From Paracoccus nototheniae (lineage in GTDB: Bacteria; Pseudomonadota; Alphaproteobacteria; Rhodobacterales; Rhodobacteraceae), in assembly GCF_004335005.1 (NCBI RefSeq), contig NZ_RQRT01000014.1:1-64000 (forward strand): a DNA stretch of 64,000 nt. The letters run 5' to 3'. This document shows positions 1 to 64,000 of this stretch, in pieces. A program made the position numbers and the translations under genes. Position 1 is the stretch's first letter; each line of letters begins with the position of its first letter. A model generated the notes under the pieces. That model saw nothing but the letters and a program-made list of their open reading frames with translations, made no database searches and was not told the origin of the DNA.

Positions 1-61
1 CAACCCCGTCGCGCATCCCCCGCGCGGGCCGCGCCAAACCTCGCACCCCCTGGGGTCGCGG

Positions 62-1093
62 ATGACCCAATCCGATCCGGTCCTGCGCCCCGAGCAACAG
101 GAGGGCGACGGCGAGGATCGCGCGCTGCGCCCGCAGAACCTGTCCGAATTCGTCGGTCAGGCCGAGGCGCGCGCGAACCTCAAGGTGTTCATCGAAAGCG
201 CCAAGATGCGCGGCAAGGCGATGGACCATACGCTGTTCTTCGGCCCTCCGGGTCTGGGCAAGACCACGCTGGCGCAGATCATGGCGCGCGAACTGGGGGT
301 GAACTTCCGCATGACCTCGGGGCCGGTGATCGCGCGGGCGGGGGATCTGGCGGCGATCCTGACCAATCTCGAATCGCGCGACGTGCTGTTCATCGACGAG
401 ATTCACCGCATGAACCCGGCGGTCGAGGAAATCCTCTATCCCGCGATGGAGGATTTCGAACTGGATCTGGTGATCGGCGAAGGCCCCGCCGCCCGCACCG
501 TCCGGATCGAATTGCAGCCCTTTACGCTGGTCGGTGCCACCACCCGGTTGGGCCTGCTGACCACGCCCCTGCGCGACCGGTTCGGTATCCCGACCCGGCT
601 GCAATTCTATGAGATCCACGAGCTGGACCTGATCGTTCAGCGCGGCGCCCGCCTGCTGGGCATCAGCGCCGATCCCGAAGGCACGATGGAAATCGCCCGT
701 CGCGCCCGGGGCACGCCCCGCATCGCGGGCCGCCTGCTGCGCCGGGTCATCGATTTCGCGCTGGTCGAGGGCAATGGCCGCCTGACGCGCGAGATTGCCG
801 ATATCGCGCTGAACCGGCTTGGCGTCGACGATCTGGGGCTGGATGGGGCCGACCGGCGCTATCTGACGCTGATCGCGCAGCATTATGCGGGCGGGCCCGT
901 GGGGGTGGAAACCCTGTCCGCCGCCCTGTCCGAAAGTCGCGATGCCATCGAAGAGGTGATCGAGCCCTATCTGCTGCAACAGGGCCTGATCGCGCGCACC
1001 CCGCGCGGGCGGATGCTGACCCAGGGGGCGTGGCGGCATCTGGGGCTGGCCATGCCGGTGCCCGCCGGGCAGGCCAGTCTGTTCGACGGCTGA
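62..1093 (+). CDS. ruvB: Holliday junction branch migration ATPase RuvB
   Basis: RuvB is the hexameric AAA+ motor that drives branch migration of Holliday junctions together with RuvA and hands them to RuvC. The 343-residue product has the normal family length. Walker A GPPGLGKT lies at residues 61-68, Walker B FIDEIH near 110-115, and a sensor/arginine-finger stretch [18 protein letters not shown] follows; a winged-helix C-terminal domain begins around residue 265. The ATG overlaps a TGA in another frame (ATGA at 62-65), which suggests translational coupling to an upstream gene, expected to be ruvA, that lies mostly outside the window. Identification is firm. Confidence 0.97.
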
Positions 1094-1129
1094 TTGCACA
1101 GCGCGCAAATCCGTCCTAGCGTCCGCCGC

Positions 1130-1522
1130 ATGAGCCATGACCTGACCCTGCGTGTCTATTACGAGGACACCGACCTCGCCGGCATCGTCTATTATGCCAA
1201 CTATCTGAAATATATCGAACGCGGGCGGTCGGAATGGCTGCGCGCGCTTTGCATCGACCAGCTGGCGATGCAGCGCGAGACCGGCCATGTTTTTGCCGTG
1301 CGGCGGGTCGAGGCCGATTACCTGCGCCCGGCGCGTTTCGACGATCTGCTGGTCGTCAGGACCGCGTTGGCACAGGCCAGCCCGGCCCGGATCGTCGTCG
1401 ATCAGCAGGTCCGGCGCGGCGATCAGCTGCTGTTTTCGGCCCGCGTGACCATCGCCTGCGTGGACGGGCAGGGGCGTCCGGTGCGCCTGCCGTCGCGCCT
1501 GCGGACCGCCATCGACGGCTGA
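1130..1522 (+). CDS. ybgC: Tol-Pal-associated acyl-CoA thioesterase YbgC
   Basis: Hot-dog fold thioesterase of the 4-hydroxybenzoyl-CoA thioesterase/YbgC type, the usual first gene of tol-pal clusters; it hydrolyses acyl-CoA in the cytoplasm and is thought to link phospholipid metabolism to the Tol system. The signature YEDTDLAGIVYYANY at about residues 11-25 carries the catalytic acidic residue. The frame is open from a TTG at 1094, but the ATG at 1130 gives a 130-residue protein that starts like its relatives (MSHDLTLRVYYEDTD), so I chose that start. It follows ruvB by 36 bases and precedes tolQ by 158 bases. Confidence 0.93.
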   Translation: MSHDLTLRVYYEDTDLAGIVYYANYLKYIERGRSEWLRALCIDQLAMQRETGHVFAVRRVEADYLRPARFDDLLVVRTALAQASPARIVVDQQVRRGDQLLFSARVTIACVDGQGRPVRLPSRLRTAIDG

Positions 1523-1680
1523 CACGGGCCTCTGATTGCGTCGGATCGGCTGCGCATTGCAGAAAAGTGACGCCATTGTGTTGCCGTGGGGGATGAAACC
1601 CGTATCAGGAACAGGATAATAGGCCGCAACGTCGGGTTGTCGAACAGACAGTCCCGGCCCCTGATGATAAGGCAGAAAAG
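1523..1680 (+). promoter_or_regulatory. ybgC-tolQ intergenic region, likely tol promoter
   Basis: This 158-base gap is the longest break inside the ruvB-tol run and is less GC-rich than its surroundings. A purine-rich AAGGCAGAAAAG just before the tolQ ATG can serve as ribosome binding site. I could not pick a convincing -35/-10 pair; that a promoter for tolQRAB-pal lies here is inferred from the spacing only. Confidence 0.3.
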
Positions 1681-2373
<693 letters not shown>

Positions 2374-2376
2374 TCC

Positions 2377-2841
2377 ATGGCATCCTCGGTCGTCAAGCGC
2401 ACCAGCCGCAAGGGACGCCGGCGCAACATGCCGATGTCGGAAATCAACGTGACGCCGTTTGTGGACGTGATGCTGGTGCTGCTGATCATCTTCATGGTCG
2501 CGGCGCCGCTGATGACCGCAGGCGTGCCGCTGAACCTGCCCGAGACCGCCGCCAGCGCCGTGCCCACCGAACAGGAGGAACCGCTGGTCATCGCGGTCCC
2601 CGCCGAGGGGTCGATGCAGGTCATGGACCAGCCGGTTGCGGACGATCAGATGATCACCGCGTTGCGGGCCGTTCTGGCCGAACGCCAGACCGCGCGGGTG
2701 TTCCTGCGCGCCGACGGCGCCATTCCCTATTCCCGCGTGGTTCAGATCATGGGCGCGCTGAACGCGGCAGGCATCACCGATATCGTGCTGGTCACCGAGA
2801 CCGGCGGGCCGCGCATGGACGCGTCAGGCGAGGGCAACTGA
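2377..2841 (+). CDS. tolR: Tol-Pal proton channel subunit TolR (ExbD family)
   Basis: TolR is the partner of TolQ, with a short basic cytoplasmic N-terminus, one membrane helix (about residues 27-46) and a periplasmic domain. The motif INVTPFVDVMLVLLIIFM contains the conserved membrane aspartate (Asp30) needed for proton flow. At 154 residues it has the family length. It starts three bases after tolQ and ends three bases before tolA, so the three genes are clearly one operon. Confidence 0.95.
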   Translation: MASSVVKRTSRKGRRRNMPMSEINVTPFVDVMLVLLIIFMVAAPLMTAGVPLNLPETAASAVPTEQEEPLVIAVPAEGSMQVMDQPVADDQMITALRAVLAERQTARVFLRADGAIPYSRVVQIMGALNAAGITDIVLVTETGGPRMDASGEGN

Positions 2842-2844
2842 ACC

Positions 2845-4872
2845 ATGGATGACCGTGACGGGCGCATCGGCTATTGGATCTCGGGGGTGGCGCATGGGTC
2901 GCTGATTCTCTGGGCGATCCTGGGCGGCGCCCTGTTCCGGCCTCAGCCCGATCATCCGGTGCGCACCACGCAGGTCTCGACCGTCAGCGGCGCGGAATTC
3001 GAGGCGATGGCCGCTGCCGCGCGCGGGGCGGGGCCTGTGGGGGCCGATGCCACGGCGGTCGCCAGCCTGCCCGATCCGGTCGCACCGACCGAGGATGGCA
3101 CCGCCCGCCCGGTTTCGGCCATGCCGCCGCAGACCGGGGTCGCGGCGTCACTGACCCCGCCCGACGATGCCGAGGCCACGCCCGATCTGGGCGATTTCAC
3201 CCCTGCCGCGCCGGTCGATGTGGCCACCGATCTGCCATCGCCAAGCGAGAATCAGACCGCCAGCGCCGAGGTGTTCCCCGACCTTCCCGCAACCCCCGCT
3301 CAGCCCTTGGCCGAGGCTCAGCCCGCCCAGCCTGCGCAGCCCGCCCCGGATGCGGCGGCCGTGCCGGTCGCCCCGCGATCGGCCCTGGCGCTGGACAACT
3401 CGCCCCGCCCGCAGGACCGGCCCCCCGGTCTGGTCGAGGCGTTCAACGCCCGCGTGGCCGAAGCTGCCCGTGCCGAAGCTGCCGCCGAAGCACAGCGTCA
3501 GGCCGCCCTTGCTGCGGCAGAAGCCGAGGCGCAAGTGGCAGCCGAAGCCGCCGAAGCCCAGCAGCAGGCGGCCGCCGAGGCCGCCCGTCAGGCTGGCGCC
3601 GAGGCGCTCGCACAGCAGAATGCCGAAGCCGCAGAAGCTGTAGCCGCTGCCGAGCGTGACGCTGCCGCAGAGGCCCGCCGCGCCGCTGCTGCCGACGCCG
3701 ATCGCGAGGCCGAAGCCGCCCGTCAGGCTGAGGCCGCTGCCGCTGAAGCCGAGCGTCAGGCCGACGCCGATCGCGCGGCCGCTGAAGAGCGTCAGGCCGA
3801 AGAAGCGGAGGCCGATGCTGAACGGCAGGCCGAGGCAGAACGTCAGGCTGCTGCCGAAGCGCAAGCCGAGGCAGAGGCGGACCGCCGCGCCGCAGCCGAG
3901 GCTGAACGGCAGGCCGAAGCCGAACGGCAGGCGGCTGCCGAGGCCGAAGAGGCCCGTCGCGCCGCCGCAGCAGAGACGGAACGTCAGGCAGAAGCAGAGC
4001 GTCAGGCGGCTGCAGAAGCCGCAGCCGAAGAAGAACGCCGCGCAGCAGCCGCCGAGGCGGAACGTCAGGCCGAGTCGGAACGCCAAGCCGCAGCCGAGGC
4101 AGAACGTCAGGCCGAGGCCGAACGCCAAGCGGCTGCCGAAGCCGAACGTCAGGCCGAGACCGAACGCCAAGCTGCGGCGGATGCCGCCGCCGAGGCCGAC
4201 CGTCGCGCCGCAGCCGAGCAGGCCGCGCGCGAGGCCGCCGACCGGCAGGCGCTGGAGGATGCCTTGCGCGATGCGCAGGCCGGGGCCGGGGGGCAGGACA
4301 CGGCCTCGTCCGGCGATACGTTCGGCGGCGACACGCAGACGATCGAAGGCGGCAGCGGTGCCTCGGCGGGTCTGGACCCGCTGGCGGCGGCGCTGGCCGG
4401 GGCGATGGCAGGGACGGGGGCGGCTACCGATCCGGCCAACGATCCCGCTGGCCCGCCCGCCGACATGATGCAGCTGACCCCCGGCCCGATCGATTCGATC
4501 TCGGCCCGACCGCTGGATGACGTCACCTCGGGCCTGCCGATGGGTGAGCCGCTGACCTTTTCGGAACGCGAAGGGCTGCGCTTTGCCATCCAGAACTGCT
4601 GGAACATGGGCATGCTGAATGTCGAGGCTGCGCAGATGACCGTCTCGGTCGGGTTTTCCCTATCGCCCAACGGTGTGCCCGACGTGGAAAGCCTGCGCAT
4701 CGCGGGCTATCGCGGCGGCAGCGAATCCGCCGCTCAGCAGGCTTTCGAGGTCGCCCGTCGCGCCATCCTGATGTGCGGGCAGGCGGGCTTTGACCTTCCG
4801 GCGTCCAAATACGGACGCTGGCGCGATGTCGTCGTCGATTTTCGTCCCGATGGGATCGAGATCCCCCAATAG
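2845..4872 (+). CDS. tolA: Cell envelope integrity protein TolA with a very long Ala-rich coiled-coil linker
   Basis: TolA spans from the inner membrane to Pal/TolB at the outer membrane. A single membrane helix lies near residues 10-26, then a Pro/Ala-rich stretch, then roughly residues 205-475 are an almost pure Ala/Glu/Arg/Gln coiled coil built from variants of AEAERQAEAERQAAAEA. A compact C-terminal domain occupies about residues 570-675 and resembles the TonB/TolA fold. At 675 residues it is far longer than E. coli TolA (421). The repeat makes long mirror frames on the other strand, which are not genes. Its place between tolR and tolB supports the call although the sequence is low complexity. 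Confidence 0.9.
   Translation: MDDRDGRIGYWISGVAHGSLILWAILGGALFRPQPDHPVRTTQVSTVSGAEFEAMAAAARGAGPVGADATAVASLPDPVAPTEDGTARPVSAMPPQTGVAASLTPPDDAEATPDLGDFTPAAPVDVATDLPSPSENQTASAEVFPDLPATPAQPLAEAQPAQPAQPAPDAAAVPVAPRSALALDNSPRPQDRPPGLVEAFNARVAEAARAEAAAEAQRQAALAAAEAEAQVAAEAAEAQQQAAAEAARQAGAEALAQQNAEAAEAVAAAERDAAAEARRAAAADADREAEAARQAEAAAAEAERQADADRAAAEERQAEEAEADAERQAEAERQAAAEAQAEAEADRRAAAEAERQAEAERQAAAEAEEARRAAAAETERQAEAERQAAAEAAAEEERRAAAAEAERQAESERQAAAEAERQAEAERQAAAEAERQAETERQAAADAAAEADRRAAAEQAAREAADRQALEDALRDAQAGAGGQDTASSGDTFGGDTQTIEGGSGASAGLDPLAAALAGAMAGTGAATDPANDPAGPPADMMQLTPGPIDSISARPLDDVTSGLPMGEPLTFSEREGLRFAIQNCWNMGMLNVEAAQMTVSVGFSLSPNGVPDVESLRIAGYRGGSESAAQQAFEVARRAILMCGQAGFDLPASKYGRWRDVVVDFRPDGIEIPQ
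3440..4250 (+). repeat. Low-complexity degenerate repeat encoding the TolA coiled coil
   Basis: The DNA consists of short degenerate units built on GCCGAAGCC, CGTCAGGCC and GAGGCCGAA, which translate to Ala-Glu-Ala and Arg-Gln-Ala steps. The units are not exact tandem copies but are similar enough for slippage or recombination, so length may vary between strains. Confidence 0.7.
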
Positions 4873-4925
4873 GCCGCGGCGGGCCGCCCTTTGCCCGCTG
4901 CCGACACCAAGGATATGACCACGCC

Positions 4926-6281
4926 ATGTTCCGACCGCTGATCCTTGCCCCCGCCTTTCGTCTGGCGCCCGGCCTGCTTCTGGCCCCCGCTCTGTTTCTG
5001 GCGACAGCTCTGCTGCCCGCCGGTCCCGCCATGGCGCAGGACACCCCCCTGCGCATCGAGATCACCGATGGCGTCATCGAACCGATGTCCATCGCCATCC
5101 CCGCCTTTCACGGGGATGCCGAGATCGCGGCCCGGGTCCGGCAGGTGGTGGCCGACGATCTGACCGGAACGGGTCTGTTCCGCGAGATCCCCGCCGAGGC
5201 GCAGGTTGCGCGCAGCGGCAGCTTTTCCGAGGCCGTCAGCTATGAGGACTGGCGCGCCGTCGATGCGCAGGCGCTGGTGTCCGCCGAGGTGCGCCAGATG
5301 GGCGAGAACATCACCGTCCGGTTCCGGCTGTTCGACGTCGTGTCGGGCCAGCCGCAGGGCGACGGGATGCAGTTCGACGCGCGCGCGGGCGACTGGCGGC
5401 GTGCGGCGCATAAGATCGCCGATCAGATCTATGCCAGGCTGACCGGCGAGCGGCCCTATTTCGACAGCCGGGTGGCCTTTGTGCAGGAGGCCGGGCCGAA
5501 AAGCGCCCGGATCATGCGCATCGGGGTCATGGATTACGACGGCGCGAATATCTTGTGGATGACCGACAGCTCGTCGCTGGTGCTGGCGCCGAAATTCTCG
5601 CCCGACGGGCGGCAATTGCTGTTCACCAGCTATGACAGCGGCTTTCCGCAGGTGCAGCTGATGGATGTGGGCAGCGTCAGCGCCCGGCCCCTGACGCGGG
5701 ACGCCTCGACCATGGCCTTTGCGCCCTCTTTCAGCCCGGACGGGCGGCGGGTGGTCTATTCGCGCGAACAGGGTGGCAATACCGATCTGTGGCTGATGGA
5801 TGTGGCGACCGGGGCGCAGCGGCCCCTGACCGATTCGCCCGCCATCGACACCTCTCCGGGGTTCAGCCCGGACGGGCAGCGGGTGGTCTTTGAAAGCGAC
5901 CGTTCGGGCACGCCGCAACTGTATATCATGGGGCTGGAGGGCGGCGAGCCCGTCCGCATCAGCTTTGGCGAGGGGCGCTATGGCACCCCCGCCTGGTCCC
6001 CCAAGGGCGACATGATCGCCTTTACCAAGCAGATCGGCGACCGGTTCCATATCGGCGTGATGCGCACCGACGGCTCGGCCGAGCGGATGCTGACCGAATC
6101 GTTTCTGGACGAGGGGCCGACATGGGCACCCAATGGGCGGGTGGTGATGTTCACGCGCGTCACTCCGGGCGGAAACGGCCAACCCCGGCTGCATTCGGTG
6201 GACATCACCGGGCGCAACATGCGACCCACTAACCTGGACTTTGCCGCCTCGGACCCCTCCTGGGGCCCCCTGATGCCCTGA
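4926..6281 (+). CDS. tolB: Tol-Pal periplasmic beta-propeller TolB
   Basis: Periplasmic protein that binds Pal and TolA. The 451-residue precursor starts with a hydrophobic signal peptide ending near AMAQ (about residue 38), followed by the N-terminal alpha/beta domain and a six-bladed propeller, seen as repeated SPDGR(Q/R)xxF/Y blocks (FSPDGRQLLFTS, FSPDGRRVVYSR, FSPDGQRVVFES, WSPKGDMIAFTK). It lies 53 bases after tolA and 37 before pal, matching the classical order. An AAGGA about twelve bases upstream is the probable ribosome binding site. Confidence 0.96.
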   Translation: MFRPLILAPAFRLAPGLLLAPALFLATALLPAGPAMAQDTPLRIEITDGVIEPMSIAIPAFHGDAEIAARVRQVVADDLTGTGLFREIPAEAQVARSGSFSEAVSYEDWRAVDAQALVSAEVRQMGENITVRFRLFDVVSGQPQGDGMQFDARAGDWRRAAHKIADQIYARLTGERPYFDSRVAFVQEAGPKSARIMRIGVMDYDGANILWMTDSSSLVLAPKFSPDGRQLLFTSYDSGFPQVQLMDVGSVSARPLTRDASTMAFAPSFSPDGRRVVYSREQGGNTDLWLMDVATGAQRPLTDSPAIDTSPGFSPDGQRVVFESDRSGTPQLYIMGLEGGEPVRISFGEGRYGTPAWSPKGDMIAFTKQIGDRFHIGVMRTDGSAERMLTESFLDEGPTWAPNGRVVMFTRVTPGGNGQPRLHSVDITGRNMRPTNLDFAASDPSWGPLMP

Positions 6282-6318
6282 CCCCGCCCGGGGTCCCCGA
6301 TGCCATGAGGATATGATG

Positions 6319-6987
6319 ATGAACGCCGCCAAGACGCCCGTCCTGCTGCCTGTGCTGCTGGGTGCCCTGCTGGCGCTGGCCGCCTGTGCCGCGCCCGCAC
6401 CGCCCCTGACGGCGCCGGTGGTCGATCCTTATGCCAGCACCGGAGGCGGAGCGGTGTTTCAGGGCGATCTGGCGGGCGGCGTGCTGGGCGCGCAGGCGAC
6501 GGCAGAGTATTTCCGCAGCGGGATCGGCGACACGGTGCGCTTTCCCGCCGACCAGACGACCCTGACCCCCGAGGCACGCGAGATCCTGACCCGTCAGGCG
6601 GGCTGGCTGGCGCAGCATGCGAATTTCACCGCCGTGGTGCAGGGCCATGCCGAAGAAACCGGCACCCGCGAATACAACCTTGCGCTTGGCGCCCGCCGGG
6701 CCAGCGCGGTGCAGGAATATCTGGTGGCCCAGGGCGTGGCCCCCGGCCGCATCCGCACCCTGTCCTTTGGCAAGGAACGCCCCGCTGCGACCTGTTCGGA
6801 CGAGGGATGCTATGCCCAGAACCGCCGGGCCGTGACCGTGGTGACGGAAACCGCCCCGTCGATGGTCATGGCGCCCGGCACGATGGCCACTGGCGCCACG
6901 ACGACGACCACGAATGCTCCGGGGGCGATGACGCCTGCGGCGTCGCCCGCTCCGGCTGTGGGCAGCCCGACCGGGATCGGCATGTGA
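6319..6987 (+). CDS. pal: Peptidoglycan-associated lipoprotein Pal
   Basis: Outer membrane lipoprotein with a lipobox LAAC (acylated Cys23 from this start) and an OmpA-like peptidoglycan-binding domain (about residues 70-175, including GHAEETGTREYNLALGARRA). Three ATGs stand in a row at 6313, 6316 and 6319; GAGG at 6307-6310 is best spaced for the last one. The C-terminus has a Thr/Ala/Pro/Met-rich tail of about 45 residues, TTTTT included, not present in enteric Pal and probably disordered. The stop overlaps the cpoB start by one base (TGATG). Confidence 0.93.
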   Translation: MNAAKTPVLLPVLLGALLALAACAAPAPPLTAPVVDPYASTGGGAVFQGDLAGGVLGAQATAEYFRSGIGDTVRFPADQTTLTPEAREILTRQAGWLAQHANFTAVVQGHAEETGTREYNLALGARRASAVQEYLVAQGVAPGRIRTLSFGKERPAATCSDEGCYAQNRRAVTVVTETAPSMVMAPGTMATGATTTTTNAPGAMTPAASPAPAVGSPTGIGM

Positions 6988-7895
6988 TGCGCCTTCTTCC
7001 GGCGATGATTGTTGCCATCGCGCTGCCCTTTGGCGCGCTGGCGCAGGCCGCGCCCGATGCGGCCACGCTGGCCGACATGCGCGCGCAGGTGACGCAGTTG
7101 CGGGGCCAGTTGCAGGGGCTGCGGGCCGAGCTGGTCGCTTCGGGGGCGGCGGGCTTTCAGGCGGCGGGCGGATCTGGTGCGATCGACCGCATGAACGCGA
7201 TGGAGGCGCAGCTGATGCGCCTGACGAACCAGACCGAACAGCTGCAGAACCGCGTCAACCGCATCGCGGGCGACAGCGAACGGCGCCTGTCCGATCTGGA
7301 ATTCCGGCTGTGCGAGGCCGATCCGTCCTGCGATCTGTCGGCGCTGACCGTGCCGCAGGCGCCTGCCGGTCTGACGCCGGAACTGGCGCCCTCGACCCCT
7401 GCCGCAGCGACAGGGGGGGCACCTGCCGCCACCGCCGCCGAACGCACCGATTTCGATGCCGCCCGCGCCGTCATGGACAGCGGCGATCACGCCCGCGCGG
7501 CGCAGATGTTCGCCGATGTGGCCGAGACCCATGCCGGGGGTCCGCTGACCGCCGAGGCGCTGTTCCTGCGCGGGCAGGCGCTGGATCTGGCGGGTGACCC
7601 CCGCGCCGCCGCCGCCGCCTGGCTGGAAGGGTTCGCCGCCGATCCCGATGGCGTGCTGGGGGGCGAAAGCCTGCTGGGCATCGCCCGCGTGATCGAGGGG
7701 CAGGGCGACGCCACCGCTGCCTGCCTGTATCTGGCCGAGATCCCCGCCCGCTTTCCCGGCAGCGCGCAGGCGACCGAGGCCGACAGCCGCATGACCCGCC
7801 TTGGGTGCGGGATCAGCGATCTGGGTGTGCTGGATCCGCTGCTGGACCCCAATATCGACCCCGAGGCGGCCGCCGATCTGGCCGAACATCAGTGA
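6987..7895 (+). CDS. cpoB: Cell division coordinator CpoB (YbgF)
   Basis: CpoB is a periplasmic protein that links the Tol system with septal peptidoglycan synthesis. The 302-residue product has a signal peptide (cleavage after GALAQA, about residue 21), an N-terminal coiled coil with QLRGQLQGLRAEL and LMRLTNQTEQLQNRVNRI (about 30-110), then tetratricopeptide repeats from about residue 150 (ARAVMDSGDHARAAQMF). ATG at 6987 overlaps the pal stop and has the expected signal peptide; the frame is open further upstream inside pal but that part is a shadow. It ends overlapping the GTG of tilS. Confidence 0.92.
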   Translation: MRLLPAMIVAIALPFGALAQAAPDAATLADMRAQVTQLRGQLQGLRAELVASGAAGFQAAGGSGAIDRMNAMEAQLMRLTNQTEQLQNRVNRIAGDSERRLSDLEFRLCEADPSCDLSALTVPQAPAGLTPELAPSTPAAATGGAPAATAAERTDFDAARAVMDSGDHARAAQMFADVAETHAGGPLTAEALFLRGQALDLAGDPRAAAAAWLEGFAADPDGVLGGESLLGIARVIEGQGDATAACLYLAEIPARFPGSAQATEADSRMTRLGCGISDLGVLDPLLDPNIDPEAAADLAEHQ

Positions 7896-9118
7896 CCCCC
7901 GATGCCGCCGCCCGCATCCGGGCCGCGCTGGACCGGCTGGCCGGTGATCTTCCCGCGCTTGGGCTGGCCGTATCGGGTGGCGGCGATTCGGTCGCGCTGA
8001 TGCATGTCGCCGCCGGATGGGCGCGCGGGCGCCGGGTCATGGTCGCCACCGTCGATCACGGCCTGCGCGACGGCAGCGCCGCCGAGGCCGAGGAGGTCGC
8101 CCGCGCCGCCCGGGCGCTTGGCCTGCCGCATGCGACGCTGCTGTGGCGGCGTGATACGCAGGCGGGCAATCTGATGGCGCAGGCCCGCGATGCGCGGCTG
8201 CGGCTGCTGTCGGGCTGGGCACAGCGCAATGCGCTGCCCGCCGTGGCCCTTGGCCATACCGCGAACGATCTGGCCGAGACGCTCGTGATGCGGCTGGCGC
8301 GCGGATCGGGGGTGGACGGGCTGTCCGCGATGGCGGACTGGCGCGACGCCTTTGACATGCGCTGGCTGCGCCCGGTGCTGGATGTGGGCCGGGCCGAGCT
8401 GCGCGACTGGCTGCGCACCCGTCAGATCGACTGGATCGACGATCCGACCAATGACAATGCCGATTACGACCGGGTCCGGGCCCGGCAGGCCATCGCCTCG
8501 CTTGGGTTGGATGTGGCCGGGCTTGCCCGGTCCGCCGCCCATATCGCCGAGGCGCGCGACGCGCTGGCCGATTACGCGGCGCTGGTGTCGAAAGAGGCCG
8601 AGGCCCGGCAGGGCAGCCTGACCCTGTCGCGGGCCGCCCTGCGCGAAGCCCCGCCCGAAATCCGGCGCCGCATTCTGGTGGCCGCCTGCCGGTGGGTGAC
8701 CGGCGCCGATTACCCGCCGCGCCGCGCGACGCTGACCCATGCGCTGGCGGCGGTGATGGCGCAGGGGCGGGTGACGATGGACGGGGCAATGATCTCTCCG
8801 ACCGCCACCGGGCTGCGGTTCACGCGCGAGGCGGCAGCCGCCCTGCGCAGCCCGCCCGCGACCGGCGCGATCTGGGACCGGCGCTGGCGGATCGAGGGGC
8901 TGGCCCCCGGCCAGCATGTCGCGGCCCTAGGTCCGGGGCCGTTGTCGCGATTGTCATGGCGCGATTCGGGCCTGTTGCGCGACGAGGCCGCAGCCAGCCC
9001 CGGCATCTGGCAGGGTCAGGCCCTGCTGGCTGCGCCGCTGCTGCGCGAGGCCCCCGAGTGGACCCTGCGACCCTTGCGTGCCGCGTCAGATTTCCGCAGG
9101 CTGGTGAAGGCGCATTGA
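7892..9118 (+). CDS. tilS: tRNA(Ile)-lysidine synthase TilS
   Basis: TilS converts C34 of the CAU-anticodon tRNA-Ile to lysidine with ATP and lysine. The PP-loop motif SGGGDS stands at residues 28-33 of this 408-residue protein, and the family motifs ATVDHGLR, LGHTANDLAET and DDPTNDN follow. I chose GTG 7892, which forms a GTGA overlap with the cpoB stop and places the PP-loop at the normal distance from the N-terminus. The C-terminal part after about residue 260 is weakly conserved, as in relatives. Confidence 0.93.
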   Translation: MTPDAAARIRAALDRLAGDLPALGLAVSGGGDSVALMHVAAGWARGRRVMVATVDHGLRDGSAAEAEEVARAARALGLPHATLLWRRDTQAGNLMAQARDARLRLLSGWAQRNALPAVALGHTANDLAETLVMRLARGSGVDGLSAMADWRDAFDMRWLRPVLDVGRAELRDWLRTRQIDWIDDPTNDNADYDRVRARQAIASLGLDVAGLARSAAHIAEARDALADYAALVSKEAEARQGSLTLSRAALREAPPEIRRRILVAACRWVTGADYPPRRATLTHALAAVMAQGRVTMDGAMISPTATGLRFTREAAAALRSPPATGAIWDRRWRIEGLAPGQHVAALGPGPLSRLSWRDSGLLRDEAAASPGIWQGQALLAAPLLREAPEWTLRPLRAASDFRRLVKAH

Positions 9119-9176
9119 ACCTGCGGCGATAATCCCTATTTTCACTTCAAACCCACTTCCGCCGGAGGACCCTTTT

Positions 9177-11072
9177 TTGGGCAATGCACGCAACTTCGCC
9201 TTCTGGGTGGTTCTGTTCCTGATGATTTTGGCTCTGTTCAACCTGTTCAGTGACGGGTCGGGCGCCATGAACAGCCGCCAGATCAGCTATTCCGACTTCA
9301 TCCAGCGCGTGCAGAACGATCAGGTCACCGCCGTGACAATCGACGGCGAGGATGTCGCGATCACCGCAGTGGACGGCCAGCAATACGCCACCGTCCGCCC
9401 GATGGGCGAGGATATCAGTGACCGGCTGATCCAGCAGGGCGTCGACGTCCGCGTCGTCAAGCAGCAAAGCAGCGGCCTGATGTCCATGCTGGGCGTCTGG
9501 CTGCCCTTCATCCTGCTGATTGGGGTGTGGATCTTCTTCATGAACCGCATGCAGGGCGGCGGAAAGGGCGGCGCGATGGGCTTTGGCAAGTCCAAGGCCA
9601 AGCTTTTGACCGAAAAGCATGGCCGCGTGACCTTTGATGATGTCGCCGGCATCGACGAGGCCAAGGAAGAGCTGGAAGAGATCGTCGAATTCCTGCGCAA
9701 TCCGCAGAAGTTCAGCCGTCTCGGCGGCAAGATCCCCAAGGGCGCGCTGCTGGTCGGCCCTCCGGGCACCGGCAAGACCCTGCTGGCCCGCGCCATCGCA
9801 GGCGAGGCGGGCGTGCCGTTCTTTACCATCTCGGGTTCTGACTTCGTCGAAATGTTCGTGGGCGTCGGCGCCTCCCGGGTTCGCGACATGTTCGAACAGG
9901 CCAAGAAATCCGCCCCCTGCATCCTGTTCATCGACGAGATCGATGCGGTGGGCCGTGCCCGTGGCGTCGGCATCGGCGGCGGCAATGACGAACGCGAACA
10001 GACCCTGAACCAGCTGCTGGTCGAGATGGACGGTTTCGAGGCCAATGAAGGCATCATCATCATCGCCGCGACCAACCGCAAGGACGTGCTGGACCCGGCG
10101 CTGTTGCGTCCGGGCCGCTTCGACCGCCAGATCCATGTGCCCAATCCCGACATCAAGGGCCGCGAAAAGATCCTGTCTGTGCATTCGCGCAAGGTGCCGG
10201 TCGGCCCCGATGTCGATCTGCGCCTGATCGCGCGCGGCACACCCGGCTTTTCGGGCGCCGATCTGATGAACCTGGTGAACGAGGCCGCGCTGACCGCTGC
10301 CCGCATCGGTCGCCGCTTTGTCAGCATGGCCGATTTCGAAAGCGCCAAGGACAAGGTGATGCTGGGCGTGGAACGCCGCTCTCTGGTGCTGACGCCCGAG
10401 CAAAAGGAAAAGACCGCCTATCACGAGGCAGGCCATGCCGTGGTCGGCCTGTCGCTGCCCAAATGCGATCCGGTCTACAAGGCGACCATCATCCCGCGCG
10501 GCGGCGCGCTTGGCATGGTCGTCAGCCTGCCCGAGATGGATCGTCTGAATTTCCATAAGGACGAGGCCAAGCAAAAGATCACCATGACCATGGCCGGCAA
10601 GGCCGCCGAGATCATCAAATACGGTGAAGAAGGCGTGTCGAACGGCCCCGCAGGCGATATCCAGCAGGCCAGCGCGCTGGCCCGTGCGATGGTCATGCGG
10701 TGGGGCATGTCGGACAAGGTCGGCGCGGTCGACTATGCCGAGGCGCACGAGGGCTATAACGGCAGCACCGGCGGCTTCTCGGTCTCGGCGGCGACCAAGG
10801 AACTGATCGAACAAGAGGTCCGCGACCTGATCGAAGAGGGCTATCGCGAGGCATATCGCATCCTGATCGAAAAAGAGGTCGAATTCGAACGCATGGCCCG
10901 TGGCCTGCTGGAATACGAGACCCTCACCGGCGAGGAAATCGCCCGCATCCTGCGCGGCGACGCGCTGGACGGCGGCGATGACGACACCCCGCCCAGCCTG
11001 ATCCCGGCAGTCACCGCGATCCCCAAGGCAGGCGCCCCCGCCGCCCCCGGAGGCGATCCGGCCCCGGCGTGA
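9177..11072 (+). CDS. ftsH: ATP-dependent zinc metalloprotease FtsH
   Basis: Membrane-bound AAA+ protease that degrades misfolded membrane proteins and regulators such as sigma-32. Two membrane helices (about residues 7-23 and 103-122) flank a periplasmic domain; Walker A GPPGTGKT is at 194-201, and the zinc site HEAGH at 416-420. The start is a TTG at 9177: GGAGGA at 9164-9169 is well placed and the resulting N-terminus [17 protein letters not shown] fits the family. A terminator follows the gene. The last 30 residues are Pro/Ala-rich. Confidence 0.96.
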
Positions 11073-11096
11073 CCGCCGCCATCTGATCCACCTGAA

Positions 11097-11124
11097 AACC
11101 CCGGTCCCTTGGGCCGGGGTTTTT
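11097..11124 (+). terminator. Rho-independent terminator after ftsH
   Basis: AAACCCCGG and CCGGGGTTT form a 9-bp stem around the loop TCCCTTGGG, followed by TTGC. It lies 24 bases after the ftsH stop, so it closes the tol-tilS-ftsH run. Confidence 0.88.
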
Positions 11125-11347
11125 GCATGTCTGCCCGGCAAGGGTGGCCCATCGCCACATGGCCAAGTTGCAGGCAGGATGCATCAGCTGGACGACTTGC
11201 ATACATGTAAACTAGGCGGCAGCGAGATTACGGGTTGTAAACTGAACTGTTTTAATTTTTTATGGGTTCTTGTTGCGCAAGCAAGTTGCACAGGATGCAA
11301 GTTGTCGGATGCGCGTGAAAGCGACCGGAATAGATTGATCTGATCTG
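11125..11347 (+). promoter_or_regulatory. Intergenic region before the MarR gene with repeated GCAAGTTG motifs
   Basis: This AT-richer gap holds two imperfect direct repeats, CAAGTTGCA then AGGATGCA with a variable centre, at 11164-11183 and 11282-11299. GCAAGTTG occurs exactly at 11281-11288 and 11297-11304, 16 bases apart, and an inverted GACTTGC is near 11194. The copies close to the start of the regulator gene are candidate operators for autoregulation. A clear -35/-10 pair was not identified. Confidence 0.4.
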
Positions 11348-11797
11348 ATGAGAGACGCCCCCGACCTGCCCAAACTGACGGAGCTGGACGCCATGCTTTG
11401 CTTTGACGCCTATGCGGTCAATCTTGCCTTTGGCCGGATCTACAAGGCGTTGCTGGACCCTCTGGGGATCACCTATCCGCAGTTTCTGGTCCTGCTGACG
11501 CTGTGGGCGCAGGACAGCCAAAGCGTCGGGGCCCTGGGCGACCATCTTGGTCTGGACAGCAGCACCCTGACCCCGCTGATCAAGCGGCTTGGGGCGGCGG
11601 ACCTGGTGACCCGCCAGCGCGACGCCCGCGACGAACGCCGCGTCATCGTGTCGCTGACGCCGCGCGGGCATGCCCTGCAGGCCAAGACCGATCATGTGCG
11701 CGGCAGCGTCAACCGCGCCACGGGCCTGTCCGAGGCCGAACAGCTGCAGCTGCGCGATCTGCTGCAGCGCACAAGATCCGGCCTTCTGCAGTCCTGA
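11348..11797 (+). CDS. MarR family regulator, OhrR-like
   Basis: Winged-helix repressor of 149 residues. The N-terminal block LCFDAYAVNLAFGRIYKALLDPLG, followed by TYPQFLVLLTLW, matches the OhrR group, and Cys18 is in the place of the peroxide-sensing cysteine of OhrR. The DNA-binding helices lie around residues 60-100 (LGLDSSTLTPLIKRL, DARDERRVIVSLT). OhrR proteins control the organic hydroperoxide resistance gene ohr, but no ohr is next to it here; the following gene is a chorismate mutase. The family is certain, the peroxide role is inference. Confidence 0.85.
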   Translation: MRDAPDLPKLTELDAMLCFDAYAVNLAFGRIYKALLDPLGITYPQFLVLLTLWAQDSQSVGALGDHLGLDSSTLTPLIKRLGAADLVTRQRDARDERRVIVSLTPRGHALQAKTDHVRGSVNRATGLSEAEQLQLRDLLQRTRSGLLQS

Positions 11798-11852
11798 ACC
11801 GGGCTTCGCAGGGCTTGCGATTCGCCCGTCCCCGGTGCATGGGACAGACACG

Positions 11853-12155
11853 ATGACACGGATCCAAGACATACCCGACATGGCCGCGCTGCGGACCGAA
11901 ATCGACGCGGTGGACGCGCAGCTGATGGCGCTGCTGGCCCGCCGCCATGCGCTGATCGACCGCGCCGCCCAGATTAAATCCGGAAACGGCCTGCCTGCCC
12001 GGATCGAGGCACGCGTCGAAGAGGTCGTGGCCAATATCCGCGACCATGCGCGCGGCCACGGGCTGGATCCCGATCTCTATGACCGGCTGTGGCGCCAGCT
12101 GATCGAGGCCGCCATCGCCCAGGAAGAGCGTCAGCTGAACAAGGATCGCCCATGA
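11853..12155 (+). CDS. Chorismate mutase, AroQ type (first of two)
   Basis: A small all-helical chorismate mutase (100 residues) that rearranges chorismate to prephenate for Phe/Tyr synthesis. The N-terminal helix [30 protein letters not shown] has the AroQ pattern, with Arg and Lys residues placed as in the active site, and the C-terminal [18 protein letters not shown] matches the last helix. Start ATG 11853 comes 55 bases after the MarR gene; the stop overlaps the folD ATG (ATGA). A second AroQ-type gene lies at 41870-42178. PchB-like isochorismate pyruvate-lyase is an alternative with the same fold. Confidence 0.85.
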
Positions 12156-13027
12156 CTGCCCGGATACTTGACGGCAAGGCCTTTGCCGCCCGCCTGCGCT
12201 CGCGCATTGCTACCCATGTCGCGGATCTGGCCGGGCAGGGCATCACCCCCGGCCTTGCCGTGGTGCTGGTGGGCGACGATGCCGCCAGTCAGGTCTATGT
12301 CCGCTCCAAGGGGCGCATGACGCGCGAGGTCGGGATGACCTCATTCGAACATCGCCTGCCCGCGACGACATCGCAGGATGCGCTGCTGGCGCTGGTCGCA
12401 CAGCTGAATGCCGATCCGGCGGTGAATGGCATTCTGGTTCAGCTGCCGCTGCCCGCCGGTCTGGACGAGGCTGCGGTGATCAATGCGATCGCGCCGGAAA
12501 AGGATGTGGACGGCTTCCACATCCTGAATGCGGGGCGGCTGGCCGTCGGGCAAAAGGCGATGGTGCCCTGCACCCCGCTTGGCTGCCTGATGCTGCTGCG
12601 TGATCATCTGGGCAGTCTGTCGGGCCTGAATGCGGTCGTGATCGGGCGCAGCAATATCGTCGGCAAGCCGATGGCCCAGCTGCTGCTGCGCGACAGCGCG
12701 ACGGTGACGATCGCCCATTCCCGCACCAGCGATCTGCCCGCGCTGTGCCGCACCGCCGATATTCTGGTCGCGGCGGTGGGTCGTCCGGGCTTTGTTCAGG
12801 GCGACTGGATCAAGCCGGGCGCGACCGTCATCGATGTGGGGATCAACCGGACGGAAGACGGGCTGGTCGGGGATGTCGATCAGGCGCAGGCCCTGCAGGT
12901 CGCGGGCGCTTTGACCCCGGTGCCGGGCGGCGTCGGTCCGATGACCATCGCCTGCCTGCTGGCCAATACGCTGACCGCGACCCTGCGCGTGAACGGCCTG
13001 CCCGACCCCGAAGGTCTGACGCCCTAG
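12152..13027 (+). CDS. folD: Bifunctional methylenetetrahydrofolate dehydrogenase/cyclohydrolase FolD
   Basis: FolD interconverts 5,10-methylene-, methenyl- and 10-formyl-tetrahydrofolate with NADP. The 291-residue protein shows the signatures [23 protein letters not shown], the Rossmann stretch [17 protein letters not shown] and [11 protein letters not shown]. The catalytic Lys lies in YVRSKGR near residue 54. It starts inside the stop of the chorismate mutase and ends overlapping the stop of the convergent gene on the minus strand by four bases (CTAG). Confidence 0.96.
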
Positions 13028-13623
13028 GCCTGCGTTTGGGCGGCCACCCGCGCCGCCAGCCGCAGCGCATGGGTGGGCTGGGTGGTCGCCACCGGCAGAA
13101 CCGGATCATACGCCGCCCGGATTACCCCGGCCAGTTGCGAAGACGGCGTGACCTCGGCCGCAAAGGTCAGCGCCGATTGCATCGTCACCCGCTCGGCCAG
13201 ACCGCCGGGATGCGCCTCCGCCAAAGCCCCGCCCATGTTCAGAAAGCTGAGGCAGGCGCGGATCCCGCCCTCGGCATCGAACCGAAACAGCCGGTATTGA
13301 TCCGCCCCGTCCCGCGCCAGCCGCTCGGGCAGGTCCGGAACCCCGGTCAGCCGGTCCAGATCCGGCACGCCCGACAGTTCCGACCAGTCCCGCACAAAGA
13401 ACAGCATCAGATTGGCCACCATTTCGGGATCGGCCTCGGTCACCGGATGGCGCGCATGGGCAAAGCCCGCGCGCAGGGCGCCCCGAAAGATGTCCAGACT
13501 GCCATCCGCCAGACCAAAGACCACAGGCGCCACCGGCCGCCCCCATCTGGCACAGAGGAAACTGCCATCGGGCCTGGTGAACATCGCTTCGATCGCCGCC
13601 GCGTCCATCCGCATGCCTTTCAT
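13024..13623 (-). CDS. Conserved protein of unknown function
   Basis: A 199-residue product that I do not recognise. It has no signal peptide or membrane segment. Visible features are an N-terminal [22 protein letters not shown], a conserved-looking core [20 protein letters not shown], and a mixed alpha/beta middle with several Trp/Phe residues. Codon use and GC content match the neighbours, so it is probably a real gene. Starts at 13623, 13614 and 13608 are all possible; the first ATG is the end of a dispersed repeat. It is convergent with folD and downstream of scoB on the same strand, but nothing indicates a shared task. Confidence 0.65.
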
Positions 13624-13684
13624 CTTGGTCCAAATATCCTGGGGGGAGGCGTCGGAACGACGACGGGGGGCAAGGCCCCCCGCC
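13621..13684. repeat. Dispersed palindromic repeat, copy A
   Basis: Diverged copy of a family found five times in this window: a core CATCTTGG, then AAATATCCT and a G run, followed by a G6/C6 hairpin around CAAGG at 13665-13681. Relative to the neighbouring minus-strand genes this copy is in the opposite orientation to the others, and its CAT supplies the ATG of the downstream unknown gene. Confidence 0.65.
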
Positions 13685-13707
13685 GACCCCACCGCCTGAC
13701 GCCGTGT

Positions 13708-14346
13708 TCAGACGATGGTCGCCTCGGTCGCGGCCCGCAATTCGTCCTCGGACACGCCCTCGGCCAGTTCGACGATCGTCAGCCCGCCGGGCACCACATC
13801 CAGCACACCCAGATTGGTGATGATCCGGTCGACCACGGCCTTGCCGGTCAGCGGCAGGGTACAGGCGCGCAGCACCTTGGATTCCCCTGCCTTGTTGGTG
13901 TGATCCATGACCACGATCACCCGGCCCACACCGGCGACCAGATCCATCGCGCCGCCCATGCCCTTGACCAGCTTGCCGGGGATCATCCAGTTGGCCAGAT
14001 CGCCGTCCTCGCTGACCTCCATCGCGCCCAGAATGGCGGCGGCGATCTTGCCGCCGCGGATCATCCCGAAACTGGTCGCGCTGTCGAAATAGGCGGTGCG
14101 CGACAGCTCGGTGATGGTCTGCTTGCCGGCGTTGATCAGGTCGGGATCCTCGTCGCCCTCGAAGGGAAACGGCCCCATCCCCAGCATGCCGTTTTCAGAC
14201 TGCAGGGTGATGTCCTTGTCGCCGACATAATTGGCCACCAGCGTCGGAATGCCGATGCCCAGATTCACATACCAGCCGTCTTCCAGTTCCTCGGCCGCGC
14301 GGGCGGCCATACGGTTGCGGTCCCAGCCCTTGATATCGGCAGCCAT
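13708..14346 (-). CDS. scoB: 3-oxoacid CoA-transferase subunit B
   Basis: Beta subunit of succinyl-CoA:3-ketoacid CoA-transferase, which activates acetoacetate with CoA from succinyl-CoA. The family motif [10 protein letters not shown] holds the catalytic glutamate, near residue 50, and [11 protein letters not shown]-like sequence ([10 protein letters not shown]) lies near 28-37. Length of 212 residues is normal. The ATG overlaps the scoA stop by one base (TGATG); a GTG one codon earlier is also possible. Acetoacetate use fits polyhydroxybutyrate turnover in this group, but the substrate is not proved by sequence. Confidence 0.92.
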
Positions 14347-15050
14347 CACGCGGTCTCCCTCTTGCGGGTGGTGCGCTGTTCGATGCGCTTCTCATGCGTT
14401 CCCTGAACGATCCGGTGCACATAGATGCCGGGCAGGTGGATCATGTCGGGGTCCAGACTGCCGCGCGGCACGATCTCTTCGACCTCGGCCACGCAGACCT
14501 TGCCGCACATCGCCGCCGGAGGGTTGAAGTTGCGCGCCGTCTTGCGAAACACCAGATTGCCGGTGTCATCGGCCTTCCAAGCCTTGACGATGGACAGGTC
14601 GGCGACGATCCCGCGTTCCAGAACATAGTCCTGCCCGTCGAAATTCTTGACCTCTTTCCCCTCGGCGATGACGGTGCCAACGCCGGTCTTGGTATAGAAA
14701 CCGGGGATCCCCGCGCCGCCCGCGCGCATGCGTTCGGCCAGAGTGCCCTGAGGGTTGAACTCCAGCTCCAGCTCGCCCGACAGATATTGCCGCATGAATT
14801 CGGCATTTTCGCCGACATAGCTGCTCAGCATCTTGGCGATCTGGCGCGTTTCCAGCAGCTTGCCCAGACCGAACCCGTCCACGCCGCAATTGTTGCTGGC
14901 GATGGTCAGCTGCTTGACGCCGCTGTCGACCAGCGCATCGATCAGCAGCTCGGGGATGCCGCACAAGCCGAACCCCCCCGCAGCAATGAACATCCCATCG
15001 TGCAAAAGCCCGTCCAAGGCCTCGCCCGCCGTTCCATAGACCTTCTGCAT
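14346..15050 (-). CDS. scoA: 3-oxoacid CoA-transferase subunit A
   Basis: Alpha subunit of the same CoA-transferase. The 234-residue protein has the glycine-rich signature [16 protein letters not shown] at about residues 19-34 and [15 protein letters not shown] later. The frame is open upstream to 15101, but the ATG at 15050 has a strong ribosome binding site (GGGAGGG) and gives the usual N-terminus [15 protein letters not shown]. It is first in a two-gene operon with scoB. Confidence 0.93.
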
Positions 15051-15158
15051 CGGCCCTCCCGCCCTCAGATCCCGTGATGGGCCAAGTTGTTGCCCGCTCA
15101 CCTGCCCGTGTCAATCGCAGCCGAGGATGTTAGCGCAAAAACCGTGATCACACTTGGC

Positions 15159-17948
15159 TCAGTCCTCGGCGGGTTTGGCCGCCGGCTTTTTTGTGGCGGG
15201 TTTTTTGGCAGTCGCAGCCTTGGTGTTTGCAGCCTTGGTTGTCCCAGTCTTGGCGGTTGTCTTCTTGGCGGCAGCGGTCTTGGTCGCCGCAGGCTTGGTG
15301 GTGGCCTTTGTCGTTTTGGCGGCGGATTTCGCCGCTGGTTTCTTTGCGGCGGGCTTCTTTGCCCCTTTTGCGGGCGATTTTGCGGCCTTGGCGGCGATCA
15401 GCTCCAGCGCCTGTTCGACGGTCAGATCCTCGGGCGTCACATCGCGGGGCAGGGTGGCGTTCACCTTGGACCATTTGACGTAAGGACCGTATTTGCCGCC
15501 CATCACCTGGATCGGCCCGCCATCAGGATGATCGCCCATCTCGCGCAGCGGCGCCGCAGCCGCGCCGCGCCCGCCCCTGACCTGCTTGGCGGCCAAAACC
15601 TCGACCGCGCGGTTCATGCCGATGGTAAACACCTCGTCCACATCCGCGATATTGGCATATTTCGAGCCATGTTTGACATAGGGGCCAAAGCGCCCGATCC
15701 CGGCCTCGATCAGCACGCCATCCTCGGGATGCGGGCCGACGGGACGGGGCAGGGACAAAAGCTGCACCGCCTGTTCCAGATCCAGTGTTGCCGCGTCCCA
15801 GCCCTTGGGGATCGAGGCGCGGGGCGGCTTGGGCGCCTCTTCCGTGGCCTCGCCGCGCTGGACATAGGGACCGAACCGCCCGGTCTTAAGGCTGATCTGG
15901 TCCTCCGCATCCATTCCAAGCACATGGTCGCCCACCGGCTCCTCGCCGTCGGGCGCCGACAGGGGGCGGGTATAGCGGCATTCGGGATAGTTCGTGCAGC
16001 CGATGAAGGCGCCGCCCGACCGCGCGGTCTTGAGGTTCAGCCGCCCCGCCCCGCAGAGCGGGCAGATCCGCGGATCGCCACCATCCGCGCGCGGCGGATA
16101 CAGATGCGGGGCCAGCGCGTCGTCGATCGCCTCCAGCACCTCGGTGATGCGCAGTTCGGACGTGCCTTCCAACGCTTTCGAAAATTCTTTCCAGAACCGC
16201 CCAAGAACCTCGCGCCACAGCCGGTCGCCCGCGCTGATCTCGTCCAGTTCGGTTTCCAGATCGGCGGTAAAGTCATAGCTGACATAGCGCGGAAAGTATT
16301 TCAGCAGAAAGATCGTGACCAGACGGCCCTTATCTTCGGGGATCAGGCGGTTCTTGTCCTTGCGGACATAATCGCGATCCTGAATCGTGGTCACGATGCT
16401 GGCATAGGTCGAGGGGCGGCCGATGCCCAGTTCTTCCATGCGCTTGACCATCGTCGCCTCGGTATAGCGCGGCGGCGGTTGGGTGAAATGCTGGCGCGCG
16501 GCTGCCTGCGCCGGGTCATCGATCAGCAATCCGGAGGCGGCGCGCTGGCCCTTGGGCGGCTGCGGCGCGGGGTCGGATTTCTCGGCCGCCTTGGCAAATT
16601 CCGTGTCGAAGGCATGGGCCACCAGTCGCGCGGCCTCGCCTTGGGTGATCGCGGGCAGGCGGGCGCTGTCCTCGCCCTCGTCATCGTCGCGGCCCTGATC
16701 GTAGACGCGCAGGAAGCCGTCGAACAGCATCACCTGACCATTGGCGCGCAGGCCAACCTGATCGTCGGGGCTGGCGATGTCCACCGTGGTGCGTTCCATC
16801 CGGGCGGCTTCCATCTGGCTGGCGATGGTGCGTTTCCAGATCAGATCATACAGCTTGCGCTGATCATCGGCGGTCAGCTTCAGCCGGTCCGGCGACATCA
16901 TCATGTCGGTGGGCCGGATGCACTCATGCGCCTCTTGCGCGTTCTTGGCCTTGTTCTTGTACATGCGCGGGCTTTTCGGCAGGTAGTTCTCGCCGAATTT
17001 GGCCTTGATCGCGTCGCGGGCGGCCATCACGGCCTCGGGCGCCATGTCGATGCCGTCGGTCCGCATATAGGTGATCAGCCCGGCCTCGTACAAACGCTGC
17101 GCCGCCGACATGCAGGCCTTGGCGCCCATGCCCAGCTTGCGGCTGGCCTCTTGCTGCAGGGTCGAGGTCATGAAGGGCGGCCAGGGATTGCGGCTGGCGG
17201 GCTTGGCCGCGACCGAGGCCACCTTCAGATCGCGGCTGGATACCGCGCTGAGCGCCATTGCCGCCTGTTCGGCGCTGGCCAGATCGAACCGTTCCAGCCG
17301 CTTGCCAGCCAGCGAGACGAGGGTCGCGTCATATTCCTCGCCACCGGGGGTGGCGAGGCGGGCATGGACGGACCAGTATTCGCGGGCCTTGAAGGCCTCG
17401 ATCTCCATCTCGCGGTCGACGATCAGGCGCAGGCAGACCGATTGCACGCGGCCGGCGGATTTGGCACCCGGCAGCTTGCGCCACAGGACCGGCGACAGGT
17501 TGAAGCCCACCAGATAATCCAGCGCGCGGCGTGCCAGATAGGCATCGACCAGCGGCTGATCGATCTGGCGGGGCTTTGCCATCGCCTCGGTCACGGCGGT
17601 CTTGGTGATCGCGTTGAAGGTGACGCGGCTGACATCGCTGCCCTTCTTCAGGGCGGGTTGCAGGGCGGCCAGCAGGTGCCAGCTGATCGCCTCGCCCTCG
17701 CGGTCGGGGTCGGTGGCCAGAATCAGCGTCTGGTCGTCCTTGAGCGCGTCCTTGATCGCCTTGAGATGCTTGCGACTGTCGGCCGCAATCTCCCATTTCA
17801 TGTCGAATTCATTGTCCGGATCGACGCTGCCATCCTTGGGCGGCAGGTCGCGGACATGGCCGAAACTGGCCAGCACGCGATAGTCGCCGCCGAGATATTT
17901 CTCGATCGTTTTGGCCTTGGCCGGGGATTCGACGACGACGACGGGCAT
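15159..17948 (-). CDS. topA: DNA topoisomerase I
   Basis: Type IA topoisomerase that relaxes negative supercoils. The Toprim domain starts at MPVVVVESPAKAKTIEKYLG and includes the acidic DPDREGEAISWHL; the nucleophilic tyrosine is in GLITYMRTDG (Tyr294 by position). One four-cysteine zinc ribbon (CPLCG then CTNYPEC) follows near residue 630, then several GRFGPYV C-terminal repeats. The last 75 residues are a Lys/Ala/Thr-rich histone H1-like tail, disordered and probably DNA-binding. The upstream frame is open but ATG 17948 gives the family start. Length is 929 residues. Confidence 0.96.
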   Translation of the reverse strand: MPVVVVESPAKAKTIEKYLGGDYRVLASFGHVRDLPPKDGSVDPDNEFDMKWEIAADSRKHLKAIKDALKDDQTLILATDPDREGEAISWHLLAALQPALKKGSDVSRVTFNAITKTAVTEAMAKPRQIDQPLVDAYLARRALDYLVGFNLSPVLWRKLPGAKSAGRVQSVCLRLIVDREMEIEAFKAREYWSVHARLATPGGEEYDATLVSLAGKRLERFDLASAEQAAMALSAVSSRDLKVASVAAKPASRNPWPPFMTSTLQQEASRKLGMGAKACMSAAQRLYEAGLITYMRTDGIDMAPEAVMAARDAIKAKFGENYLPKSPRMYKNKAKNAQEAHECIRPTDMMMSPDRLKLTADDQRKLYDLIWKRTIASQMEAARMERTTVDIASPDDQVGLRANGQVMLFDGFLRVYDQGRDDDEGEDSARLPAITQGEAARLVAHAFDTEFAKAAEKSDPAPQPPKGQRAASGLLIDDPAQAAARQHFTQPPPRYTEATMVKRMEELGIGRPSTYASIVTTIQDRDYVRKDKNRLIPEDKGRLVTIFLLKYFPRYVSYDFTADLETELDEISAGDRLWREVLGRFWKEFSKALEGTSELRITEVLEAIDDALAPHLYPPRADGGDPRICPLCGAGRLNLKTARSGGAFIGCTNYPECRYTRPLSAPDGEEPVGDHVLGMDAEDQISLKTGRFGPYVQRGEATEEAPKPPRASIPKGWDAATLDLEQAVQLLSLPRPVGPHPEDGVLIEAGIGRFGPYVKHGSKYANIADVDEVFTIGMNRAVEVLAAKQVRGGRGAAAAPLREMGDHPDGGPIQVMGGKYGPYVKWSKVNATLPRDVTPEDLTVEQALELIAAKAAKSPAKGAKKPAAKKPAAKSAAKTTKATTKPAATKTAAAKKTTAKTGTTKAANTKAATAKKPATKKPAAKPAED

Positions 17949-18034
17949 GGGAACCTCGGGCAACTGCAATGGGGCGGCAAGATGGGTGCCGTGGCGCGCC
18001 GTGTCAACGGGGGGTGTTGGTGGCAGAGGGGGCA

Positions 18035-18092
18035 GGGGGCGCTGCCCCCGTCGCGCGAGGCGCGACTCCCCCGGGATATTTGTGGACCAATG
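18035..18092. repeat. Dispersed palindromic repeat, copy B
   Basis: A diverged copy between dprA and topA. It has a GGGGGC/GCCCCC hairpin (18035-18049), a second hairpin GTCGCGC/GCGCGAC (18050-18066), then the core CCCCCGGGATATTTG ending at ACCAATG. It reads in the direction of the upstream gene dprA, like copies C, D and E. Confidence 0.6.
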
Positions 18093-18115
18093 CAGGGGTC
18101 GGGACGGTGCGGGGA

Positions 18116-19288
18116 TCAGGACAGGGCGAGCCGTCCCCCGGCCATCCGGGTGACGCGGCCCTGAAGTTCCAGCGACAGGATGACCGCATTGGCGGTGGCG
18201 GCGGGCACGCCCAGGTCGCGGATCAGGTCGTTTTCCTCGGTCGGGGAGGGGGAGAGGCGCGACAGGATGCGCGATTCGAGGTGGATGGGCCCGCCTGCAT
18301 CGCGGGGAGTTTGGGCCGGCGCCCCGAGCCGGCGGGTGGCAGCAGGGGCCGTGCGGGCCGGCTGAGGGGCTGCGACCGGGGTGGTGTGGGCGTGGCGCAG
18401 GGCGTCGGCCACATCGGCGGCGCTGCGCACCAGCGTGGCGCCGTCGCGGATCAGCGCGTTGCAACCCGCCGCACGGGCATCCATCGGGTGGCCGGGCACC
18501 GCCATCACCTCTCGTCCCTGATCGAGCGCGTTGCGCGCGGTGATCAGCGTGCCGGATCGCTGCGCGGCCTCGATCACCACGACGGCATGGGACAGGCCGG
18601 ACACGATGCGGTTGCGGGTCGGGAAATGCCGGGCGGCGGGTTCCGTGCCGGGCGGCTGTTCCGAGATCAGGATCCCGCATTCGGCGATCTGGGCGGCAAG
18701 AACGGCGTTTTCGGCAGGATAGATCACGTCGATCCCGCCCGCCATCACCGCAATCGTGCCGGTCGGCAGGGCCGCGTCATGGGCGGCGGTGTCGATGCCG
18801 CGGGCCAGCCCGGCGGCGACGGTGAAACCGGCCTCTCCCAGTCCGGCCGCCATGCCGCGCGCCATGCGCAGACCCAGGGACGAGGCGTTGCGCGCGCCGA
18901 TCACCGCGATCGTGTCGCGCGCCAGATGCATCGGATCGCCGCGCACCCACAGGACCGGCGGGGCGCCGTCGATCTGACGCAGGGTCGCCGGATAATCGGG
19001 ATCGTCGCAACGGATCAGCCGTGCCCCGGCCCGCCGTCCGGCGGCCAGTTCGGCGGCGGCCACGCCTTCGGGGCAGGGGCTGTAATCGGCCAAGCCCGCC
19101 GCTGCCGCGATGCCCGGCAGCGCATCCAGTGCCGTGCGGGCCGTGCCGTGTTCCGCGATCATCCGGTGAAAGGTCGCGGGCCCCACCCGGCGCGAGCGGA
19201 TCAGCCGGAGAAAGGTCAGGTCGTCATCGCCGGTCGCGGTCGCCTGTCGCAGGCCGAACGTGCTGGCTGGTGTCAGTCCGGTATCCAT
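18116..19288 (-). CDS. dprA: DNA-processing protein DprA
   Basis: DprA binds incoming single-stranded DNA and loads RecA during natural transformation; it is also kept in species without known competence. The 390-residue protein has an N-terminal helix-hairpin region (to about residue 85), the Rossmann domain with IAVIGARNASSLG and GGIDVIYPAEN, and SEQPPGTEPAARHFPTRNRIVSGLS, the most typical DprA stretch. The C-terminal 60 residues form a winged-helix DML1-like domain. It precedes topA by 167 bases containing a repeat element, so a shared transcript is possible. Confidence 0.95.
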   Translation of the reverse strand: MDTGLTPASTFGLRQATATGDDDLTFLRLIRSRRVGPATFHRMIAEHGTARTALDALPGIAAAAGLADYSPCPEGVAAAELAAGRRAGARLIRCDDPDYPATLRQIDGAPPVLWVRGDPMHLARDTIAVIGARNASSLGLRMARGMAAGLGEAGFTVAAGLARGIDTAAHDAALPTGTIAVMAGGIDVIYPAENAVLAAQIAECGILISEQPPGTEPAARHFPTRNRIVSGLSHAVVVIEAAQRSGTLITARNALDQGREVMAVPGHPMDARAAGCNALIRDGATLVRSAADVADALRHAHTTPVAAPQPARTAPAATRRLGAPAQTPRDAGGPIHLESRILSRLSPSPTEENDLIRDLGVPAATANAVILSLELQGRVTRMAGGRLALS

Positions 19289-19368
19289 GAGGCGCCCCCT
19301 GTCCGATCCGGATCAGGATTACCCCATGGGCCGTTAACAAAGGGTTAGCGCCGGGCGCCCTGCCTGGA

Positions 19369-20790
<1,422 letters not shown>

Positions 20791-21000
20791 GCAAGGCTCC
20801 TGTCGGTGAAAGAGGGCGGCGGACATCTGCCTGTCCGGGCGCGGCAGGGGGTCGCGTTCCCCTGCCTTGGGGAAATGCTGTAGGTAAGTCTTGCCCGTGG
20901 GGGCCAGATATGGTCATAGAACGGACACTGTGAAAGGAAAAGGGGCAGCCTCCCGGCAGCCCCTGCGGCCATTCTGGCCGGGCCACTGCAACGGGATGGA
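20791..21000. promoter_or_regulatory. Divergent tldD / ctaC intergenic region with leader hairpins
   Basis: The gap contains a G+C hairpin near 20940-20962 (GGGGCAGCC against GGCAGCCCC with one mismatch) and CGGCCA/TGGCCG around TTC at 20968-20982. Both would lie in the leader of the oxidase transcript. TTGCCC near 20891 with TCATAG about 18 bases later is a possible plus-strand promoter. I do not recognise an operator for a known regulator. Confidence 0.35.
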
Positions 21001-21906
21001 ATGATGGCAAGAGCGATGATGGGCCGTGCATTCGCGGCAGCGACGGGGTTTGCTGCGGCAGGCATGCTGAGCACGACGGCGATGGCGCAGGGTGTGCTGG
21101 GCGATCTGCCCACCATCGGCAAGCCCGTGGCAGGGGGGATGGGGTTCCAGCCCGCCGCGACGGAACTGGCGCGCGACCAGCAGTGGCTGGATCATTTCGT
21201 GCTGATCATCATTGCAGCGGTGACGGTGTTCGTCTGTTTCCTGCTGCTGTATGTGATCTTCCGGTTCAACAGCCGCGCCAACCCGGTGCCCGCGAAATTC
21301 ACCCACAACACCCCGCTGGAGATCGGCTGGACGCTGATCCCGGTGCTGATCCTGGTGGCCATCGGGGCGTTTTCGCTGCCGATCCTGTTCCGCAGTCAGG
21401 AAATGCCGGAAAACCCGGATGTGGTCGTCAAGGCGACCGGGCATCAGTGGTACTGGTCCTATGAATATCCTGAAAACGACATCGCTTTCGATTCGCTGAT
21501 GCTGCCCGAGGAAGAGCTGGCCGAGTTCGGCTATGCCCCCGACGAGTATCTGCTGGCGACCGATACCGCCGTCGTCGTGCCCGTGGGCCAGACGGTCCTG
21601 CTGCAGGTGACCGCCAGCGACGTGATCCATTCCTGGACCATCCCGGCATTCGCCGTGAAACAGGATGCCGTTCCGGGCCGCATCGCCCAGGCCTGGTTCA
21701 ATGTCGAACAAGAGGGCACCTATTTCGGCCAGTGTAGCGAGCTGTGCGGCATCAACCACGCCTATATGCCAATCGTCGTCAAGGCGGTCAGCCCCGAGGT
21801 CTATGCGGCCTGGGTCGCCGAACAGGGCGGCACCTTGGGCGACGAACCCGCGCCGACCGCCAGCCTTGAAGGCGCGGCAAAGGTCGATCTGGCCCGCGCG
21901 GACTGA
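21001..21906 (+). CDS. ctaC: Cytochrome c oxidase subunit II
   Basis: Subunit II of the aa3-type oxidase; it receives electrons from cytochrome c at the CuA centre. The 301-residue precursor has a signal peptide (cleavage near TAMAQG, about residue 30), two membrane helices (about 62-86 and 108-130), the aromatic motif [10 protein letters not shown], and the CuA site [12 protein letters not shown] with its upstream histidine in VIHSW. Subunit I is not in the window. It opens the operon ctaC-ctaB-small gene-ctaG-ctaE, as in Paracoccus denitrificans. Confidence 0.97.
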
Positions 21907-21974
21907 TCCCGATCCCGACCCAGGGGCGGGCGGCATCCTGCCGCCCCCGCCAAGGAACCACGATTGCAGGCGCG

Positions 21975-22895
21975 ATGACCGATATCAACGCATATGAAGC
22001 CACGACCCCCGAGGCCGAATTCAGCGACTATGTCGCGCTGCTGAAGCCGCGCGTCATGTCGCTGGTGGTCTTTACCGCCTTTGTCGGGCTGTTCGTCGCG
22101 CCCATCGACGTGCATCCCTTTATCGCCTTTTGCGCCGTGCTGTTCATCGCGCTTGGCGGCGGGGCCTCGGGCGCGCTGAACATGTGGTACGACCGCGATA
22201 TCGACGCGGTGATGAACCGCACCCAGAGCCGCCCGATCCCGTCGGGCCGCGTCGAGGGTGGCGAGGCGCTTGGCCTCGGCATCGTGCTGTCGGTCATTTC
22301 CGTGATGATGCTGGGGCTGGTCGCGAACTGGTTCGCAGCGGGCTTTCTGGCCTTTACCATCTTCTTTTACGCGGTCGTCTATACCGTCTGGCTGAAACGC
22401 TGGACGCCGCAGAACATTGTCATCGGCGGGGCGGCAGGGGCCTTTCCCCCGATGATCGGTTGGGCCTGCGCGACGGGCGGCATCGCGATTGAATCGCTGC
22501 TGATGTTCGCGGTGATCTTTTTCTGGACCCCGCCCCATTTCTGGGCGCTGGCGCTGTTCATGAAGGAAGATTACCACAAGGCCGGCGTGCCGATGCTGAC
22601 CGTGACCCATGGTCGCCGGGTCGCGCGCCGCCACATTTTCGGCTATACGCTGGTGCTGGCGCCCTTTGCGATCTGGCTGGGGCTGACTTCGATCGGCGGG
22701 CCGCTGTACATGGCAGTGGCGGTGGTCCTGAACGCGGCCTTCATCCATGGCGGCTGGAAGATCCTGCGCCGGGCCGAGGATGAGGCCGTGGCCGATGGCT
22801 ATGCCGTGGAAAAGCGCGTCTTCAAGCTGTCGCTTTACTATCTTTTCCTGCATTTTCTCGCACTTCTGGTGCAAAGCTGGATGGGGGGCTGGTGA
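21975..22895 (+). CDS. ctaB: Protoheme IX farnesyltransferase (heme O synthase)
   Basis: UbiA-family prenyltransferase that adds a farnesyl chain to protoheme to make heme O, the precursor of heme A. The 306-residue polytopic protein has the aspartate-rich motif [19 protein letters not shown] and a second motif near [14 protein letters not shown]. About eight to nine membrane helices are visible. The stop overlaps the next start by one base. Confidence 0.96.
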
Positions 22896-23101
22896 TGGCT
22901 CTGAAAACCGAACATGAAATCCACGGCCGCCGCCGGTCCCGCAATGTGGGTCTTGGCGTGGTTCTGATCGGCTTTGTCGCGCTGGTCTTCGGTCTGACGG
23001 TCGTCAAGGTGCAGCAGGGCGGTATGCTGGAGGCCTACGACCACCAGCCCCGCGTCTCGATGACCCCGATCGTCGAACCTGCCGCAGGGGCCCGGCCATG
23101 A
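22895..23101 (+). CDS. Small membrane protein of the ctaB-ctaG gap
   Basis: This 68-residue protein has one membrane helix (about residues 18-38, [20 protein letters not shown]) after a basic N-terminus and a short C-terminal tail. It sits at the position of the small ORF between ctaB and ctaG in Paracoccus. The ATG at 22895 shares a base with the ctaB stop, and its stop overlaps the ctaG start (ATGA), so it is certainly translated as part of the operon. A role in oxidase assembly is inferred from position only. Confidence 0.85.
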
Positions 23102-23670
23102 AGCGGCTCAGCCCGGAAAGCCGCACCGTGGCCATGCTGGTCGGCGTCGTCGTGACGATGGGCGCGCTGTCATGGGCCGCCGTGCCCTTCTATAACTGGT
23201 TCTGCAAGGTCACCGGCTTTGGCGGCACCACGCAGGTGTCGCAAAGCGCCTCGGATCTGGTTCTGGACGAAGTCGTCCGGGTCCGGTTCGATGCGAATAC
23301 CGACAGCAATCTGGAATGGACCTTTCGCCCCATGCAGACCCGCATGGATCTGAAGATCGGCGAAAGCGGGCTGGCCTTTTACGAGGCGACGAACAATTCC
23401 GACCAGCCTCTGACCGGGACGGCCAGCTATAACGTCGCCCCCGAGGTGACCGGGTATTATTTCATCAAGGTCGAATGTTTCTGCTTTCAGGAACAGACAT
23501 TGCAGCCCGGCGAAAGCATCGAGATGCCTGTCAGCTTCTATGTCGATCCCGAGCTTGTGGACGACCGCGATGCGGGACATATCCGCGACATCACGCTGTC
23601 CTATACCTTTCATCTGACCGAGCCGCGCAGTGCTGCGCTTGACACCGGCGCGGCCGACACCATCAACTGA
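23098..23670 (+). CDS. ctaG: Cytochrome c oxidase assembly protein CtaG (Cox11)
   Basis: Cox11-type copper chaperone that delivers CuB to subunit I. The 190-residue protein has one N-terminal membrane helix (about 11-29) and a periplasmic immunoglobulin-like domain; the copper-binding cysteines are in [11 protein letters not shown], with conserved [14 protein letters not shown] after the helix. Length and position agree with the family. Confidence 0.96.
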
Positions 23671-23702
23671 GACGAAACCGAGGGAGCCGACGGGGATCCG
23701 CC

Positions 23703-24530
23703 ATGGCGCATGCAAAGAACCACGACTATCATATCCTTCCGGCCTCGGTCTGGCCGTTCCTTGCCGCCGTGTCGGTCTTCGTCATGCTGTTCGGCGCCGT
23801 CGCATGGATGACCGGAGAGGTCACCGTGATGACTGCCCCGATCACCGGGCCGTGGATGTTCGCGATCGGCCTGATCGCGACCTGCTATGTCTCGTTCGCC
23901 TGGTGGGCAGACATGGTGCGCGAGGCGGAATCGGGCGATCACACCCCGGTGGTGCGCCTTGGCCTGCAATACGGTTTCATCCTGTTCGTGATGTCCGAAG
24001 CGATGCTGTTCGTGTCGCTGTTCTGGAACTTCATCAAGCACGCCATGTATCCGATGAGCGAGAACAGCCCGATCACCGACGGCGTCTGGCCGCCCGAGGG
24101 GATCGAGACCTTCGACCCCTGGCATCTGCCCTTCATCAACACGCTGATCTTGCTGCTGTCGGGCGTCGCCGTCACCTGGGCGCACCATGCCTGGGCGCAT
24201 GAGGGCGACCGCAAGACCACGATCAACGGTCTGGCCATCGCCGTGGCCCTTGGTCTGGTCTTCACCGGTCTGCAGGCCTATGAATACAGCCACGCCGCCT
24301 TTGGTCTGGCCGACACGGCCTATGCCGCAGCCTTCTATATCGCGACGGGGTTCCACGGCCTGCATGTCATCATCGGCACGATCTTTCTGGCCGTCTGCCT
24401 GCTGCGGTTCCAAAAGGGTCAGATGACCAAGGATCAGCATCTGGGGTTCGAGGCCGCCGCCTGGTACTGGCACTTTGTCGATGTGATCTGGCTGGTGCTG
24501 TTCGCCGTCATCTATGTCTGGGGCAGCTGA
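23703..24530 (+). CDS. ctaE: Cytochrome c oxidase subunit III
   Basis: Subunit III has seven membrane helices and stabilises the oxidase. The 275-residue protein shows typical blocks: [14 protein letters not shown] at the start, [10 protein letters not shown], the WAHHAW and [13 protein letters not shown] segments and a C-terminal [14 protein letters not shown]. It is the last gene before a strong terminator. Confidence 0.97.
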
Positions 24531-24552
24531 CCGCTCCACTCGCTGATCGGGG

Positions 24553-24581
24553 CGCGCGGGGGATCTCCTCCGCGCGTTTTT
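24553..24581 (+). terminator. Rho-independent terminator after ctaE
   Basis: CGCGCGG and CCGCGCG form a 7-bp stem extended by GG/CC over a short loop, followed directly by TTTTT. It closes the oxidase operon 22 bases after ctaE. Confidence 0.88.
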
Positions 24582-24611
24582 CGTTGCACCAGACCACCCC
24601 GGAGCCCGTCC

Positions 24612-25283
24612 ATGCGCCGCTATCTGTTTCCCCTGATCCTCGGCATCGCCGGCTGTGCCGTCCTGATTTATCTGGGCCTGTGGCAGCTGGACCGCCGCGA
24701 CTGGAAAGAGGCGCAGCTGGACCAGATCACCGCCGGCATTCAGGCCGATCCGGTGCCCCTGCCCGCTGAGATCGACCCGTCGATGAAATACCTGCCCGTC
24801 ACCGTCACCGGCACCACGACGGGAGCCGAGATCGACGTGCTGTCCCATACCCGCGAACAGGGGGCGGGCTATCAGATCGTGTCGCGGTTCATCACCGATG
24901 ACGGGCGGGCGATCCTTTTGGATCGCGGCTTCGTGCCGCAAGAGGCGCGGCGTCTGGACCGGCCCCCGGTGCGCCTGCAGGTGACCGGCAATCTGCACTG
25001 GCCTCAGGACGCCAGTTCCTCGACCCCTGCGCCCAATCTGGACGAAAACATCTGGTTCGCGCGCGATGTCGATGCGATGGCGCTGGCGCTGGATACCCTG
25101 CCGGTGCTGGTCGTGGCGAGCTTCGTCACAGGCGATGCGCAAGGGGCCGAGCCGATCCCGGTCGCGATCGCGGGCATTCCCAACAACCATCTGTCCTATG
25201 CGGTTCAATGGTTCCTGATCGCGGCCACATGGGCGGTGATGACACTGGCGCTGATCTGGCGTATCAGGCAGCGCAGCTACTGA
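24612..25283 (+). CDS. SURF1 family oxidase assembly protein
   Basis: SURF1 proteins help to insert heme A into cytochrome c oxidase. The 223-residue protein has the two-helix layout of the family: an N-terminal helix (about 3-22, with LGLWQLDRRDWKEAQL just after it) and a C-terminal helix (about 195-215, YAVQWFLIAATWAVM). A conserved GFVPQEARR lies in the periplasmic domain. It is separated from ctaE by a terminator, so it may start its own transcript with thrC ten bases behind. Confidence 0.93.
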   Translation: MRRYLFPLILGIAGCAVLIYLGLWQLDRRDWKEAQLDQITAGIQADPVPLPAEIDPSMKYLPVTVTGTTTGAEIDVLSHTREQGAGYQIVSRFITDDGRAILLDRGFVPQEARRLDRPPVRLQVTGNLHWPQDASSSTPAPNLDENIWFARDVDAMALALDTLPVLVVASFVTGDAQGAEPIPVAIAGIPNNHLSYAVQWFLIAATWAVMTLALIWRIRQRSY

Positions 25284-25293
25284 AGGAATTCCG

Positions 25294-26670
25294 ATGCGTT
25301 ACGTCTCGACGCGGGGTCAGGCCCCGGTTTTGAACTTCGAACAGGCCATGCTGTCGGGGCTGGCGCGTGACGGCGGGCTGTATCTGCCCGAAACGATTCC
25401 GGCGTTCGACGGTTTGGACCAGCTTGACGGCCTGTCTTATGAAGAGGTCGCGTTCCGCGTCATCCGCCCCTTCACCGGCGACAGTTTCACCGATGCCGAG
25501 CTGCGCGGTGCCATCGATCGGGCCTATGAGCGCATCGCCCATGACGCCCGCGCGCCGCTGGTCCAGCTGGCCCCCGGCCACCACCTGCTGGAGCTGTTCC
25601 ACGGCCCCACGCTGGCCTTCAAGGATTTCGCGATGCAGCTGATCGCGCAGCTGTTCCAGATCGCGCTGACGCGGTCGGGGCAACGCGTGACCATCGTCGG
25701 CGCCACCTCGGGCGATACCGGATCGGCGGCGATCGAGGCGTTCCGGGGTATCGACAATGTCGATGTCTTCATCATGTATCCGCATGGTCGCGTCAGCGAG
25801 GTGCAGCGTCGTCAGATGACCACGCCGCCCGCCGCCAATGTCCATGCGCTGGCCGTGACCGGGCATTTCGACGATTGTCAGGCACGGCTCAAGGATCTGT
25901 TCAACGACCATGCCTTTCGCGACACGGTCGGTCTGGCGGGTGTCAACAGCATCAACTGGGCGCGGGTGGTGGCGCAGATCGTCTATTACTTTACCGCAAC
26001 CGCCTCGCTTGGGATGCGTCCGACGGATTTCTGCGTGCCGACCGGCAATTTCGGGGACATCTTTGCAGGATCGATCGCGCGGCGCATGGGCCTGCCGATC
26101 CGCCGCCTGATCGTCGCCACGAACCAGAACGACATCCTGCACCGCGCCCTGAGCATGGGCGAATACCGCACCGGAGAGGTCGAGCCCTCGATCAGCCCGT
26201 CGATGGACATTCAGGTCAGCTCGAACTTTGAACGTGCGCTGTATCTGGCCTATGATGGCGATGCCGGTGCCATCCGCCAGTTGATGGACGAGCTGAAGAC
26301 CGGCGGCTTTGCGATCAGCCAGGGTGCGCTGCAAGCCCTGCGCGCCGAATTCGCCTCGGGTCGCGTCAGCGAGCAAGAGACGCTGGAGACGATCCGGACC
26401 GCCCGCGCCTTTACCGGCGAGATCCTGTGCCCGCATTCCGCTGTCGGCGTGGCCGTGGCGCAGCGGCATCTGGAACCGGGGGTGCCGATGGTCACGCTGG
26501 CCACCGCCCATCCGGCCAAATTCCCCGATGCCGTCGAACGCGCCATCGGGCTGCGTCCCGCCTTGCCACCGCATATGGCCGATCTGTTCGATCTGCCGGA
26601 ACGCATGACCCGCCTTGAAAACGACGCCGAGGCGCTTAAGTCGCTGATCCTCGACCGGAGAACGCAGTGA
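25294..26670 (+). CDS. thrC: Threonine synthase
   Basis: PLP enzyme that makes threonine from O-phosphohomoserine. The 458-residue product belongs to the longer class; the PLP lysine is in LAFKDFAMQL and the phosphate-binding ATSGDTGSAA follows near residue 150. The start MRYVSTRGQAP is typical. It ends in a GTGA overlap with the M16 peptidase. Confidence 0.96.
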   Translation: MRYVSTRGQAPVLNFEQAMLSGLARDGGLYLPETIPAFDGLDQLDGLSYEEVAFRVIRPFTGDSFTDAELRGAIDRAYERIAHDARAPLVQLAPGHHLLELFHGPTLAFKDFAMQLIAQLFQIALTRSGQRVTIVGATSGDTGSAAIEAFRGIDNVDVFIMYPHGRVSEVQRRQMTTPPAANVHALAVTGHFDDCQARLKDLFNDHAFRDTVGLAGVNSINWARVVAQIVYYFTATASLGMRPTDFCVPTGNFGDIFAGSIARRMGLPIRRLIVATNQNDILHRALSMGEYRTGEVEPSISPSMDIQVSSNFERALYLAYDGDAGAIRQLMDELKTGGFAISQGALQALRAEFASGRVSEQETLETIRTARAFTGEILCPHSAVGVAVAQRHLEPGVPMVTLATAHPAKFPDAVERAIGLRPALPPHMADLFDLPERMTRLENDAEALKSLILDRRTQ

Positions 26671-27941
26671 CCACAGATCCCACACCCCGCCTGACCACGC
26701 TGCCCAACGGGCTGCGCATCGTGACCCGCCAGATGCCGGGGCTGCATTCGGCGGCGCTTGGCATCTGGGTGAATGCCGGTGGCCGCAACGAACGCGCCGA
26801 TCAGAACGGCATCGCGCATTTTCTGGAACATATGGCCTTCAAGGGCACCGCGACCCGCAGCGCCCTGCAGATCGCCGAGGCGATCGAGGATGTGGGCGGC
26901 TATATCAACGCCTATACCTCGCGCGATTCGACGGCCTATTACGTCCGCGTGCTGGAAGACGACGTCGATCTGGCCTTTGACGTGATCAGCGATATCGTCC
27001 TGAACCCGGTCTTTGACGCGCGCGAGATCGAGGTCGAACGCGGCGTGATCCTGCAGGAAATCGGGCAGTCGATGGACACGCCCGACGACATCATCTTTGA
27101 CTGGCTGCAAGAGGCCGCCTATCCCGACCAGCCGATGGGCCGCACGATCCTTGGCCCGGCAGAGCGCATCAGCGCCTTTGGCCGCACCGATCTGTCGGGC
27201 TTTGTGGCCGAGAATTACGGCCCCGGCCAGATGGTCGTCGCTGCCGCCGGTGCCGTCGATCACGACCGCATCGTCCGGCTGGCCGAAAAGGTGCTGGGCC
27301 ATATGCGCCCGATCACGCAGGCACCGCGCGAAAGCGCCCGCTGGCAGGGTCTGGAAACCCGCACCGTCAAGCCGCTGGAACAGGCCCATTTCGCCCTGGC
27401 GCTGGAGGGGCCGGGCTATCTGGCACCCGATTTCTATGCGGCGCAGATCTTTTCCTCGGCTCTGGGCGGGGGCATGTCGTCGCGTCTGTTCCAGAAGATC
27501 CGCGAGGAACGGGGGCTGTGCTATACGATCTTTGCGCAATCGGGCTTTCATGACGATACCGGCATGCTGACCATCTATGCCGGCACCGGGGCCGAGGATC
27601 TGGCCGATCTGGCCACCCTGACCATCGACGAGATCAAGCGCTCCACCCAAGACATGTCCGAGGCCGAGATCGCCCGCGCCAAGGCGCAGCTGCGCGCGGG
27701 CCTGCTGATGGGGCTGGAAAGCCCCTCGGGTCAGGCCGAACGCATGGCCCGCTCTCTGGCGATCTGGGGCAGGGTGCCCGACCCCGCCGAGGTGGCCGAA
27801 CGCATCGCCGCCGTCACCGCCGCCGATGTGCGCGCCCATGCCGAACATCTGCTGGCCACCGCGCGACCGGCGCTGGCGCTTTACGGTCCGGTGGACAGTG
27901 CGCCCTCGCTGGAAACTTTGGTCGAAAGACTGGCCGCGTGA
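26667..27941 (+). CDS. M16 family zinc peptidase
   Basis: Peptidase related to the mitochondrial processing peptidase beta subunit. The 424-residue protein begins at a GTG overlapping the thrC stop and has the inverted zinc motif HFLEHMAFKGT (HxxEH) near residue 51, with the distal glutamate in the YTSRDSTAYY-to-EVERGVILQE region. No signal peptide is visible, so it is probably cytoplasmic. The thrC-M16 pair is common in alphaproteobacteria. Substrate unknown. Confidence 0.93.
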   Translation: MTTDPTPRLTTLPNGLRIVTRQMPGLHSAALGIWVNAGGRNERADQNGIAHFLEHMAFKGTATRSALQIAEAIEDVGGYINAYTSRDSTAYYVRVLEDDVDLAFDVISDIVLNPVFDAREIEVERGVILQEIGQSMDTPDDIIFDWLQEAAYPDQPMGRTILGPAERISAFGRTDLSGFVAENYGPGQMVVAAAGAVDHDRIVRLAEKVLGHMRPITQAPRESARWQGLETRTVKPLEQAHFALALEGPGYLAPDFYAAQIFSSALGGGMSSRLFQKIREERGLCYTIFAQSGFHDDTGMLTIYAGTGAEDLADLATLTIDEIKRSTQDMSEAEIARAKAQLRAGLLMGLESPSGQAERMARSLAIWGRVPDPAEVAERIAAVTAADVRAHAEHLLATARPALALYGPVDSAPSLETLVERLAA

Positions 27942-28522
27942 TTCTGGGGCGGCGCCGTCCCTTCCGGCTGGATGCCGAACGGATCGTGTTGCGCCTGCCC
28001 CAGCATACCGATTACCACGCTTGGACGGCGCTGCGCGATGACAGCCGCGCCTTTCTGACCCCGTGGGAACCCGTCTGGTCGCCCGACCATTTGTCGCGCA
28101 AAAGTTTCACCAGCCGGGTCTATTGGGCGTCGCGGTCCAGCAAGACGGGCACCGCCTTTCCGCTGTTCATCCTGCGCCGCGACGGGGCGCTGCTGGGGGC
28201 GATCACGCTGGACAATATCCGCCGCGGACCGGCGCAGTCGGGCACAATCGGCTATTGGATCGGGCAGGCCCATGCGCGCCACGGCTATATGGCCGAGGCG
28301 ATCGGCTGTCTGGTTCATCACGCCTTCACCACGCTGGACATCAGCCGGATCGAGGCCGCCTGCCTGCCTGAAAACGCCGCCTCGCGCGGGGTGCTGGAAA
28401 AATCGGGCTTCAAATACGAGGGCGTGGCGCAAAGCTATCTGCAGATCGGCGGGCGCTGGCGCAACCACGTCCTTTACGCCAACCTTCGCCATGACCGGCG
28501 CGGCAAGACCGAGGTGCGCTGA
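27938..28522 (+). CDS. GNAT acetyltransferase, RimJ/RimL type
   Basis: A 194-residue N-acetyltransferase of the ribosomal-protein alanine acetyltransferase group. Typical are FRLDAERIVLRLPQ at the N-terminus, GTIGYWIGQAHARHGYMAEAI (acetyl-CoA loop) near 105-125, and PENAASRGVLEKSGFKYEG near 145-163. GTG start in a four-base overlap with the M16 gene; its stop overlaps the next start. The protein substrate is not known from sequence. Confidence 0.9.
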   Translation: MILGRRRPFRLDAERIVLRLPQHTDYHAWTALRDDSRAFLTPWEPVWSPDHLSRKSFTSRVYWASRSSKTGTAFPLFILRRDGALLGAITLDNIRRGPAQSGTIGYWIGQAHARHGYMAEAIGCLVHHAFTTLDISRIEAACLPENAASRGVLEKSGFKYEGVAQSYLQIGGRWRNHVLYANLRHDRRGKTEVR

Positions 28523-29919
28523 TGCTGAGCCCCGCCGACCGCGCGCTGGCCGCGCTTTTGCCTGCGGGCGTGCTGCGCGATCCCGGCCCCGCCTATACCG
28601 AGGAACCAAGGGGCCGCTGGCAGGGGCAGGCCGGTCTGGTTGCCGCCCCCCGCGACACCTATGAATGCGCCGCCATCATCCGCGCCTGTGCAGCGGCCCG
28701 CGTGGCCGTGGTCCCGCGTGGGGGCGGCACCGGGCTGGTCGGCGGTCAGGTCATGCCCGACGGCCCCGCGCCGCTGGTCCTGTCGCTTGAACGCCTGACC
28801 GCCATCCGCGATCTGTTTCCCGACGAGGGCGTGATGATCGCCGACGCGGGCGTGACCCTGCAGGCGGCGCGGCAGGCGGCGGCGGATGTCGGTCGCCAGT
28901 TCCCGCTGTCGCTGGCCTCGCAGGGGACCGCGCAGATCGGCGGTGTGTTGTCGACCAATGCGGGCGGCGTCAACGTGCTGCGATACGGCAATGCCCGCGC
29001 CCTGTGTCTGGGGATCGAGGCCGTGCTGCCTTCGGGCGAGGTGATGCGCGACCTGAAACGCCTGCGCAAGGACAATACCGGTTACGATCTGCGCGACCTT
29101 CTGATCGGGGCCGAGGGGACATTGGGCATCATCACTGCCGCCTCGCTGGTGTTGGCGCCGGTGCCTGCGGAAACCGGCGTCGCCATGCTGGTCGTGGACA
29201 GCCCCAAAGCCGCCCTGAGCCTGCTGTCTCTGGCGCAGGCGCGCATGGCCGGGGGCGTGACCGCCTTCGAACTGATCTCGGGGCAGAGCCTGCATTTTCT
29301 GGACGCCGCCTTTCCCGACATGCGCCAGCCCTTTGCCGACCGCCCCGACTGGCTGGTGCTGATCGAGGTCGGCCTGCCCGCAGGCCTGCCTGCCGATGCC
29401 GCATTGGAGGGGTTGTTCATCGCCGGGTCCGAGGCCGGGCTGGTCCATGACGGGGTAATCGCCCAATCGGGCCAGCAGGCCGCCGGCCTGTGGGCCTTGC
29501 GCGAACATATCCCGCTGGCCAACCGCCATGTCGGCGCGATTGCCAGCCATGACATCAGCCTGCCCTTGTCGCGGGTGGCCGGGTTCATCGACGATGCGGG
29601 CGCGATGCTGGCGGGTTTCGGCGATATGCGCGTGAACTGCTTTGGCCATCTGGGCGACGGCAATCTGCATTACAATCTGTTCCCGGCGCCGGGCCGGACG
29701 CGGGACGATTACGTCGACATCCGCCGCGATCTGTCGCGCCGCATCCACGAGATGGTCGTGGCGCAGGGCGGATCGTTTTCCGCCGAACATGGGGTGGGAC
29801 GTCTGAAGGCCGCCGATCTGGCCCGATGGGCCGATCCGGTGCGGCTGGCGGCGATGCGGGCCATCAAGGGGGCGCTGGACCCCCTTGGCATCATGAATCC
29901 CGGCGCCGTCCTGGCCTAA
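28522..29919 (+). CDS. FAD-linked oxidoreductase (GlcD / D-2-hydroxyglutarate dehydrogenase type)
   Basis: A 465-residue vanillyl-alcohol-oxidase-fold flavoenzyme. The FAD-binding stretch [14 protein letters not shown] is near residue 60-75, [20 protein letters not shown] near 145, and the C-terminal FAD-oxidase domain shows [14 protein letters not shown] and [10 protein letters not shown]. This group oxidises D-2-hydroxy acids (2-hydroxyglutarate, lactate, glycolate). No electron-acceptor subunits lie nearby, which favours the single-subunit D-2-hydroxyglutarate dehydrogenase type; this is inference. Confidence 0.9.
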
Positions 29920-30449
29920 TCGCCCTCGAAGGCACAGAGCGCATGGACGGGCATGCCCATGCCCTCCAGCACCGCGCGCCCGCCCAGATCGGGCAGATCG
30001 ATGACAAAGGCACAGCCCAGCACCTCGGCCCCCAGCCTGCGACACAGCTTGATCGAGGCCGCCGCCGTGCCGCCCGTGGCCAGCAGATCGTCCACGATCA
30101 GCACCTTTTCACCCGGACGCAGGGCATCGTCATGGATCTCCATGATCGCCTCGCCATATTCCAGCGTATAGGCCTCGCTGATGACGGTGCCGGGCAGTTT
30201 GCCCTTTTTGCGGATCGGCACGAAGCCGGTGGACAGCTGATGCGCCACCGCACCGCCCAGGATGAACCCGCGCGCCTCCAGCCCGACGACCTTGTCGATG
30301 CGCATCCCGGCATAGGCATGCAGGATCTGATCGACCGCCATCCGGAAGCCGCGCGCATCGGCAAACAGCGTCGTCACGTCACGAAAAATGATCCCCTCAT
30401 GCGGGAAATCATGGATCGAGCGGACGTAATCCTTGACGCTGCGGTTCAT
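29916..30449 (-). CDS. apt: Adenine phosphoribosyltransferase
   Basis: Purine salvage enzyme making AMP from adenine and PRPP. The 177-residue protein contains the PRPP motif [16 protein letters not shown] near residues 120-135 and the N-terminal [17 protein letters not shown] typical of Apt. Its stop overlaps the end of the convergent FAD oxidoreductase by four bases, and its start overlaps the stop of the flavin reductase, with which it probably forms an operon. Confidence 0.95.
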
Positions 30450-31048
30450 GCGGGGCGGTCCATCTCGAACAGCTCGGTGACGGCGGCGTAATCCTTGTAT
30501 CCCAAACGGGCGATCCAGCCGCCCGCCGCGCGCGGATCAAAGCGGCCCTCCACCACGCAATCGTCGCGCATATGGATGCCCGTGACCACGCCAAAGACGG
30601 CGAAATTCGCCTCGCCCGCCAAAGGCACGATCTGCGTCATCCGGCATTCCAGCGCGGCGGCGGCATGGGCCACGCGCGGACAATCGATGGTGGTGCAGGC
30701 GGCGGCCTCGATCCCCGCCGCCCCGAATTCGCTGGCCCCCGCAGGCAGCGGGGCCGAGGTCGCATTGACCGCATCGCGCAGATCGCCGGTGGCGATGTTG
30801 ACGCAGAACACCCCCGTTTCGGTGATCTGGGCGACGCTGTCCTTCGTCCCGTGCCGGTCGCCCTTGGCCCCGGTCGAGGCGAACATCACCTGCGGCGGCA
30901 CATAGGCGACCGCGTTGAAGAAGGAATAGGGCGCCAGATTGTCCCCCTGCGACCCGCGGGTCGAGATCCAGCCGATCGGGCGCGGCGCGACGATGGCATT
31001 GAAGGGATTGTGCGGCAGGCCGTGTCCGGCTTCGGGGCGATAGAACAT
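30446..31048 (-). CDS. Flavin reductase-like domain protein
   Basis: A 200-residue FMN-binding split-barrel protein. Motifs of the flavin reductase-like family are [30 protein letters not shown] and GVFCVNIAT. Such proteins reduce flavins or act in monooxygenase systems; no partner oxygenase is adjacent. It is the first gene of a two-gene minus-strand unit with apt (ATGA overlap). Confidence 0.88.
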
Positions 31049-31162
31049 GGGGCGCGGCCTCCTTGGGGTTGCGGCGCCAACCTGCCACCGCTTTTCGCGC
31101 GACGCAATGTTCCGCCTGTCGCAAACCCGTGCTAAGTGGCCGCCGACACCCCAGGAGGCGCG

Positions 31163-31762
31163 ATGTACGAGATCTGCCCCGAGACCCCCGCCGACACGCC
31201 CGAGGTCGAGGCGCTTTACGATCTGTGCTTTGCGCCCGGGCGCACGGCCCTGTCATCCTATCGCCTGCGTGAGGGCGTGGCGCGGGTTGCCGATCTGTGT
31301 CTTGTGCTGCGCGATCCCTCGGGCACGCTGATGGCGGCGATCCGCTATTGGCCTGCGCGGGTGGCCGGGCGTCGTGTTCTGCTGCTGGGCCCCGTCGCCG
31401 TCCATCCCACCGCGCAGGGCGAGGGGTTGGGCGGTCTGGTGATGCGCGACAGCCTGACCCGGGCACGGACGATGGGCTTTGCCCGGGTGCTGCTGGTCGG
31501 CGATGCGCCCTATTATTCGCGCTTTGGCTTTCAGCGGCTGGATCATGTGCAGATGCCGCCGCCGACCAATCCCGATCGCGTGTTGGGGCTGGAACTTCGC
31601 CCCGGTGCCTGGGTTGACCTGTCGGGCCCCGTGCAGCGTGAACCGGGGCCATCGCCCGACGTCCAGCCTGCACCGGACAGCACGGCCTGCGTTCAGGTCG
31701 CCCATCCGAGAAAGCCCGCCCATGACCCAACCCCGACATCTGGTTCTGCCGCCGATCACTGA
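31163..31762 (+). CDS. GNAT acetyltransferase, YhbS-like
   Basis: N-acetyltransferase of 199 residues starting at an ATG with AGGAGG at 31153-31158. The acetyl-CoA loop is VHPTAQGEGLGGLVMRDSL (about 86-104), followed by VLLVGDAPYYSRFGF, which is typical of the YhbS branch. After about residue 155 comes a 45-residue Pro/Ser-rich tail that ends inside the next gene (41-base overlap). The tail may be a recent extension through a lost stop codon. Substrate unknown. Confidence 0.88.
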   Translation: MYEICPETPADTPEVEALYDLCFAPGRTALSSYRLREGVARVADLCLVLRDPSGTLMAAIRYWPARVAGRRVLLLGPVAVHPTAQGEGLGGLVMRDSLTRARTMGFARVLLVGDAPYYSRFGFQRLDHVQMPPPTNPDRVLGLELRPGAWVDLSGPVQREPGPSPDVQPAPDSTACVQVAHPRKPAHDPTPTSGSAADH

Positions 31763-32507
31763 CCCGGCGCTGCATGCGCAGATCGACCGCCTCGCCCGGC
31801 GCCATCTCGAGGCGTCCGGAACCGCCATGCAGCTGATGACGCGCATCGGTAACAGCGCCGAGGGGCTGATCGAACGGCTGCCGAATTTCGTCCGGGCGCG
31901 GATGGATACCGTGACCCGGGCGGCCCTGACCCGCGCCTTCGGGGCAGCCAGCCGGTCGCGCAAGGTGGTTCGGGACCGGGGCGATCTGTTCAACCGCCTC
32001 GCCTCGACGGTCAGCGGGGCGGCGGGCGGCATTGGCGGCTTTGCGGGCGCGCTGGTCGAACTGCCCTTCACCGTCACGCTTCTGTTGCGCGCGATGCTGG
32101 ATATCGCCGCCGAACACGGGCTGGATCCCGACAGCGACGAGGTCAGGATGGAATGCCTGCGCATCTTCGCCGCCGCCGGTCCGATGTCCGACGATGACAA
32201 TACCGATCTGGGCCTTCTGGCCGCGCGGCTGTCGGTCACCGGCCAGACGGTTCAGGGTCTGGTCAGCAAGGTCGCGCCGCGTCTGTCCGTCTCGCTCGGT
32301 CAAAAGATGGCCGCGCAGGCCGCCCCGGTCTTCGGTGCGGTGGTCGGCGCCTCGATCAATTACACGTTCGCGCGTTACTATCAGGAACTGGCCAGGGTCC
32401 ATTTCGGCATCATGCGTCTGTCCCATGAAACCGGCCTGCCGCAAGAGGCCCTGACCGAGGCGCTGCGCCTGTCGATCGATCGCCAGACGCCGCCCCGCCG
32501 ACCCTAG
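31722..32507 (+). CDS. EcsC family protein
   Basis: A 261-residue protein of the EcsC family, named after a Bacillus protein near an ABC transporter; its biochemical role is unknown. The segment GAAGGIGGFAGALVELPFTVTLLLRAMLDIAAEHG (two parts, about residues 92-128) is the family core and amphipathic or membrane-associated, and a second hydrophobic stretch lies near 215 (AAPVFGAVVGASINYTF). Start ATG 31722 lies inside the end of the GNAT gene. No transporter is adjacent here. Confidence 0.85.
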   Translation: MTQPRHLVLPPITDPALHAQIDRLARRHLEASGTAMQLMTRIGNSAEGLIERLPNFVRARMDTVTRAALTRAFGAASRSRKVVRDRGDLFNRLASTVSGAAGGIGGFAGALVELPFTVTLLLRAMLDIAAEHGLDPDSDEVRMECLRIFAAAGPMSDDDNTDLGLLAARLSVTGQTVQGLVSKVAPRLSVSLGQKMAAQAAPVFGAVVGASINYTFARYYQELARVHFGIMRLSHETGLPQEALTEALRLSIDRQTPPRRP

Positions 32508-32532
32508 ACGCGCCGACCCCGCCTCGCCTTCT

Positions 32533-32580
32533 CATCTTGGCGAAAATATCCTCGGGGGTCCGGGGGCAGACAGCCCCCGG
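32533..32580. repeat. Dispersed palindromic repeat, copy C
   Basis: A 48-bp element: CATCTTGGC, AAATATCCTCGGGGG, then the hairpin CCGGGGGC-AGACA-GCCCCCGG. It is almost identical to copy E at 63312, differing at two bases. It lies between the convergent EcsC-like gene and the helicase and could serve as a two-way terminator. Confidence 0.8.
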
Positions 32581-32593
32581 CTTGTGGCCAGAC

Positions 32594-34126
32594 TCACGCC
32601 TCCTCGATATCCAGCGCCAGCGGCGCCACTGGCGCGATCAGATCGTCGGTCGTCAACGGCCCTGCCGGCCGGGCCAGCCGGGCCTTGGTCACCCAATACA
32701 GCCGTTCCTGAGCGCGGGTGATGGCGACATAGGTCAGCCGCTTCCACAGGGGCACCCCGGCCTCGGACCGGTTCGACCATGCGGCGGCACTGATATCGGG
32801 GCCAAAGACCTGCACCTCGGGCCATTGGCTGCCCTGCGCCTTGTGGATGGTGACGGCCGCGCCATGCAGAAAGGCCGCGCCCATGCGGGCGGCAAAGGGG
32901 ATGAACGGCTCGTCCGCATCGGGCATCTCGATCTTGACGATGCTGGCCGCGGACAGGCGCGGGTCTTCGGCACCGATCACATGCAGGCGCGAAAAGCCCG
33001 GCTTGCGGCCCGGTCCCAGATAGACGACCTGCGCGCCCTTGATCAGGCCGCGCGCCTCCAGATCGATGCGCTTCTTGCGATGCTTGACCGGCAGCTCCAG
33101 CCCGTCGCAGACCAAGGGCTCGCCGGGCAGCAGCGCATCGCCCGGCGCGCCGAAGGCGCTGCGAAAGGCATGGATCAGCCGGATCCGCGTCGCATTGCGC
33201 CAGACCAGAACCGGGCTGCGCGCCATCAGGTCGCTTTCGACCCGCTCGGCCCAGACCACGCGGTCATCCCGGCGGGCCGCGTCGCGGACCATGCGTTCGA
33301 ATTCGTCAAAGCCCAACCGCTCGTCGGCCAGCGCATGGGCCAGATCCAGAATCGGGCTGTCATCGGCCTGCCGGTGGATGCGGCTCAGCATCAGCCGCTC
33401 GGTCGGCGCCAGCGTGTCAAAGACCATCTCGCCCGATTGTCCCACCGGGGCCAGCTGCGCGGGGTCGCCGAACAGCACCAGCACCGGAAAGATCTCGCGC
33501 AGATCCTCGAACTGCTTCTCGTCCAGCATCGAGGCCTCGTCGACCAGCCCGACATCCAGACCCTCTTCGCGCCGTTTCCAGCCCTTGATGAAATCGGACC
33601 CGCGCAAGCCCGCCGTGGCCAGCGCGCCGGGGATCGAGGTATGGATGTCGTAAAACGCCTTGGCCTTGTCCAGCGCCGTGTCGGGCAGGGCGTCGATCAC
33701 CGGCCGTTCCCCCACGCCGGTCAGCCATTCGGCGATCTTCTCATATTCCGGGTCATAGACGGGCGTGTACAAGATCCGGTGGATCGTCGTCGCCGGCACG
33801 CCCCGCATGCGCAGCACGAAGGCCGCCTTGTTGGTCGGCGCCAGAATCGCCACGCTGCGCCGGTCCTTGCGGCGGCGGCCCTCGTAATCGGGGCTGATCA
33901 GCTCGACCCCGGTCTGCAGCAGGGCCTTGGTGATCTGCGACAGCATCAGGGTCTTGCCGGACCCGGCCTTGCCGATCACGGCCATGACCCGACCTTTGCC
34001 CGATTGCGGGGGATGCAGCTCTTCTGCGATGATATCGATGCCGGCGGCGGCGAAGGTCTGGGCAAGCGCGTCCCAGGCATCGGCCTGATCGGGCGAAAGG
34101 GTCGGGGCGGGGGCGGGGCTGTTCAT
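32594..34126 (-). CDS. RecD-like superfamily 1 DNA helicase
   Basis: A 510-residue SF1B helicase. Walker A GKAGSGKT is at residues 52-59, motif II VDEASMLD near 217-223, GDPAQLAPVG (motif III), and a UvrD/RecD C-terminal domain with TIHKAQGSQWPEV and YVAITRAQERLYW. It lacks the extra N-terminal domains of RecD of RecBCD and is closer to stand-alone RecD2/Dda-type helicases. No recB or recC gene is nearby. Cellular role unproved. Confidence 0.88.
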   Translation of the reverse strand: MNSPAPAPTLSPDQADAWDALAQTFAAAGIDIIAEELHPPQSGKGRVMAVIGKAGSGKTLMLSQITKALLQTGVELISPDYEGRRRKDRRSVAILAPTNKAAFVLRMRGVPATTIHRILYTPVYDPEYEKIAEWLTGVGERPVIDALPDTALDKAKAFYDIHTSIPGALATAGLRGSDFIKGWKRREEGLDVGLVDEASMLDEKQFEDLREIFPVLVLFGDPAQLAPVGQSGEMVFDTLAPTERLMLSRIHRQADDSPILDLAHALADERLGFDEFERMVRDAARRDDRVVWAERVESDLMARSPVLVWRNATRIRLIHAFRSAFGAPGDALLPGEPLVCDGLELPVKHRKKRIDLEARGLIKGAQVVYLGPGRKPGFSRLHVIGAEDPRLSAASIVKIEMPDADEPFIPFAARMGAAFLHGAAVTIHKAQGSQWPEVQVFGPDISAAAWSNRSEAGVPLWKRLTYVAITRAQERLYWVTKARLARPAGPLTTDDLIAPVAPLALDIEEA

Positions 34127-34224
34127 GCCGGATCCTTAGCCTGCCCTGACCGAAAGGCAAAGCGCCCTGCAACTTTTCGACTGCCCCGCGCGTGGCTGCG
34201 ATATCGCCGGAGAGGAGAGATCCG

Positions 34225-34431
34225 ATGATCGAACTGTTCTTCGTCACCTGCCTGCTGGCCGAGCCCGCCCGCTGCAGCGATCACAGCCTGCTGTTCGAGG
34301 AACAGAACGGCTTGTTCACCTGCATGCTGCAAAGCCAGTCCGAACTGGCGAAATGGATGGCGACTCACCCGGCCGAACAGGTGCGCGAATGGAAATGCCG
34401 CTATGCCGGGGAAAACGACCGCGAGGCCTGA
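34225..34431 (+). CDS. Small four-cysteine protein, copy 1
   Basis: A 68-residue protein of unknown function. The start ATG at 34225 has AGGAGA seven bases before it. It begins MIELFFVTCLLAEPARC and has cysteines at 9, 17, 33 and 58, all in the same positions in the next gene. The hydrophobic N-terminal stretch is too short for a sure membrane helix or signal peptide. It resembles a small conserved family that I recall from Rhodobacterales without assigned role. Two disulfides or a metal site are both possible. Confidence 0.7.
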   Translation: MIELFFVTCLLAEPARCSDHSLLFEEQNGLFTCMLQSQSELAKWMATHPAEQVREWKCRYAGENDREA

Positions 34432-34568
34432 TCTGCCGCGCCGGTTTGCAACCGGGCCATGAACTGCCGAGGCTTTGGGCAAGCGCCCCCACCCCCGTCG
34501 CCGCCGATCGGGACGGTTTGGCCACGGCCCGATCCTGTGAGACCCTGACGATCGGGGAGGGCAAACCG

Positions 34569-34787
34569 ATGGTGGTGCCCATGATCGAATTGCTTTTCGT
34601 CGTCTGCCTGTCCAGCGAACCCGCCAGCTGCCGCGACCGCAGCATGCTGTTTACCCAGGATATCGGCCTGATGGGCTGCATGATGGGCGCCCAGACCCAG
34701 CTTGCCAAATGGGTCGAGACCCATCCCCAGGAACGCATCGCCAGCTGGCGCTGCAAGGCCGCAGGCCAGCCCGAGCGTGCGGCCTGA
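34569..34787 (+). CDS. Small four-cysteine protein, copy 2
   Basis: A 72-residue paralogue of the preceding gene; from its internal Met at 34581 it is also 68 residues and aligns end to end without gaps. Shared features are MIEL-FxVC, EPA-C, a central C-M, LAKW-THP and W-C near the end, with all four cysteines kept. GGGAGG at 34555-34560 fits the ATG at 34569. The two genes are 137 bases apart and differ in about half their residues, so the duplication is old. Confidence 0.7.
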   Translation: MVVPMIELLFVVCLSSEPASCRDRSMLFTQDIGLMGCMMGAQTQLAKWVETHPQERIASWRCKAAGQPERAA

Positions 34788-34823
34788 CAAGGCCACCCGC
34801 CGGGGCAGGGGGGGCAAAGCGCC

Positions 34824-36113
34824 TTAGCGGCGCCCGGCTTCCAGCGCGTCGTTGAAGGTGCGCAGGCCCGCGACCGGGGACTGGACCAGAACTGCCATAT
34901 TGCCCGGCTTGTGCTGGTTTCGAAACATCTTCATATGCGCCGCCGGAATGTCGGCCCAAGGGAAGACCTCGGACATGCAGGGGTCCAGACGCCGTTCCAG
35001 CATCAGCTGATTGGCGGCGCTGGCCTGTTTCAGATGCGCGAAATGCGATCCCTGCACGCGTTTCTGGTGCATCCAAAGATAGCGCACGTCAAAGGTGCAG
35101 TTGAACCCGGTCGTGCCCGCGCAGATGACGATCATGCCGCCCTTTTTGCAGACCAGCGTGGACACCGGGAACGTCGCCTCGCCGGGATGTTCAAAGACAA
35201 TATCGACATTGTTCCCCTTGCCCGAGATGTCCCAGATCGCCTTGCCGAACTTGCGCGCCTCGTTGAACCATTCCTTGTATTCGGGGGTGTTCACCGTGGG
35301 CAACTGGCCCCAGCAGCGGAACTCTTTGCGGTTGATGACGCCTTTCGCGCCCAGCCCCATGACGAAATCGCGCTTGTCCTCTTCGCTGATGACGCCGATG
35401 GCATTGCCGCCCGCCGCGTTGATCAGCTGGATCGCATAGGAGCCCAACCCGCCTGATGCGCCCCAGACCAGCACGTTCATGCCGGGCTTCAGCTCGTGCG
35501 GTTCATGGCCGAACAGCATGCGATAGGCGGTGGCCAACGTCAGGGTATAGCAGGCCGATTCCTCCCATGTCAGATGGCGCGGGCGGGTCATCAGCTGCTG
35601 CGCCTGCACGCGGGTGAACTGGGCAAAGCTGCCATCGGGCGTCTCGTAGCCCCAGATCCGCTGCGTGGGCGAGAACATCGGATCGCCGCCATTGCAATGT
35701 TCGTCATCGCCATCGTCCTGATTGCAATGGATCACGACCTCGTCGCCGACCTTCCAGCGCTTGACCTTGTCGCCCACCGCCCAAACGATCCCCGAAGCGT
35801 CCGATCCGGCGATGTGATAGGGCGCCCCATGCCCGTCAAAGGGGCTGATCGGCTGGCCGAGACCGGCCCAGATGCCGTTGTAATTGACCCCCGCCGCCAT
35901 CACCAGAACCAGCACTTCGTTGCTGTCGATGGATGGGGTCTCGACCACCTCAAGCTGCATGGCGCTGTCGGGTTCGCCATGACGCTCGCGCCGGATCGCC
36001 CAGGCATGCATCTGGGCGGGCACATGGCCAAGGGGCGGCATCTCGCCAATGGCATAAAGGTCTTTCACGGGCGCCTCGTAGGGGGCGATCGGGGTCGGGG
36101 CATCAAGAGCCAT
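34824..36113 (-). CDS. ccr: Crotonyl-CoA carboxylase/reductase
   Basis: Key enzyme of the ethylmalonyl-CoA pathway: it reductively carboxylates crotonyl-CoA to ethylmalonyl-CoA with NADPH and CO2. The 429-residue medium-chain dehydrogenase shows LEVVETPSIDSNEVLVLVMAAG in two parts, GVNYNGIWAGLGQP, the Ccr-specific long insertion with NQDDGDDEHCNGGDPMFSPTQ (split), and the Rossmann motif VWGASGGLGSYAIQL. ATG 36113 has AGGAG six bases upstream; the frame is open to 36194. It is divergent from ecm, the next enzyme set of the same pathway. Confidence 0.96.
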   Translation of the reverse strand: MALDAPTPIAPYEAPVKDLYAIGEMPPLGHVPAQMHAWAIRRERHGEPDSAMQLEVVETPSIDSNEVLVLVMAAGVNYNGIWAGLGQPISPFDGHGAPYHIAGSDASGIVWAVGDKVKRWKVGDEVVIHCNQDDGDDEHCNGGDPMFSPTQRIWGYETPDGSFAQFTRVQAQQLMTRPRHLTWEESACYTLTLATAYRMLFGHEPHELKPGMNVLVWGASGGLGSYAIQLINAAGGNAIGVISEEDKRDFVMGLGAKGVINRKEFRCWGQLPTVNTPEYKEWFNEARKFGKAIWDISGKGNNVDIVFEHPGEATFPVSTLVCKKGGMIVICAGTTGFNCTFDVRYLWMHQKRVQGSHFAHLKQASAANQLMLERRLDPCMSEVFPWADIPAAHMKMFRNQHKPGNMAVLVQSPVAGLRTFNDALEAGRR

Positions 36114-36322
36114 CTGCATCTCCTGTCTGGTGCCGCAGCGCAGAATCACCGCGTCGATTTGCCCTGTGCTACGACAGTTTGCGCAAGATTGCAATTCCAG
36201 GATGCTTATAGGCGCAATAAAATGTCGCCATGGCTCCTGTCCTGCCGCACTGCGGCGAATTGACGGCGCAGCTTTGTGTCTGTATCCAATTCCAAACAGA
36301 CATATTCTTGCGAGGGCTTCCG
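36114..36322. promoter_or_regulatory. Divergent ccr / ecm promoter region
   Basis: This 209-base gap between two divergent genes of one pathway must hold both promoters. It contains TTGCGCAA at 36179-36186 and ATTGCAAT at 36188-36195, two adjacent self-complementary octamers separated by one base. This is a good candidate for a shared operator. Regulators of this pathway in other alphaproteobacteria include TetR-type CcrR and ScfR-type proteins that bind TTTGC-rich repeats; a match to either is not shown. Confidence 0.45.
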
Positions 36323-38281
36323 ATGGCCGAAAAGGACAAACCCTGGCTGTTCCGCACCTATGCGGGCCATTCCACGGCGACGAAATCGAACGCCCTCTAT
36401 CGCACCAACCTGTCGCGGGGGCAGACGGGCCTGTCGGTGGCCTTCGATCTGCCCACCCAGACCGGCTATGACAGCGATCACATCCTGGCCCGGGGCGAGG
36501 TCGGCAAGGTTGGTGTGCCCATCTGCCATCTGGGCGACATGCGGGCGCTGTTCGACCAGATCCCGCTGGAACAGATGAACACCTCGATGACGATCAACGC
36601 GACGGCGCCCTGGCTGTTGTCGCTGTATATCGCCGTGGCCGAGGAACAGGGCGCCGATGTCAGCCGCTTGCAGGGCACCGTGCAGAACGATCTGATCAAG
36701 GAATACCTGTCGCGCGGCACCTATATCTGCCCGCCCAAGCCCAGCCTTGCGATGATCACCGATATCGCGGCCTATACCCGCCAGCATCTGCCGCGCTGGA
36801 ACCCGATGAACGTCTGCAGCTATCACCTGCAAGAGGCGGGGGCGACGCCGGAACAGGAACTGGCCTATGCTCTGGCCACCGCCGTGGCCGTGCTGGACGA
36901 TCTGCGGGGCAAGGTGCCGCCCGACAGCTTTCCGGAAATGGTCGGGCGGATCAGCTTTTTTGTCAATGCCGGCATCCGCTTTGTGACCGAGCTGTGCAAG
37001 ATGCGCGCCTTTACCGAGCTGTGGGACGAGATCACCCGCGACCGCTATGGCATTGAGGATGAGAAATATCGCCGCTTCCGCTATGGCGTGCAGGTCAACA
37101 GCCTTGGCCTGACCGAACAGCAGCCCGAGAATAACGTCTATCGCATCCTGCTGGAAATGCTGGCGGTGACGCTGTCGAAAAACGCTCGCGCCCGCGCCGT
37201 GCAGCTGCCTGCCTGGAACGAGGCTTTGGGCCTGCCGCGCCCCTGGGATCAGCAATGGTCGCTGCGGATGCAGCAGATCCTGGCCTATGAGACGGACCTT
37301 TTGGAATATGGCGATCTGTTCGACGGCAACCCGGTCATCGCGGCAAAGGTCGAGGATCTGAAGCAGGGCGCCCGGGACGAACTGGCGCTGCTGGATCAGA
37401 TGGGCGGCGCGATCGCGGCCATCGATCACATGAAGGCCCGGCTGGTCGAATCGAATGCCACGCGCCTTGGCCGGATCGAGCGGAACGAGACGATCGTCGT
37501 GGGCGTGAACCGCTGGCAGCAGGGCGAACCCTCGCCCCTGACGGCGGGCGATGGCGGGATCATGACCGTCGATCCGGCGGTCGAGGCCGATCAGATCGGG
37601 CGGCTGTCCGCGTGGCGGCAAGCCCGCGACGAGGCGGGCGCCCGCGACGCCCTTGCCGCACTGCGCCGTGCTGCTGAAAACGGCGATAATATCATGCCGC
37701 CCTCGATCGTGGCGGCGCGGGCCGGGGTGACGACCGGCGAATGGGCGGGGGTCATGCGGGCCGTGCATGGCGAATATCGCGGCCCCACGGGCGTGTCGGC
37801 CAGCCCGTCCAACCGGACCGAGGGGCTGGAGCCGATCCGCGAGGCGGTCGATGCCGTCAGCGCGCGATTGGGGCGGCGGCTGAAGTTTCTGGTTGGCAAG
37901 CCCGGTCTGGACGGCCATTCCAACGGCGCCGAACAGATCGCGGTGCGCGCCCGCGATTGCGGCATGGACATCACCTATGAGGGCATCCGCCTGACGCCCG
38001 AGGATATCGTCGCCCGCGCGCAGGCCGAGGATGCCCATGTCGTCGGTCTGTCGATCCTGTCGGGCAGCCACATGCCGCTGATCGAGGATCTGATGGCGCG
38101 CATGGCGGCGGCGGGTCTGGCCCATGTTCCGGTCGTCGTCGGCGGCATCATTCCCGATGACGATGCCCTGCGGCTGCAGGCCCTTGGCGTTGCGCGGGTC
38201 TATACGCCCAAGGACTTTCAGCTGAACACGATCATGATGGATATCGTCGCTTTGGTCGAACCGGGGGCAGAGGCCGCCTGA
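36323..38281 (+). CDS. ecm: Ethylmalonyl-CoA mutase
   Basis: Coenzyme B12-dependent mutase converting (2R)-ethylmalonyl-CoA to methylsuccinyl-CoA. The 652-residue single chain carries the substrate-binding barrel (FDLPTQTGYDSDH, MNTSMTINATAPWLL) and a C-terminal B12 domain with the DxHxxG motif DGHSNGAEQIA near residue 533. It is distinguished from methylmalonyl-CoA mutase by its single-chain size and by its neighbour ccr. ATG 36323 follows GAGGG at 36312-36316. Methylmalonyl-CoA mutase remains the alternative. Confidence 0.92.
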   Translation: MAEKDKPWLFRTYAGHSTATKSNALYRTNLSRGQTGLSVAFDLPTQTGYDSDHILARGEVGKVGVPICHLGDMRALFDQIPLEQMNTSMTINATAPWLLSLYIAVAEEQGADVSRLQGTVQNDLIKEYLSRGTYICPPKPSLAMITDIAAYTRQHLPRWNPMNVCSYHLQEAGATPEQELAYALATAVAVLDDLRGKVPPDSFPEMVGRISFFVNAGIRFVTELCKMRAFTELWDEITRDRYGIEDEKYRRFRYGVQVNSLGLTEQQPENNVYRILLEMLAVTLSKNARARAVQLPAWNEALGLPRPWDQQWSLRMQQILAYETDLLEYGDLFDGNPVIAAKVEDLKQGARDELALLDQMGGAIAAIDHMKARLVESNATRLGRIERNETIVVGVNRWQQGEPSPLTAGDGGIMTVDPAVEADQIGRLSAWRQARDEAGARDALAALRRAAENGDNIMPPSIVAARAGVTTGEWAGVMRAVHGEYRGPTGVSASPSNRTEGLEPIREAVDAVSARLGRRLKFLVGKPGLDGHSNGAEQIAVRARDCGMDITYEGIRLTPEDIVARAQAEDAHVVGLSILSGSHMPLIEDLMARMAAAGLAHVPVVVGGIIPDDDALRLQALGVARVYTPKDFQLNTIMMDIVALVEPGAEAA

Positions 38282-38381
38282 TCACCGGCGGATGGCCGCT
38301 TTATTTCGCAGCTCGGGGCTTGCCGAATGAACCCGGCTGCGCGCATGCCGTTGAAGCGCTGAGACAATCAAGGCAGCCTTC

Positions 38382-39305
38382 ATGACCGACCAGACCCGGC
38401 GCAACAGCGCCATCGACCCTTTGCGCCTGATCCTGGCGCTGAGCGTCATCGCCCTGCATGCAGGTTTGCCCGAGGCCGCGCCCGCGCTGGTGAAACAGGC
38501 GCTGTTCAATGGCCTCTACCGGCTGGCCGTGCCGGTCTTCGCGCTGATCTCGGGGTATTTTTTCCTGCAGGCCATGCAGGGGGGCAGGGCGGTGGCCTAT
38601 CTGCGGCGGATCGCGGCGTTGTATCTGTTGTGGATGGCGATCTATCTGCCGATCTATGGGCCGGATTTCACCGGACCGGGGCATGTGCTGCAGACACTGG
38701 TCTTTGGCTATTTCCACCTGTGGTTCCTGCCGGGGCTGCTGGTCTCGGCGCTGCTGGTATGGGTGCTGAGGCAGCCGGGGCGGATCGCTGTCGCGGCGGG
38801 GCTGATGGCGGTCACCGGGCTGGTGCTGCAATATCTGGTGTTGTCGGGTCAGATGCAGCTGCAGCTGGATCATTACCGCAACGGGCTGTTCACCCTGTTT
38901 CCGTTCTTTGCCACCGGATTTCTGCTGGCCCATGGCTGGGGGGCGGGTCTGACCCGTCTGGCGCTGCCGCTGGCCGGGTTGGCGTTGCTGGCGGTCATGG
39001 TCGAAAGCCAGATCTGGTATCTGATCGCCGGCGGCGGGTTCGGGGTCGACATGATGCTGTCGTTGCTGCTGGCAGCGCCGCTGTTGTTTCTGGCGGCGCG
39101 GCAGGTGCAGGTCGGATGGGACGGCAAGCGGCTGGCCAGCGTGGCGGCGTTCGTCTATTTCGTGCACATCCTGATGATGATCACCGCCAGCCGTTTCGGG
39201 CTGGAGGGGGATACCAAGGCGCTGGTCGTGATGGGCCTGTCGCTTGGGGTCGCGGTCTGGCTGAGCATCGGCGAACGCCGCCGGGTGCTGGCCTTTTTCA
39301 CCTGA
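38382..39305 (+). CDS. Acyltransferase 3 family membrane protein
   Basis: A 307-residue polytopic protein with about ten membrane helices. The N-terminal IDPLRLILALSVIALHAGL has the family arrangement with the conserved His of the first helix, and a YRLAVPVFALISGYF segment follows. Such enzymes O-acylate surface sugars using cytoplasmic acyl donors. No polysaccharide gene is nearby, so the substrate is open. It stands alone between ecm and the convergent ribosomal operon. Confidence 0.85.
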   Translation: MTDQTRRNSAIDPLRLILALSVIALHAGLPEAAPALVKQALFNGLYRLAVPVFALISGYFFLQAMQGGRAVAYLRRIAALYLLWMAIYLPIYGPDFTGPGHVLQTLVFGYFHLWFLPGLLVSALLVWVLRQPGRIAVAAGLMAVTGLVLQYLVLSGQMQLQLDHYRNGLFTLFPFFATGFLLAHGWGAGLTRLALPLAGLALLAVMVESQIWYLIAGGGFGVDMMLSLLLAAPLLFLAARQVQVGWDGKRLASVAAFVYFVHILMMITASRFGLEGDTKALVVMGLSLGVAVWLSIGERRRVLAFFT

Positions 39306-39318
39306 TCCCCGAATGCAG

Positions 39319-39344
39319 AACGCCGCGCCCTAGGGCGCGGCGTT
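39319..39344. terminator. Perfect palindrome between convergent genes, likely bidirectional terminator
   Basis: AACGCCGCGCCC and GGGCGCGGCGTT form a 12-bp perfect stem with TA at the centre. It lies between the convergent acyltransferase and rpmE. T runs on either side are short, so termination strength is uncertain. Confidence 0.7.
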
Positions 39345-39367
39345 CGCGATGTCGATAGCGGCAGGGA

Positions 39368-39589
39368 TCAGAAGCCCAGACCGGCGTATTTCGACTTGAA
39401 CTTGGACACGCGGCCACCGGCGTCCATCAGACGGCCCGAGCCGCCCGTCCAGGCCGGGTGCGAGGTCGGATCGATGTCCAGCGTCATGGTGGCGCCATCG
39501 GCACCCCAGGTCGACCGCGTGGGATAGGTCGTCCCGTCGGTCATCTTGACCTCGATCATGTGGTAGTCGGGATGGATCTCTTTTTTCAT
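39368..39589 (-). CDS. rpmE: 50S ribosomal protein L31
   Basis: L31 of 73 residues with [19 protein letters not shown] at the start and [16 protein letters not shown] at the end. It has no cysteines, so it is the zinc-free form common in Rhodobacterales. It ends the minus-strand run rpsP-rimM-trmD-rplS-rpmE. Confidence 0.96.
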
Positions 39590-39603
39590 GGCGTGACCTC
39601 TGC

Positions 39604-39987
39604 TCAGGCTTTCGCGTCCGACAGCGGACGATAGTTGGTCTTTTCGACGATGCGGGCGGATTTGCCGCGACGATCACGCAGATAGTACAGCTTGGCGCGA
39701 CGGACCTTGCCGCGACGAACGACTTCGATCGTGGCGATGTTGGTCGAATACAGCGGGAAGACGCGTTCCACGCCCTCGCCAAAGCTGATCTTGCGCACGG
39801 TAAAGCTGGCGGCGATGCCGCTGCCGCCCTTGCGCGAGATGCAGACGCCCTCATAGTTCTGAACGCGGGTACGGGTACCCTCGGTCACTTTGTAGCCGAC
39901 ACGGATCGTGTCGCCAGCCCGGAAATCGGGGATGGCCTTGCCAAGCTCGGCAATCTGCTCGGCTTCGAGTTGTGCGATCAGGTTCAT
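39604..39987 (-). CDS. rplS: 50S ribosomal protein L19
   Basis: L19 of 127 residues, at the interface with the 30S subunit. It has the conserved [13 protein letters not shown] and the [14 protein letters not shown] and [23 protein letters not shown] blocks (each split across the chain). The ATG overlaps the trmD stop by four bases. Length is slightly longer at the C-terminus than the E. coli protein (115). Confidence 0.97.
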
Positions 39988-40919
39988 CGCTTTGGTTCCT
40001 TGTCATGCTCGCGGTATATCCGCGATTGGTCTGATGCGCCCGAGCGCTGTCGGTTCTTAGCCGGGTCCACATGCGTCTCTGCATATGCCCGCCACAGATC
40101 GGGGCGGCGTTCTTGTGTCAGCCTTTCGGCCTCACCGGACCGCCATGCCGCGATGGCTGCGTGATTGCCCGATAACAGCACGGGCGGTATCTCGCGGCCA
40201 TCCCACAGGGCGGGCTTGGTGAACTGCGGCGCTTCCAGAAGACCCCGGTTGCCGATGGAAAAGGACTCCTCGGCCAGAGAATCGTGATTGCCCAGCACGC
40301 GCGGTATAAGCCGGACTGTCGCGTCGATCAAGACCTGAGCGGCGATCTCTCCTCCGGTCAGGACATAATCGCCGATGCTGACCTCTTCGATGGCGTGGGC
40401 GTCCAGAACGCGCTGGTCGATCCCTTCGAACCGGCCGCAGATCAGGGTGACGCCGGGGCCTGTCGCCAGATCGCGCGCACGGGCCTGGGTCAGGGGCTTG
40501 CCGCGCGGCGACATGTAAAGGATGGGCAGGCCCGGTCCGGCGGTCCGCAGCGCCGCGTCCAGCACATCGGCGCGGATCACCATGCCCGCACCGCCGCCTG
40601 CAGGCGTGTCGTCCACATTGCGGTGCCGTCCCATGCCGAAGTCGCGCAAGGGGATCGTCTGCATGTTCCACAGCCCCTGCGCCAGCGCCTTGCCGGTCAG
40701 CGACAGGCCCAGAATGCCGGGAAAGGCCTCGGGGAAGAGCGTGATGATCCGCGCGGTCCAGGCACCCCTGACCTGCGGCTCGGCCATCAGTTCGCGCGGC
40801 TTGAGGCTGGCGCGGATCGACAGGCGGCCGTGCGATTTGGGCGCATTCTGTCCGGGTTGATCAGGGCCAGCCTGATCAGGTCCGGGATGACCCGGTCCGG
40901 GCTGGTCCGGATCGCTCAT
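39984..40919 (-). CDS. trmD: tRNA (guanine-37-N1)-methyltransferase TrmD with N-terminal extension
   Basis: TrmD methylates G37 of tRNAs reading CNN codons. The SPOUT knot shows [26 protein letters not shown] and [13 protein letters not shown]. The first ATG overlaps the rimM stop (ATGA) but gives about 55 residues before the family start at [13 protein letters not shown], including a low-complexity Asp-Pro-Gly-Gln repeat ([13 protein letters not shown]). An internal ATG at 40787 ([10 protein letters not shown]) would remove most of it. Which start is used is open; coupling to rimM favours the long form. Confidence 0.93.
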
Positions 40920-41434
40920 TCGCTGTCCGAACCGGCGTCGTCCGGGCCGGGCGGGTCGGCCACGATGCGCCGGGCGGCCAGATCGACCGTGGGCACGATC
41001 GCGCGGGTAAAGGGCAGCATCAGGATCTGGCTGCCGCCCACGATCTCGATGATATCGCCGGCACCGTGGTCATAAAGCGCCCGCACCCTGCCCAGAGGCT
41101 TGCCGCCGGTATCCACGACATCCAGCCCGATCAGATCGGCGTGGTAGAATTCATCGTCGGGAAGCGAGGGAAGGGCCGCGCGCGGTGCCCACAGGGTCAC
41201 GCCGCGCAGGGCGTCGGCGTCTTCCTTGGTGGCGACACCCTTGATCCGGGCGCCAAGAGCACCCGACACTTCGCGGGTCAGCGAGATGTCGAAACGGCGC
41301 GAGCCGTCCTCGGTGGTCAGCGGCGTGTAGGTCGCGATATCGACGGGGTCCGAGCAGAAGCTTTTCAGCCGCACCTCGCCATGGACCCCGAAGGCTCCGG
41401 CGATTGCGCCGACGCAGATACGGTCGTCCGTCAT
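40916..41434 (-). CDS. rimM: Ribosome maturation factor RimM
   Basis: RimM binds S19 and helps 30S maturation. The 172-residue protein starts with [21 protein letters not shown], the usual N-terminal barrel signature, and has a PRC-barrel C-terminal domain with [25 protein letters not shown] seven bases before the ATG is the likely ribosome binding site. It lies between rpsP and trmD in the usual order. Confidence 0.95.
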
Positions 41435-41455
41435 GTCACACCTTTGCGAAAGGGT

Positions 41456-41478
41456 CCGGCGGGGGCGACCCCCGCCGG
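41456..41478 (-). promoter_or_regulatory. Strong hairpin between rpsP and rimM
   Basis: CCGGCGGGGG and CCCCCGCCGG form a perfect 10-bp stem around CGA, seven bases after the rpsP stop. There is no T run. It may attenuate transcription or protect the rpsP mRNA end, which would allow more S16 than RimM/TrmD; this is inference. Confidence 0.5.
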
Positions 41479-41485
41479 GCGGGGA

Positions 41486-41842
41486 TCATTCGGCTTCGGC
41501 GGGCGCTGCGGCCTTGGCGGCACGTTCGTCGGCACGGGCCTTGGCTTTCTTGCCGGGGACGGCTTTCTTCATGTTCGCGCGCTCGGCCTTGTCCTTGACG
41601 CCGGCAGCTTCCAGAAAGCGCGCGACGCGGTCGGTCGGCTGTGCGCCCTGACCCAGCCAGTACTGGATGCGTTCGATATCCATCTTGACGCGCTCTTCGC
41701 TGTCCTTGGCCAGCAGCGGGTTGTAGGTGCCCAGCTTTTCGATGAAGCGGCCATCGCGCGGCATGCGCGAATCCGAGGCCACGATGGCGTAATGCGGGCG
41801 TTTCTTGCTGCCACCACGGGCAAGGCGGATCTTCATGGACAT
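41486..41842 (-). CDS. rpsP: 30S ribosomal protein S16
   Basis: S16 of 118 residues. The core [23 protein letters not shown] and [12 protein letters not shown] is standard; the C-terminus has an additional Lys/Ala/Glu-rich tail of about 35 residues. AGGAG eight bases upstream supports ATG 41842 over the internal ATG at 41836. Confidence 0.97.
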
Positions 41843-41869
41843 GGGGTCGTCTCCTTGGTTGGCGTCCGG

Positions 41870-42178
41870 TCAGGACTGATAATGTTCGTGGTGCCGGATC
41901 ACTTCGGCGATCACGAAGGTCAGGAATTTGCGCGCGAATTCGGGATCGAGATCCGCTTCGAGCGCAAGGCGTTCCAGCCGCTCGATCTGGCTCGCTTCGC
42001 GCGAGGGATCCGAGGGCGGAAGATCGTGCCGGGCCTTGAGGCGGCCGACGGACTGGGTGTGCTTGAACCGCTCGGCCAGCGTATAGACGAGGATCGCGTC
42101 CAGCCGGTCGATGCTGGCGCGATGGTCGGCCAGCAGGTCGGCGGCGCGGGCATAGTTCAGATCGGCGGCGTCGGTCAT
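41870..42178 (-). CDS. Chorismate mutase, AroQ type (second of two)
   Basis: A 102-residue AroQ-fold protein: LADHRASIDRLDAILVYTLAERFKHTQSVGRLK at the N-terminus, with Arg and Lys in active-site positions, and FVIAEVIRHHEHY at the end. It differs clearly from the copy at 11853. The ATG overlaps the stop of the GNAT gene (ATGA), and rpsP follows 27 bases later. Placement between ffh and rpsP seems usual in this order. Which of the two copies serves Phe/Tyr synthesis is not visible. Confidence 0.87.
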   Translation of the reverse strand: MTDAADLNYARAADLLADHRASIDRLDAILVYTLAERFKHTQSVGRLKARHDLPPSDPSREASQIERLERLALEADLDPEFARKFLTFVIAEVIRHHEHYQS

Positions 42179-42711
42179 GGGGCCTCCGGGGCGGGATGGC
42201 GATAGACGCGGCAGGGCGTGTCGAAGACCGGATGCGGGGCGGCCCGGTCGCGGACGCAGCCAAGCCGTTCGGCCAGCGCGATCGAGCGGGCGTTGTCCGG
42301 GTCGATATAGCTGACGGCGGTGGTCCAACCGAGGGTGGTGAAGGCGTGATGCCGTGCGGCCTGCGCCGCCTCGGCCACAAGGCCCCGGCCTTCGACAGCC
42401 TCGGACCATGCCGACCAGCCCAGTTCATGTTCCGGCCAGCCCTCGGGGAACCACGGGCCGGTCAGGCCCAAGGGCGTGTCGTCGCCCTTGAGGGTGAAGA
42501 CGAACATGCCAAAGCCGCGCATCGCCCAATGGCCGATCACATGGCCGAAGGCGCGCCAGCAGGCGCCGGGTTTCTGTTCACGCCCGCCGCCGATATAGCG
42601 CGCCCGGTCGGAATGCATGAAGCTGCGCCAATGCGGCCAGTCGCCACCCTGCGGCGCGCGCAGGGTCAGACGGTCGGTGGTCAGGATCGGGGTCGGGTCG
42701 AGGCGGATCAT
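42175..42711 (-). CDS. GNAT acetyltransferase
   Basis: A 178-residue N-acetyltransferase with LTTDRLTLRAPQGGDWPHW at the start, the acetyl-CoA region GRGLVAEAAQAARHHAFT near 110-127 and DPDNARSIALAERLGCVRD near 138-156. The start at 42711 has no good ribosome binding site, so it is uncertain; the frame is open to 42921 through a repeat element. It precedes the chorismate mutase with a four-base overlap. Substrate unknown. Confidence 0.82.
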   Translation of the reverse strand: MIRLDPTPILTTDRLTLRAPQGGDWPHWRSFMHSDRARYIGGGREQKPGACWRAFGHVIGHWAMRGFGMFVFTLKGDDTPLGLTGPWFPEGWPEHELGWSAWSEAVEGRGLVAEAAQAARHHAFTTLGWTTAVSYIDPDNARSIALAERLGCVRDRAAPHPVFDTPCRVYRHPAPEAP

Positions 42712-42756
42712 CGGGTCGTGCCTGTGATGGGGGCCGGGCCCTTGGCGGGCGCCGGA

Positions 42757-42804
42757 GCGGGGGCTGTCTGCCCCCGCACCCCCGAGGATATTTTTGCCAA
42801 GATG
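42757..42804. repeat. Dispersed palindromic repeat, copy D
   Basis: Inverted relative to the plus strand: hairpin GCGGGGGC-TGTCT-GCCCCCGC, then CCCCCGAGGATATTT, ending at GCCAAGATG. Read on the minus strand it follows the ffh stop in the same orientation as copies C and E relative to their upstream genes. Confidence 0.78.
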
Positions 42805-42856
42805 AAAGAGCCCCGGGTGCGGGGCGCCGGGTTGGTCCGGGGGAGAAAGGGCTGTG

Positions 42857-44353
42857 TCATTTCTTGCCGAACAGCCCGCCAAGGCCGCCTGGCAGGCCCG
42901 CGCGTCCCAGTTGTCCGCCAAGGCCCTTGGGGTCGGTCAGCATCTTCTGGGCCTCGGCCATCTTGGCGGGGTCCAGATTGTCCATGTCGGGCAGACCGCC
43001 GCCCTTGCCGGTCATGGCGCGCATGGCTTGCTTCATCATGCCGCCCTTGCCCATCTTGCCCAGCTTTTTCATCGTGTCGGCCATCTGCTTCTGCATCTTG
43101 AGCAGCTTGTTCAGGTCGGACACATCCATGCCTGCGCCTGCGGCGATCCGCTTTTTGCGGCTGGCCTGCAGCAGGTCGGGATTGGCGCGTTCCTTTTTCG
43201 TCATCGAACTGATCAGGGCGATCTGATGGCGGACGACCTTGTCGTCATAGCCTGCGGATTCGGCCTGCTTGGCCATCTTGGCCATACCGGGCATCATCCC
43301 CATGACCGATTGCATGCCGCCCATCTTCTGCATCTGTTCCAGCTGGCCGCGCAGGTCGTTCATATTGAACAGACCTTTTTGAAAGCGGCGCATCATGCGT
43401 TCGGCCTGTTCGACCTCGAGCACCTGTTGCGCCTTTTCGACCAGCGCGACGATGTCGCCCATGCCGAGGATGCGGCCCGCGACGCGTTCGGCGTCGAAGG
43501 TTTCCAGCGCGTCCATCTTTTCGCCCAGACCCACGAAGCGGATCGGCTTGCCGGTGACCGCGCGCATCGACAGGGCGGCGCCGCCGCGTCCGTCGCCATC
43601 CATCCGGGTCAGCACGACGCCGGTGATTCCGACCTTGCCGTCGAATTCGGTCGCGACATTCACCGCGTCCTGTCCGGTCAGGCCATCGACGACCAGCAGC
43701 GTCTCGCGCGGGGCCGCGATGTCGCGCACCTGCTGCACCTGCGTCATCAGCGCTTCGTCGATATGCAGCCGTCCGGCGGTGTCCAGCATCACCACGTCAT
43801 AGCCGCCAAGCGAGGCCTGCGTCTTGGCGCGCTGTGCGATCTGCACCGCCGTCTGACCCATCACGATGGGCAGCGTGTCGACGCCGATCTGCTGGCCGAG
43901 GATCGCCAGCTGTTCCATCGCGGCGGGGCGGTTGGTGTCCAGAGAGGCCATCAGCACGCGCTTTTTCTCGCGGTCCTTCAGCCGGAGGGCCAGCTTGGCG
44001 GTCGTCGTCGTCTTGCCCGAACCCTGCAGACCGACCATCAGGATCGCCGAGGGCGGGTTGTCGATGCGCAGCGCCTCGGGGGCGTCATCGCCCTGCAGCA
44101 CGCGGATCAGCTCGTCATGGACGATCTTGACGACCTGCTGGCCGGGGCTGACCGATTTGGTGACCGCCGCGCCGGTGGCCTTGGCGGTGACCGCCTTGAC
44201 GAAATTGCGCGCCACCGGCAGCGAGACATCGGCCTCGAGCAGGGCCGTGCGGACCTCGCGCATGGCGGCGGTGACGTCATCCTCGGACAGGGCGCCCTGT
44301 TTGGTCAGCCGGTCGAAGACGCCGCCCAAGCGGTCGGAAAGGTTCTCGAACAT
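42857..44353 (-). CDS. ffh: Signal recognition particle protein Ffh
   Basis: GTPase of the signal recognition particle that targets nascent membrane proteins to FtsY. The NG domain has the P-loop GLQGSGKT at 108-115, DTAGR and the TRMDGDGRGG motif; the methionine-rich M domain begins near residue 300 and ends in a Gly-rich tail. GAGGAGG lies just before ATG 44353; the frame is open to 44404. Length is 498 residues. Confidence 0.97.
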   Translation of the reverse strand: MFENLSDRLGGVFDRLTKQGALSEDDVTAAMREVRTALLEADVSLPVARNFVKAVTAKATGAAVTKSVSPGQQVVKIVHDELIRVLQGDDAPEALRIDNPPSAILMVGLQGSGKTTTTAKLALRLKDREKKRVLMASLDTNRPAAMEQLAILGQQIGVDTLPIVMGQTAVQIAQRAKTQASLGGYDVVMLDTAGRLHIDEALMTQVQQVRDIAAPRETLLVVDGLTGQDAVNVATEFDGKVGITGVVLTRMDGDGRGGAALSMRAVTGKPIRFVGLGEKMDALETFDAERVAGRILGMGDIVALVEKAQQVLEVEQAERMMRRFQKGLFNMNDLRGQLEQMQKMGGMQSVMGMMPGMAKMAKQAESAGYDDKVVRHQIALISSMTKKERANPDLLQASRKKRIAAGAGMDVSDLNKLLKMQKQMADTMKKLGKMGKGGMMKQAMRAMTGKGGGLPDMDNLDPAKMAEAQKMLTDPKGLGGQLGRAGLPGGLGGLFGKK

Positions 44354-44581
44354 GGGCGGGCCTCCTCTGTTGGCGCCAAAACAGTGATGCCCCCGTGGGC
44401 GCAACGCGCTGACGGGGGGGCGATCCCCGTACCCTACGGGGACCGGAAGGCGATGCTTCCGGGAATCTGAGATTGTTTAGCCAAAAGGCGCTGCCCTGTC
44501 AACGTCGGGCGGCCTTGTGGAAAACCCGCCGCCCCGGCGATCGGGATGGCGGGCGGGTCGGGTCGGTACGCCGTCTGGCGA
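44354..44581 (-). promoter_or_regulatory. azoR-ffh intergenic region with two tandem hairpins
   Basis: The 228-base gap has two adjacent perfect hairpins: CCCCGTA/TACGGGG around CCC at 44427-44443 and CCGGAAG/CTTCCGG around GCGATG at 44444-44463 (approximate edges). They lie downstream of azoR and upstream of ffh, both on the minus strand, and may form the azoR terminator or part of the ffh leader. No SRP RNA signature was found. Confidence 0.4.
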
Positions 44582-45166
44582 TCAGGCGGCGATCTGGTCC
44601 AGCGATGCCTGTGCGCGGGCCATCGCGGCGTCGCGGTCGAAGGCCAGTCCGTCGGCGGCCACGAAGGTCACGTCGGTGATGCCGACAAAGCCCAGCATGT
44701 GGCGCAGATAGCCCGAGGCATGGTCCATATCGGACCCCATCGGGGTTCCGGCGGCGGCATAGGCGATAAAGGCGCGTTTGCCGGTCAGCAGGCCCTCGGG
44801 ACCGGCGGCGGTGTAACGGAAGCTGACGCCCGCGCGGGCGATCTGGTCCAGCCAGTTCTTCAGCTGACCGGGCAGCGAAAAGTTATAGACCGGCAGGCCG
44901 ATGACCAGCACGTCGGCGGCCTGAACTTCGCCCAGCAGCGTGTCCGAGGTCGCGACGCGGTCCTGATGGGCGGGGGTCGGTTCCTCGACGCCGACGCGGA
45001 TCGCCTCGAACCAGGCGGTGTCGATGGCAGGGACGCCCTGGTTCAGGTCGCGATAGATGACGGTGGCGTCGCCATCGGCGTTCAGGCGGGCGACGATCTT
45101 GGCCGTCAGCTGGCGGGTGACCGAGGCGTCGCCGGTGATGGCACTGTCGATGTGAAGGATCTGCAT
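44582..45166 (-). CDS. azoR: FMN-dependent NADH-azoreductase
   Basis: Flavodoxin-fold azo/quinone reductase of the AcpD/AzoR family, 194 residues. Typical are MQILHIDSAITGDASVTRQLT at the start, the FMN-binding GLPVYNFSLPGQLKNWLDQI near 90-110 and SDMDHASGYLRHMLGFVGI near 150. It is divergent from a LysR gene, which is probably its regulator. Physiological role is usually quinone detoxification. Confidence 0.92.
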   Translation of the reverse strand: MQILHIDSAITGDASVTRQLTAKIVARLNADGDATVIYRDLNQGVPAIDTAWFEAIRVGVEEPTPAHQDRVATSDTLLGEVQAADVLVIGLPVYNFSLPGQLKNWLDQIARAGVSFRYTAAGPEGLLTGKRAFIAYAAAGTPMGSDMDHASGYLRHMLGFVGITDVTFVAADGLAFDRDAAMARAQASLDQIAA

Positions 45167-45188
45167 GGGAGGCTCCGTTCGCGGTAAA

Positions 45189-45206
45189 TTCTGCGTTGCA
45201 GCAGAA
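45189..45206. promoter_or_regulatory. Candidate LysR operator between azoR and the LysR gene
   Basis: TTCTGC-GTTGCA-GCAGAA is an inverted repeat with 6-bp perfect arms, 22 bases before the azoR start and about 60 bases before the LysR start. LysR regulators commonly bind such interrupted palindromes near a divergent gene. No experimental support is available from sequence alone. Confidence 0.5.
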
Positions 45207-45268
45207 ATAACCCTATGCACCTGCGAACGAAAGGGCGATAGTCGCGCAGTCTTTGTGCGGGGATGCAC

Positions 45269-46114
45269 ATGAATATTGAATCCTGGGATGATATCAGGGT
45301 GGCGCTGGCCGTGGCGCGCACGGGCACCGTCAGCGGTGCGGCGGTCGAGCTGGGGGTTCACCATGCGACCGTGATCCGGCGCATCGATGCGCTGGAGACC
45401 GCGTTGCGCGCCCGGCTGTTTCAGCGCCACACGCGCGGCTATGCGCTGACCGAGGCGGGGCGCACCCTTTTGGCGGCGGCGGGCGCGGCGGATGAGCGAT
45501 TCGCCCAGATGGCCACGCAGATCGCCGGCGCGGGTGAGCGGATCGAGGGCGAGCTGATCGTGACCTCTCTGCCGGAGCTGGCCGATCTGGCCATGCCGCG
45601 CCTGATCGCGCTGATGAGCAAGCATCCCGACCTGCGTTTGACCTATGCCACCGACACGCGCCTTTACCGGCTGGATGCGGGCGAGGCGCATCTGGCGATT
45701 CGCGCCGGGCCGGAACCGACGGAACCCGATTATGTCGTCCGCAGCATGGGGCGTTTGGGCCATGTCCTTTACGGGTCGGATGCCTATCTGGCGCGATGCG
45801 GTCCGGTCGTCGATCTGCGCGCCCATCGCTTTGCGGTGCCCGGTGCCGAGGCGCGGGGCGCCCCCTATATGCGCTGGCTGATCGGACAGATCGACCCGGA
45901 CAATATCGTGCTGGTGGCCAACGAGGTCGCCGCGCGCGAGGCGGTGGTGCGTGCCGGTCTGGCACTTGGGGCGCTGCCCGCCAGCCGCGCCGCCGGGCTG
46001 GTGCCCGCGCTGACCATGCCGGAATGGGATTCGGCACTGTGGCTGGTCACCCATGTCGATCTGCACCGCACGCCCAAGGTGCAGGCCGCACTGGCCGCGC
46101 TGCGCGAGGGCTGA
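45269..46114 (+). CDS. LysR family transcriptional regulator
   Basis: A 281-residue LysR regulator. The winged helix is WDDIRVALAVARTGTVSGAAVELGVHHATVIRRIDALE (in two parts, residues about 5-43), followed by the substrate-binding domain. GGGG six bases upstream supports ATG 45269; ATG 45263 is also possible. Divergent placement suggests control of azoR, perhaps in response to quinones or other electrophiles; this is inference. Confidence 0.9.
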   Translation: MNIESWDDIRVALAVARTGTVSGAAVELGVHHATVIRRIDALETALRARLFQRHTRGYALTEAGRTLLAAAGAADERFAQMATQIAGAGERIEGELIVTSLPELADLAMPRLIALMSKHPDLRLTYATDTRLYRLDAGEAHLAIRAGPEPTEPDYVVRSMGRLGHVLYGSDAYLARCGPVVDLRAHRFAVPGAEARGAPYMRWLIGQIDPDNIVLVANEVAAREAVVRAGLALGALPASRAAGLVPALTMPEWDSALWLVTHVDLHRTPKVQAALAALREG

Positions 46115-46230
46115 GGGAACCCGTCGCGACGCGGTCCGGGGGAAAGATCCGGGCCGGTGCTGCGCGCCGCGGCTTTCCTTCGCCGCGCGCGCTCGTTAGG
46201 TTTTGCCTCGCATGCAAGGAAAGGCGGCCA

Positions 46231-47001
46231 GTGGCGCATATCATCGTCGTCGGAAACGAAAAGGGCGGATCGGGCAAATCGACCACCTCGATGCATGTGA
46301 CGACCGCTTTGGCGCGGATGGGCCATCGCGTGGGCGGGCTTGATCTGGACGTGCGCCAGCGCAGCTTTGGCCGTTATCTGGAAAACCGCGCGGCCTTTCT
46401 GGCCCGCGAGGGGATCAGCCTGCCGATGCCGGTCATGGGCCATCTGGGCGAGGGTCCGGACCCGCTGACGCCCGCGCTGGAACAGCTGGAACGCGATTGC
46501 GACTTTATCCTGCTGGATTGCCCCGGATCGCATACCCGGCTGAGCCAGATGGCCCATGCGGTGGCCGACACGCTGATCACCCCGATGAATGACAGCTTTG
46601 TCGATTTCGACCTGCTGGCCCGCATGTCGCCCGATGGCGCGGTGCTGGGACCGTCGATCTATGCCGAGATGGTCTGGGCTGCGCGACAGATGCGGGCGCA
46701 GGCGGGGGCGGGGGCGATCGACTGGCTGGTGCTGAGAAACCGCCTTGGCACTCAGCAGATGCACAACAAGCGCAAGGTCGGCGGCGCGCTGACCGATCTG
46801 TCGCGGCGGATCGGCTTTCGCGTGGCGCCGGGATTTTCCGAACGGGTGGTCTTTCGCGAACTGTTCCCGCGCGGGCTGACCCTGCTGGATCTGAAGGATG
46901 TCGGCACCGAGGTGACCAGCATGTCGCATATCGCCGCGCGGCAGGAATTGCGCGATCTGGTGGCCGAACTGAAACTGCCCGGCGTCACGGTCAGCTTTTG
47001 A
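46231..47001 (+). CDS. mipZ: Division-plane positioning ATPase MipZ
   Basis: ParA-like ATPase that inhibits FtsZ near the poles through a gradient set by ParB. The 256-residue protein starts at a GTG with VAHIIVVGNEKGGSGKSTTS; the deviant Walker A is KGGSGKST at 11-18 and the LDLDVRQRSFGRYLENR segment after it is a MipZ hallmark. FILLDCPGSH gives the Walker B/switch region. The upstream open frame within the LysR gene is a shadow. parA and parB are not in the window. Confidence 0.94.
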   Translation: MAHIIVVGNEKGGSGKSTTSMHVTTALARMGHRVGGLDLDVRQRSFGRYLENRAAFLAREGISLPMPVMGHLGEGPDPLTPALEQLERDCDFILLDCPGSHTRLSQMAHAVADTLITPMNDSFVDFDLLARMSPDGAVLGPSIYAEMVWAARQMRAQAGAGAIDWLVLRNRLGTQQMHNKRKVGGALTDLSRRIGFRVAPGFSERVVFRELFPRGLTLLDLKDVGTEVTSMSHIAARQELRDLVAELKLPGVTVSF

Positions 47002-47058
47002 CGGCTGCCCCTGCGGCAAAGGCCCCGCGCGTCTTCGGCGCGGGACCGGCTGCGGGTC

Positions 47059-47295
47059 TCAGGCACCCGGCTTGCGCGACATTCCTTCCTTGCGGCAGAC
47101 CGAGGCGGCCTCGGATGTCTCCATCCCTTCGGGATAGGATAGCGGGCGGTCCCAGATGACCATATCGGGCCGGTACAGCTGACAGGTCACCGGTCCGTCC
47201 GGCGTCGTTATTTCGACCGGGGCCGATTCGTATTTCTGCGTGCAGGCGGTCAGGCCGCCAAGTGCGGCGATCACAAATCCAACTTTGTAAAACAT
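47059..47295 (-). CDS. Small lipoprotein of unknown function
   Basis: A 78-residue precursor: MFYKVGFVIAALGGLTAC is a lipoprotein signal with lipobox LTAC (Cys18). The mature part of 60 residues has two more cysteines and no recognised domain. ATG 47295 gives the signal peptide; the frame is open further upstream. It is convergent with mipZ and separated from pdhC by a strong hairpin. Confidence 0.75.
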   Translation of the reverse strand: MFYKVGFVIAALGGLTACTQKYESAPVEITTPDGPVTCQLYRPDMVIWDRPLSYPEGMETSEAASVCRKEGMSRKPGA

Positions 47296-47371
47296 GGGGT
47301 ACTCTCGTCTCGGGGCTAAGGGAAAACGACAGCCTTCCGGGACCGGGGGAATTGCCATGCCCGGAAACGAC

Positions 47372-47407
47372 CATCGGCGGCAAAGCTAGTAAGCTTTGCC
47401 GCCGATG
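47372..47407 (-). terminator. Terminator of the pdh operon
   Basis: CATCGGCGGCAAAGCT and AGCTTTGCCGCCGATG form a perfect 16-bp stem around a four-base loop (AGTA on plus). It lies 26 bases after the pdhC stop on the minus strand and is followed there by GTCGTTTCC, a weak T tract. The near-perfect length of the stem makes a terminator or mRNA 3' protector likely. Confidence 0.75.
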
Positions 47408-47433
47408 TCCATAAGTTATTGTTTCTAAACGGT

Positions 47434-48777
47434 TTAGGCCAGCATTCCCATCGGGTTTTCCAGATGCTTGACGATGGCCTCCAGCAGCTGCGCGCCCAGG
47501 GCTCCGTCGATGACCCGGTGATCGACCGACAGCGTCATCGACATAACATTGCGCACGACGACCTCTCCGCCCTCGACGACTGCGGTCGGAATGCCCGCAC
47601 CCACCGCCAGAATGGCGCCATGCGGCGGGTTGATCACGGCATCGAAATTCTCGATCCCGAACATGCCCAGGTTGCTGATCGCAAAGCTGCCGCCCTGATA
47701 TTCATGCGGCGCCAGCTTCTTGGATTTGGCGCGTCCTGCCAGATCCTTCATCTCGGCCGACAGGGTGGACAGGGTCTTTTGATGCGCATCCTTCAGCACG
47801 GGCGTGAACAGCCCGCCTTCGATGGCAACCGCGACCGCCACGTCCGAGGGTTTCAGCTTGAGGATGCGATCCCCGGCCCAGACCGCATTCGCATCGGGCA
47901 CCTGTTGCAGGGCCAGTGCGCTGGCCTTGATGACAAAGTCGTTGACCGACAGCTTGACGCCCCGGCTTTCCAGCTGCTTGTTCAGCGTTGCGCGGAACGC
48001 CATCAGCGCGTCCAGCTTGGCCGAGCGGCGCAGATAGAAATGCGGGATGGTCTGCTTGGCCTCGGTCAGGCGGGCGGCGATGGTGCGGCGCATGCCGTCC
48101 AGCGTCACCTCTGTCGTCTCGCGGTCGGCATACATCTTCAGCACGGTTTCGGTCGACAGGCCTTTGGGGGCCTGCGCCGCTGCCGCTGCCGGGGCAGCGG
48201 CTGTGGCTGCCGGAGCAGCGGCAGCACCGGCCTTGGCGGGCTGCGCGCCGGGCTTGGCATTTTCGACATCGGCCTTGACGATGCGGCCATTCGGACCGCT
48301 GCCGGTGATCGCCGACAGATCCAGCCCCTTATCCGCCGCAATCCGCCGCGCCAGAGGCGAGGCAAAGACCCGGTCGCCATCGCGCGAGGGCGCGGCCTTG
48401 TCGCCCGACGAGGAGTCGCCCGCGACGGGCGCACCGATCGGGCCACCATAGCCCTTTTCGGCCGGCGCGGGTTCCGCATCCGGCTTGGCAGCATCCGGTT
48501 TGGCCTTGGGCGCAGCGATGTCGCCTGCCTCTTCGCCGTCTTCCAGCAGCACGGCGATCGCGGTGTTGACCTTGACCCCCGAGGTGCCCTCGGCGATCAG
48601 GATCTTGCCCATCACGCCCTCATCGACGGCCTCGAATTCCATCGTGGCCTTGTCGGTCTCGATCTCGGCCAGCACGTCGCCGGATTTGACGGTATCGCCT
48701 TCCTTGACCAGCCATTTGGCCAGCGTGCCCTCTTCCATGGTGGGGGAAAGGGCGGGCATCAGGATTTCCGTGGGCAT
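47434..48777 (-). CDS. pdhC: Pyruvate dehydrogenase E2, dihydrolipoamide acetyltransferase
   Basis: E2 core of the pyruvate dehydrogenase complex. One lipoyl domain occupies residues 1-80, with lipoylated Lys in [15 protein letters not shown] near residue 43. Then follow an Ala/Pro linker, the E1/E3-binding domain ([27 protein letters not shown], about 140-170), a second linker, and the catalytic domain ending in [14 protein letters not shown] with the catalytic His. Length 447. It is last in pdhA-pdhB-pdhC. Confidence 0.96.
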
Positions 48778-48789
48778 CGCGCCTCTCCC

Positions 48790-50175
48790 TTACTTGTAGG
48801 TGACTTTTTTGCAGGCTGCGGCGATCTCGGCGGGCGTGATCAGCGCGTGCTTTTCCAGATTGGCGGCATAGGGCATCGGCACGTCCTTGCCGGTGCAGCA
48901 GATGACCGGCGCGTCCAGATAGTCGAACGCGTTCTCCATCAGATAGGCCGAGATATGGTTGCCGATGGCGCCAACGGGGAAGCCTTCCTCGACGGTCACG
49001 CAGCGGTTGGTGCGCTTGACCGATGTCAGGATGGCGTCGTAATCCAGCGGGCGCAGGGTGCGCAGGTCGATCACCTCGGCCTCGATCCCGTCTTCGGCCA
49101 GCAGTTTCGCGGCCTCCAGCGCATGCGCCACGCCGATGCCAAAGCTGACGATGGTCACGTCATCGCCCGACCGCACGGTGTTGGCCTTGCCAAAGGGGAT
49201 AGTAAAATCGGGCAGATCCGGTATCTCGAAGCTGCGCCCGTACAGGATCTCGTTTTCCAGGAAGATCACCGGGTTCGGGTCGCGGATCGCCTGTTTCATC
49301 AGGCCTTTCGCATCCGCCGCCGAATAGGGCATCACCACCTTGAGGCCGGGGATCGCCGCGAACCATGCCGCGAAATCCTGGCTGTGCTGGGCACCCACCC
49401 GGGCGGCGGCGCCGTTCGGGCCGCGGAACACGATGGGACAGCCCATCTGGCCCCCCGACATGTACAGCGTCTTGGCGGCCGAGTTGATGATGTGGTCCAT
49501 CGCCTGCATGGCAAAGTTGAAGGTCATGAATTCGACGATCGGGCGCAGGCCCGCCAGCGCAGCACCGGTGCCGATACCGGCAAAGCCGATCTCGCTGATC
49601 GGTGTGTCCACGACGCGGCGATGACCGAACTTGGCCAGCATGCCTTGGGTGATCTTGTAGGCGCCCTCGTATTCGCCGACCTCTTCGCCCATCAGGAACA
49701 CGGTCTCGTCGCGCTCCATCTCTTCGGTCATGGCCTCGCGCAGGGCTTCCCGCACGGTCATGGTCTTCATCTTGGTGCCTTCGGGCCAGTCGGGGCTGCG
49801 CGGCTTGGGCTGAGGCGTCTTGACCTCTTCGATGGCGGACTGGCCGGGCTGGCCGTCGGGCTTGTCACTGTCGTCGGCCCTGGCCTCGGCGGGCTTTTCG
49901 GCTTTGGGGGCGGGGGCCGCATCGGCGCTTTCGCCCTCTTCCAGCAGCACGCAGATGGCTGTGTTCACGGCGATGCCCGCCGTGCCCTCGGCCACCAGCA
50001 GCTTGCCCATGATGCCTTCATCGACGGCCTCGAATTCCATCGTGGCCTTGTCGGTCTCGATTTCGGCGATGATGTCACCGGATTTGACCGTGTCGCCTTC
50101 CTTTTTCAGCCATTTGGCCAAAGTGCCCTCTTCCATCGTCGGGGACAGGGCGGGCATGAGAATTTCGGTTGCCAT
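48790..50175 (-). CDS. pdhB: Pyruvate dehydrogenase E1 beta with N-terminal lipoyl domain
   Basis: E1-beta subunit, 461 residues. Unlike the mitochondrial form it begins with its own lipoyl domain, nearly identical to that of PdhC ([37 protein letters not shown]), followed by a Pro/Ala/Asp linker and the transketolase-like domain from about residue 135 ([27 protein letters not shown]). This lipoyl-E1-beta arrangement is known in alphaproteobacteria. ATG 50175 follows GAGGGG. The lipoyl parts of pdhB and pdhC share DNA similarity and could recombine. Confidence 0.95.
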
Positions 50176-50188
50176 ATGTCGTGACCCC

Positions 50189-51223
50189 TCAGGCGTTTTC
50201 TTCGGCGCTGCCCTGGGGCAGTTCGGCGGCATAGATGTCGGTCCACAGCTCGTCCAGGGCGGGCTCGGGGCTTTCCTTGGCGAATTCGGCGCTGTCGTTG
50301 ACGATCTCCTTGATCTCCTTGTCGAGCGCTTTGAGTTCGTCCTCGGTCGCGTGGCTGCCGGTCAGCAGCATCTCGCGGATATTCTCGATCGGGTCGCGTT
50401 CGTCGCGCATCTTCTGCACCTCTTCGCGGGTCCGGTACTTGGCCGGGTCCGACATCGAGTGGCCGCGATAGCGATAGGTCATCACCTCGAGGATGTAAGG
50501 CCCCTTGCCGGCGCGGCAATGCGCCACGGCCTTTTCGCCCGCCGCCTTGACGGCCAGCACGTCCATGCCATCGACCTGTTCGCCGGGGATGCCGAAAGCC
50601 TCGCCCCGACCGAAGAAGGTCGTCGATTTGGTCGAGCGGCTGACCGACATGCCCATGGCATATTGATTGTTCTCGATCACGAAGACGATCGGCAGATCCC
50701 ACAGTTCGGCCATGTTATAGGTCTCGTAGACCTGACCCTGGTTGGCCGCGCCATCACCGAAATAGGTGAAGGTGACGTTGTCATTGCCCAGATACTTGTC
50801 AGCAAAGGCAAGCCCTGCGCCAAGCGGCACCTGCGCCGCGACGATGCCGTGACCGCCATAGAAGTGCTTTTCGCGGCTGAACATGTGCATGCTGCCGCCC
50901 TTGCCCTTGGAATAGCCGTCCTGACGACCCGTCAGCTCGGCCATGACGCCGCGCGCCTCCATCCCGCAGGCCAGCATATGGCCGTGGTCGCGATAGCTGG
51001 TGATGCGCTTGTCGCCCTCTTTCGCGCAGGCCTCGAGGCCCACGACGACGGCTTCCTGTCCGATGTAAAGATGGCAGAAACCACCGATCAGACCCATGCC
51101 GTAAAGCTGTCCGGCCTTTTCCTCGAATCGGCGGATCAGCAGCATGTCGCGATAGTATTGCATCAATTCGTCTTTAGAGACGTTCGAAGCCACCTCTGTC
51201 TGGGGGCTCGGTTTCCTGGCCAT
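50189..51223 (-). CDS. pdhA: Pyruvate dehydrogenase E1 alpha
   Basis: E1-alpha subunit, 344 residues, binds thiamine diphosphate. The TPP motif [20 protein letters not shown] begins near residue 178, and the phosphorylation-loop region [16 protein letters not shown] near 270 is conserved, although kinases are not expected in bacteria. TTGGAGGA before the ATG is a good ribosome binding site. First gene of the operon; pdhB starts 13 bases after its stop. E3 (lpd) is not adjacent. Confidence 0.96.
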
Positions 51224-51317
51224 GCGGGGTATCCTCCAAGAGCGCGGTCGGAATAGTTCAGCGTTAAACTATCCGTAGCGCATCCCCGCCAGCCGTGCAA
51301 TCCCGGCCATCTTCAGG
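51224..51317 (-). promoter_or_regulatory. Likely pdhA promoter region
   Basis: On the minus strand TTGCAC is followed 17 bases later by TACGGA, a plausible sigma-70-type pair. ATAGTT (51253-51258) and AACTAT (51267-51272) form a 6-bp inverted repeat overlapping the likely transcription start and may be an operator. No known PdhR site was recognised. Confidence 0.35.
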
Positions 51318-51611
51318 CTAACGCAGCAGCACCTCATCGGCGCGCAGCAGGCCCAGAACCTCGCGCGCACGTTCGTCCAGAAGGTCCAGATCCAGATAAT
51401 CGTCGGACAGGCGGCGGGTCAGATTCTGCATCTGGGCCACTTCGGCGCGCAGGGCGTCGCGCTGCACCTCCAGCTCGGTCGTCTCGGAGACGATCTGGAT
51501 GCGGCGCAGGATCCCGGACGGGCCCTGAACGGCCGCATAGGCGAAATACAGTCCCAGAAGGACCGTCAGGACCAGAAAGACGGTGGCGCCGATGGACAGG
51601 CGTTGGGGCAT
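51318..51611 (-). CDS. FtsB/DivIC family septum formation protein
   Basis: A 97-residue bitopic protein: one membrane helix (about residues 8-28) and a periplasmic coiled coil (ELEVQRDALRAEVAQMQNLTRRL, split, about 46-68), followed by LLDERAREVLGLLRADEVLL, the typical end of FtsB/DivIC. It would join FtsL and FtsQ in the divisome; ftsL is at 57112. Its place upstream of pdhA on the same strand is common in alphaproteobacteria. Confidence 0.88.
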   Translation of the reverse strand: MPQRLSIGATVFLVLTVLLGLYFAYAAVQGPSGILRRIQIVSETTELEVQRDALRAEVAQMQNLTRRLSDDYLDLDLLDERAREVLGLLRADEVLLR

Positions 51612-51693
51612 GGGCAGTTCCTTGTCACGGCGCAGATCATGCCACAGCCGCGCGCCTTGGGGAATCCCCCAGATGCGGGGCCGGGCGGGGCCG

Positions 51694-52473
51694 TCAGGCG
51701 CGATCGCGAAAGATCTGTTCCAGCTGGCGGGCGTGATCGGCCAGCCCCCAGGGCGGGTTCAGGACGAACATGCCCGATCCGGTCATCGAATGGCCGGGAC
51801 GGGCGGGGGGGAAGGCTACCTCGGACAGCATCGCATCGGGAAAATCGGTGACCAGCTGGGCGGTCATGCCCAGATGGCGGTGGTCGGGCAGGATCGGATA
51901 CCACAGCGCGATCACACCCACGTTCCACTTGCGCGCGATCAGCCCGATCTGGCGCGGGATCGCGGCATAGTCGGTCTTGACCTCGTAGCTGGGATCGATC
52001 AGCAGCATGCCGCGGCGCGGATCGGGCGGGCAGATCGCCTGCGCCATGGCGAAACCGTCCTGCTGATGCAGCGCGGCAAAGCCCGCGACGCGGCGCAAGG
52101 CCTGAAATTCCGCCGGGTGCAGTTCGGCCAGATGGGCGCGATCTTCGAATCGCAGAAAATGCGATGCGATCAACGGCGAGCCGGGATAGGCATCGGCGCC
52201 CCGGCTGTCGCGGATCGCGCGCAGCGCGCGCATCAGCGGGTGGTCATCGGGCAACCAGCCCTGCGCCAGCGCGCGGTCGATGCCCTGCGCGGCCTCTTGC
52301 GTTTTTTGCGCTTCGGGGCCGGTCAGATCGTACAGACCCCGCCCGGCATGGGTTTCCAGATAGGACAAGGGCTTGTCCTTGCGCGTCAGATAATCCAGCG
52401 CCACCGCCAGCAGCGCGTGCTTGTGCAGGTCGGCCAGATTTCCGGCATGATAGGCATGTTGATAGCTGAGCAT
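51694..52473 (-). CDS. rlmJ: 23S rRNA (adenine-2030-N6)-methyltransferase RlmJ
   Basis: RlmJ methylates A2030 of 23S rRNA. The 259-residue protein starts MLSYQHAYHAGNLADLHKHA, a very typical family start, and has the SAM-binding ETHAGRGLYDL and the catalytic LLIDPSYE (DPPY-type) near 160. YPILP and GSGMFVLNPPW appear near the end as in relatives. Transcribed toward the FtsB-like gene after 82 bases. Confidence 0.93.
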   Translation of the reverse strand: MLSYQHAYHAGNLADLHKHALLAVALDYLTRKDKPLSYLETHAGRGLYDLTGPEAQKTQEAAQGIDRALAQGWLPDDHPLMRALRAIRDSRGADAYPGSPLIASHFLRFEDRAHLAELHPAEFQALRRVAGFAALHQQDGFAMAQAICPPDPRRGMLLIDPSYEVKTDYAAIPRQIGLIARKWNVGVIALWYPILPDHRHLGMTAQLVTDFPDAMLSEVAFPPARPGHSMTGSGMFVLNPPWGLADHARQLEQIFRDRA

Positions 52474-52512
52474 GGACCCGCTTTAGCGCGGCATCCGGGC
52501 CGGGGAAAGCCG

Positions 52513-52728
52513 TCAATCGGTGCGGCGCAGTTCCGAGCGGCCCTTGAGCACCTGATCGCCATCCGTCTGTTCGATCAGATAGGCGGGATCGGATGCGCTG
52601 GCCTTGCGGGTGATCGTGCTGCCCTTGATGGTCCGTTCGACATCCCGGGTAAAAATCTGCGTGATCTTGCCGCTGGCGGTGTGGCCTGCCCAATCCCATG
52701 CGACCTTGGTTCCCTTGCGCAGAATCAT
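52513..52728 (-). CDS. DUF2945 small protein
   Basis: A 71-residue protein of the DUF2945 (hypervirulence-associated, Tudor-like) family: MILRKGTKVAWDWAGHTASGKITQIF and ASDPAYLIEQTDGDQVLK match the family core. Function is unknown. The ribosome binding site GGAGG lies seven bases upstream and is enclosed in the 3' arm of a perfect hairpin (52732-52754). The gene lies directly downstream, in the same direction, of the anti-Shine-Dalgarno RNA array, so it may be the last gene of that transcript. The upstream open frame through the array is not a gene. Confidence 0.8.
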   Translation of the reverse strand: MILRKGTKVAWDWAGHTASGKITQIFTRDVERTIKGSTITRKASASDPAYLIEQTDGDQVLKGRSELRRTD

Positions 52729-52731
52729 GAT

Positions 52732-52754
52732 GCCTCCGACGAGCTGTCGGAGGC
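52732..52754 (-). promoter_or_regulatory. Hairpin hiding the ribosome binding site of the DUF2945 gene
   Basis: GCCTCCGAC and GTCGGAGGC form a perfect 9-bp stem with a 5-base loop; on the minus strand the GGAGG of the ribosome binding site is in the 3' arm, three bases before the ATG. It may block translation or act as a terminator of the array transcript. No T run follows, which favours the translation role. Confidence 0.6.
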
Positions 52755-52791
52755 AATGCGCGGCTATCTGATGTGGTTCCGGAAGGAAGGC

Positions 52792-52860
52792 GCGGCGACC
52801 TCCAGGGAGGAGGAGGGAGGTCGCCGCTGAACGCTGGCCCAGGGAGGAGGAGGGGCCGCG
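52792..52860 (-). ncRNA. CcsR/cuckoo-like small RNA candidate 6
   Basis: Last pair in transcription order. The hairpin at 52832-52860 (GGCCC/GGGCC plus CGC/GCG with a bulge) is followed by a perfect 12-bp hairpin at 52792-52827 (GCGGCGACCTCC on plus). Both loops carry CCTCCTCCC on the minus strand. It is a near-exact copy of candidate 4. Pairing of hairpins into one RNA is inferred from the known two-hairpin family. Confidence 0.72.
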
Positions 52861-52867
52861 TATGGGG

Positions 52868-52942
52868 GGCAGTACCGGCCCAGGGAGGAGGAGAGGCCGT
52901 ACCGCCAGCGCCAGATCCGGGAGGGAGGAGAGAACCCGGCGC
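52868..52942 (-). ncRNA. CcsR/cuckoo-like small RNA candidate 5
   Basis: Hairpins at 52908-52942 (CCGGG/CCCGG, loop with TCTCCTCCC) and 52868-52906 (GTAC-GGCC stem with a one-base bulge, loop with CCTCCTCCC), one base apart; about 75 nt together. Copy of candidate 3 with an uninterrupted CCCGG arm. Confidence 0.72.
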
Positions 52943-52976
52943 AACCGTATGCCGCGAATGAGGCGGCTATGAGAGC

Positions 52977-53045
52977 GCGGCGACCTCCAGGGAGGAGGAG
53001 GGAGGTCGCCGCTGAACGCTGGCCCAGGGAGGAGGAGGGGCCGCG
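52977..53045 (-). ncRNA. CcsR/cuckoo-like small RNA candidate 4
   Basis: Hairpins at 53017-53045 and 52977-53012, the latter with a perfect 12-bp stem. Both loops carry CCTCCTCCC on the minus strand; about 69 nt together. Nearly identical to candidate 6, 185 bases away. Confidence 0.72.
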
Positions 53046-53052
53046 TATGGGG

Positions 53053-53128
53053 GGCAGTACTGGCCCAGGGAGGAGGAGAGGCCGTACCGCCAGCGCCAGA
53101 TCCGGGAGGGAGGAGAAGAACCCGACGC
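53053..53128 (-). ncRNA. CcsR/cuckoo-like small RNA candidate 3
   Basis: Hairpins at 53093-53128 (CGGG/CCCG core, loop with TCTCCTCCC, one base longer than in candidate 5) and 53053-53091 (bulged GTAC-GGCC stem, bulge T in place of C). About 76 nt together. Confidence 0.72.
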
Positions 53129-53163
53129 AACCGTATGCCGCAGATAAGGCGGCTATGAGTTAT

Positions 53164-53233
53164 GCGGCGACCCCTGGGAGGAGGAGCGGGGCCGCCGCTG
53201 TTGCACTGAACCCGGGGAGGAGGTCGGGTTCGG
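53164..53233 (-). ncRNA. CcsR/cuckoo-like small RNA candidate 2
   Basis: Hairpins at 53206-53233 (CTGAACCCG arm, one G-T pair, loop with CCTCCTCCC) and 53164-53198 (11-bp stem with one mismatch, related to the GCGGCGACC stems of candidates 4 and 6). About 70 nt together. Confidence 0.72.
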
Positions 53234-53244
53234 GCGCAGCTTGG

Positions 53245-53317
53245 GGCGACATCCCTCAGGGAGGAGGAGAGGGGGATGTCGCCAGACCCGGGCCCCTGGG
53301 AGGAGGTAAGGGCCGGG
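53245..53317 (-). ncRNA. CcsR/cuckoo-like small RNA candidate 1
   Basis: First pair after the DUF1127 stop. Hairpins at 53287-53317 (GGCCC/GGGCC with flanking CCC/GGG) and 53245-53283 (perfect 11-bp GGCGACATCCC stem). Both loops have CCTCCTCCC on the minus strand; about 73 nt together. Confidence 0.74.
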
Positions 53318-53328
53318 AAAGGGAATTC

Positions 53329-53556
53329 TTAGGAAGCCGAGCCCCAGGCCGCTTCATGCGCCAAGCGGGTGATCATCGAACGGCTGATGCCCAGATCATC
53401 AAGATCGCGGGTGGTCAGCGCGTTGAGTTCACGCACGGTCTGGCGGTAAACGGCGCGGCGGGCGCGGTTTTCCTGCATCCGCTGGATCGCGGTCAGCAGG
53501 CGGCCACGCAGGCCGGCTTCGGCGGTGGCGTTCTGTGCTTGGGCGATAACAGCCAT
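53329..53556 (-). CDS. DUF1127 protein, CcaF1-like RNA-binding protein
   Basis: A 75-residue basic protein with the DUF1127 core VRELNALTTRDLDDLGISRSMI near the C-terminus (about residues 42-63) and an Arg-rich helix LLTAIQRMQENRARRAVYR before it. In Rhodobacter sphaeroides the gene in this position encodes CcaF1, which binds RNA and influences maturation of the co-transcribed CcsR small RNAs. Start 53556 has AAGGA eight bases upstream; the longer frame to 53688 has no such support. Expression from a heat-shock or oxidative-stress sigma factor is expected by analogy; only a weak RpoH-like CTTCAA with TCATGAT (53717-53744) was found. Confidence 0.88.
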   Translation of the reverse strand: MAVIAQAQNATAEAGLRGRLLTAIQRMQENRARRAVYRQTVRELNALTTRDLDDLGISRSMITRLAHEAAWGSAS

Positions 53557-53894
53557 TGTCGTATCCTTTCGGTTCATCTCGTCTGCGCCGTTCCCGGATT
53601 GGCCCGGCGTTTCGTTGAGTTGAAGATGGACCCTGACGCCCTCTGGCACAACGGACTCTTTCGGAATGCTGCCATGCAGCAATTGCATGACTGAGGCTGA
53701 CCTATCGCCGTCTTAGATCATGAAAACTTGTCACAAAATTGAAGCGATACATCCGTTAGCGATCACAGAAACACGGCAAAATCCCCGCTTTTCAAGGCGC
53801 TTAGCGGGGTCCGTGCCACCATTGTCGCAGGGGTGTTGAGACCTGGGCCGGGATGCTTCATGGTGGCCTGCACACAAAGACACAGGTCGGTCAC
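53557..53894. promoter_or_regulatory. Divergent DUF1127 / mrp intergenic region
   Basis: This 338-base gap holds the promoters of the DUF1127-small RNA unit (minus) and mrp (plus). The stretch 53710-53765 is AT-rich. On minus, CTTCAA and TCATGAT are 15 bases apart; on plus, TTGTCA near 53729 and ATACAT near 53747 are possible elements. All are weak. No other coding frame looks real. Confidence 0.35.
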
Positions 53895-54986
53895 ATGTCC
53901 CTTTCCCGCGAAGCGGTCCTTACGGCAATCTCGGATATCGGTCTTCCGCAAGGGGGAACCCTGGGTCAGGCAGACCTGATCCGGGCCCTTGTGGTCGATC
54001 AGGACACGATCCGATTCGTGCTGGAGGTCGAGAATGCGGCCACCGCCGAAGCCATGAAGCCGGTCGAAGCCGAGGCCCGCGCCCGTCTGGAACGCCTGCC
54101 CGGTGTCACCCGGGTGCAGATCGTCATGACCGCGCCCGCCAAGGCGCCGCCACCCAAGGCCGTGTCGGGGCAGGGCGAGGCACCGTCGCTGAAGATCGGC
54201 GGGCATGCCAAGCCGCAGGCCGGACCACAGGCGATCCCCGGCGTGCGCAACATTGTGGCCATCGGATCTGGCAAGGGGGGCGTGGGCAAATCGACCGTTA
54301 CCTCGAACCTGGCGGTGGCGCTGGCGCGGGCGGGACGCAAGGTGGGGCTGCTGGACGCCGATATCTATGGCCCCTCGCAGCCGCGCATGATGGGCGTGTC
54401 GGGCAGGCCCGCCAGCCCGGACGGCCAGCGGATCGACCCGCTGCATGCGCATGGCGTCACCGTCATGTCGATCGGGCTGATGCTGAAAGAGGGCGAGGCG
54501 CTGGTCTGGCGCGGCCCGATGCTGATGGGCGCGCTGCAACAACTGCTGCAACAGGTGAACTGGGGCGAACTGGACGTGCTGCTGATCGACCTGCCGCCCG
54601 GCACCGGCGATGTGCAGCTGAGCCTGTGCCAGAAGGCCCCCGTCACCGGCGCGATCATCGTGTCGACCCCGCAGGACGTGGCACTGCTGGATGCGCGCCG
54701 CGCCATCGACATGTTCAACAAGCTCAAGACCCCGGTTCTGGGCCTGATCGAGAACATGTCCACCTATATCTGCCCCCAATGCGGGCACGAGGCGCATCTG
54801 TTCGGCCATGGCGGTGTCGAGGCCGAAGCGCAGGCCCTGGGTCTGCCCTTCATGGGCGCGCTGCCCCTGCAGCTGGAGGTCCGGCTGGCCGGTGATTCGG
54901 GCACGCCCGCCGCGATGGGCGAGGGGGCGGTGGCGGACGCCTATGCCCGTCTGGCCGACCGGCTGATCAACGACGGCATCGCCTGA
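53895..54986 (+). CDS. mrp: Iron-sulfur cluster carrier ATPase Mrp/ApbC
   Basis: P-loop ATPase that carries Fe-S clusters. The 363-residue protein has an N-terminal DUF59-like domain (about 1-75), a Pro/Ala linker, Walker A SGKGGVGKST near 125-134, and the cluster-binding CxxC in YICPQCGHEAHLFG near 290. Start ATG 53895 gives the usual MSLSREAVLTAIS; ribosome binding site is weak. It is monocistronic, followed by a hairpin at 55021-55047. Confidence 0.95.
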   Translation: MSLSREAVLTAISDIGLPQGGTLGQADLIRALVVDQDTIRFVLEVENAATAEAMKPVEAEARARLERLPGVTRVQIVMTAPAKAPPPKAVSGQGEAPSLKIGGHAKPQAGPQAIPGVRNIVAIGSGKGGVGKSTVTSNLAVALARAGRKVGLLDADIYGPSQPRMMGVSGRPASPDGQRIDPLHAHGVTVMSIGLMLKEGEALVWRGPMLMGALQQLLQQVNWGELDVLLIDLPPGTGDVQLSLCQKAPVTGAIIVSTPQDVALLDARRAIDMFNKLKTPVLGLIENMSTYICPQCGHEAHLFGHGGVEAEAQALGLPFMGALPLQLEVRLAGDSGTPAAMGEGAVADAYARLADRLINDGIA

Positions 54987-55020
54987 TCCGGGAAATCACG
55001 GGAGGTCTGGGAAAACCTGG

Positions 55021-55047
55021 GGCGAGGGCGGAGCATCCGCTCTCGCC
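55021..55047 (+). terminator. Hairpin after mrp
   Basis: GGCGAGGGCGGA and TCCGCTCTCGCC form a 12-bp stem with one G-T pair around GCA, 34 bases after the mrp stop. No T run follows, so terminator activity is not certain. Confidence 0.55.
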
Positions 55048-55511
55048 GCCGTGATTGCGCGTGATCCGAGGCTGAATTTTAATCGGACTGCCGCGAGTTT
55101 CGGCTTGCTCTGCCGTGAACTGTGGTGAAATCGCCTCAGCCGGCGACATTTCTCTCATAAAGCCTTCATTCCATATTTGGTGTTGTCCATTGGCAACGCC
55201 ACTATTTGTGCTGCACAAATCGCGCATATCGGCGACAGTCTTGATTCGTTCCCCCAATGACGCCCCTGCGGGATACTGCCTAAGGGTGAACAAGCCCGTT
55301 GCTTCCCATGAAATCCCATGTCACAACGAACTCACGAAGACGGGCAGTAAATGGGGCGACAAGACCCCGCGAAGGCGAAGCAGTACTTCATACAGGCAAC
55401 CGTTTTCCAACATAGCCGGCCCACGCGTGCGAGCAGCACCTCCCCCAGGTGGCGCGTCAAGGGTCGGCAACCAACCCCGCAAAGGGGCCCGGGGTAATCG
55501 GGAACGAGGGC
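55048..55511 (+). promoter_or_regulatory. mrp-mraZ intergenic region, expected dcw promoter and start of leader RNA
   Basis: More than 450 bases without a gene. It contains a near-perfect palindrome ATTTGTGC-T-GCACAAAT at 55204-55220 and an AT-richer part (55130-55260). The promoter of the division cluster must lie in the second half; TTGATT at 55241 and TTGCTT at 55299 are possible -35 boxes, but no clear -10 was seen. MraZ-type GTGGG repeats were not found. Confidence 0.4.
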
Positions 55512-55555
55512 GGCGGATCGGGCAGTGGCAGCGGCCCGATCCGCCCTTTCTCTTT
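55340..55555 (+). ncRNA. UpsM-like leader small RNA of the division cluster
   Basis: In Rhodobacter sphaeroides the abundant small RNA UpsM of about 200 nt comes from the mraZ leader by partial termination. Here the leader likewise ends in a strong hairpin with a pyrimidine tail (55512-55553). The 5' end given is a guess from the length of UpsM, and sequence similarity was not tested. The call rests on position and the terminator. Confidence 0.5.
55512..55553 (+). terminator. Terminator-like hairpin inside the mraZ leader
   Basis: GGCGGATCGGGC and GCCCGATCCGCC form a perfect 12-bp stem around a 10-base loop, followed by CTTTCTCTTT. It stands about 45 bases before the mraZ start, where a full terminator would silence the whole cluster; it is therefore probably a leaky terminator or attenuator. 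Confidence 0.75.
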
Positions 55556-55573
55556 CGGACGTCCCGAAAGAGA
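55549..55573 (+). promoter_or_regulatory. Second leader hairpin before mraZ
   Basis: TCTCTTTCGG and CCGAAAGAGA form a perfect 10-bp stem around ACGTC. Its left arm is the pyrimidine tail of the preceding terminator, so formation of this hairpin competes with the U-tract role and might act as an antiterminator-like switch or processing site. Confidence 0.5.
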
Positions 55574-55596
55574 CAGACAGTGAGGGCGGTCGGCAG

Positions 55597-56109
55597 GTGG
55601 CGCGCAAGTTCAGAGGCACCGAAACCGTCAAGGTCGATGGCAAGGGACGGATGTCCATCCCGGCCCGTCTGCGCCGCGTTTTTGATGCGGGCGACCCGTC
55701 CTTCAGCGGCACCAATACCGGACGCACGCAGCTGGTGGCCGTCTATGGCCCCGACTGGTGGAACTGGCTGGAACTGTACACCATCGACGCCATTGAGGAA
55801 ATCGACGCTCAGATCGACCGCCTGACCCGTGGCAGCCAGGAGCGTCGCTGGCTGGAGCTGTTGATGAACGGCCAGTCCACCGATCTGGAAATCGACCGCG
55901 AGGGACGTCTGGTCCTGCCCGCCAAGCTGCGCGACAAGCTGGGCTTTGCCGACGGGACCGAGACGGTCTTTGAATCGCGCGGCGATTACATTCAGGTCTA
56001 TCTGCCCGAATCCCGCCCCAAGGATGTCGAGGCGCTGGAGGATTTCGCCGCCAGCAAAGGCCCCGAATTCGACCCCCGCGCCTTCCTGCACCAAACGACC
56101 GAGGCCTGA
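55597..56109 (+). CDS. mraZ: Transcriptional regulator MraZ
   Basis: First gene of the division and cell wall cluster; MraZ binds DNA and represses it. The 170-residue protein has two AbrB-like halves: [23 protein letters not shown] (split) near the N-terminus and [21 protein letters not shown] near 90-112. GTG 55597 gives VARKFRG, the usual start, with GAGGG about ten bases upstream; the frame is open from 55525 through the leader hairpins, which is not coding. Slightly longer than the E. coli protein at the C-terminus. Confidence 0.93.
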
Positions 56110-56113
56110 GGCG

Positions 56114-57112
56114 ATGGCAGATCCCCATATCCCCGTCCTTCTGGCGCCGCTTTTGCGGGCCACCGCGCCCATCGGCGGCGTCTGGCTGGACGGCACTTTT
56201 GGCGCGGGCGGCTATGCGCGCGGTCTGCTGGACGCGGGCGCCGATCTGGTCATCGGCGTGGACCGCGATCCGGCGGTCTTTGCCATGGCCGACAGCTGGC
56301 GCGCGCCCTATGGCGACAGGCTGCGGCTGGTCGAGGGCACGTTTTCCGACATGGATAGTCTGGCGGCGCAGGTTCTGGACGGGCAGCTGCTGGACGGGGT
56401 GGTCCTGGATCTGGGCGTCAGCTCGATGCAGCTGGATCAGGCCGATCGCGGGTTCTCGTTCCTGCGCGACGGGCCGCTGGACATGCGGATGGGGGGCGAC
56501 GTGCCCTCGGCGGCCGATCTGCTGAACAGCGCCGATCAGGACCGCATCGCCGATGTGCTGTATCATTTCGGCGAGGAACGCGCCGCCCGCCGCATCGCCA
56601 AGGCGATCGTCGCCGCGCGCCCGCTGACCCGCACCACAGAACTGGCCGAGATCGTGGCGGGCTGCCTGCCGCGCCCCAAGCCCGGCCAAAGCCACCCCGC
56701 CACGCGCAGCTTTCAGGCGATCCGCATCTGGGTGAATGACGAATTCGGCCAGTTGGTCGCGGGCCTGTCGGCGGCAGAACGCGCGCTGAAACCCGGCGGG
56801 CAACTGGCCGTGGTCAGCTTTCATTCGCTGGAAGACCGGATCGTGAAACGCTTCATGCAGGCTCGCGCGGATGCGGGCGGGGGCGGCAACCGCTATGCGC
56901 CGGTGGCCGATGTGGTCGAGCCGGGCTTTACCCTGCCGTTCCGCCGCGCCATCGGCCCCGATCCCGACGAGCTGCAGGTCAACCCGCGGTCCCGTTCGGC
57001 CCTGTTGCGGGTGGGCATCCGCACCGAGGCGCTGGCGGGCACGGTCGATGCGGACGCGCTGTCCATGCCGCGCCTGCCCGAAACCCGCGCGCCCAAGAAG
57101 GAGCGTGGCTGA
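56114..57112 (+). CDS. rsmH: 16S rRNA (cytosine-1402-N4)-methyltransferase RsmH
   Basis: RsmH (MraW) methylates C1402 of 16S rRNA. The 332-residue protein has the SAM motif [33 protein letters not shown] and the C-terminal [19 protein letters not shown] 56114 lies four bases after the mraZ stop. The stop overlaps the ftsL ATG by one base. Confidence 0.96.
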
Positions 57113-57471
57113 TGCGCTCGCTGACCTATCTGGGCTGCGTGCTGGTGGTCATGGGGCTGGCCTTTTGGGCCTATCGCGAAAACTATGCCACCCAGGCCGC
57201 GATGGGCGAGATGAGCCAGGTCCAGCGCGAGATCGCGGGCCTGCGCGAGGAGTTGGGCGTGTTGCGGGCCGAATGGGCCTATCTGAACCGCCCCGACCGT
57301 CTGAGCCAGCTGGTCGATCTGAATTTCGAACGCCTGCAGCTTGTCCCCGTCGAACGGGGACAGGTGCTGGGGGTCGGCCAGATCGATTATCCCAAACCCC
57401 CGACCCCCGCCGACCCGCTGACCGACCCCAACGCATCCGATACCGCCCCTTCCGAGGAAACACAGCCATGA
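57112..57471 (+). CDS. ftsL: Cell division protein FtsL
   Basis: Bitopic divisome protein of 119 residues: a membrane helix (about 3-20) and a periplasmic coiled coil (MGEMSQVQREIAGLREELGVLRAEW, split). The C-terminal 35 residues are Pro/Asp-rich. It works with FtsB and FtsQ to activate FtsWI. Weak sequence conservation, but position between rsmH and ftsI makes the call safe. Confidence 0.9.
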   Translation: MRSLTYLGCVLVVMGLAFWAYRENYATQAAMGEMSQVQREIAGLREELGVLRAEWAYLNRPDRLSQLVDLNFERLQLVPVERGQVLGVGQIDYPKPPTPADPLTDPNASDTAPSEETQP

Positions 57472-59300
57472 TCCGCACCCCTCTGCGCCCCCTGGCCCGC
57501 ATTCTTCGCGCCCGCGAACGCGGCGAGAACCCCGACGATATCGAGGCCGAGAACCGCCGCCGCCGCCATGAGGAAATTCAGGACCGCGCCCGGCGCCGGG
57601 CCGAGGGGCGGCTGGTCGTGATGGCGGGCTGTTTCCTGCTGGCCTTCGGGACAGTGGCGGCGCGGATGGGCACGCTGGCCTCGAGCGAGGCGGCAGAGCC
57701 GCAGGCGCAGGTTCTGTCGGCGCAGATCATCTCGCAACGCGCCGACATCACGGACCGGCGCGGCCATGTGCTGGCGACCAACCTGTCTACGCATTCGGTT
57801 TATGCCCATCCGCATCAGATGGTCGATCCGGTCGGCACCGCGCAGGGTCTGGCGCGGATCTTTCCCGATCTGGAGGTCGAGCGGCTGACCCGTGATTTCA
57901 CCGGCAACCGCAAGTTCATGTGGATCAAGCGCAAGATCAGCCCCGAACAGATGCAGGCCGTCCATGATCTGGGCGAGCCGGGCCTGCTGTTCGGCCCCCG
58001 AGAGATGCGCATCTATCCCAACGGTCCGATGGCCAGCCATATCCTTGGCGGGTCGGGCTTTGGCAACGAAGGCGTCAGCAGCGCCGAGGTGATCGGCATC
58101 GCGGGCGTCGAAAAGGCCTTTGACGCTTGGCTGCGCGATCCCGCCAACGAAGGCGCGCCGCTGGCCCTGTCCATCGACTTGACCGTGCAGCAGGCCATGG
58201 AAGAGGTGCTGTGGTCGGGCATGAACGTCATGAACGCCAAGGGCGCGACGGGCGTTCTGATGGAGGTCAAGACCGGCGAGATCGTGGCCATGGCCAGCCT
58301 GCCCGATTTCGACCCCAATGACCGCCCCCGTCCCCTGCTGACCGGAGAGCCGTCGGACAGCCCGCTGTTCAACCGCGCCGTTCAGGGCCAGTACGAGCTG
58401 GGATCGACCTTCAAGATCTTTCCGGTCGCGCAGGCGCTGGATCTGGGGCTGATCAACCCGTCCTCGGGGATCAATGCGCAGGCGCCGATGCGGATCGGGC
58501 GGTTTCTGATCAATGATTTCCACAATTACGGACGAGAGCTGAGCGTCACCGATGTGATCGTGAAATCGTCGAACGTGGCGACGGTGCGGATCGCGCAGAT
58601 GATCGGGCCGGACCGGCAAAAAGACTTTCTGGAAAGGCTGGGCCTGTTCGAGCCGACGCCCGTCGAGATGGTCGAGGCGCCCACCGGTCAGCCGCTGGTG
58701 CCCACGCGCTGGCCCGCCGTCACCTCGGCCACGGTCAGCTTTGGCCACGGGCTGGCGGTCAGCCCGCTGCATCTGGCGGCGGCCTATGCCACGATCGCGA
58801 ATGGCGGCAAAAGGGTGACGCCCACGCTGGTGCATGGCCGCCAGCGCCCCGAGGGAGAGCAGGTCTTGTCGACGCGCGCCGCCGCGATGGCCGTGGACAT
58901 GCTGCGCCAGGTCGTCACCCGCGGCACTGCGCGACAGGCCGAGGTGCCGGGCTATGAGATCGCCGGCAAGACCGGCAGCGCCGACAAGCCGCGCGCGGCC
59001 GGCGGCTATTACGACAACAAGGTGATCGCGACCTTTGCCTCGGTCTTTCCGGCCAGCGATCCCGAATTCGTGCTGATCGTGGCGCTGGACGAGCCGTCCG
59101 CCCAGATCGGCAACGGTCAGGTCAGCCGCACCGCCGGCTATACCGCCGTGCCGGTCGCCGCCGAGGTGATCCGCCGCATCGGCCCGCTGCTGGGGCTGGA
59201 AGAGGCGGATGACGAAAACCTGCCGACGATCGCCCCGCGCTTTGAACCGCGTGTTGAACCCGACAAAGCGCCTGAGATAAAGCTCGTCGCAAATCAATGA
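57468..59300 (+). CDS. ftsI: Peptidoglycan transpeptidase FtsI (PBP3)
   Basis: Septal class B penicillin-binding protein, 610 residues. A membrane helix lies near 48-66, the pedestal domain follows, and the transpeptidase domain has STFK at 313-316 (catalytic Ser313), SSN (KSSNVATVR) and KTG at 501-503. The ATG overlaps the ftsL stop by four bases, and the stop overlaps the murE start. The first 45 residues are Arg-rich and cytoplasmic. Confidence 0.96.
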   Translation: MIRTPLRPLARILRARERGENPDDIEAENRRRRHEEIQDRARRRAEGRLVVMAGCFLLAFGTVAARMGTLASSEAAEPQAQVLSAQIISQRADITDRRGHVLATNLSTHSVYAHPHQMVDPVGTAQGLARIFPDLEVERLTRDFTGNRKFMWIKRKISPEQMQAVHDLGEPGLLFGPREMRIYPNGPMASHILGGSGFGNEGVSSAEVIGIAGVEKAFDAWLRDPANEGAPLALSIDLTVQQAMEEVLWSGMNVMNAKGATGVLMEVKTGEIVAMASLPDFDPNDRPRPLLTGEPSDSPLFNRAVQGQYELGSTFKIFPVAQALDLGLINPSSGINAQAPMRIGRFLINDFHNYGRELSVTDVIVKSSNVATVRIAQMIGPDRQKDFLERLGLFEPTPVEMVEAPTGQPLVPTRWPAVTSATVSFGHGLAVSPLHLAAAYATIANGGKRVTPTLVHGRQRPEGEQVLSTRAAAMAVDMLRQVVTRGTARQAEVPGYEIAGKTGSADKPRAAGGYYDNKVIATFASVFPASDPEFVLIVALDEPSAQIGNGQVSRTAGYTAVPVAAEVIRRIGPLLGLEEADDENLPTIAPRFEPRVEPDKAPEIKLVANQ

Positions 59301-60826
59301 CGGGTGACGACGTGACGAGGGACGAGGTGACGCTGACGCAGCTTGGGCTGCGCGCACGCGACGTGAAGGATGCGGGCGGATCGGATGGGGGCGGGCGCGA
59401 TCCGGTCATTACCGGATTGTCCATCGACAGCCGCACGGTCCGGCCGGGCCATCTGTTCGCGGCGCTGCCGGGATCGGCCGTCCATGGGGGCGAGTTCATC
59501 CAATATGCGCTGCGCATGCAGGCCGCCGCCATCCTGACCGACCGCAAGGGCGCCGCGATCGCCGCCGACGCGCTGGCCGGGTGGGACGGCGCGCTGGTCG
59601 TGGCCGAAGATCCGCGCGCGGCGCTGGCCGGGGCGGCCTCGCTGTGGTTTCGCGATCAGCCCGATCATGTCGTGGCAGTCACCGGCACCAGTGGCAAGAC
59701 CAGCGTGGCCAGCTTTGCCCGCCAGATCTGGCAGGCGCTTGGGCACAAGGCGATCAGTCTGGGCACGATGGGGGTCGAGGGCGATCACCACGCCAAACTG
59801 GCCCACACCACCCCCGATCCCCTGACCCTGCACCGCGTGCTGGCCGAGGCTGTCGCCGCAGGCGTGACCCATGCCGCGCTCGAGGCCTCCAGCCACGGGC
59901 TGGATCAGCGCCGTCTGGACGGGGTGCGCATGCAGGCCGGGGCGTTCACGAATTTCAGTCAGGATCATCTGGATTACCACGCGGGCTTTGACGAATACTT
60001 TGCCGCCAAGGCGCTGCTGTTCAACCGCGTGCTGGACGACGGCGCCAGCGCCATCATCAACATCGACAGCGCGCGCGGTCGCCAGATGGCCGATATCGCC
60101 AAGGATCGCGGGCTGGCCCTGACCACCGTCGGCCGGGGCGAAGACGCCATGCTGCGCATTCTGGGTCAGCGCTATGACGCGACCGGCCAGGATCTGCGCT
60201 TTTCGATCATGGGTCAGGCGCATCTGGTCCGCCTGCCGCTGATCGGCGGGTTTCAGGCGGAAAACGTGCTGGCCGCGATGGGGCTGTGTCTGGCCTCGGG
60301 CGATGCCGCGGGCGATATCCTGCGTGTCCTGCCGCATGTGACCACCGTGCGGGGCCGCATGCAGCTGACCGCGCAACGCGAAAACGGCGCCACCGTCTTT
60401 GTCGATTACGCCCACAAGCCCGGCGCGGTCACCGCAGCGCTGCAATCGCTGCGCCCGCATGTGATGGGCCGGATCGTCTGCGTGATCGGCGCGGGCGGCG
60501 ACCGCGACCGGGGCAAGCGTCCGTTGATGGGGCAGGCCGCGCGCGAGAATGCCGATGTGGTCATCATCACCGACGACAACCCCCGGACCGAGGATCCCGC
60601 CCTGATCCGCGCAGCCGTGATCGAGGGCGCGGGCCCCGAGGCCAGCGAGGTTCCCGACCGCGCCGAGGCGATCCTGCGCGGCGTCGATGCCCTGCAGCCG
60701 GGCGACGCGCTGCTGATCTGCGGCAAGGGACACGAGACCGGCCAGATCGTCGGTCAGGATGTCTATCCCTTCGACGACGGCGAACAGGCCTCGGTCGCGG
60801 TGGCGGCATTGGATGGCCGGATATGA
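59297..60826 (+). CDS. murE: UDP-MurNAc-tripeptide ligase MurE
   Basis: Adds the third amino acid, meso-diaminopimelate in Gram-negatives, to UDP-MurNAc-Ala-Glu. The 509-residue protein has the ATP loop TGTSGKTS near 131-138, the TTPDPLTLHRVL substrate region, and DNPRTEDP near 420, which is the meso-A2pm-specific motif (DNPR). Start ATG 59297 overlaps the ftsI stop. Confidence 0.96.
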   Translation: MTGDDVTRDEVTLTQLGLRARDVKDAGGSDGGGRDPVITGLSIDSRTVRPGHLFAALPGSAVHGGEFIQYALRMQAAAILTDRKGAAIAADALAGWDGALVVAEDPRAALAGAASLWFRDQPDHVVAVTGTSGKTSVASFARQIWQALGHKAISLGTMGVEGDHHAKLAHTTPDPLTLHRVLAEAVAAGVTHAALEASSHGLDQRRLDGVRMQAGAFTNFSQDHLDYHAGFDEYFAAKALLFNRVLDDGASAIINIDSARGRQMADIAKDRGLALTTVGRGEDAMLRILGQRYDATGQDLRFSIMGQAHLVRLPLIGGFQAENVLAAMGLCLASGDAAGDILRVLPHVTTVRGRMQLTAQRENGATVFVDYAHKPGAVTAALQSLRPHVMGRIVCVIGAGGDRDRGKRPLMGQAARENADVVIITDDNPRTEDPALIRAAVIEGAGPEASEVPDRAEAILRGVDALQPGDALLICGKGHETGQIVGQDVYPFDDGEQASVAVAALDGRI

Positions 60827-62220
60827 GCGCGGATCCGGTCTTGTGGACCGCCGCCGATGCGGCAGCGGCGACGGGCGGTCGGGCGCAGGGGTCGTGGACG
60901 GCCTCGGGCGTCTCGATCGACACGCGCACGATCAGGCCCGGCGATCTGTTCGTGGCCCTGCAGGATGCCCGCGACGGCCATGATTTCGTGGCACAGGCGC
61001 TGGCAAAAGGCGCCGCCGCCGCGCTTGTCAGCCGCATTCCCGAAGGCGTGGCGTCTGACGCGCCACTGCTGATCGTCGCGGATGTCCTGCGCGGGCTCGA
61101 AGATCTGGGCCGCGCGGGTCGCGCCCGCATGGGCGGCAAGGTGATCGCGATCACCGGCTCGGTCGGCAAGACCTCGACCAAGGACATGGCACGGGCGGCG
61201 CTGACGGGGCAGGGAAGGGTCCATGCCGCCGAGGCCAGCTACAACAACCATTGGGGCGTGCCGCTGACCCTGGCGCGCATGCCGATCGATACCGATTTCG
61301 CCATCATCGAGATCGGGATGAGCAATCCGGGCGAAATCGCCCCCCTGTCGCGCATGGCCCGCCCGCATGTGGCGATGATCACCACCATCGCCGCCGCCCA
61401 TCTGCAGGCCTTTGGCGCGATCGAGGGGATCGCCCGCGAAAAGGGATCCGTGTTTCAGGGTCTGGAACCGGTCGGACAGGCGATCATTCCCGAAGACCTG
61501 CCCGTGACCCAGATCCTGCGCGATTGCGCAGATACGGCGGGCGCGGTGGTCATCGGCTTTGGCGATCACGGTGCCGCGCGCCCCGTCCGGGTCCAAAGTG
61601 AGGGTGGGATTCTGACGTGCCGCGCCCGCATCACCGGCGAGACGGTCGATTTCACACTGGCCACGACGGGCCGCCATTTCGCGATGAACGCCGTGGGCGT
61701 TCTGGCCGCCCTGACGGCGGCGGGTGCCGATCTGGCGCAGACCGCCGCCCATCTGTCCAACTGGCAGCCCCCGAAAGGACGCGGCGCGGTCGAGGATCTG
61801 GACGGGCTGCGGCTGATCGACGATGCCTTCAACGCCAACCCGGCCTCGCTTTCGGCGGGACTGGCCATGCTGGCCGCGCTGGAGGGCGGGCGTCGCGTGG
61901 TGATTCTGGGCGATATGCTGGAACTGGGCGCGGATGAAATCGCCCTGCATCGCGCGGTGGCCGATGACCCGGCCATGGCGGCGGTCGATCTGGTCCATTG
62001 CGCGGGCCCGCTGATGCGCCACCTGCATGCGGCCCTGCCCGAAGCCAAACGCGGTCTGTGGACCGAAACGGCGGGTGAACTGGCCGCCCGCACCCATGAA
62101 CTGGTCACCGCCGGCGATACCCTGCTGGTGAAAGGGTCGAAATCCTCGCGGATCTCGACGGTGGTCGATGCGCTGCGCGCCCGTGCGGCCCGGAACGCGA
62201 CTGCCCAAGACAAAGGATAA
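60823..62220 (+). CDS. murF: UDP-MurNAc-pentapeptide ligase MurF
   Basis: Adds D-Ala-D-Ala to UDP-MurNAc-tripeptide. The 465-residue protein shows the ATP loop [11 protein letters not shown] near 109-119, [13 protein letters not shown], and [15 protein letters not shown] near 330-344, characteristic of MurF. Starts in a four-base overlap with the murE stop and ends four bases before mraY. Confidence 0.96.
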
Positions 62221-62224
62221 CGCC

Positions 62225-63307
62225 ATGCTCTACTGGCTCAGCAACCTCTCCGAGGGCGGGGATGTGTTCAACCTCTTCCGCTATATCACCTTCCGGGCGG
62301 GGGCAGCGTTCTTCACCGCGCTGTTTTTCGGCTTCATCTTCGGACGGCCGCTGATCAACTATCTGCGCCGGGTCCAGAAAAAGGGCCAGCCGATCCGCGA
62401 CGATGGCCCGCAAAGCCATCTGGCCAAGGCGGGCACGCCGACGATGGGGGGCTTGCTGATCCTGTCGGCGCTGCTCTTTTCGACGCTGCTCTGGGCGCGG
62501 CTGGACAATGGCTATGTCTGGATCGTGCTGCTGGTCACGGCGGGCTTTGCGGGCATCGGCTTTGCCGACGATTATGCCAAGGTGACCAAGCAGAACACCA
62601 AGGGCGTCAGTTCCCGCATCCGCATGGGCCTGGGCCTGCTGATCGCGGCGCTTGCGGGACTGGCAGCATCGCTGCTGCATCCCGACGCGCTGACCAATCA
62701 GCTGGCCCTGCCGGTGTTCAAGGACGTGCTGGTCAACCTCGGCTTCATGTTCATCCCCTTTGCGATGATCGTCATCGTGGGATCGGCCAATGCGGTCAAC
62801 CTGACCGACGGGCTGGACGGGCTGGCGATCATGCCGGTGATGATCGCGGCGGGAACGCTTGGCATCATCGCCTATACGGTGGGCCGGGTCGACTTTACCG
62901 AATATCTGGGCGTCCACCACGTCCCCGGCACGGGCGAGATCCTGATCTTCGTCGCCGCGCTGATCGGCGGTGGCCTTGGGTTTCTGTGGTACAATGCCCC
63001 CCCCGCGGCGGTCTTCATGGGCGATACCGGCAGCCTCGCGCTTGGCGGCGCGCTTGGCGCCATCGCGGTCGTCACGAAACACGAGATTGTCCTGGCCATC
63101 GTCGGCGGCCTCTTCGTGGTCGAGGCCCTGTCGGTCATCATCCAGGTCCTGTATTTCAAGCGCACCGGCAAGCGCGTCTTCCTGATGGCCCCCATCCACC
63201 ACCATTTCGAAAAGAAGGGCTGGGGCGAGGCGCAGATCGTCATCCGTTTCTGGATCATTGCGCTGATTCTGGCCCTGATCGGCCTTGCCACGCTGAAACT
63301 GCGCTGA
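62225..63307 (+). CDS. mraY: Phospho-MurNAc-pentapeptide transferase MraY
   Basis: Membrane enzyme that makes lipid I. The 360-residue protein has about ten membrane helices and the signature blocks [29 protein letters not shown] and [12 protein letters not shown]. Length is standard. The start ATG 62225 has ACAAAGGATAA upstream, with AAGGA inside the end of murF. Confidence 0.97.
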
Positions 63308-63311
63308 CATT

Positions 63312-63359
63312 CATCTTGGCAGAAATATCCTCGGGGGTCCGGGGGCAGACAGCCCCCGG
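63312..63359. repeat. Dispersed palindromic repeat, copy E
   Basis: Almost identical to copy C, differing at two of 48 bases. It lies four bases after the mraY stop, before murD, and thus interrupts the otherwise overlapping gene chain of the division cluster. The CCGGGGGC-AGACA-GCCCCCGG hairpin has no T run after it, so full termination is unlikely. Confidence 0.8.
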
Positions 63360-63382
63360 CCTTCGCTTTCAGGAGGCCACCC

Positions 63383-64000
63383 ATGATCCCCGTCCAGGGC
63401 GTTGAAAACCTGACCGTCGCCGTTCTCGGCCTTGGCCGGTCCGGCACCGCGACCGCCGCCGCCCTGAGCGCCGGGGGGGCGCAGGTCATCGCATGGGATG
63501 ACGGCAACGACACCCGCGAGGCCGCCGAGGCGCAGGGCATCCGCATCGTCGATCTGACGCGCGATGCCAACTGGCAGGGCGTCACCGCACTGATCGTCAG
63601 CCCCGGCATCCCGCATCTTTATCCGCGCCCGCATCCGGTGATCGCGCGGGCCTATGCGATGGGCATCCCGGTCGACAATGATATCGGCCTGTTCTTTCGC
63701 AGCTATGCCACCGGGGACTGGGACCAGTTCGACCGGATGCCGCGGGTGATCGCCGTCACCGGCTCGAACGGCAAATCCACGACCACCGCGCTGATCCATC
63801 ATGTGCTGGAGGAATGCGGACGCCCCACCCAGATGGGCGGCAATATCGGCACCGGCGTCCTGGCGCTGGAACCCGCCATCGACGGAGAGGTCGCGGTGCT
63901 GGAACTGTCCAGCTATCAGACCGATCTGGCCCGCTCGCTGACCCCCGACGTGGCGGTCTTCACCAATCTGTCGCCCGATCATCTGGATCGCCATGGCGGG
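63383..64000 (+). CDS. murD: UDP-MurNAc-alanine:D-glutamate ligase MurD (partial, cut by window end)
   Basis: The first 206 codons are present and remain open to the window end. AGGAGG at 63371-63376 precedes ATG 63383. The N-terminus [17 protein letters not shown] is the UDP-binding Rossmann motif, and [14 protein letters not shown] near residue 129-142 is the ATP loop; [12 protein letters not shown] close to the end is also typical. MurD adds D-glutamate to UDP-MurNAc-Ala. Confidence 0.95.

Follow-up and report, generated by a model that had tools for sequence, protein, structure and literature searches.

The minus strand of a 64,000-nt Paracoccus nototheniae sequence (hereafter the window) carries, at positions 52787-53321, an array of 12 hairpins with a shared loop motif, arranged in three blocks of four, and this array is a real, functional-looking member of the CcsR family in a species of Paracoccus close to P. 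hibiscisoli and P. marcusii. RNAs of the CcsR type are known from a few model species, and a literature search found no paper naming CcsR together with Paracoccus. The novelty claimed here is modest and lies in the variation of array length through recurrent duplication and in a proposed class of targets. Through such duplication, arrays in Paracoccus range from a few hairpins to 20 and would represent naturally occurring dosage variants of a post-transcriptional regulator; the survey also names a testable target class, namely uptake binding proteins whose genes have GGGAGGA sites.

Scanning of the whole window revealed 12 CTCCTCCC sites, all of them between 52805 and 53305 on the minus strand, and none on the plus strand; the loop has the form CCTCCTCCC in ten cases and TCTCCTCCC in two (at 52923 and 53108). 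Shuffled windows contained on average 1.5 and at most 5 such sites, compared to the 12 real ones, and dinucleotide-shuffled versions of the 540-nt array contained no more than 3. Upon folding, the motif was unpaired within a hairpin loop in all 12 cases, which bears out the claim of the first-pass annotation that 12 minus-strand hairpins share one loop in ten plus two variants. At -261 kcal/mol, the array folds more stably than its dinucleotide shuffles, which average -206 (sd 5; z = -10.8). Folding energy does not tell the strand, though, as the plus strand folds equally well.

Membership in the CcsR/cuckoo group, for which a covariance search had been recommended, was confirmed by that search. 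Six matches to the Rfam CcsR1 model (RF02791), 77-82 nt each, tile the array on the minus strand, and each comprises two adjacent hairpins with CCUCCUCCC-type loops, in agreement with the six two-hairpin units originally proposed. Only unit 2 (hairpins 3-4, 53159-53240) passed the gathering cut-off, with 66.4 against 65.3 bits, while the five other units scored 16.9-40.2 bits in a permissive search, under the cut-off. The latter are unit 1 (hairpins 1-2, 53241-53321; 40.2 bits, E = 4.6e-8), whose hairpin 2 covaries in relatives; unit 3 (hairpins 5-6, 53051-53132; 16.9 bits, E = 0.38), a weak match in which both loops lie in hairpins; unit 4 (hairpins 7-8, 52972-53048; 37.5 bits, E = 3.1e-7); unit 5 (hairpins 9-10, 52870-52946; 23.7 bits, E = 0.0036); and unit 6 (hairpins 11-12, 52787-52863; 39.8 bits, E = 6.4e-8), the last hairpin of which is the counterpart of the terminator hairpin of relatives. 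The array did not reach the cut-off of the alpha-r14/NfeR1 model (RF02344; best 44.4 vs 58.8 bits). Two motif-free spacer hairpins on the minus strand, GCCGC-CTTATCT-GCGGC at 53137-53153 and its copy GCCGC-CTCATTC-GCGGC at 52951-52967, separate the three four-hairpin blocks, and the CATAGCCG stretch before the first of these spacers recurs at internal block ends genus-wide.

The array was expected to lie 3' of a DUF1127 gene, and such a gene, encoding a CcaF1-like protein of 75 aa (53329-53556, minus strand; Pfam PF06568, E = 1.6e-12), immediately precedes it in the same orientation. Among named species, P. hibiscisoli and P. marcusii have the most similar protein (96%). The array follows the gene in nearly all Paracoccus loci read, and in relatives the DUF1127 match usually ends 20-30 nt, in query-match terms, ahead of the first motif. 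Upstream of the gene lies a candidate RpoH-type promoter, TTGTGC-N17-CATCTT (53623-53651, minus strand), with both boxes conserved in the genus alignment. A TTG in the -35 box is a conserved feature of RpoHI/RpoHII promoters in R. sphaeroides (PMC3441632), and by its TTG the Paracoccus candidate would fit this promoter type; a scan for sigma-70 promoters gave no match. Just upstream of this candidate, at 53665-53682 on the minus strand, a palindrome-like element, TTGCTGCATGGCAGCATT, is conserved in 37 Paracoccus loci with DUF1127 more than 80% identical and is possibly a regulator site.

Regarding the 3' end, the last hairpin of most relatives is followed by a U-tract, while at the end of internal copies the CATAGCCG spacer takes its place, as is expected if the last hairpin alone terminates transcription. 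In the window the U-tract is degraded to GCCTTCCTTCC, and that of the nearest relatives is degraded as well. A standard terminator scan, which takes loops of 3-8 only and is blind to these hairpins, gave no match. Weak termination ahead of the downstream Hva1_TUDOR (DUF2945) gene (52516-52728, minus strand) could possibly allow read-through from the array. The Shine-Dalgarno (SD) site of this gene lies inside a 10-bp hairpin formed by GCCUCCGAC and GUCGGAGGC (52732-52754, minus strand), where an anti-SD stretch of its own masks it; comparable hairpins occur in three close relatives.

Conservation of the hairpins was assessed on 33 distinct sequences of hairpin 2. In these, 98.3% of cells pair, compared with 88.6% in shuffled controls and 42-66% in slid ones, and changes on both sides were found at 8 of the 11 pairs of the stem. 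The loop core TCCTCCTCCC is invariant over all 33; because only sequences with an intact motif had been selected, this invariance is in part a product of the sampling, which does not apply to the covariation of the stem. These data uphold the suggestion that the loop stays constant while the stems change.

Arrays in which three or more hairpins lie close together are present in 120 of 125 Paracoccus genomes and, in the family sample, in 86 of 247 genera. Among 100 loci of the genus read in detail together with the window, the commonest hairpin count is 12, while 8, 10, 14, 16 and 20 also occur, and few Paracoccus genomes have less than 8. Of the 94 arrays with at least six hairpins, 83 have an even number of motifs, as predicted by two-hairpin units. 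The array of the window is therefore ordinary for Paracoccus, and the possibility that a 12-hairpin array is unique was rejected by the genus and family surveys. Its description as expanded is valid relative to R. sphaeroides, with six RNAs compared to four, but not relative to its own genus, where 12 is the modal count; another genus of the family (locus L190, genome G288) has 26 CTCCTCC motifs over 1.2 kb with a tandem period of about 140 bp, above every Paracoccus array read. Cassettes of a DUF1127 gene and hairpins with 4-8 motifs were also observed on plasmids of Paracoccus sp. AK26 and P. jeotgali, and P. acridae has additional copies on other contigs (loci L348, 2248-2458; L349, 2183-2523; L025; L026); this cassette may be mobile.

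The longer array reflects tandem duplication, a feature which the first-pass annotation overlooked. It had described the stems as unrelated, which does not apply to all of them, since hairpins 5-8 and 9-12 belong to two near-identical copies of a block of about 185 bp (52972-53156 and 52787-52971), each starting with the motif-free hairpin followed by four motif hairpins. The two copies differ at about ten positions including a 1-nt indel, and the motif spacing between them is exactly 185; overall, blocks 2 and 3 of the window are 93% alike. In three P. marcusii-like loci (L088, L089 and L094), blocks 2 and 3 within one genome are only 70-80% alike, whereas block 2 is 99% alike between these loci. 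In the window, L091 (97-99%) and L099 (89-100%), by contrast, the greatest likeness is between copies of one and the same genome. Duplication or homogenisation has thus taken place several times and separately.

The loop of the array is complementary to the extended SD site GGGAGGAGG. In the host genome the pattern GGGAGGA-N3-10-ATG occurs at 96 sites, compared with 2 for the reversed pattern. At least 29 of the 82 ORFs behind GGGAGGA sites encode substrate-binding proteins, a sum which presumes no members common to the counted families (DctP, 11; SBP_bac_1, 6; Peripla_BP_4, 6; Peripla_BP_6, 3; TctC, 2; SBP_bac_5, 1). For the control AAGGAGG the fraction was 1 of 57 ORFs, as determined from the 25 families listed and from likely exported proteins checked one by one, and the contrast is significant (Fisher p = 4e-7). 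This enrichment agrees with the situation in S. meliloti, where the anti-SD loops of NfeR1 silence ntrB and two transporter mRNAs (PMC10746234). The GGGAGGA site is no rarer in 30 genomes of the family that lack arrays of three hairpins or more than in 30 array-rich ones, the median ratio to AAGGAGG being 1.57 in the former and 1.29 in the latter. Co-evolution of the number of sites with arrays was not seen in this comparison, the ratio being slightly higher in the array-lacking genomes; the repertoire of sites is therefore not shaped by arrays, the enrichment provides only a target hypothesis, and the bias of GGGAGGA genes towards substrate-binding proteins may have another cause. Two further features of the window may be mentioned here. 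Pyruvate dehydrogenase E1 alpha/beta-like genes, named from their translations, follow the array at a distance of about 1.5 kb (48790-51223, minus strand), with TTGGAGGA as the presumed pdhA site, and an effect of CcsRs on the pyruvate dehydrogenase complex is reported for R. sphaeroides (PMC8625941). An Rfam match to the ffh sRNA (RF01793) above the cut-off is located at 44382-44434 on the minus strand.

The locus is probably a ccaF1-CcsR operon with an RpoH-type promoter, whose six processed two-hairpin RNAs occlude extended SD sites and whose length has grown by duplication. The array, its strand, family match, synteny, covariation, duplication and the enrichment of sites come from the present analysis, while promoter use, processing, binding and repression are proposed by analogy with R. 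sphaeroides and S. meliloti. In R. sphaeroides, CcsR1-4 are co-transcribed with ccaF1 from an RpoHI/RpoHII promoter, processed by RNase E, and interact with Hfq (PMC10253847, PMC8625941, PMC8307010). In Paracoccus, a stress (RpoH-type) promoter would likewise place the DUF1127 gene and the array on one transcript, and cleavage of this precursor, probably by RNase E aided by the DUF1127 protein, would release six two-hairpin RNAs, each about 77-82 nt long. Every loop would present single-stranded CCUCCUCCC for pairing with mRNAs having an SD extended to GGGAGGA(GG), blocking their translation, and the likely targets would be found chiefly among the substrate-binding proteins of TRAP, ABC and tripartite tricarboxylate transporters. 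Recent tandem duplication of the four-hairpin block would mainly alter dosage. A more specific proposal, tentative and with the balance of judgement against it, is that repeated, separate tandem duplication of a four-hairpin block resets the dose of an anti-SD RNA that lowers solute uptake under stress, by pairing with the extended GGGAGGA sites of many transporter binding-protein genes.

Alternatively, instead of silencing individual mRNAs, the array could chiefly titrate another RNA or a protein such as the DUF1127 protein, Hfq or RNase E, or it could brake translation globally, with the number of repeats setting its capacity as a sponge. The same loop in all units, allowing little target discrimination, and a repeat number that varies while the loop is unchanged are consistent with such a role, as is the finding that CcaF1 is an RNA-binding protein affecting CcsR maturation (PMC10253847). 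It is nevertheless considered unlikely, since the loops of S. meliloti NfeR1 repress specific mRNAs via base pairing (PMC10746234) and flhR is targeted by the CcsRs of R. sphaeroides (PMC8307010). About equally doubtful is neutral drift of copy number by slippage or recombination, with only one or two units mattering: hairpin number does differ among close species (8 in L090, 16 in L091, 20 in L099) and new copies are near-identical, but older diverged blocks retain the loop and the paired stem, and only few genomes fall below 8 hairpins.

A role of the plus strand, with the GGGAGGAGG repeats as ribosome sites, or of long overlapping ORFs, is highly improbable. ORFs of 205 aa (minus strand) and 241 aa (plus strand) do cross the repeats, and the plus strand folds equally well; however, a 1-nt indel distinguishes the two blocks, and the block spacing of about 183-188 nt in relatives shows no multiple-of-three constraint, while the minus strand agrees with the Rfam match, with the synteny to DUF1127 and with the U-tracts of the terminators. 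A plus-strand or coding function was thus rejected, there being no frame conservation and the Rfam match and synteny favouring the minus strand.

Among known systems, the Paracoccus locus comes closest to the CcsR1-4/ccaF1 operon of R. sphaeroides (RF02791), in which a DUF1127 gene is likewise followed on the same strand by tandem two-hairpin RNAs with CCUCCUCCC loops. The Paracoccus array differs in having six units rather than four, in that eight of its hairpins stem from a recent 185-bp tandem duplication, and in its motif-free spacer hairpins between blocks and weak U-tract after the last hairpin. The alpha-r14/NfeR1 RNAs of Rhizobiales (RF02344; SmelA075/SmelA099, 'cuckoo') resemble the array in their identical CCUCCUCCC loops and variable stems, but have three or four hairpins, and NfeR1 has its own promoter. 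A single modular family whose members differ in hairpin number has already been suggested (PMC3927594).
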